A stretch of DNA of 36,573 nucleotides, from the NCBI GenBank assembly GCA_903851135.1, contig CAINNK010000018.1, positions 1 to 36,573 of the forward strand. Reading direction: 5' to 3'. Positions 1 through 36,573 of this stretch are shown here, piece by piece. This stretch comes from an uncultured bacterium. Its GTDB lineage: Bacteria; Patescibacteriota; Minisyncoccia; Moranbacterales; GWC2-37-73. A program made the position numbers and the translations under genes. Numbering within the stretch: the first letter of the stretch is position 1; the number at the start of each line of letters is the position of its first letter. The notes under the pieces were generated by a model. It ran no database searches and was not told where the DNA came from. It saw only the letters and a list, made by a program, of their open reading frames with translations.

Positions 1-1
1 A

Positions 2-94
2 TACAAGTTGAAATTATGGAATATGTATTACAACGACCTGGAACATTGTGGACTTGGTGGAAAAACACCAAATGAAGTGCTACAATTAGCCTAA
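2..94 (+). pseudogene. Transposase (rve/DDE integrase-core-like) C-terminal fragment, cut by window edge
   Basis: Frame 2 reads YKLKLWNMYYNDLEHCGLGGKTPNEVLQLA*; the YYN...H.GLGGKTPNE pattern is typical of integrase-core transposase C-termini. Confidence 0.6.
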
Positions 95-120
95 TTTCTT
101 AACTTACATGGAACCGCCAA

Positions 121-591
121 ATGTCTGTTCCTAAAACACTACGAAATCTTTTTGCAGATGTGGTTTCTTGCAAGGAAAAAGTTGCACGCTATTATATGAC
201 AGACACAAGCATTAATGACTTGCTGGGTGTGACTTTTATGAGAGCAACTATTAAAAAAAGAGTGGCAGAAAAAATCAAAGCTTTATCATTGAGAACTTTT
301 GAATATAATCTGGATCTGACAGAAGAATTGTTTTATTCTTCAAAATTTCTGCGCGAAACCAGGTTTTTGCCGAAAGACTTGAAGATTTCTCCCTATATGA
401 TTATTTATGATAATAAATCAGTCATCATTGCGCCTAAGGAAAAGATTGGCTTCATTGTCGAGTCGCAGGAATTTGCCGATGCGCAGAAAGCAATTTTTGA
501 TATAATCTGGAACATCAGTAAGACAACAAATCTCGGCAGTGGTGACGGTCAAATTCCGCAAAAGGCTACCGAAGAAGATTTGTATTATTAG
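121..591 (+). pseudogene. TrmB-like regulator, C-terminal effector part only (no N-terminal HTH)
   Basis: Protein aligns by eye with the C-terminal half of the TrmB-like proteins at 25628-26380 and 27052-27792 (e.g. KKRVAEKIK, KEKIGFIVESQEFADAQKAIFDIIWN). Confidence 0.65.
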
Positions 592-710
592 GAAGTTTTT
601 CCTCTAATATCTAGGTTTAGGAGTTGAGAATTTATGCTGAGTTTCGGGGTCTTGAAAAATAGTGCCTGGCAATAAGAGGTAGTTAATAGTAGGTTTATTT
701 TTAACACAAC

Positions 711-744
711 ATATCAAATTCTTGCATATGCGACTATTTGATAT
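711..744. promoter_or_regulatory. 34-bp imperfect palindrome overlapping predicted promoter of PaaX/Cas2-like gene
   Basis: ATATCAAATTCTTGCATATGCGACTATTTGATAT; TTGCAT (722-727) N16 TATAAT (744-749). Confidence 0.7.
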
Positions 745-775
745 ATAATATGAATAGGAATGGAGAAGGTATTTT

Positions 776-1396
776 TTGATATTTTTTATGAAGAAAGACC
801 AAAAAACAATTGGTAAAATGGCAGAAGATTTTTTGTATTCTGATGGCGTTGGAGCAACTGCCACCAAGTTTTTACTTATGGCAATTGCTGTTGGTGGGAT
901 CGCCTTTGTTGGCGCATTAGCACCAGCGTTGTTTTCAATAGCTGAAGGGGCTGGGCTCAGAAAAAAATATTCCAAAAAGCAATTACAAAATACTTTTGGA
1001 CTTTTAAAGCAACGTAAGTTGGTTGAAATTATTCAAGAGAAAAATGGAAAAACTAAAGTTATTTTGACGAATACTGGAGAAAAGCGGGTGAAGGAATTTT
1101 GTTTTGAGGAGCTTAGAATTCAAAAAGCGAGAAAATGGGACAAAAAATGGCGAGTGCTTGTGTATGATATTCCTACAAAACCTAAAGTATACAATAATGC
1201 TCGTGAGGCTTTGCGGGCAAAGATTAAAGAAATTGGGTTTGTGCAACTTCAGAAAAGTGTTTGGGTTTGTCCGTATGAATGCGAGGACGAAATTCTTTTT
1301 CTTTCGGAAAGTTATCAAGTCACTAGGTTTATTGAAATCTTTACAGTTGATAAAATGCTCCATAGCGAAAGATTGAAAAGAAAATTCAAATTATAG
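776..1396 (+). CDS. PaaX/Cas2-like protein (putative membrane segment, winged-helix-like region, Cas2-like ferredoxin-fold domain)
   Basis: WDKKWRVLVYDIPTK...LRAKIKEIGFVQLQKSVWVCPYECEDEI resembles PaaX C-terminal/Cas2-like domains; TTG start at 776 after GGAGAAGG, or ATG at 788. Confidence 0.7.
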   Translation: MIFFMKKDQKTIGKMAEDFLYSDGVGATATKFLLMAIAVGGIAFVGALAPALFSIAEGAGLRKKYSKKQLQNTFGLLKQRKLVEIIQEKNGKTKVILTNTGEKRVKEFCFEELRIQKARKWDKKWRVLVYDIPTKPKVYNNAREALRAKIKEIGFVQLQKSVWVCPYECEDEILFLSESYQVTRFIEIFTVDKMLHSERLKRKFKL

Positions 1397-1425
1397 CTGT
1401 ATGGTTGGTGTTTTTGTTATCAGAG

Positions 1426-1475
1426 AATAAGATATATCAAATAGTCGCATATGCAAGTATTTGATATATCTTATT
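1426..1475. repeat. 50-bp near-perfect palindrome, inverted counterpart of 711-744
   Basis: AATAAGATATATCAAATAGTCGCATATGCAAGTATTTGATATATCTTATT. Confidence 0.8.
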
Positions 1476-1584
1476 AATTTTAGTTTATAAGGGGGAAAAG
1501 GCTTGAGAATTTAGTGGAGAATATGAAAAAATGAGTGTGCTATAATAAGTCATACTAAATTAGCTGAATCACTGCTAGTTGCAA

Positions 1585-1619
1585 GGAGGCTCAACCTCCA
1601 CAATAGAGGTTGAGCCTCC
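1585..1619. repeat. Repeated hairpin element, copy 1
   Basis: GGAGGCTCAACCTC-CACAATA-GAGGTTGAGCCTCC, 14-bp perfect stem; second copy at 16787-16821. Confidence 0.85.
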
Positions 1620-1705
1620 AACGTCTTGTTTCTTGTTACCGCGAATTAAGTTAAGTTGGTATCAGTTAATAAATTGTTATAAAAAACTAAAAAGCTATTT
1701 AAGAT

Positions 1706-3958
1706 ATGGATATTTTAGAAGGACTTAATGAAAACCAAAAAGAAGCCGTGATGACCGTGGATGGGCCATTGCTGATTATTGCTGGGGCAGGCTCGGGCAA
1801 GACTAAGACGCTAACGCACCGGGTGGCCTATTTGATCAAAAACGCTGGCGTGCGGCCACGCAACATTTTGGCGGTGACTTTCACCAACAAAGCGGCGCAG
1901 GAAATGCGCGAAAGGATCATGAAGATTTTGTATCCCGAGGCGGATGCAAAATATAAATATAGTTTGTACGGAACGGCTGATTTGCCGATGATTGGGACTT
2001 TCCATGCAATTTGTTCTATGATTTTGCGCAATGAAATCGAAGTTTTGGGCTACGGCAAATCTTTTCACATCATTGATGATCAAGACCAACAAGTTTTGGT
2101 GAAAAAAATTCTCAAGGAATTGGAAATTGATCCGCAGCAATTCAATCCGCGGGCAATTTTGGCCGCCATTAGTAAAGAGAAAAATGAACTGACCACTAGC
2201 GAGCAATTTGCAATGCAAGTCGGCGGATATTATGAGGAAATTGTATCCAGGGTTTATAGCGCTTATCAAAAACAACTTAAGGAAAACAACGGTTTGGATT
2301 TTGATGACATCATCATGTTGACTGCGCAGTTGTTCCAGAACTTTCCGCAGATTTTGGAAAAATATCAGAGTCAATTCCGCTACATCATGGTAGATGAGTA
2401 TCAAGATACTAATCGCGCCCAATATATTCTGATTAATTTGTTGGCGAGCAAGCACCGCAATCTTTGCGTGGTGGGCGACGACTGGCAGAGCATCTATCGT
2501 TTTCGCGGGGCTGACATTCAAAATATTTTAAACTTTGAAAAAGACTATAGCGAAACAAAAGTGATTCATTTGGAGCAGAATTACCGCTCCAGTCAGGTGA
2601 TTTTGGATGCGGCCTATGGCGTGATTTCCAAAAATATTAATCGCAAAGACAAAAAACTTTGGACGGAAAAAGAAAGCGGTCATTTGGTTTCATCATATGA
2701 AGCGCAGGATGAAAGAGATGAAGCGGAGTTTATTGCCAGAGAAATTGGGGAAAACGCCAAGGGGGTTTTCAAAAAATTTGTGGTGCTATATCGTACCAAT
2801 GCTCAGTCGCGCACGATTGAAGAAATTTTCCTGAAAAGATCGATTCCGTATCGGATTATTGGCGGCATCAAATTTTATCAACGTAAAGAAGTCAAAGATA
2901 TCGTGGCCTATCTTCGTTTGATTTTAAACAATAGCGACGTTATTTCTTTGGGACGGATTGTCAATGAGCCAAAGCGTTCAATTGGTGAAATGACTTTGAA
3001 AAAGTGGCTAACGATTGCCAGGCAGCTTCAACTTGATCCCATTGCTGCTTCACTTCAAATTTCCAGCTCGGCTTTGCAAATAACCGGCTCAAAAGTTGAA
3101 GAAATTTTGAAATTTTGTGAATTCATTCGACGGATGAAAGAGGTTCAGCCGCGGATTAAGTTGGCGGATTTTATTGAGAAAGTTTTCAAAGAAAGTGGTT
3201 ATGAGCGGATGCTGCTAGCCGAAGGCACTGAGGGAGAGATGCGTTGGGAAAATGTCAAAGAGCTTGTTTCGGTAGCTCAGAAATTTGACGAATCGGAAAA
3301 TGAATATGAGGATTTGCTCAGTGCTTTTTTGGAAGAAGTGGCGTTGGCTTCGGATGTGGACAATGTGGATCAGAATCAAGATGCGGTACATTTGATGACG
3401 CTTCATAGCGCCAAAGGTTTGGAATTTCCCACGGTTTTCATTGTGGGATTGGAAGAGGGAATTTTGCCGCATGCCAGGAGCTTGCTTTCTCACGGCGAAA
3501 TGGAAGAAGAAAGAAGATTGATGTATGTGGGTTTGACGCGCGCCAAGGAAAAGATATATTTGTTGTTCACTCGGCAACGAACGCTGTTTGGCATGGCGCA
3601 GATGAATGCACCTTCGCGATTTTTGGAAGACATTGAAGAAAAACTGATTGAAAAAAAATCCTATCGCGAAAAAGATCAGGCTATTTTTAATTCTTTGCTG
3701 GAAAAAAACTATCCAACTTCAACTGGTTTTCAAAATGCCAGGAAATATAAAAGTCTGAGTGAGGATAAAATTATCGGCGGAAAAAAAGAAGATAATGGTT
3801 TTGCAAAAATTGTTTTGAAGGGTGGTGAGCGAGTAGCCCACCAGGAATTTGGCGATGGAATCGTGGTTTCGGTGGTTGGGGATGTGATTGTGGTGGCTTT
3901 CAAAAAAGCCGGAATTAAGAGGCTATCAGTGGATTACGCGAGACTTAAAAGAATTTAA
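1706..3958 (+). CDS. pcrA: UvrD/PcrA-type ATP-dependent DNA helicase
   Basis: Walker A AGAGSGKT, MVDEYQDTN, VVGDDWQSIYRFRGA, LEQNYRSS, LMTLHSAKGLEF, MYVGLTRAK. Confidence 0.95.
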   Translation: MDILEGLNENQKEAVMTVDGPLLIIAGAGSGKTKTLTHRVAYLIKNAGVRPRNILAVTFTNKAAQEMRERIMKILYPEADAKYKYSLYGTADLPMIGTFHAICSMILRNEIEVLGYGKSFHIIDDQDQQVLVKKILKELEIDPQQFNPRAILAAISKEKNELTTSEQFAMQVGGYYEEIVSRVYSAYQKQLKENNGLDFDDIIMLTAQLFQNFPQILEKYQSQFRYIMVDEYQDTNRAQYILINLLASKHRNLCVVGDDWQSIYRFRGADIQNILNFEKDYSETKVIHLEQNYRSSQVILDAAYGVISKNINRKDKKLWTEKESGHLVSSYEAQDERDEAEFIAREIGENAKGVFKKFVVLYRTNAQSRTIEEIFLKRSIPYRIIGGIKFYQRKEVKDIVAYLRLILNNSDVISLGRIVNEPKRSIGEMTLKKWLTIARQLQLDPIAASLQISSSALQITGSKVEEILKFCEFIRRMKEVQPRIKLADFIEKVFKESGYERMLLAEGTEGEMRWENVKELVSVAQKFDESENEYEDLLSAFLEEVALASDVDNVDQNQDAVHLMTLHSAKGLEFPTVFIVGLEEGILPHARSLLSHGEMEEERRLMYVGLTRAKEKIYLLFTRQRTLFGMAQMNAPSRFLEDIEEKLIEKKSYREKDQAIFNSLLEKNYPTSTGFQNARKYKSLSEDKIIGGKKEDNGFAKIVLKGGERVAHQEFGDGIVVSVVGDVIVVAFKKAGIKRLSVDYARLKRI

Positions 3959-3990
3959 ATTATTTTTTTGTTAGTTTTTTCAAAAAAGTT

Positions 3991-4133
3991 TTTAAATCCT
4001 AAATCCTAAATCTAAATTTCTAATAAAATCCTAATGACAAAAATCCAAAAATGTTTAGTTATTTCGATTTTTAGATTTTATTTGACATTGGGAATTGGGA
4101 TTTTGGATTTGTAGTTAGGATTTATTTGCTTAA
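3991..4133. repeat. Short-unit degenerate repeat tract forming imperfect inverted repeat (AAATCCTAAATCC unit)
   Basis: TAAATCCTAAATCCTAAATC... versus ...GGATTTGTAGTTAGGATTTA. Confidence 0.6.
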
Positions 4134-4139
4134 CAACCC

Positions 4140-5078
4140 TTATTTACTGGAAGCTTTTTTTGCGTGATATTGTTGATGCACTTCTTTGAGATGAGGATTG
4201 GTCATGTGGGTGTAGATTTGAGTGGTTGTAATTGATGAATGTCCAAGCATGGTTTGAACGCTGCGGATGTCGGCACCATTGGAAAGTAGGTCAGTGGCAA
4301 AGCTGTGGCGCAAAGTGTGAGGATGAACATCTTTGACGAGACCGGCTTTGGCTGCATAGAATTTGACGATTCTTTGAATTGAACGTGGGGTGAGTCGTTT
4401 GCTTTCTTCTCCTGCAGCTTGTTTGGTTTTTTTCTTGGAAACGTGAATGAAAAGGGCTGGGTCGAGATCAATTCTTTTGCTGAGATATTTTTCCAAAAAA
4501 CTTTTAGCGCTGTCGGAGACAAACACGATGCGAATTTTGTCGCCTTTGCCTTTGACGCTAAATTCTTGGCGGTCGAGATTGACTTGGTCGCGGTTTATGC
4601 TAGTCAATTCTGAGACTCGCAGACCAGCTGAAAAAAGCAGTTCCAAAATGGAGCGATCACGCAGCGCTTTCAGATCATGGCCATTGGCACAGTCTAGCAG
4701 GCGCTTGACTTCGCCACCTTCAAGGAACTCAATTTCGTGGCTGGGATTTTTTCCAATCTCAATTTTTTCAGCCGCCAAGCTTTTGATGTCTCGCTTGGAA
4801 AGATATTTGAGAAAGCTTCTGATGGCAATCATGTGATAGTTCTGGGTGATTTTTTTGAGTTGGGCACCTTTGTCATCAGTCAAACGATTGAGGTATAGTC
4901 TGTATTTGCGCACAAGTTCAGCGGTAATTTGCTCCGGCTGGGAAATTTTAGCCCAAGTCAAAAAACGTCTGAGATAATGGTGATAGTTTTCAGTGGTTTT
5001 CTGCGAGCGGCTTTTTTCAATTTCAAGATACTCAAGAAATTCTATTAAGTTTTTGTTGAGTGAATGCATATAAATCAA
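4140..5078 (-). CDS. Tyrosine recombinase, XerC/XerD family
   Basis: SAGLRVSEL, KGKGDKIR, HPHTLRHSFATDLL, LGHSSITTTQIYTH catalytic motifs. Confidence 0.92.
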   Translation of the reverse strand: MIYMHSLNKNLIEFLEYLEIEKSRSQKTTENYHHYLRRFLTWAKISQPEQITAELVRKYRLYLNRLTDDKGAQLKKITQNYHMIAIRSFLKYLSKRDIKSLAAEKIEIGKNPSHEIEFLEGGEVKRLLDCANGHDLKALRDRSILELLFSAGLRVSELTSINRDQVNLDRQEFSVKGKGDKIRIVFVSDSAKSFLEKYLSKRIDLDPALFIHVSKKKTKQAAGEESKRLTPRSIQRIVKFYAAKAGLVKDVHPHTLRHSFATDLLSNGADIRSVQTMLGHSSITTTQIYTHMTNPHLKEVHQQYHAKKASSK

Positions 5079-5104
5079 ATAGAGAGTATCTTTTTAAGAC
5101 TGTC

Positions 5105-5230
5105 TTTGAATGCCTAATGACTAATATCGAATGCCTAATTAAAAAATTCAATTTCAAATGATTTCTTTGTAAATTATTTTTTTATCTTTCCTGAATTAGA
5201 TATTAGACATTAGAAATTAGACATTGATCA
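5105..5230. repeat. Short-unit degenerate inverted repeat tract (AATGCCTAATGACTAAT unit)
   Basis: GAATGCCTAATGACTAATATCGAATGCCTAAT versus ATTAGATATTAGACATTAGAAATTAGACATTG. Confidence 0.6.
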
Positions 5231-5324
5231 ACTTTATTCTACTCCACTTTTTAATTTCAAAGAAATCGTAGCCTGAAAAATCCTTATTTTAAGCCTAAAA
5301 ACAGCTTTATGTGGAGAAATTCCT

Positions 5325-5352
5325 TTGACAAAAGATGGGGGAGGTATATACT
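5325..5352 (+). promoter_or_regulatory. Predicted sigma70-like promoter for LysM-CHAP gene
   Basis: TTGACA N16 TATACT. Confidence 0.6.
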
Positions 5353-5623
5353 TGAAGGACGTTAAAAATTAAGACTGCGAAATATGAAATAAGGCACTCA
5401 GAATGTCTTTTTGCCTTTTCTAAACTCGTATGTCAATTGAAAGGATTTAGCTATTAGTAAAAAAAGCTTTTTTTCTTATATCAGTGAGTTTGCAAAAAAA
5501 ATTAATTTTGGAAATCTTAATACCAAGATTCATCTCAAGCAACGAGCAATAGCTGATTATATTAAACAGCGAAGAACCCTGAAGCTACTCCATCTTCTGC
5601 GAAATTATTCAGCAATAGCTGTC

Positions 5624-6685
5624 GTGGTCTCAAGCGCCTTGCTTGTGTCTGCGACCAATGTGGCTTCCGGCAAAGGAAACGGCAGTTTTCTTTTTGGTTA
5701 TCTTGATGGAAGTTCACAGGCTGGTGAAATTGCCAGTAACAAGATAAATGGCCAAGTAAGTCGTAAAAATGATTTAGCGCTGGTACCACTTTCAAAATCG
5801 AGCAGTGCTATTGATCCGACTGCCAAGGATGAGGCAGCAAGTCAGAGTATTATCAAAAATCAAGGAATTATGAGCGCTTCCTCAGCCAGTCCCATGAAAG
5901 ATCCAGAAGAAGATGGTGGAGTTAAAATGTACGTTGTGACTGAAGGTGACACCTTGGGGTCGATTGCGACTAAAAATAAGGTTTCCGTGAATACTATTTT
6001 GTGGGCAAATGACATTAGCAACGCCGACCAAATTAAACCTGGCGACACCATTTTCATTTTGCCAGTCTCTGGAATTCAATACACCGTGAAAGCTGGTGAC
6101 ACTATTGATGCCGTGGTGAGCAAATACAAAGCTGAAAAAGACAAAATCATTGCCTTTAACGATTTGCCAGCCAATGGCGATTTGGAAGTTGGAAAGGACA
6201 TTGTGATTCCTGATGGGCAAGGAGAAACTATCGCGCCTGCCCCAACTACTACTACTACTACTACTACAACTCAAAATGCAAACTCTTCTCCAGTCATCGC
6301 CACTCGACAATATGCCAATGCCAGTGGTGGTGTGACGGAAGTTTCCAGTGGCATAACTCCATCCGGGAAAGCTGGGGCTGGACATGGTTTTCCATACGGA
6401 TATTGCACTTGGTACGTGGCGCAAAAACGTTATGTTCCGTGGAGTGGTAATGCTGGAACTTGGCTTTATCATGCCAAAGCCGGCGGTTATGCTACCGGAC
6501 GGGCTCCAAAAGTGGGAGCCATCATGGTGACCACGGAAAATCGTTATTACGGACATGTTGCTTACGTTGAGAAAGTGAGTGGTGACAGCATCACGGTCAG
6601 TGAAATGAATTATGTTGGTTTTGCCAAAAGAAGCACGCGAACCTTGTCTGCTTCGAGTAGGGCAATTAAGGGATTCATTTACTAG
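5624..6685 (+). CDS. LysM (x2) and CHAP domain cell-wall hydrolase/amidase
   Basis: YVVTEGDTLGSIATKNKVSVNTILWAN..., YTVKAGDTIDAVVSKY..., C-terminal YGYCTWYVAQKR...GHVAYVEKV CHAP; N-terminus uncertain. Confidence 0.85.
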   Translation: MVSSALLVSATNVASGKGNGSFLFGYLDGSSQAGEIASNKINGQVSRKNDLALVPLSKSSSAIDPTAKDEAASQSIIKNQGIMSASSASPMKDPEEDGGVKMYVVTEGDTLGSIATKNKVSVNTILWANDISNADQIKPGDTIFILPVSGIQYTVKAGDTIDAVVSKYKAEKDKIIAFNDLPANGDLEVGKDIVIPDGQGETIAPAPTTTTTTTTTQNANSSPVIATRQYANASGGVTEVSSGITPSGKAGAGHGFPYGYCTWYVAQKRYVPWSGNAGTWLYHAKAGGYATGRAPKVGAIMVTTENRYYGHVAYVEKVSGDSITVSEMNYVGFAKRSTRTLSASSRAIKGFIY

Positions 6686-6742
6686 CTTTTTAGGCCTTAG
6701 CTTTTTAGCTTCTTAGGAAAAGAAAAATTCAAGATTTGGAAA

Positions 6743-6770
6743 AATCGTACTCTGAAATATGGGTACGATT
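6743..6770 (+). terminator. Rho-independent terminator-like hairpin
   Basis: AATCGTAC-tctgaaatatgg-GTACGATTTTTTG. Confidence 0.7.
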
Positions 6771-6854
6771 TTTTGTTTGAATTTGACAAAAATATCGGGC
6801 AAAAAAGTTGCTGCTTTTTCTGAAAAAATATGGTATACTTTTGAGGTAGAGATA

Positions 6855-9233
6855 ATGCATAAAATCCTGATGAATTGGATTTTCAAAAACAAAAATTTAC
6901 CTAGTGAAACTAAGGCTTTTATGACGTTTGCCGAAAATAAAAATGTTTTGCGAGGAAAAAAGATAAAGGGGCTATTACTGGCCTTGTTTTTGGTGGGCGG
7001 ATTTTTGCTAAGTTCAAATGTTTTTTTGAAACCAAACACGGCTTTGGCTACGGCTTGCACTGTTAATGCCGATTGTTTAAATGAGGCAGTAAATAAAACC
7101 TGTACAAATAATGTTTGTTCTGATTATAATTTACTTGACGGCCTGAAAGCAGCTGCTAGTGATGTCAGTGGTAATGTGGTTACGGATGTCATTGGCGGTG
7201 TTTTTACTAAGGCTCTCCAATATTTTCTGAGCGCAGTTCTCGTTGGTCTAGGTTGGGTGCTCACGGTTGCTGCAAGTCTTTTTCAATGGGTAGTAACTCC
7301 TTCTAATATTTCTACTGACACAGGACTACTCAACCAGATGGCAGTGAAAAACGTTTGGGTCATGGTACGCGACACTTTGAACATGACTTTCATTATGATT
7401 CTGCTTTTTGCCGCTTTTTGCACCGTTTTTCAAGTTGATACTTGGAATTTGAAAAAAGTTTGGCTTAGCATTTTGATCAACGCCTTGTTGGTGAATTTCA
7501 GTTTTCCGATTGCTAGAATTTTCATCGACATTTCCAATGTAGCAATGTATTATTTTTTGAATAACTTGTTTAATGGAACAGGTGGCGGAAGTGGGTCAGC
7601 TATTATGGCCAGCTTTAGCAGTCAATCGGGCCTCGCTGTATTATTGACTCCGACTAAATACAGTAATGATTCTATAACTTTCTTACTGTTTTCAATAGTT
7701 TTTACTTTTATTTTAGCAATAACCTTGCTTGTTTTGGCAGGGCTTTTTGTGATCAGATTGATTGCGCTTACGATGTTGTTGATGTTTTCGCCGATTGGTT
7801 TTGTGGGCTATATTTTTCCAGGAACTAAGACTTTTGCCAGTCAATGGTGGGAGCAGCTTTTCAAATATTCTTTTTTTGGTCCGATTATGGTCTTCATGAT
7901 GATGGTGGCGCTAGCTATTATGAAAGCTATTCCGCAAAACTTTACGACAGCTGCGGCTGGAAATGTGGTTGAGGGTGTAGATCCACATTGGATTGGCACT
8001 GCAGCTCTTTATATGATTCCAGTTATTATTTTATGGACGGCGATGGGAATTTCCCAGGAAATGGGGATAAAAGGTTCGAAAGCGATTGTTGACATAGGAC
8101 AAAAATGGGGAAAGGCGGGCCTGATGAAAATGTCTGGAGCTAAATTCGCCAAAGACACTTTTGGTGCATATCAAACTCGTCGCAAACAAGGTGATGCTGA
8201 AAAAATTTCAAACCGACTTGGCAAGTTTGTTGGTAGCCAGCAAGATCGTTTGAGGGCCACACTGCCTGGACGAGGTGGCAAGCAGGCCAACCAAAGATAT
8301 CAAGCTGATGCTGCTGCTGAAGCGGTTGCAGCTGCAAAACTTCATGACACAGCCAACATGGACGAAGGTCAATTGAGAGAGTTGGCTAATAAGGGAGATC
8401 GTTATGAGCGTTCAGCAGCTTATTTAGGAATTGCTGAAAAAGGAAAAACTAAGGGAACTGAAGAACTTGATCAGATTAGGAAAGATTTCGGAGAGGATAG
8501 TCAAACCTTCAAACAGTTACAAAACAAAGTTAAGACTTATGATCCAGTTTCGGCTTATGCACATCTTGAAAAAGAAAAACAGAAGGAAAAATGGAAAGAC
8601 TATGTTACAAGTAACCAATTTAAAGCAAAGGACTTGAAAGCCAACTCTCTTAATGACGCAGACTTTATGGAGGTGGGTATGCAGGAAGGAAGCATAACGC
8701 CCAAAGATCTCATTGAATTAGCAGAAAAACCTGGTGTTTATTCTGATAACATTAAGAAATCTTTAATTGATATTGCTGGAAGAACTAAGCAAGATGCGAA
8801 TGGCGATACTATATTGGCTCATGGTGATATGAAAAATGAGTTTGACCGAAATATTCAAATGGCACATACCGCTGCTACGGGTAAGATTTATAAAGGAATT
8901 CAAAAGGCACAAAAAGAAGAGATAATTAAACGACTGGATAAGGATAGTGCTAAAATGTTGGAAGCAACTGAGATTGAAGGTGAAAATGGAGCTGCATTTA
9001 TTAAGCATGTAAATACGAGTAAGTTTAAAGAGATTTTCGTTAATTTGAAAAAAGACGGAAGCCCCGAAGCTCTTATGTCATCAGTTATTGAGGCAAGCAA
9101 GAGTGCAGATGCGAAAACTAACTTGAAGGCAAATCAATTAATAGAACAAATGAGAAAAGATCCAGACATGCGGATTATGTTTGAATCTCTCGGAGGCGAA
9201 TTTAAGAAGAAAGAAAAGAAAAATAAAAAATAG
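6855..9233 (+). CDS. VirB6/TrbL-like polytopic membrane protein with long charged C-terminal tail
   Basis: Multiple TM segments after a signal-like N-terminus, then Lys/Glu-rich tail; start placed at ATG 6855 rather than 6759. Confidence 0.6.
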   Translation: MHKILMNWIFKNKNLPSETKAFMTFAENKNVLRGKKIKGLLLALFLVGGFLLSSNVFLKPNTALATACTVNADCLNEAVNKTCTNNVCSDYNLLDGLKAAASDVSGNVVTDVIGGVFTKALQYFLSAVLVGLGWVLTVAASLFQWVVTPSNISTDTGLLNQMAVKNVWVMVRDTLNMTFIMILLFAAFCTVFQVDTWNLKKVWLSILINALLVNFSFPIARIFIDISNVAMYYFLNNLFNGTGGGSGSAIMASFSSQSGLAVLLTPTKYSNDSITFLLFSIVFTFILAITLLVLAGLFVIRLIALTMLLMFSPIGFVGYIFPGTKTFASQWWEQLFKYSFFGPIMVFMMMVALAIMKAIPQNFTTAAAGNVVEGVDPHWIGTAALYMIPVIILWTAMGISQEMGIKGSKAIVDIGQKWGKAGLMKMSGAKFAKDTFGAYQTRRKQGDAEKISNRLGKFVGSQQDRLRATLPGRGGKQANQRYQADAAAEAVAAAKLHDTANMDEGQLRELANKGDRYERSAAYLGIAEKGKTKGTEELDQIRKDFGEDSQTFKQLQNKVKTYDPVSAYAHLEKEKQKEKWKDYVTSNQFKAKDLKANSLNDADFMEVGMQEGSITPKDLIELAEKPGVYSDNIKKSLIDIAGRTKQDANGDTILAHGDMKNEFDRNIQMAHTAATGKIYKGIQKAQKEEIIKRLDKDSAKMLEATEIEGENGAAFIKHVNTSKFKEIFVNLKKDGSPEALMSSVIEASKSADAKTNLKANQLIEQMRKDPDMRIMFESLGGEFKKKEKKNKK

Positions 9234-9334
9234 AAAGAAGAAAGAAGTGAAGATTCCCATAAAAAATCAAAAAATCCAGCTGGATAGAATAGCTGTAGCG
9301 CAGCATTTTTATTTGTAATAATAAAACAAAAAGG

Positions 9335-10921
9335 ATGAGTGTTTTTGAAAAAATAGAAAAATTACCAGAGGATGTGAAAGAATTTTTTCATTCGAATGAA
9401 GTGCGTTTGGCTATGGAACAGGCTTGTTTTTTGTATGATATCGCAGAGGAAGACATTGAGGAGCTTGCTAAGCCAGTTGGGAATATTTTTTTTAAAGATG
9501 TTCAACTTCATGAAATGCCTCTTGTTATTCAGCAGGCGTTTGAAGAGAGTGTTGGTGTTACATATGGAATCTCTTACGAGTTGAATTCAAAAATTTTTAG
9601 TAAATTTCCAGAATATTTTGTTGATTCATTGGAATTATTAAAAAAGTGGGAAACCTTGAAGATGCCTTCAATTATTTCTGAAGAAGATGCCTGGAAAAAA
9701 GTTTTGGAAATCGAGCCCTGGATTCTTGAACAGGAAAAAGAAGAGAAGGTGGAACAGAAGAAGCAGCAAGATGAAGTTGTCAAACAGCAAGCGAAAATTG
9801 ACAAACTGGCGCTTGCGAAGGCATTGGAAAAATATCCAAACCTCGGTGAGCAAGCCATCACGAGCAATCCACTTAAGTTGCGCTATTTTCCAACGCCGGT
9901 CAAATCCTCAATCAAAAATTGGATCACAGATTATCACGATGCTTTGGGAGCAGGCAAACACGAAACGATGGATCGTGGAAACTATCTTTTTCACAGCGAA
10001 AATGGCAAAAAATTAACTCCTTTTGAGAGACAAAAAGTTTCCTTGGTGCTCAAATCTTTGGACGAGGAAATGCCGTTGGACATTGATGGGCAGGCGCAGA
10101 AAATTGTTTTTGAAGTTCCTGTTGAAAAGCCAGTTGAAAGGCGAGAGCCAGTCAGAGAAACTTTGGTTAATGAAAATGGACCAATTGTTGGGATGCCAAT
10201 TGCGGCGAGCAGGTCAGTTGCGCAACCTTTCAGGGAAAATCTGCCAGTCATGGAAACGCCGCGGGCTGAGAAAATTGAAAATCCAATTAACGAAAATTTT
10301 GCTAGCAGGAAAAATCCATCGGAAGATGTTGCGCAAGCCAGAATCAGGCAATCACTGAATTTTTCGAATTTCCAAAATCCGCAAACTGCGAAAAAGGAAA
10401 ATCCGGCCAGTGTTTTTAATTTCGAAGACAGTGATTATGCTAAACTGCAAAAGAAAAACGATGTCAGTCCAAAGCCAGCGCCTAGGTCCGATTTTGAAAC
10501 TTATTTCGGCGCTAATCGGATAGATGAAACGCAAAAACCGGTTTTTGGTTCATTTAGTTTTTCTTCAGCTCAGAAATTGCCGGTGGAAAAAAATCAAGAA
10601 ACTCCTCAGCAGGGTTTTGCTTCACCTCAACCTCAGGTCCGAGTTGAGCCAACAGGAAATGTCAAAACTTGGAATTCGCCGGATTTCAAAAATCAAATTT
10701 TGCAGGGAAATTCAACGCCAAAAAGACAAGGTCAGCCAATGCAAAACAACGTTCAAGAAAATGGGCAGACAGAAAAACCAACGTCAAAAACAGAGCAAGT
10801 TTATTCGCCATATTTCATCCGGCCTATGCATAGTTATAATGGAAACGGCAATATAAACACTCCGCCTGTCGCTTCGCAAGACGACCCTAAGATTAAGGGG
10901 AATATGGTGGATTTAAGTTAA
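9335..10921 (+). CDS. Hypothetical protein with low-complexity Pro/Gln/Asn-rich C-terminal half
   Basis: Single long ORF, 528 aa. Confidence 0.75.
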   Translation: MSVFEKIEKLPEDVKEFFHSNEVRLAMEQACFLYDIAEEDIEELAKPVGNIFFKDVQLHEMPLVIQQAFEESVGVTYGISYELNSKIFSKFPEYFVDSLELLKKWETLKMPSIISEEDAWKKVLEIEPWILEQEKEEKVEQKKQQDEVVKQQAKIDKLALAKALEKYPNLGEQAITSNPLKLRYFPTPVKSSIKNWITDYHDALGAGKHETMDRGNYLFHSENGKKLTPFERQKVSLVLKSLDEEMPLDIDGQAQKIVFEVPVEKPVERREPVRETLVNENGPIVGMPIAASRSVAQPFRENLPVMETPRAEKIENPINENFASRKNPSEDVAQARIRQSLNFSNFQNPQTAKKENPASVFNFEDSDYAKLQKKNDVSPKPAPRSDFETYFGANRIDETQKPVFGSFSFSSAQKLPVEKNQETPQQGFASPQPQVRVEPTGNVKTWNSPDFKNQILQGNSTPKRQGQPMQNNVQENGQTEKPTSKTEQVYSPYFIRPMHSYNGNGNINTPPVASQDDPKIKGNMVDLS

Positions 10922-11177
10922 ATGAAAACAAGACTCTAAAACCTTAAATTCAGGGTTAACTTTTCTTTTAATAGAAAAGTTACAAAAGAAATCCCGCACG
11001 TGCTTGTTGCTGGGGCAAAGACTTCACTCTTTGCTAAAAATTCCCGCTGCACTTTTTCTGCTGAAAAAGCTCGCTTGAAATTTTCTTTACGCTCATCATT
11101 CGTCTTTTGCCTACGCACTGCGCAATGTGCGGACGAAAAATGCAGAAATCCAGATTCAAATCTGTATATAAGCTATG

Positions 11178-11206
11178 TTGACAATTGTTGGGTAAAATGC
11201 TAGTAT
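11178..11206 (+). promoter_or_regulatory. Predicted sigma70-like promoter upstream of nusA
   Basis: TTGACA N17 TAGTAT. Confidence 0.65.
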
Positions 11207-11233
11207 CTGGTTAGGAAGATAGGGCTGAAAGGG

Positions 11234-11256
11234 GTTCGCAGGAATGCGAACTTTTT
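11234..11256 (+). terminator. Leader terminator/attenuator candidate upstream of nusA
   Basis: GTTCGC-AGGAAT-GCGAAC-TTTTTG. Confidence 0.6.
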
Positions 11257-11441
11257 GTTTTAAAAGGCCTACAAAAATACAAAAACTTGTGTCAGTCTGA
11301 AACAAGTTCGCTGTAGTAGTCGTATTATTATAGAGTTCAATGTAATTAAATATAAGTAGAAAATTTTTTAAAAATTCTTTTAATTTCAGTAGTTTTTGCT
11401 AAAAGCTAAAAGCTAGTGAAGCTAATGAATCTAAAGTTATT

Positions 11442-12665
11442 ATGGCAAAGAAAAAAGTACAAGATGAAGAGCAGAGTCAAAGTGGCAGATTGGGAGAATT
11501 CGGCAGCGCGATTATGCAAATTGCTGAAGAAAAAGGCATCTCAAAGGAAATGGTTATTGAAACCATTGAAGCTGCCTTGTCTGCAGCCTACAAAAAAGAT
11601 TACGGCAAGAGAGGCCAGCGAATCCAGGCCCAATTTAGCGAAGTAATTGGAGGAGCGAAATTTTTTCTCCTGAAAGATGTTGTTGACGAAACAACGAGGG
11701 AATTTATAGAAGTCTCTGAAGAAGAAACTGAAGTTGAAGCTCCTGAAGAGGAACTTATTGAGGGAGAGGAAAAGCTTCCGCGTTTTAATCCTGAACGAGA
11801 CATCACCTTGGAAGAAGCCAAGAAGCTCAAAAAGGATGCAGTGATTGGAGACGTAATTGAAATTGAACTTGAACCTCACAGTGACTATGGCCGCGTGGCT
11901 GCTCAAACTGCCAAACAAGTTATCATCCAAAGAATTCGTGAAGCGGAGCGTGACAGTATGTTTGCTGAATATAAAGAAAAGGAAGGCGAAGTTGTTAGCG
12001 GCACAGTTCAGCGCATTGAAGGTCGCAACACCTATATTGATCTTGGAAAATCAGTGGGCGTTTTGTTTCCATCTGAGCAAGTTCAAGGAGAAATTTTGCG
12101 CATTGGACAACGCGTGAAAGTGTATCTTTATAAAGTTGAATCTGATCCAAAAGGACCTGGCATTACTTTGAGTCGCACTCATCCTGAAATGGTGCGCAAA
12201 CTTTTTGAATTGGAAGTTCCGGAAATTTTCACTGGCACAGTTGAAATCAAAGCCATTGCCAGAGAAGCTGGAGCCCGCAGCAAAATTGCTGTTACTTCAA
12301 ATGAGGAAGGAATTGACCCAATCGGTTCTTGCGTTGGACAAAAAGGTACTCGCGTGCAAGCTGTGATTGATGAGTTGGGCGGCGAAAAAATTGATATTAT
12401 TTTGTGGAATGAAAAACCTGAGAAGTTCATTGCAGCGGCTATTAGTCCAGCCAAGGTTGTTGACGTGAAACTCGACACTGATCGCAAAGAGGCTAAGGTG
12501 ACTGTGCCGGAAGACCAATTGTCATTGGCAATCGGCAAGCAAGGTCAGAATGTGCGTTTGGCTGCAAAATTGGTTGGCTGGAAAATTGATGTGATCGGCG
12601 CAAAGGTTGAAGTGAAGGAAGAGGCTGCTGCTGAAGAGCAGGCGACAGAAGAGAATGCTGAATAA
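11442..12665 (+). CDS. nusA: Transcription termination/antitermination factor NusA
   Basis: N-terminal NusA domain, S1 and KH motifs (GSCVGQKGTRVQAVIDELGGEKIDIILW; LAIGKQGQNVRLAAKLVGWKID). Confidence 0.95.
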   Translation: MAKKKVQDEEQSQSGRLGEFGSAIMQIAEEKGISKEMVIETIEAALSAAYKKDYGKRGQRIQAQFSEVIGGAKFFLLKDVVDETTREFIEVSEEETEVEAPEEELIEGEEKLPRFNPERDITLEEAKKLKKDAVIGDVIEIELEPHSDYGRVAAQTAKQVIIQRIREAERDSMFAEYKEKEGEVVSGTVQRIEGRNTYIDLGKSVGVLFPSEQVQGEILRIGQRVKVYLYKVESDPKGPGITLSRTHPEMVRKLFELEVPEIFTGTVEIKAIAREAGARSKIAVTSNEEGIDPIGSCVGQKGTRVQAVIDELGGEKIDIILWNEKPEKFIAAAISPAKVVDVKLDTDRKEAKVTVPEDQLSLAIGKQGQNVRLAAKLVGWKIDVIGAKVEVKEEAAAEEQATEENAE

Positions 12666-12682
12666 TAAGTTAAAAAATGATT

Positions 12683-13612
12683 ATGAACGAAGTAATTATT
12701 ATTGGTCATAAAAATCCGGATACTGATTCAATAGTTTCAGCAATTGTAGGTGTGGAATTTTTTTCTAAGGTATTTGGAAAAAAAGCAGTTGCCTATAGAG
12801 CTGGTGAACTTAATAATGAGACAAAGTATATTCTTGGGAAAATTGGAATTAATCAGCCGAAACTTCTTGAATCTTTGGAAGATGATATGATTGTGGCACT
12901 GGTTGATCACAATGAACTTGGCCAAATTTCTGAAAAAATTGATTTTGATAAGGTTGAATATATACTTGATCATCATAAACTTTCAATTAAGACGGAAAAA
13001 CCTATTTTTCTTGAGTCTCAAGCCATTGGCAGTACCTCATCTCTGCTTGCGAAAATGTTTCTTGAAAGAAAGATTGCCATTTCGGAAGAAAGTTGTAAGT
13101 TGCTTTTGGCAGGAATTCTTTCAGATACTCTCAATCTGACATCTCCAACCACAACGCAGGAGGATAAGGATTTAGCAGATAAATTAAATGAAATAGCAAA
13201 GCTTGAAATTGAAAATTTTGTGGCAGAAATGTTTGTAGCTAAATCTAATCTGGAAGGCATTTCAGTTGGTGAGATTATTAACATGGATTATAAGGTTTTT
13301 GAAATGGGAAGTTTGAAAGTTGGCATTGGCGCATGGGAGACCACAAGCCCACAAAGTCTTGATGAAAAAAGAGCGGCTATCTTTAAAGAACTGACTGTAA
13401 AAAAAGAAGTTGAAAAAATTGATCGTTTGTATTTCATGGTAATAGATATTATCAAGCAAAACGCTCAGCTTTATTTGATAAGTGAAGAAGAAAAAAGTTT
13501 AGCTGAGAAAGTTTTTGGCGGCGAAATTGAAAATGAGGTGATGATTTTGCCAGGGGTAGTTTCCAGAAAAAAACAAATAGTGCCACAACTTACGGAAGAA
13601 CTTAATAAGTAA
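12683..13612 (+). CDS. ppaC: Manganese-dependent inorganic pyrophosphatase (DHH family)
   Basis: IIIGHKNPDTDSIVSAI, ALVDHNE, ILDHHK motifs; ATG 12677 or 12683. Confidence 0.9.
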   Translation: MNEVIIIGHKNPDTDSIVSAIVGVEFFSKVFGKKAVAYRAGELNNETKYILGKIGINQPKLLESLEDDMIVALVDHNELGQISEKIDFDKVEYILDHHKLSIKTEKPIFLESQAIGSTSSLLAKMFLERKIAISEESCKLLLAGILSDTLNLTSPTTTQEDKDLADKLNEIAKLEIENFVAEMFVAKSNLEGISVGEIINMDYKVFEMGSLKVGIGAWETTSPQSLDEKRAAIFKELTVKKEVEKIDRLYFMVIDIIKQNAQLYLISEEEKSLAEKVFGGEIENEVMILPGVVSRKKQIVPQLTEELNK

Positions 13613-13678
13613 TATATAGTAATAGCATAAAATATAGAGCAGTTTTTTCGCGTTCCATGTTTTGTGTTTCACGAATAA

Positions 13679-14974
13679 ATGATAAATTCAGAAATTAAAA
13701 AAATCCAAGATTCTCAGGTGGAAGTAACAGTTTCGGTTTCTTGGGACCAGTGGGAAAAATATTTGGATGTTGCCGCCAAGGAATATTCGAAAGAAATCAA
13801 GATTGAAGGTTTCCGTCCCGGCAAAGCCCCGAAAGATATGGTAGAGCAAAAAGTTGGCAAAGGTGCTCTTTTAGAAGCAGCTGCTCAACAAGCTTTGCGC
13901 GAAACTTGGGCCAAAGTTTTGGTGGAAAAGAAAATTGAGGCGATTGGTAATCCGAAAGCAGAGCTAACCAAGTTGGCCGAAGGCAATGATCTGGAATATA
14001 AAATTGTGACAGCTGTGATTCCGACTTTGACGCTCAAGCCTTGGCGCAAAGCGATTGAAAAAATCAACAAAGAACATGCCAAGAAAGATGCGGCTGTTTC
14101 AGAAAAAGAAATCGACAAAGAACTCGAAGATATTGCCAAGAGTCGCGTGCAACATGTCACCGTGGAAAGAGCAGCTCAAGATGGGGACAATGTTCTTTTG
14201 GATTTTACCGTCAAACAAGGTGGCGTACCGATTGAAAATGGCACCAGCAAAAATCATCCTTTGATTTTGGGTCGTGGAGTTTTCATTCCTGGTTTTGAAG
14301 AGCAAGTGATTGGCATGAAGGCTGGCGAGGAAAAAGATTTTGAACTGACTTTCCCAGTCGAGTATCACGCTGAAAATCTGGCTGGCAAGCCGGCGCAATT
14401 TGAAGTTAAGGTTAATGAAGTGCAAGAGCGAAAATCACCGGAGCTTAGCGATGAATTTGCGCGTTCCCTTGGAAAATTTAAGGACTTAGCCGAGATGCGA
14501 AAGAATGTCGCTGAAGGCATGGTTGAAGAAAAAAAGCATGAAATGAAAGAAAAAAAGCGTACGGAATATATCGAAAGCTTGATAGAGCTCTCTGAGGTTG
14601 AGCTTCCAGAAATTTTGATTCATGAAGAACTTCACAAGATGATTGGAGAATTTGAAATGCAATTGCAGGGCATGGGGATGACGTTTGAGCAGTATCTTGG
14701 TCAGATTAGCAAAAGTGTTGATGATCTGGAAAAAGAATGGGAGCCTCAAGCAATCAAACGAGTCAAAGCTGCCTTGGCTTTGGAGGAAGTTGTTAAGTCT
14801 GAAGAAATCAATGTGCCTGCCGAAGAAGTTGAAGCTGAAATGAACAAAACTCTGGCTCAATACAAAAAAGTCAAAGATATCGAAAAGAATGTTGATCTTT
14901 CCAAATTGTACAACTATGTGAAAGGCACGATGCAGAATGAAAAAGCGTTGGAGCTTTTTGAAAGCATTAAATAG
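13679..14974 (+). CDS. tig: Trigger factor
   Basis: Ribosome-binding signature IEGFRPGKAPKDMVEQKVG; FKBP-like domain; C-terminal SurA-like region. Confidence 0.93.
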   Translation: MINSEIKKIQDSQVEVTVSVSWDQWEKYLDVAAKEYSKEIKIEGFRPGKAPKDMVEQKVGKGALLEAAAQQALRETWAKVLVEKKIEAIGNPKAELTKLAEGNDLEYKIVTAVIPTLTLKPWRKAIEKINKEHAKKDAAVSEKEIDKELEDIAKSRVQHVTVERAAQDGDNVLLDFTVKQGGVPIENGTSKNHPLILGRGVFIPGFEEQVIGMKAGEEKDFELTFPVEYHAENLAGKPAQFEVKVNEVQERKSPELSDEFARSLGKFKDLAEMRKNVAEGMVEEKKHEMKEKKRTEYIESLIELSEVELPEILIHEELHKMIGEFEMQLQGMGMTFEQYLGQISKSVDDLEKEWEPQAIKRVKAALALEEVVKSEEINVPAEEVEAEMNKTLAQYKKVKDIEKNVDLSKLYNYVKGTMQNEKALELFESIK

Positions 14975-15168
14975 ATCATGAGTTTTTTGATTTTCCGAAA
15001 GAATGAAATTTTTCTCAAAATATCCTCACCGCTCTTTCTTTTTTAACTAAAATTTTCCCTCAATCAACGGCAACCAATGGAAAATTTCAGAAAAAAGAAA
15101 GGCTTGCTCAAGCAATATATTTTTCAAAAATTTATTTTTTCGAAAATCAACCTAACTTTAAATTTTTT

Positions 15169-15753
15169 ATGAACAGCCAATATCTCATTCCGACGGTTAT
15201 TGAAAAAACCAATTATGGCGAGCGGGCCTATGATATATATTCAAGATTACTCAAAGACCGGATTATTTTTCTTGGCACAGCGATTGATGACGGAGTTGCC
15301 AATGCAGTTATTGCGCAGCTACTTTTCTTGGAGCAACAAAATTCCAAAGAGGACATTAAATTGTACATCAATTCTCCTGGCGGATCAGTGAGCAGCGCCT
15401 TGGCGATTTATGACACGATGCAATATGTCAAAGCTGACGTGCAAACTATTTGTGTCGGCTTGGCAGCTTCAGCCGCTTCATTGCTTTTGTCAGCTGGCAA
15501 AAAAGGCAAGCGCATGATTTTGCCAAATGCTGAAGTGATGATTCATCAAGTTTTGGGTGGAGCTAGTGGTCAAGCTTCTGATATCGACATTCATGCCAAA
15601 CATATTCTGAAAATCAAAGACCAATTAAACAAGATTCTGGCCAAGCACACTGGTCAAACGATTTCAAAGGTTGAAAAAGACACCGACCGAGATTATTTCA
15701 TGAGCGCTCAAGAAGCCGTGAAATATGGAATTGTGGATAAAGTGATTAACTAG
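15169..15753 (+). CDS. clpP: ATP-dependent Clp protease proteolytic subunit
   Basis: [52 protein letters not shown]. Confidence 0.95.
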
Positions 15754-15960
15754 CTTATGGCTGCGTTAGCTTTTAGCTTATAGGGAAATGTTTTGTTAGC
15801 TTATAGCTTCATTAGTTTTTAGCTTATAGGAAAAAGAAGAACAAAAAAATCAGCCTGACGGCTGATTTTTTTGTTTTGTAATTTTCTAAAAGCTAGCGAA
15901 GCTATAAGCTATTTTTTTATGTTTCCCTAAAAGCTAATGAAGCTATAAGCTAAAACCTAG
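15753..15960. repeat. AGCTT/AAGCT short-unit inverted repeat tract around a terminator hairpin
   Basis: tagcttttagcttataggg ... ccctaaaagctaatgaagctataagcta. Confidence 0.6.
15849..15876 (+). terminator. Rho-independent terminator
   Basis: AAATCAGCC-TGAC-GGCTGATTTTTTTG. Confidence 0.85.
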
Positions 15961-15963
15961 TAA

Positions 15964-16722
15964 TCAGAGTGTCTCCCAAATCCCCTTGAAAACTTGGCGC
16001 AGGCCTTCGGCGGTGACGGCGTCGTGAATTTCAAAAAGGGAATGCGGTTTGGTGTGGGTGTTTACGATGAGGATATAATCTCCAAACACCGCCTGGGTCA
16101 CTCGAATGCTCTCGCCACCTGGCCAATATTTCATTTGTCGCGCCGGCAGTTGTTGACCCTCGAAAGAATGGCCCTCTTCTTTTTCATTGGTGACCATTTT
16201 CGAAACAATGGTTCCATTGGTTTGTTTCCAATACCATCCCAGCCAATCCCCATAGTGCTTGATTAATGAACTATCTTGCACGCCCCACCAAATTTTGTCA
16301 CGCTCAAGGCCACTGCGATTCCAATCAGGAGTTTTGCTATACAGATAGTCATTGAGTTGGGCTTCTTCGATGAAACGCACTTTTGGCACGGAATAACCTT
16401 GTGATTTTGGTAGCAGGGACAATTCTGGCAAAAGTGATTTTGCAATTGCAAGTTTTTCCTTAGCCTCTCGTTCTTTTTTTTCAGCGTCTCGCAGGATCAT
16501 CTCAGGCGAAAGTGCCAGAAAATGCAGCCCAGTTTGACCAGTTTCCTCCAAAATAAGCTCCATTTCAGCGAGTTTCTTACCAATCACATAGACTGTTGGC
16601 CGGCTTAGTCCGGTCTTTTTGGCGATGCGCGACGGGGCAATGTTGGCGTTTTCCAGCACGCAAAGATAAACGAGAATTTCGTTTTCAGACAGGCCTAGTT
16701 GTTGGAGTTTTTCTTGGATCAT
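15964..16722 (-). CDS. TrmB-like transcriptional regulator (module 1)
   Basis: MIQEKLQQLGLSENEILVYLCVLENANIAPSRIAKKTGLSRPTVYVIGKKL; start corrected from 16827, since the ORF extension reads through the repeat at 16787-16821. Confidence 0.85.
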   Translation of the reverse strand: MIQEKLQQLGLSENEILVYLCVLENANIAPSRIAKKTGLSRPTVYVIGKKLAEMELILEETGQTGLHFLALSPEMILRDAEKKEREAKEKLAIAKSLLPELSLLPKSQGYSVPKVRFIEEAQLNDYLYSKTPDWNRSGLERDKIWWGVQDSSLIKHYGDWLGWYWKQTNGTIVSKMVTNEKEEGHSFEGQQLPARQMKYWPGGESIRVTQAVFGDYILIVNTHTKPHSLFEIHDAVTAEGLRQVFKGIWETL

Positions 16723-16786
16723 AAGGATTGTCGCTGTTTTTTTATGTCCTTTGCTAAATGAATTTAACCCAAGCCAGTTAATCGTT

Positions 16787-16821
16787 GGAGGCTCAACCTC
16801 CATTATGGAGGTTGAGCCTCC
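16787..16821. repeat. Repeated hairpin element, copy 2
   Basis: GGAGGCTCAACCTCC-ATTAT-GGAGGTTGAGCCTCC, 15-bp perfect stem. Confidence 0.9.
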
Positions 16822-16985
16822 TTGCATCGGGCAGTGTTTTTATGGATTTAATATAGTGAAATTCTGTAGCTTGTATGAGGTAATTGTAGCATATTCTAAG
16901 ATATTTGTAAAGCATTTTACGACAGAATATTATAGCTTAGATAAAGCATAAAAGTGCTATTAGAAATAAAAATAGTATAGCCACC

Positions 16986-17015
16986 TTTGACGATTTGTCA
17001 AAAACGTAGTATTAT
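16986..17015 (+). promoter_or_regulatory. Promoter with overlapping inverted repeat (candidate operator), module 1
   Basis: TTGACG (16987-16992) N17 TATTAT (17010-17015); TTTGAC-GATTT-GTCAAA at 16986-17002. Confidence 0.65.
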
Positions 17016-17055
17016 GACTTGTTATAGTTCATTGATATTTCATTTAGGCAAAAGT

Positions 17056-17116
17056 ATCTCCGTCGTTTCTGTGCATCGGCCGATCACAGAAACTAAAATT
17101 AAAATTAAACGGAGAT
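17056..17116 (+). promoter_or_regulatory. Structured 5' leader predicted to sequester the Shine-Dalgarno sequence
   Basis: ATCTCCGT (17056-17063) pairs with ACGGAGAT (17109-17116, contains SD), enclosing GTTTCTGTG/CACAGAAAC hairpin (17065-17093). Confidence 0.6.
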
Positions 17117-17121
17117 TTGCT

Positions 17122-18195
17122 ATGAACAACACACGCACCAACATCTACACCCAGCTTGCTAAGTTGATTGGCAACACTCCGCTGGTCCGTTTCGACAACC
17201 TTCTTCCAAATGGCAACACGCTATATGTGAAAGAGGAATGTCGGAATCCTTGGGCCTTCAATCACTACGTGAGAGTATATTTCTCACTATTCCGCCACTT
17301 TGAAGCGGCGGGGGTGATTGTCCCAGGGCAGCGGGTGTACGACTTCAGCAGTGGCTCAGCCGGGATTGCGATGGCTGCCATCGCATCTCTGTTGGGATAC
17401 CCTTGTGAAGTCGGCATGCCAGCTGGTGGCGAAAAGGCTCGCGAAGATGCGATCCTGCAGTGGCTTCCTAGCAAGGAATGCCTGCACCTCACCGATGCTA
17501 AGACATACGTCGATGGAGCCGCCTGGTTCAGCTCTCGTCTGAGAGCGAAGAATCGGGACTTGTTTTTCTTCAATCACTCTATGTTCTTTGAGAACGGAGT
17601 GGTGAAGATCAACGAGACGGTGATGTCGGCGATGGCGACAGTGGCGGATGAGGTTTTCGCAGAGCTGGGTAGTGTCGGTCCTGACACATTCGTAGCCGTG
17701 TCAGGAAATGGAACGACCCAACTCGGATATGGAAGACGACTCAAAGAGTTGTCCCCAAAAACGAGAATGGTCGGTCTGGAGTGCTTCGAAAGTTCCCATA
17801 CTTTCGAAAAGCTCTATCCTGGTCGCGCTGAGGCGATGTATGGGGTGACGCCAGAAATGCGGAAGCAATTTCCGCGTCATGGTTTGCCCGGAACATCGTT
17901 TCCCGTTCACTTTGCTTTACCGGCGTTGGAAGCCTCGGTGCCACTTCTCGCAGATGAGAAGTTGGTCTGGTGGTGGAAAACAATCGGGGCATATGAAGCA
18001 TTGACGGGACGATCTGTTCCTGCGGACGCTATTTTCTGGGATAGAGATATTCCAGATGAGCTCCAAGGGTATGGTCGAACAACTCGCGCAGGCTATGCGG
18101 TGGCAAACGCTCTGGCAGAGGAAACTGCAGGGCAAAGCTACCTCATAGTGGCATACGATTTGGCGGACCGGTACGACTCGCCGACGGGGCGATGA
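17122..18195 (+). CDS. PLP-fold (cysteine synthase/tryptophan synthase beta superfamily) protein lacking canonical PLP lysine
   Basis: IGNTPLVRFDNLL, VKEECRNPWAFNHYVR, SSGSAGIAMAAIASLLGYPCEVGMP, VSGNGTTQLGYGRRLKEL; start at ATG 17122 behind ACGGAGAT. Confidence 0.8.
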   Translation: MNNTRTNIYTQLAKLIGNTPLVRFDNLLPNGNTLYVKEECRNPWAFNHYVRVYFSLFRHFEAAGVIVPGQRVYDFSSGSAGIAMAAIASLLGYPCEVGMPAGGEKAREDAILQWLPSKECLHLTDAKTYVDGAAWFSSRLRAKNRDLFFFNHSMFFENGVVKINETVMSAMATVADEVFAELGSVGPDTFVAVSGNGTTQLGYGRRLKELSPKTRMVGLECFESSHTFEKLYPGRAEAMYGVTPEMRKQFPRHGLPGTSFPVHFALPALEASVPLLADEKLVWWWKTIGAYEALTGRSVPADAIFWDRDIPDELQGYGRTTRAGYAVANALAEETAGQSYLIVAYDLADRYDSPTGR

Positions 18196-18204
18196 GCAAG
18201 ACTC

Positions 18205-18434
18205 GGACGGGAATACTTCACCCGTTGGCAACAGAAAATCCTATCATCCCATTTGTTCTTTCAAAAAGTTTAGGGAATAGGAGAAACGAAGGAGACCTGC
18301 ACCGAACAGGTCGAAGCGAGTCCGAAAGTCTCGAAAAAACTTTTACCAACTGCCGATATATTATCAAATATATCGGCTCAATTCTTAGGAATATATTTTT
18401 TCAAAATGTATTTCTAAGGGATGAAAAAAGTTCA
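18205..18434 (+). ncRNA. Structured intercistronic spacer, full-length copy 1
   Basis: ACGGG/CCCGT, GACCTG/CAGGTC, GCCGATATA/TATATCGGC and CTTAGGAATA/TATTTCTAAG hairpins; shared blocks with 19626-19830. Confidence 0.65.
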
Positions 18435-18462
18435 TTACAATCAAATAAAATAGGAGCTTATC

Positions 18463-18858
18463 ATGACACAGCCACAGAATGAAATAACCCAGGTGCTTAC
18501 TTATGAAGAAGTTAACAATTGCGCCGATAGCTATAGTCCTAGCTCTAAAGTGCTTGGAAAGTATGGATACAGATGGAACTACGGAGGAGACTTTCCCGAG
18601 GGTAGGAAAGATGTTTGTGTCGCAAAAAGTTTGTATGGAGATGGTGATAAGGAAGAATATCACACCCTGATCCTTATTTGGAAGGATGAGACTGGGGCGA
18701 TTCAACATCACAAGATTGATTGTTCTTCAAATGGTGGCGTCGTTTACGCTGAGAGTATTAAAGCTCTTGGAAATGAGATTACGGTCTCATATGTAAAAGA
18801 CGGGAATTACCCATGCAGGGCACCGCAACAAGAAAAGATCGTGACAATCAAGATTTGA
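18463..18858 (+). CDS. Hypothetical protein, 131 aa
   Basis: ORF preceded by AGGAG SD. Confidence 0.75.
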   Translation: MTQPQNEITQVLTYEEVNNCADSYSPSSKVLGKYGYRWNYGGDFPEGRKDVCVAKSLYGDGDKEEYHTLILIWKDETGAIQHHKIDCSSNGGVVYAESIKALGNEITVSYVKDGNYPCRAPQQEKIVTIKI

Positions 18859-18864
18859 TTAACT

Positions 18865-18948
18865 GGCTGACTTAGAAATTTTTCTGAGTCGGCCCAATTC
18901 TTAGGAATATATATTTAATGTATTTCTAAAGATTGAAAAAGTTCATTT
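18865..18948 (+). ncRNA. Structured spacer, short copy 2 (two tandem hairpins)
   Basis: GGCTGACTTAGAAA-TT-TTTCTGAGTCGGCC, then TTCTTAGGAATATATATTTAATGTATTTCTAAAGATTGAAAAAGTTCATT. Confidence 0.6.
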
Positions 18949-18969
18949 AAAAAATTATCGGAGAATATT

Positions 18970-19614
18970 ATGAAAAAAGCATTAGTCCTTGGTGGGAGTA
19001 GTGATATTGGAAGCGCAATCGTGATAGCCCTGGCTAACTATGAGGTTGTGTGGACATATTGCAACACCACTCGTCAGGAGAATCCTGGTAAAGGAATTTT
19101 CTGCGATTTACGAGATATGGAGCAGGTGAAAAACTTGCTTGCTGGAATGAAAGATATCGATTTAATGGTAACAGCTGCAATGCCGTTTATGCCATTTGAT
19201 AATCTTGATTTCGAGGGATATCTTGCAATCCGTCCTTTTTTGGATGCACATGTCTACGCCATTACATCTGCAAAAACAGTTATGGCTAGAGGCGGAAGAA
19301 TCATCAATATGCTTGGACAAAGTGTCGAGCATGGATTTTCCGGTTGTGCGTTCAATGCAGGGGCGTTCGCGTTCTTGCATAATCTTGGAAAGAGTATTAA
19401 TTCCAAGGAGGGACGGGAAGGCAGACTTTCAGTGTGTGATTTCCTTTTAGGTCCAGTGGAAACACGGATTTGGAATGGGTATCCCGAAGAGAAGGCAGAT
19501 TTTCTTGCGAAAGCAGGCAAGTTTATTTCTCCTCAGGAAGTTGCAAAAACCGTGCTTGAATATGCCGGTATGCAACTTCTTCCAGGCGAATGCATTCTCA
19601 ACGCATATCACTGA
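18970..19614 (+). CDS. SDR-fold protein without canonical YxxxK
   Basis: ALVLGGSSDIGSAIVIAL Rossmann start; expected catalytic region reads GCAFNAGAFAFLHNLGKS. Confidence 0.75.
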   Translation: MKKALVLGGSSDIGSAIVIALANYEVVWTYCNTTRQENPGKGIFCDLRDMEQVKNLLAGMKDIDLMVTAAMPFMPFDNLDFEGYLAIRPFLDAHVYAITSAKTVMARGGRIINMLGQSVEHGFSGCAFNAGAFAFLHNLGKSINSKEGREGRLSVCDFLLGPVETRIWNGYPEEKADFLAKAGKFISPQEVAKTVLEYAGMQLLPGECILNAYH

Positions 19615-19625
19615 TGGATAAATTC

Positions 19626-19830
19626 CGGACGGGACCACTTCACCCGTTGGCAACAGAACCATTGAAAAATGGAAATGAAGAAGATCCAACCCGAAGCGGA
19701 TCGCAACGAGTCCGAAAGTCTCGAAAAAACTTTCACCAACTGCCGATAGATAGAATGGTTCTCATCTATCGGCTCATCCCTCAGGAATATATTTTTGTAA
19801 AATGTATTCCTGAGGGATGAAAAAAGTTTT
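19626..19830 (+). ncRNA. Structured intercistronic spacer, full-length copy 3
   Basis: ACGGG/CCCGT, CCATT/AATGG, GATCC/GGATC, GCCGATAGAT/ATCTATCGGC, CATCCCTCAGGAATA/TATTCCTGAGGGATG (15-bp perfect). Confidence 0.65.
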
Positions 19831-19855
19831 TTAAAAATTTAATTAGATAACTAAA

Positions 19856-20551
19856 ATGAATATTTCAAAAAAAGTTTTAATTATCGGTGGAACATCTGGC
19901 ATTAGCCTTGAAGTTGCTCGTTTATTTAGTGTTACTCGAGAAGTTGTAATTATTGGAAGAAATATCACTAAGATATCAAGCGATCAAGTTTTGAAGAGTG
20001 CTTTGAAATTCTCTTGTGATATTGCTGACAGACAACAACGAGAAGAGCTCTTGTGCCAGTTGAAGAGTTTTCATATTGACACAATAATCCATTGCGCTGG
20101 GATATTTCAGACACAGGGGCAAAACAAGAGCACCTATGAGAAGGCTTATCAGGGCGTTAAACTTGGCGGAGTTGAAATAATTCGCGAAAGGATGAGAAGT
20201 CATCCTGAAGAAGTGAAAAATGTTTGCGCCATCAGCTCGGTCTATACTTTCTTGCCAGATTCGATTGTCCCCAAATTCGAGAAGGGAGTTCAGGAAGAGC
20301 TGGAGAGAGAAATATTTTCCTTGAGTGGAATTGTTGCGAACTGTGTTGCTCCTGGCTTGGTTAACACCCCGCTTACTCGAGCTGCTTATGGGGAAGATGA
20401 TATGAAAGAAATTCTTTCACTTGCCCCAGGGAGCAGAATGCTTGAACCAATGGAAGTCGCGAGAGAGATCTATGAACTTTCGAATCAGCAGGAAATCAGT
20501 GGAAAAGTGATTCTTGTTGATGGAGACTTTCTGAAGTTCTTGGCGGTATAA
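19856..20551 (+). CDS. SDR-fold protein without canonical YxxxK
   Basis: VLIIGGTSGISLEVARLF, HCAGIF, ISSVYTFLPDSIVPKFEKGVQEEL, VAPGLVNTPLT. Confidence 0.8.
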   Translation: MNISKKVLIIGGTSGISLEVARLFSVTREVVIIGRNITKISSDQVLKSALKFSCDIADRQQREELLCQLKSFHIDTIIHCAGIFQTQGQNKSTYEKAYQGVKLGGVEIIRERMRSHPEEVKNVCAISSVYTFLPDSIVPKFEKGVQEELEREIFSLSGIVANCVAPGLVNTPLTRAAYGEDDMKEILSLAPGSRMLEPMEVAREIYELSNQQEISGKVILVDGDFLKFLAV

Positions 20552-20563
20552 AAATTCGCTAAT

Positions 20564-20655
20564 CGCCGATAGATAGAATAGTTCTCATCTATCGGCTCAA
20601 TCCTTATAAATATATTTTTTCAAAATGTATTTCTAAGGGATGAAAAAGTTCATTA
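20564..20655 (+). ncRNA. Structured spacer, short copy 4 (two tandem hairpins)
   Basis: CGCCGATAGATAGAATAGTTCTCATCTATCGGCTCA then CCTTATAAATATATTTTTTCAAAATGTATTTCTAAGGGATGAAAAAGTTCATTACAA. Confidence 0.6.
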
Positions 20656-20682
20656 CAAATCAAATAATCAAAGGAGATAAAA

Positions 20683-20991
20683 ATGCAGATAGTTAAAAAA
20701 GTGTTAATTGTGATTATTGTGTTGTTGCTAACCGTAATTACGCTTGTAGTTGATTATATTGGCTACATATTGAAAAATGTGATCAATATAGTTGGGTTGT
20801 TGATTGGGTTTACAACAAGACTTCTAATTTTGCCAGGGTTGATGTGGCTAAGTAGCTCTAGAGTAAAAAAAATCAACTTTGAAGAAATCTGGAAAGTAGT
20901 TGCAGACGCTCCAATCGATTTTAACAGATTAATGGCGGCTTACAGAAATTTTTTAAACAGAATAAAACTGGAGATTAAAAATGTCAAATAG
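20683..20991 (+). CDS. Small membrane protein, 102 aa
   Basis: Hydrophobic N-terminal helices; AGGAG SD. Confidence 0.7.
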   Translation: MQIVKKVLIVIIVLLLTVITLVVDYIGYILKNVINIVGLLIGFTTRLLILPGLMWLSSSRVKKINFEEIWKVVADAPIDFNRLMAAYRNFLNRIKLEIKNVK

Positions 20992-21187
20992 GTTAGAAAG
21001 TTCTTTTGGCGAGTCAACTTATGAAATGGTTGACTCCAAAATCACAAAAAAGTTTTTCATGGAAAAGTTCGAAGATTTTTCCAGAAAAACTTTTGAAAAT
21101 AAATTGATAAGAAGGTCAGTTTATTTCCTAGCGTGTGTATTGTTAGTTGTGAAAATCCTTCTTGAGGCAAAAATCATTCATTTTTGA
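20981..21187 (+). CDS. Small membrane protein, 68 aa, overlapping the previous ORF
   Basis: ATGTCAAATAG overlap; C-terminal TM segment. Confidence 0.6.
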   Translation: MSNRLESSFGESTYEMVDSKITKKFFMEKFEDFSRKTFENKLIRRSVYFLACVLLVVKILLEAKIIHF

Positions 21188-21201
21188 TTCTCTATCTCGA
21201 G

Positions 21202-21235
21202 CGCAAGTGGAAAATCTTTTCCCTTGCGCTTTTTC
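21202..21235 (+). terminator. Terminator of accessory operon
   Basis: AGCGCAAGTGGAAAA-TC-TTTTCCCTTGCGCTTTTT. Confidence 0.75.
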
Positions 21236-21379
21236 CATGCTCAAAATCTAATCAACAAACAAAAAATCGCTTGCAGGCGATTTTTTGTTTTTTAAATTTT
21301 CTATAGGATATTGAAGCTATAATCTGAAAACTGGCATTCTCGTGTTTTCCTAAAAGCTAATGAAGCTAAAGGCTAAAAG

Positions 21380-22945
21380 CTATTTTAAAAGTGGCAGCAA
21401 ACTTTCTCCGTTCATGTCGTCGGCTTTTTGAATGCCCATGATTTCAAGAATGGTTGGCGCAACATCGCTGAGCAGACCACCGACTTCGTTTTGTTGGCGA
21501 GTGATCTCTTCTAAGCTTTTTTCGCGATGATTGTCTGGAGTGATGAACCAAAGTGGAACTGGATTGGAAGAGTGTTCAGTGTTGGGTTGGCCGGTTTGAA
21601 AGTTCCTGATCTCTTCAACATTACCATGATCGGCAGTGATAAGTATGCAACCTCCTTTCTTTAATACCGCAGGAATGAGCATAGAAAGACTTTTGTCAAT
21701 TGATTTGACGGCAATGGTGCAAGCTTGCATGTTGGCAGTGTGGCCAACCATGTCAGCATTGGCATAATTTGCCAAAATAAAATCATATTTTTCCGCTTCC
21801 ACGGCGCTGATTATTTTTTCAGTGACAAGAGCTGCGCTCATTTCAGGTGATTCATCAAAACGTGAAACGGCTGGTGAGGGAACCAGTACGCGATCTTCTC
21901 CTGGCCAAGGATCTTCTTTGCCGCCATTGAAAAAGTAGGTAACGTGAGCATATTTTTCAGTTTCGGCAATGCGAAGTTGTTTCAGGTTGTGTTGACTTAA
22001 AACTCCACCAAGCCCGCCAGTCAAAATAATGGGTGGAAAGGCTACGGAAACCGGCAAATCTTTTTCATATTCAACCAAAGTGGCGAATTGAATTTTAAGT
22101 TGAGTTCTTTTGAAGTCTTCAAAACCTGGAAGCACGAAAGCTTTGGTCAGTTCTCGAGCGCGGTCTTCTCGAAAGTTGAAAAAAATGATACTGTCGCCGT
22201 CTTTAACGGTAGCAACTGGTTTACCATTTTCCATAATGACTGATGGCTCGAGGTATTCATCGGTAACTTCTTTAGCATAAGATTCTTGCAAACAGGCAAT
22301 TGGGTCAGTAGCCTGAATCCCTTTGCCTTCGGTGATTAGTCGGTAAGCTTTTTCAACGCGATCCCAGTTGTTGTTTCTATCCATGCCCCAGTTGCGACCT
22401 GACAGTGAGGCAATTTTTCCAATCCCGATTGATTTGAGATGAGCTTGAAGATCACTGACAACTTTGGTACCAGAGGTTTGAGGTGAGTCTCGACCGTCAG
22501 TGAAAGCGTGAATAAACACATTGCTCAAATTTTGTTCTTTGGCCATTTCTAGGATTGCATAGAGGTGTTCCATATAGGAATGCACACTGCCTTGTCCAAT
22601 CAGTCCCATCAAATGAAGATCGCCACCCTTTTCTTTCAGGGAAGTCATGATTTTCAAGAGAGCTTCGTTTTTGAAAAATGATCGGTCCTGAATTGAAAGC
22701 GTGATGCGAGGCAAATTTTGATAGACAATTTTTCCGGCGCCAAGAGCCATATGGCCAACTTCACTGTTGCCAGATTCGCCCCAAAAGAGCCCGACTGAAA
22801 TGCCGGAAGCTTGCAAAGTGGTCATCGGATAAAAGCTGTTAAGTTTTTCAATGGTGGGAAGTTGCGTTTCCTTCAAGACGTTGCCTTGACTGTTGTTGCT
22901 GATTCCCCATCCATCAAGAACGACAAGCATGACTGGTTTATACAT
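21380..22945 (-). CDS. gpmI: 2,3-bisphosphoglycerate-independent phosphoglycerate mutase
   Basis: VMLVVLDGWGISNN, GNSEVGHMALGAG, HAFTDGRDS, ITADHGNVE; start ATG 22945 preferred over 22963. Confidence 0.95.
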   Translation of the reverse strand: MYKPVMLVVLDGWGISNNSQGNVLKETQLPTIEKLNSFYPMTTLQASGISVGLFWGESGNSEVGHMALGAGKIVYQNLPRITLSIQDRSFFKNEALLKIMTSLKEKGGDLHLMGLIGQGSVHSYMEHLYAILEMAKEQNLSNVFIHAFTDGRDSPQTSGTKVVSDLQAHLKSIGIGKIASLSGRNWGMDRNNNWDRVEKAYRLITEGKGIQATDPIACLQESYAKEVTDEYLEPSVIMENGKPVATVKDGDSIIFFNFREDRARELTKAFVLPGFEDFKRTQLKIQFATLVEYEKDLPVSVAFPPIILTGGLGGVLSQHNLKQLRIAETEKYAHVTYFFNGGKEDPWPGEDRVLVPSPAVSRFDESPEMSAALVTEKIISAVEAEKYDFILANYANADMVGHTANMQACTIAVKSIDKSLSMLIPAVLKKGGCILITADHGNVEEIRNFQTGQPNTEHSSNPVPLWFITPDNHREKSLEEITRQQNEVGGLLSDVAPTILEIMGIQKADDMNGESLLPLLK

Positions 22946-22964
22946 ATTTTTTCTTTTAATCAAT

Positions 22965-23062
22965 TAAACATTCAAACATTTAACCATTTAAACATAAAAA
23001 CATTCAATCACTCAAAAAGCGTGTTTGAGTATTTTGCTTGTATGTTTAGATGTCAGTATGCC
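22965..23062. repeat. Short-unit repeat tract (AAACATTCAAACATTTAA unit) with inverted counterpart
   Basis: aaacattcaaacatttaaccatttaaacat ... gtttgagtattttgcttgtatgtttagatg. Confidence 0.5.
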
Positions 23063-23322
23063 TAGATGGGTACATTGTAGCATTTTTGAAACGCTTTGAC
23101 AAAATGGCTCTGGTGCTTTACCATGGAGTTAGTGATAAATTAGTAATATTTGACCGCTGTAGCCTGATAACTAACACATCTTCTGCTATAAAAAGGATTT
23201 TTGTATCATAATGAAAACAACAACTAACTTACAGAAATCAACTCATAAGCTACTTTTAGAAAAAGCCTAGAAGGCTTCTTTTTCGGTGTGTGTTTTTTGC
23301 CAGTCTTGGTGGCAACGTTAGT

Positions 23323-24843
23323 ATGGAAATAATAATTTTTAGTATCGTCGCAGTCGTTGCCGGTTTTATTCTTGGATATTTTTTGCGTCAGTCAATTGCT
23401 CGCAAGCGGTTGGACAGTGCGGAGGGAAAAATCGAAAAGTTGGTCGAAGAAGCTGAGAAAAAATCTCAGGAACTTGTTTTGAATGCAAAAAAACAAGCAG
23501 TGGAAATTCTCGAACAAGCCAAGAAGAAAGAAGATGAAAGAGAACAACAAATCATTAGGAATGAGCAACGCCTTGAAAAGCGAGAAAATGTGATTGATCA
23601 AAAAACTGAAGAAATTGAGCAGACCAAAAAATTGCTTGAACAAAAAGTTGAAGAAGTGAAAAAAATCAGACAGCAATCAGAAGAAACTCGTCAGAGCGAA
23701 TTGGATAGACTTGAAAAAATAGCTGGACTTTCGAAGGAGCAAGCCAAAAGCATTTTGTTGCAACTGACCGAAGAAGAAAATCGTGGAGCTTTGGCTGAAA
23801 GAATTGCCAAAATTGAAAGGCAGGGTAATGATGAGATTGAAAAAAGAGCCAAAAACATCATGACCAGCGTGATTCAAAAATATGCCGGTTCTCACGCGGC
23901 GGAAGTTGTCACGACGACTGTTTCAATTCCATCTGATGAAGTCAAAGGGCGTATCATTGGACGTGAAGGTCGAAACATCAAAGCGTTGGAAAAATTAACC
24001 GGAGTCGAAATCATCGTGGATGATACTCCAGAAGCGGTGGTGATTTCTGGTTTTGATCCGGTGCGCCGAGAAATTGCCAGAATCACTTTGGAAAAATTAA
24101 TCGGTGATGGTCGCATTCATCCAACTCGCATTGAAGAGGCCTATGAGTTTGCCAAAAAAGAAATTGACAACAAGGTCAAAGAGGCCGGTGAAGCAGCCAC
24201 TTATGATTTGGGAATTGCCGGACTTGATCCAAAGTTGGTTTATCTGTTGGGTCGACTTCGTTATCGAACTAGTTTTGGCCAAAATGTGCTCTTGCATTCT
24301 TTGGAAGTGGCCCATCTTTCTGGCGCCCTGGCGGCTGAACTTGGGGCTGACGTAACGGTGGCGAAAAAGGCTGGCCTGCTACATGATATTGGCAAGGCGG
24401 TTGACCATGAGATCCAAGGTACTCACATCGAAATCGGAATCAAAATTTTGGAAAGATTCAACATGCCGAAAGAGGTTATCGATGCCATGAAATCCCATCA
24501 TGAAGATTATCCTTTTGAAACACCGGAATCTTTCATTATTGCAGCAGCTGATGCCATTTCTGCTAGTCGTCCTGGAGCTCGCAAGGACACCTTGGAAAAA
24601 TATCTGAAACGCTTGGAAGAATTGGAAGCCACGGCAAATTCTTTTGCCGGGGTGGAGAGAACCTATGCGATTCAAGCTGGTCGTGAAATTCGCGTGTTCG
24701 TCAAACCAGAAATGGTGGATGATTTGGGCGCTCTGAAATTGGCGCGAGAAATTGCTGACAAGATTGAACAGGACTTGAAATATCCAGGCGAGATTCGTGT
24801 TAATGTTTTGCGTGAAACCAGAAGTGTGGAATACGCAAGGTAA
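23323..24843 (+). CDS. rny: Ribonuclease Y
   Basis: N-terminal TM, coiled coil, KH GRIIGREGRNIKALEKLTGVEIIVDDTPEAVVISGFDPVRREIA, HD domain LLHDIGKAVDHE. Confidence 0.95.
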   Translation: MEIIIFSIVAVVAGFILGYFLRQSIARKRLDSAEGKIEKLVEEAEKKSQELVLNAKKQAVEILEQAKKKEDEREQQIIRNEQRLEKRENVIDQKTEEIEQTKKLLEQKVEEVKKIRQQSEETRQSELDRLEKIAGLSKEQAKSILLQLTEEENRGALAERIAKIERQGNDEIEKRAKNIMTSVIQKYAGSHAAEVVTTTVSIPSDEVKGRIIGREGRNIKALEKLTGVEIIVDDTPEAVVISGFDPVRREIARITLEKLIGDGRIHPTRIEEAYEFAKKEIDNKVKEAGEAATYDLGIAGLDPKLVYLLGRLRYRTSFGQNVLLHSLEVAHLSGALAAELGADVTVAKKAGLLHDIGKAVDHEIQGTHIEIGIKILERFNMPKEVIDAMKSHHEDYPFETPESFIIAAADAISASRPGARKDTLEKYLKRLEELEATANSFAGVERTYAIQAGREIRVFVKPEMVDDLGALKLAREIADKIEQDLKYPGEIRVNVLRETRSVEYAR

Positions 24844-24845
24844 AC

Positions 24846-24946
24846 TCTACGAATTACGAAAAATACGAATGTACGAAAAATGATTTTAGTATAAATTTTA
24901 GAAAGATTATATTTTTCTCACATTAGTACGTTCGTATTTCGTAGGT
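24846..24946. repeat. Short-unit inverted repeat tract (ACGAATTACGAA unit)
   Basis: CTACGAATTACGAAAAATACGAATGTACGAA ... TAGTACGTTCGTATTTCGTAGG. Confidence 0.65.
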
Positions 24947-25038
24947 ATGTGTATAACTTATTTGCTTTATTGGCGCTAAAAATAGTAGAATAGGAAGAGT
25001 TAGAAATTAAACTATAAACTAGGAAGGAAGGTGACACT

Positions 25039-25320
25039 ATGGCTAATGTAAATAAAGACGCTCTTATCAGCGCAATCGCAACAAAAACAGATCTTTCTAA
25101 AAAAGCAGTTGAAGGAGTTATCGAAGCTTTTGAGGAAATGATTACTGAAGAAATCAGAAAAGGAAACAAGGTGACACTAACAGGTTTTGGAACTTTCAAA
25201 GTTTCTCAACGCGCAGCTCGAGAAGGAATCAACCCTCAAACAAAGGCGAAGATCCAAATCCCTGCAATGACTGTCCCTAAATTTACTGCTGGAAAAGCAC
25301 TCAAAGAAGCAGTTAAATAG
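25039..25320 (+). CDS. HU family DNA-binding protein
   Basis: MANVNKDALISAIATKTDLSKKAVEGVIEAF..., GFGTFKVSQRAAREGINPQT. Confidence 0.95.
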   Translation: MANVNKDALISAIATKTDLSKKAVEGVIEAFEEMITEEIRKGNKVTLTGFGTFKVSQRAAREGINPQTKAKIQIPAMTVPKFTAGKALKEAVK

Positions 25321-25367
25321 ATTTTATCTGAATATATTTTTTTTAAATATATATAAAAGATAGCAAC

Positions 25368-25394
25368 AAAACCCGCCGTGATGGCGGGTTTTGT
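25368..25394 (+). terminator. Rho-independent terminator
   Basis: AAAACCCGCC-GTGAT-GGCGGGTTTTGTTTTTT. Confidence 0.9.
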
Positions 25395-25463
25395 TTTTTG
25401 AAAAAACTAAATGAGATATTTTAGATCATACGTAATATGGGGTTTTATAAGCTAAGTTGAAAA

Positions 25464-25576
25464 TTTTTATGAGTTTGTTTACTTTTTAGGACACGCTCTT
25501 GGTTAGGAGCTATAACCAATCGCTTGCAGTTCGCTGTCGCTCATAATTGTCTAAAAAGCAAACAAGCTCATAAAAA
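25464..25576. repeat. 113-bp structured repeat with terminal inverted repeats, copy 1
   Basis: TTTTTATGAGTTTGTTTACTTTTTAGGACA ... TGTCTAAAAAGCAAACAAGCTCATAAAAA; internal TTGGTTA/TAACCAA hairpin. Confidence 0.8.
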
Positions 25577-25627
25577 TCAGAACTATAAATTGCACTTTGT
25601 CAGATATTTTATATTAAATTATTTGCC

Positions 25628-26380
25628 CTAGCTCAAATTTTTGTTAGTCTCAGGTTGACTCAGCCACATGATTTCAAAGATACTTTTCAAGGTGTCGTGA
25701 ATTTTTTTGCTTTCAATAATAAGGCCAATGTTTTCTCGATGAGCAATGATGGCGATTTTGTCTTTTGCGTATAAATTTATTTCGGCGCTAAAAAAGAATT
25801 GATCGGATTTTATGATTTTCATTTGACGCAAGTGAAGCGGGTCTTTTTCATTCATGCTGTTCATGAATTTTGACTGGACAGCAAACATGCGCATCGGAAT
25901 TTTGCTGGCAATTCTTTTTTGCATGTAATAATCCAAAATGAAGGACTTGTCAAAATAGTCGATACGATCATCAGAATACCAACCCAGAATTTCCGTGCCT
26001 TTATATTGCAGCGTATCCTTGTATACCTCTTTCACGCCTTCAACTCCTTCAAAATAGCGGACCTTGGGTTTGTGATCCATGGCGTTAGCAATGGAAAGCA
26101 GCTCTGGCATCAGTTTGCTGATGGTCTCGGTTTTTTCGCGCAGGTGCTCTTCAATTCGCAGGGGATTCTCAGCCAGATAGATGTTTCGGCCTTCTCTCTT
26201 CACCAGGCTGACATAGCCCTTGTTTTTGAGGGCTTCGATTTCAAGATAGACCGTGGCGCGCTTGATGCCGGATTTTTGGGTGATTTTGGCGATGTTGCCT
26301 TCGCCCAATTCCAAAAGTGCCAAATAGACCTTGGCTTCTTTCTCACTAAAACCCGCCTCGATTAAATTCTTGTATAACAT
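25628..26380 (-). CDS. TrmB-like transcriptional regulator (module 2)
   Basis: MLYKNLIEAGFSEKEAKVYLALLELGEGNIAKITQKSGIKRATVYLEIEALKNKGYV. Confidence 0.9.
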   Translation of the reverse strand: MLYKNLIEAGFSEKEAKVYLALLELGEGNIAKITQKSGIKRATVYLEIEALKNKGYVSLVKREGRNIYLAENPLRIEEHLREKTETISKLMPELLSIANAMDHKPKVRYFEGVEGVKEVYKDTLQYKGTEILGWYSDDRIDYFDKSFILDYYMQKRIASKIPMRMFAVQSKFMNSMNEKDPLHLRQMKIIKSDQFFFSAEINLYAKDKIAIIAHRENIGLIIESKKIHDTLKSIFEIMWLSQPETNKNLS

Positions 26381-26395
26381 AGGTTTTTCTTAAAG

Positions 26396-26416
26396 TGATA
26401 TAAAACATGTCACTAT
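26396..26416. promoter_or_regulatory. Candidate operator of module 2 regulator
   Basis: AGTGATAT-AAAAC-ATGTCACT (coordinates may be off by about 2 nt). Confidence 0.5.
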
Positions 26417-26496
26417 TTTAGTATACACCTTTTTGGCTTAAAAGTCAACTAAGATAGCTTATTTTTGTAATAATCATACAAAACTTGCAAGTATTC

Positions 26497-26524
26497 TTGA
26501 TATTATTTCTCTTTAGCCTATAAT
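26497..26524 (+). promoter_or_regulatory. Predicted promoter of module 2 accessory gene
   Basis: TTGATA N16 TATAAT; ACTTGCAAGT palindrome just upstream. Confidence 0.6.
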
Positions 26525-26581
26525 AACCAGTTACGATGAATGGTTCATTGTGACAAGTTCCTTAAAAAAACGGAGATAAAA

Positions 26582-26827
26582 ATGAGATACATATTTATTT
26601 CAAAAAAAGAAAAAGACTATATGAATGCTACCGGGAATATTCCTGATAGCATTAGAAATGCAACGGACGGTTGTTGCTCAGGGATTAAAACTCCAGAGCA
26701 AAAAAAGGAAGCCCTAAGGCTTCAAAATGAAAAAGCAATAAGGGATTCCAAAGTGGCAATGGAAAGACTTGCACTCGAGGCATCTTATGATGCTCTCTTG
26801 CTAAGCCTAGCACAACGTAAAAAGTGA
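26582..26827 (+). CDS. Hypothetical protein, 81 aa
   Basis: ATG 26582 with ACGGAGATAAAA SD; upstream ORF extension to 26540 unlikely. Confidence 0.6.
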   Translation: MRYIFISKKEKDYMNATGNIPDSIRNATDGCCSGIKTPEQKKEALRLQNEKAIRDSKVAMERLALEASYDALLLSLAQRKK

Positions 26828-26848
26828 ATACTAGAGTAGAAAAAAGCA

Positions 26849-26922
26849 GGCCAACTTGAAAATCTTTTCAAGTTGGCCTCCATCCTTGAGAGTATGAAAA
26901 ATTCGTACTTTCAAGAAATGGA
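26849..26922 (+). ncRNA. Two tandem hairpins; possible diverged copy of the short spacer element
   Basis: GGCCAACTTGAAAA-TC-TTTTCAAGTTGGCC then TCCATcCTTGAGAGTA-tgaaaaattcg-TACTTTCAAGaaATGGA. Confidence 0.6.
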
Positions 26923-27051
26923 GAAGGCAGGATAATGTGGTTTCCTCCAAAGACGGACAGGCAGGTCGGAGACGCTGAACCGACAATGGTTCATTGAAAA
27001 TTTAGTAAAATTAGATAAAACGTCAGCAACTTCTATTGGGCCAGTTTGATA

Positions 27052-27792
27052 TTAGCGAAGATTATTCCAAAGCAAATTAAAGATGGCTCGTTGGGTGTCG
27101 GCGATTTGTTTGGACTCGATAATGACGCCGATTTTTTCTTCGCCCAGGGAAATGATAGCGACTTTGTCTTGGTAGATGTTAATTTCGTTGGTGATGGAGA
27201 ATTTGTTTTTGGGGATCATGAGCGTTTGGCGCAATTCTTGCTTGTTGTCGTTGAGATGATTGTGGGCATATTCATCAGTGGGCATGATTAGCTTCTGTTT
27301 GATTTTTTTGGCAACTCTTTTTTTGATGTAGGTGCTGATGGCACTTTCGGAAAAAAGTTTGTAGATTCCTTCGAAAGTTGCAAAGCCAAGCACCTCTGAC
27401 CCATCTGGAAGATCAAGCATTTCATAATAAGCAGCGACGAGGCCTTCTTTGCCTTCGTAGAATTTAATTTTTGGTTTGGCTGGGGAAGTTGAAGTTAGCA
27501 GTGAGAGATCAGGAATAAGATTGTCTAAAATTTCTTTTTGGCGATCAATAATTTTCTTGAGTTTTTGGGGCTGAACTGCGCCATAGAGTTTTCTTTTGCC
27601 AGAAATGCTCACTTCCAAGAGACCTTTCTCAAGCATTCCACCCAGGAATTCATAAATCGTGCCGCGTTTGAGGTCTGATTTTTGGGCGAGTTTAGAAATG
27701 GTAGCTGGGCCGTTTTCCAAGGCAACTAGGTATAAGCGGGCTTCTTTTTGGCTCAAACCAAGTTTTTGAAGTTGACTCAAAGGTTTTTCCAT
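27052..27792 (-). CDS. TrmB-like transcriptional regulator (module 3)
   Basis: LGLSQKEARLYLVALENGPATISKLAQKSDLKRGTIYEFLGGMLEKGLL. Confidence 0.9.
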   Translation of the reverse strand: MEKPLSQLQKLGLSQKEARLYLVALENGPATISKLAQKSDLKRGTIYEFLGGMLEKGLLEVSISGKRKLYGAVQPQKLKKIIDRQKEILDNLIPDLSLLTSTSPAKPKIKFYEGKEGLVAAYYEMLDLPDGSEVLGFATFEGIYKLFSESAISTYIKKRVAKKIKQKLIMPTDEYAHNHLNDNKQELRQTLMIPKNKFSITNEINIYQDKVAIISLGEEKIGVIIESKQIADTQRAIFNLLWNNLR

Positions 27793-27816
27793 AGCTTTAA
27801 GTTAGTTGTTTAAATA

Positions 27817-27923
27817 TTCCGACACTTTAGCTAAGCTTATTATAGTACACTAGATATAATATGTAAATATAGCTATAAATTAGGCAAAAGTGTCGGAAAA
27901 ACCTCAAAAACAAAGCGTCGGAA
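27817..27923. promoter_or_regulatory. Three operator-like sites of module 3
   Basis: TTCCGACACTTT (27817-27828), AAAGTGTCGGAA (27887-27898), AAAGCGTCGGAA (27912-27923). Confidence 0.7.
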
Positions 27924-27928
27924 AAGTC

Positions 27929-27957
27929 TTGACAAACCTCAAAATTCGTGCTAAGCT
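27929..27957 (+). promoter_or_regulatory. Predicted promoter of module 3 operon
   Basis: TTGACA N17 TAAGCT. Confidence 0.65.
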
Positions 27958-28016
27958 AGACCGTTAATGAATTTTCAGTTAACAATGTTACTTAACAATA
28001 AAAAACGGAGACAATC

Positions 28017-28442
28017 ATGCACGGTAATGAAATTATTGATTGCGATGCTTTTCCATTTGTTCCTCCAGGATGGATGATTAAGGAACACAGAAAGGGTGGG
28101 AAGTTAGAATGGGTTTCTGAAAAAATTTCTTTGTATTTTTCTGCGGAACAGGAAAAAGGAGAAGGCATAAATGGTTTTGAGCTTCAGAAAAAATTGGAAA
28201 CAAAGCAAGTGCTCAATGCTAATGTCCTTGATTCCTTGCTTATTAATAAGGACCGTATTCCAGTGGAATGGGAAGATAAATGGGTATTTTTCTGGGGAAC
28301 AATTTATGTTTGCTATTGTGATCGACAGGAAATTTTAGCTGTCCGTTGTCTTAGGAGCAGTGACGGCCAATGGGAAGGAGATTATGGTGTTATTAATTTT
28401 AATTTCAAATGCAATTTTCCTGCTGCAATACTCATAAATTAA
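28017..28442 (+). CDS. Hypothetical protein, 141 aa
   Basis: ORF with ACGGAGAC SD. Confidence 0.75.
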   Translation: MHGNEIIDCDAFPFVPPGWMIKEHRKGGKLEWVSEKISLYFSAEQEKGEGINGFELQKKLETKQVLNANVLDSLLINKDRIPVEWEDKWVFFWGTIYVCYCDRQEILAVRCLRSSDGQWEGDYGVINFNFKCNFPAAILIN

Positions 28443-28476
28443 AATATTTGTTTAAAAACAAAAAATGGAGACTGTA

Positions 28477-29193
28477 ATGAATCCAGAACATCTTGAAATA
28501 CTGAAAGGCGGAATCGAGAAATGGAATGACTTCCGTGAAGGTCAATGTGGCGATAAAATCCCAGATTTTAGTGGCGCAGATTTAAGCGGAATGAATCTTC
28601 AGAAAGCTAAATTTGAAAATGCAAACATGAATGGGGTGGATTTTACTTTTGCTGACTTAACTGGAGCTGACTTAAGTGAAGCAGGGTTAGCAAGCTCATG
28701 CTTTAATAAGGCAACACTTGTTTCAACTAATTTTAGTCGAGCAAGTCTTTGTGGGGCAATTTTCAGAATGGCAAATGCTGAGTATGCACTTTTTGATTCG
28801 GCTAATCTTAAAAGAACAAGATTCGGATTAGCAAATTTAAATGGCGCTTGCCTGGCTAATGCTGACCTAAGAAATGCAAAATTTAATGAAGCAAGTCTTG
28901 TTTGGGCTGATTTGCATTTTGCATGTCTTTATAAAACAAGTTTTTATAAAGCTAATGCTACCTGCGCGAGCTTTAATGGTGCTAACTTGATGAAGTCTAG
29001 TTTTTATCATACAAATCTAGCGCAAGCAACATTCAGAAAAGCTGATTTAACGGAAGCTATAATGAGAAGGTCAAATATTTTTAGCACTGTTTTCGCAGAA
29101 GCATGCTTAGAGTCGGCAGACTTCAGAAAAGTTGAGAATTATTATGGAGCTAGTTTTAGATTTGCAAAAACGAAGGATATGAAAAGATGGTAA
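28477..29193 (+). CDS. Pentapeptide repeat protein
   Basis: Repeated A(D/N)LxxA/xF motifs: GADLSGMNLQKAKFENANMNGVDFTFADLTGADL...; ATG 28477 behind GGAGACTGTA. Confidence 0.9.
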   Translation: MNPEHLEILKGGIEKWNDFREGQCGDKIPDFSGADLSGMNLQKAKFENANMNGVDFTFADLTGADLSEAGLASSCFNKATLVSTNFSRASLCGAIFRMANAEYALFDSANLKRTRFGLANLNGACLANADLRNAKFNEASLVWADLHFACLYKTSFYKANATCASFNGANLMKSSFYHTNLAQATFRKADLTEAIMRRSNIFSTVFAEACLESADFRKVENYYGASFRFAKTKDMKRW

Positions 29194-29229
29194 ATTTAAA
29201 CTTATCGTTAAACAAAAAAAGGAGATAAT

Positions 29230-29778
29230 ATGAAAACAAAAAAGACGGCCGTTCCGACCTGGCTGAAGAAATATAAGGTTGGCAGCGGAAGTTTCTTTTA
29301 TAACGGAGAGAGAATTTCCTATTCAATCATCAGCAAAGATTTTGAACCAAGATTTCCTGGCTTCGTTGGTTTTCCGGAAGGACACCTCTTTATTTCAGAA
29401 GAGGTGCCTAAAGACTATCGGAAGCCAATATTGATTCATGAGTTCGTTGAATTCACTGAATTTGCAGGGCAAGTTGATCGGTGTCGAAGAGCAGTAGTTC
29501 GTGAATTATTTCATGCCCCCAAGGGCGAGGAATACTCAAGATATTTGGAATATCGAAAGACATTCTTCGAAAGACTTATTGAATTCTATCGCGACTCTAA
29601 TGATGTGAGCGATGAATTTAAAATGGAAATTCAAGGGAGCTATGAGCTGTTGAAAAAGCTGATAGCTCAGCTGGAGACAGAAGATCTTCCAACAGAATGT
29701 CTCGGCGGTCATTCTCTCAAAGAATTCAATAACTTGGATGTCTTTGCAAGAAGGAATATTATCTTGAGAGAAGATTAA
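29230..29778 (+). CDS. Hypothetical protein, 182 aa
   Basis: ORF with AGGAGATAAT SD; flanked by TCGTTAAACAAAAA direct repeats. Confidence 0.75.
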   Translation: MKTKKTAVPTWLKKYKVGSGSFFYNGERISYSIISKDFEPRFPGFVGFPEGHLFISEEVPKDYRKPILIHEFVEFTEFAGQVDRCRRAVVRELFHAPKGEEYSRYLEYRKTFFERLIEFYRDSNDVSDEFKMEIQGSYELLKKLIAQLETEDLPTECLGGHSLKEFNNLDVFARRNIILRED

Positions 29779-29798
29779 ACGGTCGTTAAACAAAAACC

Positions 29799-29824
29799 TA
29801 AAGAGCCTGACCAGCTCTTTTTTA
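29799..29824 (+). terminator. Rho-independent terminator
   Basis: AAAGAGC-CTGACCA-GCTCTTTTTT. Confidence 0.75.
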
Positions 29825-29893
29825 TTTGGAAAGGTCACTAATTGACTTAAGTGGGAAAATCCTTTAAGATGAATATTAGTTAGTAATCAGCCT

Positions 29894-29966
29894 CGGGGCG
29901 TGGTGTCAACGGCTAGCACGAGTGGTTTGGGACCATTTAGACAGGGTTCGAATCCCTGCGCCCCGA
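29894..29966 (+). tRNA. tRNA-Pro(UGG)
   Basis: Acceptor CGGGGCG/CGCCCCG (C1:G72), anticodon loop TTTGGGA (anticodon TGG, G37), T-arm CAGGG-TTCGAAT-CCCTG; CCA not encoded. Confidence 0.93.
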
Positions 29967-29975
29967 CATAAACTG

Positions 29976-30014
29976 AAAACAGAGAAGACTTTTTGAGTCT
30001 TCTCTGTTTTTAGT
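29976..30014 (+). terminator. Terminator after tRNA-Pro
   Basis: AAAACAGAGAAGACT-TTTTG-AGTCTTCTCTGTTTT. Confidence 0.85.
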
Positions 30015-30025
30015 TTTATATTGAG

Positions 30026-30302
30026 GCAGGGATTCGAACCGGCAGAAGTGAGCGCCGAGAGCAGACGAGGCAAGCGAACATAGATGAATGCGACCATAGG
30101 AGCATTCAGCTCTGCCGCGGGCAACGAGCAATCAGTAGATTGCGAGGCGGAAATCCCTGCGCCCCATATAAAAGACAGGGATTCGAAGGGTATTTCAAAA
30201 AAGCAAACGATTTTGCTTTTTGAAAACCCAGGCTCCGGAGGAGAGTTTTCTCTGTGTACTCACGAGAAAGTTTGGATGAGGAGGAATCCCTGCGCCCTGA
30301 CA
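30026..30302. repeat. Two tandem units bounded by tRNA-Pro T-arm/acceptor fragments
   Basis: CAGGGATTCGAA at 30028 and 30176; AATCCCTGCGCCC(C/T) at 30152 and 30285, matching tRNA 3' end 29951-29964. Confidence 0.7.
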
Positions 30303-30334
30303 ACAAAAGCATACCAAGTTGGTATGCTTTTGTT
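30302..30334. terminator. Perfect 14-bp hairpin
   Basis: AACAAAAGCATACC-AAGTT-GGTATGCTTTTGTT. Confidence 0.8.
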
Positions 30335-30405
30335 ATTTTTATTATCTAGCGAAGCGAGCGAAATGAAAGTAATCTTTCATTTCCGAACGAGCGACGATAA
30401 CAAAA

Positions 30406-30472
30406 GGTTAATACCTCGAGGCTTGCCTCGTGAGCCCGAAGGGTCCAGGGCTTGCCCTGGGGTATTAATACC
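30406..30472. repeat. Cloverleaf-like multi-hairpin element
   Basis: AATACC[CGAGG-CTTG-CCTCG][CCC-GAA-GGG][CCAGGG-CTTG-CCCTGG]GGTATT. Confidence 0.75.
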
Positions 30473-30475
30473 CTT

Positions 30476-31207
30476 TTATTTTGCGCCAGCCCAAAGGGTT
30501 TCGAAGATGGATTTGAAACTTTCGTGAATGTCTTTGCTATCGATAATGAAAGAGAATTTTTCTTTGTAGGAAATGATGGCAATTTTATTTTTTTCATAGA
30601 TCAACATTTCGATATTGATTTTGAAAAAATTGGGTGGTAGGAACTTTGATTTTCGTAAATGTTCAACATTTTTTCCAGAAAGCTCATGCATCTGCTGGGT
30701 TTCTGGCATTAGTACACGCGAAGATATTTTTTTCTTGAATCTTTCAGGTCTGTAGAATTTTTCAAAAAAGTCATCGCCGAAATCTGAGATATATGTGTCT
30801 GAAAACATCATCAGAATTTCTTGGTTAGGCACTTCAGCGGTTTTCATGAGAACTTCTTTGATGCCTTCGTCACCTTCGAAATAGCGAATTTCAGGCTTGT
30901 TGTCGATGAGATTTGTGAAGGCCAAAAGCTGAGGAATGAGATTGGAGATTTCTTTTTTTCTTTCTTCCATGATTCTTTCCAAATCTCGTGGGTCTTCGGC
31001 AAAATAGTGTGTTTTACCATCTTTTTTGATGGCACTAATCAGGCCCCTTTCTTTTAGGTTTTCAAGTGAAAGGTATACCGTGGTACGTTTGATGCCAGCT
31101 TGGCGAGCAATACGACTGACAGAAGTCTGGCCAAGTTCAAGGGCGGCGAGATAGATCTTCGCTTCGTTTTCGCTCAGACCCGCGTTTTGAAGTTGTTTGT
31201 GGAGCAT
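30476..31207 (-). CDS. TrmB-like transcriptional regulator (module 4)
   Basis: MLHKQLQNAGLSENEAKIYLAALELGQTSVSRIARQAGIKRTTVYLSLENLKERGLI; ORF extension to 31327 reads through the 31235-31326 element. Confidence 0.9.
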   Translation of the reverse strand: MLHKQLQNAGLSENEAKIYLAALELGQTSVSRIARQAGIKRTTVYLSLENLKERGLISAIKKDGKTHYFAEDPRDLERIMEERKKEISNLIPQLLAFTNLIDNKPEIRYFEGDEGIKEVLMKTAEVPNQEILMMFSDTYISDFGDDFFEKFYRPERFKKKISSRVLMPETQQMHELSGKNVEHLRKSKFLPPNFFKINIEMLIYEKNKIAIISYKEKFSFIIDSKDIHESFKSIFETLWAGAK

Positions 31208-31234
31208 AAAATTATAAAAAAATAAAACATAAAT

Positions 31235-31326
31235 TGTCATCCCGAGGAGCACAGTAGTGCGACGTGAGAATCTGCGCTCAGATTTCTCGATTCTTTCGTC
31301 TGCTGGCGAATTCACTCGAAATGACA
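31235..31326. mobile_element. MITE-like element with TGTCAT(C/T)(C/T)CGAG terminal inverted repeats
   Basis: TGTCATCCCGAGGAGCACAG ... CTCGAAATGACA, internal GAGAATCTG-CGCT-CAGATTTCTC hairpin. Confidence 0.65.
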
Positions 31327-31340
31327 CAAATATAGAACTC

Positions 31341-31357
31341 TGTCATCGTAAATGACA
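31341..31357. promoter_or_regulatory. Candidate operator of module 4
   Basis: TGTCAT-CGTAA-ATGACA. Confidence 0.5.
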
Positions 31358-31452
31358 ACACTTTTATCATAGCATATCTTGAGGAAAAAGGCAACAGATA
31401 AGCAAAAAGTAATCTTAAATTTTAAGTCTTAAAAATAAAAATGACATTACTA

Positions 31453-31481
31453 GTGACAAAACTTTAATTTAGTGTTATACT
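31453..31481 (+). promoter_or_regulatory. Predicted promoter of module 4 accessory gene
   Basis: GTGACA N17 TATACT. Confidence 0.6.
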
Positions 31482-31483
31482 TT

Positions 31484-31531
31484 GTTGTTACGATGAATAA
31501 GTAGTTTGAAACATTGTGGCAACCGTTTTTT
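31484..31531 (+). promoter_or_regulatory. 5'-terminal leader hairpin followed by T-tract
   Basis: GTTGTTACGATG ... CATTGTGGCAAC then CGTTTTTTG. Confidence 0.55.
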
Positions 31532-31581
31532 GAAAATTTAAGTGCTCAATTAATGTAGTTAAAATAAAAAAGGATAGAATC

Positions 31582-31959
31582 ATGAAAAAGATTTTTGGTA
31601 ATTTCGTACATTTCCTTTGGGAAATTCCTGTATTGCTGTTAGTGTTAGTGGGGCATGCGATAAACAGTGCGTGGGTATCTTGCGTTGTTGGTGTGGGATG
31701 TTATTTCCTGTGGTTTTTTATCAAAAAAATCACATACAAAATGGGGGCAGAGAGGCAGAAGCAGATGTTAATAGGATGTAGGATTTTTAACATTGCAGGC
31801 TTCTTTGCTTTTTTGCTCAGCTTAGATCTTGGTACGCCACTTGTGTTTGATACTATGGAGACTTTCTTTATAAGTCTACATAATCCAAGTGTTATTGTTA
31901 TGTCTACCACGTTGATGTGCGGGGGTGCGTTATGGCAGAAAGCAAAATATGCCAAGTAA
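31582..31959 (+). CDS. Small polytopic membrane protein, 125 aa
   Basis: Three to four hydrophobic segments. Confidence 0.75.
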   Translation: MKKIFGNFVHFLWEIPVLLLVLVGHAINSAWVSCVVGVGCYFLWFFIKKITYKMGAERQKQMLIGCRIFNIAGFFAFLLSLDLGTPLVFDTMETFFISLHNPSVIVMSTTLMCGGALWQKAKYAK

Positions 31960-31986
31960 TGCTCCCGTAGCTTGATTTTGGTCACG

Positions 31987-32027
31987 CCCCCCCCAGTTCG
32001 TGGTATCGAACTGGGGGATTTTTTTAT
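31987..32027 (+). terminator. Rho-independent terminator
   Basis: CCCCCCAGTTCG-tggtat-CGAACTGGGGGATTTTTTT. Confidence 0.9.
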
Positions 32028-32216
32028 TCAAAAATCAAACACGCAATGCGAAGTGTTTTTTATTTTTTATTTCTTAAACCCTTCCAAATGCTGCTACAGT
32101 TTCAAAATCCATTGGGCTTGTTGGGGATAAAAATATTTTCTAAGCTTCTTAATGTTAGTTTGTTTTATCTCAGCATCTCCTATATTATAAAAAGATAAGT
32201 TAACTTAAAGAAAAAT

Positions 32217-33305
32217 ATGAACCTTAATGATTTAGGTTGGGAAAAATATCGGGAAAGTTTGAAAGATCAAGAAGGGATTGTTCTGGAAAATGTCGGCAGA
32301 GTCGCGGTGGAAAACCGGGGCGGCTATTTGCTGTGGTGCCAAGCTGGCGAACTGGAGGGTATTGTGCGGGGAAAATTCATGAATACAAATAAATTGGACA
32401 GTCAATATCCAAAAGTTGGCGACTGGGTGATTTTTGAAAAACTTTCCGGTGAGCAAAAAGCGGTTATTGTTTCGATTCTGCCACGACAGAGCAAACTTTC
32501 TCGTCGAAGAGTGGCCAAAGACCGAGAAGCAATTTTGGACAAAAAAGAAGAGCAAATTATTGCGACTAATGTTGATTTGGTTTTTGTGGTGCAAGGATTG
32601 GACGGGGATTTTAATCTTGCTCGTTTGGAAAGATATGTGGCGATGGCTAAAGAGGGAAATTGTCGACCAATCATCTTGCTGAATAAATGTGACGCAGTTA
32701 GTGATGGTCAAGCAAAATTCGAGCAAGTCAAAAAGGCGCTGCCAGGAATCGAGATATTTTTGATTAGTGCTACGAAAGAAATCGGGCTTGAAAAAGTTCG
32801 TGCGCTTATTGAAATTGGAATTTCGGTGGTCTTTGTTGGTTCATCTGGAGCTGGAAAGTCGACGTTGATTAATAAATTGTTGGGAAACCATAGTCAGGAA
32901 ACCAGAGAAGTCAGAACTGACGACAGCAAAGGAAAACACACAACAACCAAAAGAGAACTGATTTTGCTGCCTAGCGGTGGAATTTTGATTGATACGCCTG
33001 GGATGCGAGAATTGGGATTGTGGGCTGGGACTGAAGCGGTGGTGGAAGCTTTTGATGACATTGAGGCGCTTGTTGAAAAATGTAAATTTAGCGATTGTGA
33101 TCATCAGGTGAGCAAGGGCTGCGCAATTATTGAAGCTGTCGAAAAAGGCGATTTAGTTAAAGAAAGATATGAAAATTTTTTGAAACTTCGAAATGAGCTT
33201 AGTCCGAAAATTTTTCAGGAAAAAAGAAAAATACAAGATGCTCAAAAACGCACTTTGCGAAAAGACATTAAACAAAAAGAATTTAGAAAGAAAAAACAAA
33301 TATAA
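32217..33305 (+). CDS. rsgA: Ribosome small subunit-dependent GTPase A (circularly permuted)
   Basis: NKCDAVSD, GSSGAGKSTLINKLLG, DTPGMRELGLW, Zn motif CKFSDCDHQVSKGC. Confidence 0.95.
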   Translation: MNLNDLGWEKYRESLKDQEGIVLENVGRVAVENRGGYLLWCQAGELEGIVRGKFMNTNKLDSQYPKVGDWVIFEKLSGEQKAVIVSILPRQSKLSRRRVAKDREAILDKKEEQIIATNVDLVFVVQGLDGDFNLARLERYVAMAKEGNCRPIILLNKCDAVSDGQAKFEQVKKALPGIEIFLISATKEIGLEKVRALIEIGISVVFVGSSGAGKSTLINKLLGNHSQETREVRTDDSKGKHTTTKRELILLPSGGILIDTPGMRELGLWAGTEAVVEAFDDIEALVEKCKFSDCDHQVSKGCAIIEAVEKGDLVKERYENFLKLRNELSPKIFQEKRKIQDAQKRTLRKDIKQKEFRKKKQI

Positions 33306-33345
33306 AGTCAATGTACTCTTTAGTTTTTAGAAGCTAAGTTAACAA

Positions 33346-33458
33346 TTTTTACGAGCTCGTTTACTTTTTAGGACACGCACCTTGGTCAGGAACTATGACC
33401 AAGGGCTCAGGCTTCCTGTCAGGCGCTATGGTCTAAAAAGCAAACAAACTCATAAAAA
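33346..33458. repeat. 113-bp structured repeat, copy 2
   Basis: TTTTTACGAGCTCGTTTACTTTTTAGGACA ... GTCTAAAAAGCAAACAAACTCATAAAAA; CTTGGTCA/TGACCAAG hairpin. Confidence 0.8.
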
Positions 33459-33543
33459 TTCAGAAGTAATATTTGTTTAGAGTTATATATCTTGTATGAC
33501 TTAACAATGTAGCAATATAGCAATTTGAATTTCTTGTTTAAGC

Positions 33544-33614
33544 TTGACTTTTTCATTTTTATCCTGTATAATGAATTTGTAGAAGTAACGGGTGAAAGCC
33601 ACGTTACTTTTTTT
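33544..33614 (+). promoter_or_regulatory. Strong promoter immediately followed by an intrinsic terminator-like hairpin
   Basis: TTGACT N17 TATAAT; AAGTAACG-ggtgaaagcca-CGTTACTTTTTTTG. Confidence 0.7.
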
Positions 33615-33664
33615 GTTTATTAATTAGTAATAACATAATCATTTTTGTCAAAATATGGCAAAAA

Positions 33665-33817
33665 ATGAGCAAAAACAAAATGGAAAACAAAAACTGTCCT
33701 CATTGTGAGGCAAAAAAAGTGGAAGAGCGGGCCAACGATGAATTTTCATTGGCAGTGCTTATCTCTCTTGTTCCAATGCTCGTTTTCGTTTTATTTGGAC
33801 AAGTCGGTCTTTTCTAA
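33665..33817 (+). CDS. 50-aa microprotein with CPHC motif and one TM helix
   Basis: MSKNKMENKNCPHCEAKKVEERANDEFSLAVLISLVPMLVFVLFGQVGLF*; below the ORF-track size cutoff. Confidence 0.6.
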   Translation: MSKNKMENKNCPHCEAKKVEERANDEFSLAVLISLVPMLVFVLFGQVGLF

Positions 33818-33847
33818 ACCGAACCTTAAAGTCCAAGTGACGAAAGA

Positions 33848-33876
33848 AGCCGCTAGTGAAACTGTCGGCTTTTTTT
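33848..33876 (+). terminator. Rho-independent terminator
   Basis: AAGCCG-ctagtgaaactgt-CGGCTTTTTTTG. Confidence 0.75.
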
Positions 33877-33934
33877 GTTGTCTTTTTTGTGGTATCTTGG
33901 TGAATATAGGGAATAATTCTTTGTTTGAAATATT

Positions 33935-35131
33935 ATGGCGGGAGTTAACTTCAAAGGGAAAGGTTTGAATCAAACATTGTTTTCCAAAAAAGCTGTGCGC
34001 GCAACGGCTGGAAAAAGAAGCAGCGCTTTTAAGGCGATCATGGAAAATAAAGCTGTCGCGAGTGTTATGGATAAACGCGGCGAAAAAAGCGCTTTTTATG
34101 ATGCACTGAAAAAAAGAGGTCAGGCTGCTGGTAAAAAAGGCATTACCAAAAATGTGCTGAAAAAAGTCTTGGGTGACATTGAGCATTCCGGAGAGTTTAG
34201 TCACAAGGAGATGCACGTGTTGGGGGAAGAATTGATCGGAGGGGCTGCCGCTTCCCGAATTGTGCGCGATCATTCAGTTGATCACTCTGAGGGTCATGAG
34301 CGCGGCAATGTTCGCCGAAGAAATTTTGATGAAGTGCTTGAAAAGCAGCATTCAAGACACTACGAAAAAATTCAGAGTGGGGTTGAGTCACCAGCCCAAG
34401 CTTCAGCAAGAAGACTGATGCTAACGCCAAATAAAAATATAGAAAATGCGTCAAGGCAAATGCAAGGCAATCGCATTGGGGAAATTCTCAGTGAAGACAA
34501 AGTGCGTCGTTTCGACCATTTTCATCCTAATGAGGACTTGGAAGCTCAGGATGGAGTGGTATCTTCTGCGCTAGAAAGAATAAAAAAATTAGCAACTGCT
34601 ACGGCTAGCAGTGAAGAAAGCATCAGACAAGAAGGCAATAGTAAAATTAGAGAAATGTTAAGTAAGGATATTACAAAGAAACTTGATTTTGTTCACTCAG
34701 GTACGGAAGAAGAAAAGCAAGTTGAAGTTGTGCCTCTCAAGGAAGAAGAAGAAAAAAAGAATACATTGATTGAGGAAACGCAAAAGAGAAAATTGACACT
34801 GAATGAAATATTAAATCGAAATGTCACGGAACGATTAAAATCTGTTGGTCGCCAAAGCAAGAAAGAGAATCAAGTTGAATCAGGAAATGAGACAAATGAT
34901 GAAACGAGTAAGGATGAAAAAAACAAGCAAACGCGCAGTGAGAGCAATGTTCCCACATCAAATTCCAGTTTTTTGCAGAACAATTCTCAAGCTTTTGGGT
35001 ATATTGCAAAGCATTTGAAAAGTTTCAACAAGGTGGTTGATTATGATAAAATAAAATCAATCATTGCTAAGATTGCGGAAGATGAAGAAGATGATGAAGA
35101 AGAAAAAAATGGAAGTAAATTTACGTCGTAA
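33935..35131 (+). CDS. Hypothetical charged protein, 398 aa
   Basis: Long ORF, Lys/Glu-rich, likely coiled or disordered. Confidence 0.7.
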   Translation: MAGVNFKGKGLNQTLFSKKAVRATAGKRSSAFKAIMENKAVASVMDKRGEKSAFYDALKKRGQAAGKKGITKNVLKKVLGDIEHSGEFSHKEMHVLGEELIGGAAASRIVRDHSVDHSEGHERGNVRRRNFDEVLEKQHSRHYEKIQSGVESPAQASARRLMLTPNKNIENASRQMQGNRIGEILSEDKVRRFDHFHPNEDLEAQDGVVSSALERIKKLATATASSEESIRQEGNSKIREMLSKDITKKLDFVHSGTEEEKQVEVVPLKEEEEKKNTLIEETQKRKLTLNEILNRNVTERLKSVGRQSKKENQVESGNETNDETSKDEKNKQTRSESNVPTSNSSFLQNNSQAFGYIAKHLKSFNKVVDYDKIKSIIAKIAEDEEDDEEEKNGSKFTS

Positions 35132-35156
35132 TCAATTTTTTTAAATATAAATATTT

Positions 35157-36314
35157 ATGAAAAACAAGAATCAGATTATTAATATTGCCCTGTATATTTT
35201 GCTGGCAGTATTTTTGCGCTATGTGATGGTAGATATTATGGATCGCGGCTCGCTGCTGCTTGAAATTATTGCAATCGGAGTTATTTTTGTGATTGGGATT
35301 GGTTTTGTTTTTCGGGGAACGGCTAATATCATCGAGGAAACTACTGAGGTTCTTAAGGATAGAACTGGTTTGGCCGGGGGATTTTTACAATCATTTGGAA
35401 CGGCTTTTCCGGATATGATTATTGGAGTCACGGCTGCCATTTTAAGTTTAAGTGTTCGCGAGTCGGATTTGGCTAGGTCAATTAATTTGGCTATTATTGC
35501 CGCAGCGGCAACCTTTGGTTCAAATATTTACAATATCGTCCATGCCGTTTGGTGTCTTTATCGTCAGAATCTTTCCAATCGTTTGAGCAAAACAATTTTA
35601 ATGTTTCCACCTTTAAAAATCGGTGGAAAATTGACTCCACTTGATCAACATTCGGCCAAGCCTTCCAAGCGAGAAATGGATGCGGCCATTGATATCCTTT
35701 CGGTGCTGACATTGCTGACAGCGGTCGTGGCCGTTTTCATGGTGATTTTTGGACAAGTTAAATCTTTGGGTGGGGTGATTGAAGGAGATGTGTATGAACT
35801 TACTAGGCCGGTAGGAATTTTGCTTTTTCTGCTTTGCGTTGGAACCCTTTATTATTTTCGAAAAGATGAGCGTCCGCAGTCTCTGGAAAAAGAAATTATT
35901 GAAGAAGAAAAATATTATGCCAAGCAAAAGACCATTCGAATTTGGCTGGATCTTGTGCTTTCGGGCATTGCAATTTTGTTTGCCGCTGAGAGCATGGTGC
36001 GAGCGATGGAGGTTTTTGCGCATTTGACTCACTTGCCATTTGTGGCAACCGGCATCTTGGCTGGGGTTATTGGTTGCTTTGGCGAAATGTTGGTGGTGCA
36101 CAATTTTTCAGTCAATCCGAAAGGTCGTATTGGCGATGCGATTGTGGGAGTGGCAATGGATAATATTGTCACAACCTTGGGCGCTTCGATTGTGGCGGTG
36201 ATGGGTGGAATCTTTTTGGGAGGAAATTCCTTGATTGTAATTTTCATGATTATTTTGGCAGGTAACACGGTTTTGATTCAACAGATTTCGAGACTTAAAA
36301 ATGCAATCAAATAA
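35157..36314 (+). CDS. Sodium/calcium exchanger-like (CaCA superfamily) membrane protein
   Basis: alpha-repeat-like GTAFPDMIIGVTAAILSL...AAATFGSNIYNI and GVIGCFGEMLVVHN...IVGVAMDNIVTTLGAS. Confidence 0.8.
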   Translation: MKNKNQIINIALYILLAVFLRYVMVDIMDRGSLLLEIIAIGVIFVIGIGFVFRGTANIIEETTEVLKDRTGLAGGFLQSFGTAFPDMIIGVTAAILSLSVRESDLARSINLAIIAAAATFGSNIYNIVHAVWCLYRQNLSNRLSKTILMFPPLKIGGKLTPLDQHSAKPSKREMDAAIDILSVLTLLTAVVAVFMVIFGQVKSLGGVIEGDVYELTRPVGILLFLLCVGTLYYFRKDERPQSLEKEIIEEEKYYAKQKTIRIWLDLVLSGIAILFAAESMVRAMEVFAHLTHLPFVATGILAGVIGCFGEMLVVHNFSVNPKGRIGDAIVGVAMDNIVTTLGASIVAVMGGIFLGGNSLIVIFMIILAGNTVLIQQISRLKNAIK

Positions 36315-36458
36315 TTTACAAGGTTAAAATCATATAAAGACAAAAGCTGAAAAGTGAAATAAATTTGTTGCTAGCTTTTTAAATATGAGTAGTATAATTT
36401 TAGCATAAATCATTAATAAAAATATTATGAAAAAAGGGTTAATAGTAAATATGTAATG

Positions 36459-36573
36459 CTATTTTGCTAAAATTTCATTAATCATTTTTAGTTTTCTGTC
36501 CTTTTTCATTCCTCTGTGAATTCTCAGCATATCTTTCAAATGAGCGAATGACCCATCCAATGAATTTGTAGTA
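36459..36573 (-). pseudogene. Transposase-like C-terminal fragment, cut by window edge
   Basis: Minus strand reads TTNSLDGSFAHLKDMLRIHRGMKKDRKLKMINEILAK*, resembling transposase C-termini (NS.(E/D)G.F..LK....HRGM). Confidence 0.55.

Follow-up and report, generated by a model that had tools for sequence, protein, structure and literature searches.

The window, a 36,573-nt stretch of a contig from an uncultured Patescibacteriota bacterium, carries near its start a gene for a PaaX/Cas2-like protein that stands between two palindromes of nearly the same sequence, which raises the question of what the two sites do and why one of them lies behind the gene. The original prediction had proposed autorepression from the upstream site and had offered three options for its downstream twin, namely a second operator acting by looping, the terminal repeat of a mobile cassette or a substrate for the Cas2-like domain. 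The features of the locus are collected in Table 1.

Table 1. Positions of the features at the palindrome-flanked locus, in window coordinates
Feature	Position	Strand	Basis or remark
Upstream 36-bp palindrome, 34-bp core 711-744	710..745	-	Overlaps the gene's promoter
Promoter-like TTGCAT-N16-TATAAT	722..749	+	Begins inside the upstream palindrome; -10 perfect, -35 weak (3/6)
Gene, 202-aa PaaX/Cas2-like protein	788..1396	+	ORF and domain match
Predicted winged helix-turn-helix core	974..1066	+	AlphaFold2 model of moderate confidence; fold match to PaaX
PaaX_M/Cas2-like ferredoxin domain, residues 115-193	1130..1366	+	Pfam, model and fold match
Downstream 36-bp palindrome, 34-bp core 1434-1467	1433..1468	+	Centre 54 bp past the stop codon
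Downstream palindrome, full extent	1426..1475		25-nt arms, 92% complementary, no loop

The palindromes bracket the gene as had been predicted, the minus strand of 711-744 reading ATATCAAATAGTCGCATATGCAAGAATTTGATAT and the plus strand of 1434-1467 differing from it by a single base. Each is also palindromic on its own centre, as claimed: like its downstream twin, the upstream core has no loop (17-nt arms, 82% complementary), with its centre at 727/728 and the core 8-mer GCATATGC. Taken together, the sites form a 51-nt inverted repeat, 86% complementary and separated by 675 nt. At up to three mismatches, neither a third copy of the 34-bp site in the window (0 expected from shuffles) nor a further copy in the genome (1.28 Mb, 46 contigs) was found; this search, proposed along with the original prediction, thus returned two copies only, so that the site does not occur at many unrelated loci. 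In two sister species (G003 and G001) the palindromes showed 1 mismatch in 144 compared positions (0/36 and 1/36 upstream, 0/36 in each species downstream), whereas the non-coding DNA around them differed by about 9% in G003 and about 17% in G001, plus gaps. By this comparison both sites, the downstream one included, are under constraint.

The assignment of the gene to the PaaX/Cas2-like proteins was supported by domain and fold searches. The protein matched PaaX_M (PF20803) with 71.2 bits against a cut-off of 24, and the same domain was matched by all 24 homologues checked; the N-terminal and C-terminal PaaX domains of Pfam were not found in it. It scored 25.7 bits against the full-length PaaX equivalog TIGR02277 (cut-off 264.55) and 21.7 bits against the NCBIfam Cas2 model TIGR01573 (cut-off 24.5), reaching neither. 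In an AlphaFold2 model of moderate confidence, the winged helix-turn-helix core (helix 63-75, strands 79-83 and 88-93) is accompanied by a beta-alpha-beta-beta-alpha-beta domain, and the top PDB fold match of the model was E. coli PaaX (8a39, E about 1e-5), several Cas2 proteins ranking after it with weaker E-values. Queried alone, the window protein had no close PDB sequence homologue, and a PDB search with the family profile gave weak Cas2 matches. Judged by its domain matches, the protein is a divergent PaaX relative that has PaaX_M as the only PaaX domain in common, and it is probably a PaaX-type DNA-binding protein composed of a winged helix and a Cas2-like dimerisation domain. An alternative start of the gene is the in-frame TTG at 776. 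Directly next to the gene lie a small ORF and the gene of a UvrD/PcrA-type helicase.

Homologues were present in 15 of the 19 genomes of the same family and in 209 of the 384 of the same class, where several genomes of 0.5-0.8 Mb carried seven or eight members each. We surveyed 110 oriented family loci of the class for 36-bp dyads, over 600 bp upstream and 500 bp downstream, and took an agreement of at least 26/36 between an upstream and a downstream dyad as a matched pair; the loci are a non-random sample, picked from high-scoring and multi-copy genomes with a few near-duplicates included. A matched pair of dyads of about 36 bp was found at 81 of the 110 loci, compared with 7 of 1310 cross-locus upstream/downstream pairings, mostly between close relatives; at this threshold, 29 loci lacked a detectable pair. 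Among size-matched genes (150-280 aa) of the window's genome, 3 of 337 had a matched pair, two of the three being the only PaaX_M genes of this genome and the third an RNA-like hairpin repeat without relation to them. Paired palindromes thus accompany homologues of the window gene widely, in line with the original prediction. The inverted orientation, which that prediction had also stressed, is present in the window (34/36 inverted against 30/36 direct), but it is ruled out as a defining trait of the family: the 81 pairs comprised 37 direct, 13 inverted and 31 undecidable ones, so the arrangement in the window is incidental.

The sequence of the sites differs widely across the family (ATATCAAATA..., TTAGTCAAC..., TGTTACAA..., TATACCAAAA... 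and other types), and the two sites of one locus agreed on average at 31 of 36 positions. Proteins less than 60% identical almost never had a site type in common, and protein distance was correlated with site distance (Mantel r 0.46, p 0.001). In G005, whose homologue at the pcrA locus is 71% identical, both sites have changed jointly to CATTGCAAATTGAGTCATATGCATATGGTTGCAATG and are identical at 36/36 positions; a neighbour type of G005 is CATTGCAA...TTGCAATG. Since the sequence varies between members yet matches within a locus, the two sites have evolved jointly with the protein. Across types, a C at -3 and a G at +3 are kept almost without exception, and symmetry is strong at the centre (positions 0-3, about ±4), drops to little beyond it and is strong again in the outer arms (8-17). 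Running through the centre with no loop, this symmetry points to a dimer that recognises double-stranded DNA and not to a hairpin. Both palindromes are putative binding sites of the locus's own protein. Transcription terminators or structured-RNA hairpins are a very unlikely reading of the palindromes; it draws on the A-tracts before and T-tracts after some of the lone palindromes described below, but is opposed by the missing loop, the symmetric centre and the position of upstream sites in promoters. No Rfam match was obtained at the site, and a terminator was rejected at the window sites, where none was called and no T-tract occurs.

The upstream site had been predicted to cover the -35 element of the gene. 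Both elements are present, TTGCAT at 722-727 and TATAAT at 744-749, but the -35 is weak and a consensus promoter scan did not call the pair, because TTGCAT fits the consensus at three of six positions only. Across the family, a promoter-like -35/-10 pair (match of at least 9/12, starting within the palindrome and pointing into the gene) was found at the upstream palindrome of 54% of the loci; the rate was 19% for downstream palindromes and 7% for randomly chosen positions. In several subfamilies the -35, TTGACT, is supplied by an arm of the palindrome, with TAAAAT or TATTAT 17 bases further on. In E. coli, the PaaX operator is a comparable dyad, TGATTC-N27-GAATCA, of 39 bp, and PaaX, which obstructs RNA polymerase, acts as a repressor of its own promoter (PMC9493321). 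The predicted autorepression therefore fits by position and by the excess of promoter overlap, and we infer that a protein bound to the upstream copy would cover the -35 region and repress the gene that encodes it, in the manner of PaaX in E. coli.

These observations could also be met by a plain autoregulated transcription factor, with both palindromes as operators, the downstream one aiding through looping or cooperativity, no mobility, and lone sites elsewhere forming a regulon. In addition to the promoter overlap and the PaaX homology, the conservation of both sites at the syntenic locus of three species and operator-like tandem arrays of about 64-bp units in G003:C40 speak for it. The position of the downstream site does not: the distance between paired sites showed no helical phasing, and in every subfamily the downstream site lies close behind the stop codon; its centre is a median of 41 bp past it. 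The duplication and the lone sites described in the following count against this explanation as well, and we regard it as unlikely. Among the options originally offered for the downstream twin, looping is thus less likely, and the terminal repeat of a mobile cassette fits best, on account of a duplication in G017 and of a site shared by G012, G013 and G017.

In G017, two copies of the unit are 97% identical over 788 bp with unrelated flanks, the identity ending some 20 bp outside the left palindrome and 4 bp outside the right. Against the distant Moranbacteria homologue L008, the similarity is likewise bounded by the palindromes (-2/+0). The G017 pair was the one clear case of fresh duplication seen within a genome; most family members of one genome are 55-80% identical and are not fresh copies. 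The G017:C29 copy (L069) is located at the 3' end of an RT-like gene; the corresponding place is occupied in G013 not by an element but by a lone palindrome of a different type, and in G012 by a full element of that lone palindrome's type. The 3' end of the RT-like gene (L069 in G017:C29, L124 in G012:C4) is a repeated landing place for different family members. At the place of the G017:C2 copy, G013 has a member of a different subfamily, and directly before the downstream gene that both places have in common stands a lone palindrome that shares the core and agrees at 24/36 positions overall. A G003 copy of about 1.36 kb with four palindromes has no counterpart in the corresponding intergenic region of the window's genome; its edges are ragged, as about 50 bp outside the palindromes differs too. 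No target-site duplication was found at the junctions examined (G003:C52 and two lone palindromes). The window copy itself has been stable for long, being syntenic at the pcrA locus in three sister species and having a homologue beside pcrA in G005 and in BMS3Abin15.

Two further ideas were rejected. Several copies with internal stops had hinted at widespread pseudogenisation as a sign of mobility, but an internal stop in the conserved core was present in only 3 of the 110 fetched loci, two of which are the same locus. Phage or plasmid cargo was ruled out, no relatives being found in viral contigs, phages or plasmids.

Palindromes without a gene between them were also found. In the window's genome there are about 17, which belong to several types; 16 lie outside ORFs, and most are in tandem or convergent gaps, a single one of 17 being in a divergent gap. 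G003 has seven of one type between genes; other types have about 1-8 lone copies each, and the window type has no extra copy. For some lone types the cognate gene is not in the window's genome and is present in a sister species, and two of the G003 lone copies sit in DNA missing from the matching place in the window's genome. The scarcity of divergent gaps, the types whose gene the genome lacks and the two sites unconserved between sister species argue against a regulon, as does, at the level of the unit, the palindrome-to-palindrome duplication in G017. Four near-perfect copies of TGTGACAGAAGTCTGCGGTCGCAGACTTCTGTCACA lie in the window's genome, G000 (C8:5106, C8:60813, C23:51698 and C37:52895) with unrelated flanks; their core is as in the PaaX-type sites, and a cognate gene was not found.

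The dispersed copies, together with the cognate palindromes that flank the gene, recall REP/RAYT and make it possible, though rather less than probable, that the protein itself mobilises DNA as a Cas2-fold analogue of RAYT, cutting or joining at the palindromes and spreading the cassette and the lone copies. The elements supplant one another at the same spots, and the Cas2 active-site position carries an Asp that is kept in all 24 homologues, the invariant residues of the domain being D127, R139, R143, Q155 and S157. On the other hand, neither an HUH motif nor a conserved catalytic Tyr occurs among the invariant columns of these homologues, lone copies are few, a target-site duplication was not found, and passive recombination between repeats leaves similar traces. 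In PaaX itself, moreover, no catalytic role of the Cas2-like PaaX_M domain is known.

In G003:C40 and in G000:C14, a Cas2-like gene is surrounded by 36-bp repeats of one orientation that follow each other at steps of 64-66 bp. In the first of these (L238, 1536-2552), the gene of a second subfamily stands amid tandem units of about 64 bp on both sides, each with one 36-bp palindrome, and the whole mimics a CRISPR array. A minimal CRISPR-like array with a Cas2 adaptor is nevertheless extremely improbable: the Cas2 score falls below the NCBIfam cut-off, and for these arrays the idea was ruled out, as the 28-30-bp 'spacers' are themselves repeated and so are parts of the tandem units rather than acquired sequence.

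Other repeats are frequent, the genomes of the genus being rich in MITE-like repeats. Window positions 1552-1624 and 16775-16824 are copies of a dispersed repeat of about 110 bp with the inverted repeat GGAGGCTCAACCTCC...GGAGGTTGAGCCTCC, which has dozens of copies in the genus, most of them in G003, and one copy just downstream of the element; 30337-30481, 11037-11134 and 33323-33499 belong to other dispersed non-coding families with many copies across the genus. Further palindromic repeat families, e.g., TAGGGACTAAGTCCCC...GGGGACTTAGTCCCTA and ACATTCTCACATTCTCAAGAATGTGAGAATGT, occur in many G000 contigs. At 19743-19773 and 20566-20596, the hairpin CCGATAGATAGAATxGTTCTCATCTATCGG precedes two successive genes and is followed each time by a second hairpin with differing arms (CCCTCAGGAATA/TATTCCTGAGGG and TCCTTATAAATA/TATTTCTAAGGGA); it is perhaps a repeated cis-acting RNA element.

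We favour, as the reasonably probable explanation, an autorepressor gene within a labile cassette. The palindrome-gene-palindrome arrangement is probably a self-regulating, mobile cassette that leaves REP-like palindromes behind: the downstream copy would be the far boundary of a compact unit, which reduced genomes would gain, duplicate and lose in one piece, single palindromes staying at former sites. The unit probably moves as such, and its mobility may be passive, through repeat recombination or horizontal transfer, or catalysed by the protein or another enzyme. A bolder and tentative extension is that the Candidate Phyla Radiation (CPR) might carry a large class of minimal mobile elements whose protein, of PaaX/Cas2 fold, is its own repressor and also mobilises DNA at its paired palindromes. 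Such a class would be REP/RAYT-like with a Cas2 fold instead of the HUH transposase, site and protein co-evolving quickly.

What appears to be new is that the CPR has a large family of PaaX-type proteins, unremarked until now, in which each protein is apparently locked to a matched palindrome pair of its own; full-text literature searches that combined PaaX with Cas2, palindromes or the CPR returned no description of such a system. About half of the 384 sampled CPR genomes carry such genes, some with about eight or more per half megabase. If each protein goes by rule with its own pair, the family offers ready-made protein-DNA pairs from which recognition could be decoded; the rule would also account for the abundant 'PaaX-like' annotation in CPR and would tie Cas2-type folds to palindrome-bounded mobile DNA outside CRISPR.

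Among known systems, Cas2 and CRISPR adaptation share the Cas2-like ferredoxin domain, but here it is fused to a winged helix and the repeats are without acquired spacers; with scores below the cut-off and repeated spacers, the family is, as far as its sequences tell, not a Cas2 or CRISPR module. The IS200/IS605 elements likewise have a single small gene between subterminal palindromes, but they belong to another protein family (HUH is absent here), and the window family has no recognisable insertion tetranucleotide and a palindrome centre that belongs to the site instead of being a loop. Compared with classical insertion sequences, the ends fall at the palindromes in the G017 pair and against L008, the empty sites being ragged and a target duplication not being found. 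In REP/REPIN-RAYT systems (TnpA-REP, 'REPtrons'), cognate extragenic palindromes flank the gene, lone copies lie elsewhere and protein and palindrome co-evolve (PMC3116915); the window family is alike in having a gene, flanking cognate palindromes and lone palindromes (PMC3116915, PMC8266576). It differs in showing no signature of HUH/Y1 chemistry, in palindromes that are symmetric to the centre without a loop or tetranucleotide tag, in several genes per genome and in the number of dispersed palindromes, which is tens to hundreds for REP and 0 extra for the window type or 1-8 for others; lacking the HUH/Tyr signature and having few lone copies, it is by these marks not a RAYT. PaaX resembles it in the winged helix followed by a Cas2-like domain, which gave the best fold match, and in a dyad of about 36-39 bp with outer half-sites, autorepression being shown for E. 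coli PaaX and inferred here. Unlike PaaX, the window protein is shorter, lacks the N- and C-terminal Pfam domains and does not reach TIGR02277, and its family has a second full site just past the stop codon, many divergent copies per genome and dispersed lone sites.

Follow-up and report, generated by a model that had tools for sequence, protein, structure and literature searches.

Structured RNA modules at gene ends in modular, TrmB-adjacent operons of Candidatus Moranbacteria

What purpose is served by a folded sequence that returns between every pair of neighbouring genes in one bacterial operon? This question is raised by the PLP-enzyme operon (17122-20991, forward strand) in the stretch of 36,573 nucleotides analysed here, referred to as the window. 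Its four intergenic spacers span positions 18196-20682. The initial annotation described them as four copies of one structured, covarying RNA, with tandem hairpins ahead of each gene and a longer 5' part in two copies. The sequences that it named are present, the tandem hairpins precede all four genes (starting at 18463, 18970, 19856 and 20683), and two copies of the long 5' part are present, from 18204 and from 19626 onwards. All four copies were found in the operon, but a fifth one, at 26849-26925 in another operon, had been missed. The spacers are structured as proposed, although they consist of two separable modules, a core and a hairpin pair, rather than one RNA. The analysis also adds two aspects not covered there: the modularity of the operon between species, and the presence of hammerhead ribozymes in equivalent spacers of sister operons.

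The features of the operon are collected in Table 1. The adjoining TrmB-type regulator is one of about 20 in the 1.28-Mb genome (G000), four of which lie within the window, and the putative promoter-like motif has the sequence CTTGTTATAGTTCATT. The first gene resembles cysK/cysM, with scores far under the cut-offs for both. The 131-aa cassette protein found no match in Pfam, NCBIfam or PADLOC, nor anything at E 0.001 in a fold search of the PDB; a defence-island check of ten cassette proteins against PADLOC was equally negative. SDR-like gene 1 is 94-96% identical to its versions in genomes G002 and G003, SDR gene 2 has no BLAST match at the equivalent loci of either genome, and the gene for the 102-aa hydrophobic protein is 95% identical in G002. 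The terminator-like hairpin with its T-run is common to other operons in the genus, including a second operon on contig C12 of the window's genome. Elsewhere in the window, at 29894-30290, a sequence like the 3' end of a tRNA (gattcgaa..ccctgcgccc) is repeated several times downstream of a tRNA gene.

Table 1. Positions of genes, signals and RNA modules in the window.
Feature	Position	Strand	Basis and remarks
TrmB-type regulator, divergent, adjoining operon	15964-16827	-	Pfam PF01978, E 2e-10
Promoter-like motif	17018-17033	+	Exact match here and ahead of C12 operon; function putative
First gene, PLP-dependent enzyme, cysteine-synthase-like	17122-18195	+	Pfam PF00291, E 1e-27
Core copy 1 (P1, lengthened P2, P3)	18204-18316	+	Model R3, 70.9 bits; begins 8 nt past stop codon
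Tandem hairpins, copy 1	18352-18428	+	Model R2, 61.6 bits
131-aa cassette gene	18463-18858	+	Relatives in G002, G003, G100
Tandem hairpins, copy 2 (short spacer without core)	18865-18940	+	Model R2, 85.6 bits; fold z -9.7
SDR-like gene 1	18970-19614	+	Weak adh_short match, under cut-off
Core copy 2	19626-19706	+	Model R3, 97.7 bits; begins 11 nt past stop codon
Tandem hairpins, copy 3	19742-19824	+	Model R2, 52.1 bits; fold z -12.9
SDR gene 2	19856-20551	+	Pfam adh_short_C2, E 3e-10
Tandem hairpins, copy 4	20565-20647	+	Model R2, 54.3 bits
Last gene, 102-aa hydrophobic protein	20683-20991	+	ORF
Terminator-like hairpin and T-run	21200-21234	+	Sequence; BLAST of terminator module
Tandem hairpins, copy 5 (another TrmB-adjacent operon, 22 nt past small gene)	26849-26925	+	Model R2, 87.2 bits; fold z -11.2

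The core, of about 80 nt, comprises three stems and a possible loop pseudoknot. Stem P1 (ACGGG/CCCGU, followed by UUGGCAACAGAA) varies little, while P2 covaries freely and is capped in most copies by a GNRA loop (GAAA, GCAA or GGAA). In the 3' half, AAACGAAGGAG follows P2 and is itself followed by P3, whose loop reads CCGAA; the joining segments are purine-rich and invariant. The P1 loop CUUC could pair with a GAAG to form the candidate pseudoknot, a pairing that is uninformative as covariation because it is invariant in 12 of 12 sequences. In 14 of the 15 clear copies the core begins 2-11 nt past a stop codon; the exceptional copy lies 37 nt past the nearest called stop and carries a stretch, GGCGATGAGCRAGACTCGG, that resembles the end of the PLP-enzyme gene. 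On its own, the core at 19626-19706 is moderately stable (fold z -1.7). A coding role was rejected for it, given that the lengths of the copies differ by non-multiples of three.

The hairpin pair closes all four spacers, about 30-40 nt ahead of the next start, and the first and third spacers hold the longer 5' part in addition; taken whole, these two long spacers reach fold z values of -7.8 and -4.7 against shuffled sequences. Hairpin 2 is a long, mostly AU-rich duplex, with 22-nt arms that are 95% complementary at 19774-19820. A U.G wobble within it is kept in 33 of 36 distinct copies, adjoining pairs that change freely, a pattern that a DNA palindrome could hardly account for and that is expected of a recognised RNA helix. 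The tandem hairpins fall into subtypes that differ at many pairs. Across all copies they mostly lie just past a stop codon or a core, often 30-55 nt ahead of a start, and roughly a third have no gene close downstream. The long-range GTTGG/CCAAC pairing suggested in the initial annotation is present in the window, but the C12 copy reads ACAAC and no CCAAC counterpart was seen in the spacers of a second family of the order; the pairing was discarded for want of conservation. Past hairpin pairs at operon ends, a further hairpin of the type GGTTCAGGTCGGAGACGCTGAACC was observed, with apparent compensatory differences (window about 26935-26990; L021 7130; L118 4610; L039 5405, reverse complement; L009 3290).

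The covariation that had been noticed by eye was borne out on the homologues at the level of whole helices. Changes on both sides were observed for 9 of 16 pairs in the core and for 15 of 18 in the hairpins, and the covariation scores exceed those of all shuffles and slid controls, in tests based on model-fitted alignments, one of which included opposite-strand matches that were set aside elsewhere. A tree-aware test, our own simplification of R-scape with a floor of 0.001, used sequence-only alignments and a null in which inferred substitutions are reshuffled over the tree. It returned p=0.001 for hairpin 2, p=0.003 for hairpin 1 and p=0.001 for both P2 and P3 of the core. Branches on which both partners are substituted were significant for the hairpins and P3, and not for P2 (p=0.20). 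No single base pair is significant alone at E<0.05; in the hairpin alignment, the four pairs that rank highest are all among those predicted for hairpin 2. Judged from these alignments, selection on RNA structure in the spacers is supported.

Covariance models built in this analysis (R1, R2 and R3) recovered 15 clear cores, in seven genomes from two Ca. Moranbacteria families, plus one degenerate copy. The hairpin search gave 39 sense matches, 36 of them distinct, after six palindromic matches on the opposite strand, mostly overlapping sense copies, had been set aside from the counts. All clear cores and all 39 retained hairpin copies lie on the sense strand. A dispersed repeat of the MITE or REP type was rejected, all copies being sense and most lying within tens of nucleotides of a stop codon or directly past a core; the initial annotation had also considered repeats unrelated to gene boundaries, which copies so bound to gene ends are not. 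The C12 operon, found by DNA search, follows the same plan with different genes. A divergent TrmB-type regulator and the motif lead to a small gene, which a long spacer separates from the next gene; a short spacer and a second small gene follow, and the terminator-like hairpin comes last. Four other species of this genus have further copies, and the models also detected cores in G100 and G102, which belong to a second family of the order, with TrmB-like regulators nearby according to their sequence.

A 27-base core pattern matched only five contigs in a collection of 85,462 species, two of them titled Moranbacteria or Moraniibacteriota and the other three corresponding to genomes of the genus already analysed, and had no match in the viral contigs scanned, which speaks against a viral source. 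Outside the two genera, the core model gave weak matches (E 1e-6 to 0.05); those inspected were attributed to chance, because they fell mostly within coding sequence (including LysS-like and UvrD-like stretches, both judged by eye) and did not show the core signature. In agreement with the statement that no known riboswitch class could be recognised, no convincing Rfam match was obtained for the spacers of the window or of the second family, at either gathering or permissive thresholds.

Several other sequences were observed in related operons. Between cassettes of the second family, L115 4750-5440 and L116 4910-5415 (reverse complements) hold 500-700 nt without evident genes, the former stretch containing the degenerate core copy. 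A candidate conserved leader RNA without an Rfam match lies ahead of a small gene (..RSKAELR..) at about 2100-2270 of L040 and on the reverse complements of L115 2800-2930 and L116 3300-3420, where sequence-divergent paired arms (GAGCCACACA/TGTGTGGCTC and AACCATGTG/CACATGGTT) flank GGGGCAATATTCA..CCCCC. Another repeated element, of the type GCTCATCATAAAAAAATGATGGGCACA..GCCTTTCGGGGCAAAGGGAGG, is found just ahead of genes at about 2545-2590 and 3795-3850 of L040 and about 4367-4420 of L116 (reverse complement).

The gene content of the operon varies between species. At the site defined by the PLP gene upstream and a phosphoglycerate-mutase-like gene downstream, the window reads PLP-131aa-SDR1-SDR2-102aa, G002 reads PLP-131aa-SDR1-102aa, and G003 reads PLP-SDR1-150aa followed by a tiny gene. 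The 150-aa gene of G003 corresponds, at 86% DNA identity, to the one that the window's genome has on C12. Moreover, the G003 spacer ahead of SDR1 is a hybrid that starts like the first window spacer and ends like the second, the switch point lying inside hairpin 2. Members of the 131-aa and 150-aa families, 24-33% identical to the first sequence of their respective alignments, are also present in the second family, and so, by eye, are members of other cassette families.

In sister operons the equivalent spacers can hold a self-cleaving RNA. Type III hammerheads (RF00008) were detected in three of 97 related genomes, all within this genus. Two of them reach the gathering score, most of the others score 41-47 bits, and those in L069 and L065 are weak; the ones whose sequence was read have intact core motifs. 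Most are located past a hairpin and shortly ahead of the downstream gene, and one, in L118, follows the promoter-like motif. One spacer of L040 consists of a core as in the window, a small hairpin, an A-run, a hairpin, a hammerhead and the start codon, an order in which the hammerhead takes, by position, the place of the window's hairpin 2. RF00008 has no match at 18150-20720 of the window or anywhere in its genome. The literature searched held nothing on hammerhead or self-cleaving ribozymes in Patescibacteria/CPR, on TrmB in Moranbacteria or Patescibacteria, or on structured or noncoding RNA in these groups. For the clustered hammerheads that flank single genes in prophages, a role in dividing long transcripts has been proposed (Perreault et al. 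2011, PMC3088659). Those clusters and the sister operons share self-cleaving RNAs between genes; unlike the prophage clusters, the operons described here are chromosomal and TrmB-adjacent, and the window spacers hold two other structured modules and no hammerhead.

The reading we favour, with a probability of about 60%, is that the spacers act at gene ends as RNA modules through which a polycistronic transcript, probably under TrmB control, is cut into messages that are each stable on their own; the cleavage, the stabilisation, the enzyme and the function of the core are inferred. An intercistronic processing or stabilisation element, one of the roles initially suggested, thus stands as the leading one. 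In its favour are the covariation that survives the tree-aware control, the conserved U.G wobble, the sense-strand location at gene ends, the hammerheads of the same operon family, the exchange of genes with junctions in spacers and the segmentation proposed for prophage transcripts; against it weigh the missing RF00008 match in the window's own genome and the lack of significance of individual pairs. The core would fold directly behind the stop codon, and behind the terminating ribosome, where it may act as a 3' cap or as a further processing element. The hairpin pair would be placed behind the core, or alone in short spacers, with hairpin 2 as a proposed target of RNase III or an enzyme like it, for double-strand cleavage or for 3'-end protection. 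Where a type III hammerhead stands in its place, as in sister operons, the RNA would cut itself. With spacers of this kind, unrelated genes could enter or leave without disturbing their neighbours, and the repetition of the spacers would also supply homology for the recombination observed between species. Phage T7 carries intercistronic RNase III signals, such as R1.1, which are long irregular hairpins between the genes of a polycistronic message. The spacers likewise combine a long hairpin duplex between cistrons with an RNase III gene in the same genome (contig C45, 4893-5540; TIGR02191, E 1e-69, above cut-off), a gene that lends weak support to this route since RNase III is widespread. Unlike the T7 signals, they have tandem hairpins and a stop-proximal core, and cleavage within them is putative. 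For the third of the hairpins without a close downstream gene, 3'-end formation fits better than segmentation.

That same third gives some weight to the main rival, in which hairpins and core act passively, with an effect like that of REP/BIME elements: they would stabilise 3' ends by blocking 3' exonucleases, or insulate translation by keeping ribosomes from running on, and no specific cut would be made. The very stable folds would suit it too; we nevertheless consider it unlikely, if with an appreciable chance, as conservation of the U.G wobble and of internal-loop positions points to specific recognition and hammerheads take the equivalent place. Alternatively, the core itself could be a new self-cleaving ribozyme. 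Its size, its invariant joining segments and the possible pseudoknot would agree with this, as would the hammerheads of the same operon family, one of which shares a spacer with a core in L040. That spacer, however, already has its hammerhead, the pseudoknot pairs do not vary in the 12 sequences, and neither the core nor its second-family relatives match any ribozyme, so that we find the idea improbable. The pistol ribozyme (RF02679) has a comparable layout, in which a hairpin is followed by a loop pseudoknot and another hairpin; its covariance model gave no match up to E 10 in the region of the window searched or up to E 1 in L115 and L116. The broader conjecture that the stop-proximal core is a new self-cleaving class, with two or more ribozyme or processing modules, unrelated to each other, used as interchangeable separators in plug-in operons that spread between families, is a long shot.

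The exchange of genes, with a junction inside a spacer, could also recall recombination sites of an integron-like cassette system acting as folded single-stranded DNA. Integron attC sites begin right past stop codons, as the core does, and attC arrays similarly have modular genes parted by structured repeats. We consider this very unlikely: in contrast to those arrays, no attC-ordered RYYYAAC/GTTRRRY pair was found in eight spacers, and the sole tyrosine recombinase of the genome (PF00589) is XerA/C-like, with XerA_Arch above its cut-off and the integron integrase model TIGR02249 at 126.7 against a cut-off of 265. Besides, hammerheads act on RNA, and homologous recombination at the repeats suffices as the simpler account of the exchange, no integron-type machinery having been found. 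Lowest in probability, and very unlikely, is a ligand-sensing riboswitch reused within one operon. The core is compact, with highly conserved unpaired segments; yet a single operon can have up to three clear copies immediately past stop codons, with genes on either side that are unrelated and exchangeable, which also speaks against the small-molecule sensor initially suggested, and neither an expression platform nor an Rfam match was recognised.

The analysis thus brings to light, in Patescibacteria, two RNA families that have no match in Rfam, tied by position to hammerheads of the same operon family. The role of most bacterial hammerheads is unexplained, and the repeated, gene-by-gene setting seen here suits a test of the segmentation idea, for which the hammerhead and hairpin versions of the same spacer provide a natural comparison. 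If the segmentation reading is true, these operons would illustrate one route to operon modularity, with each gene travelling together with its own message-end module.
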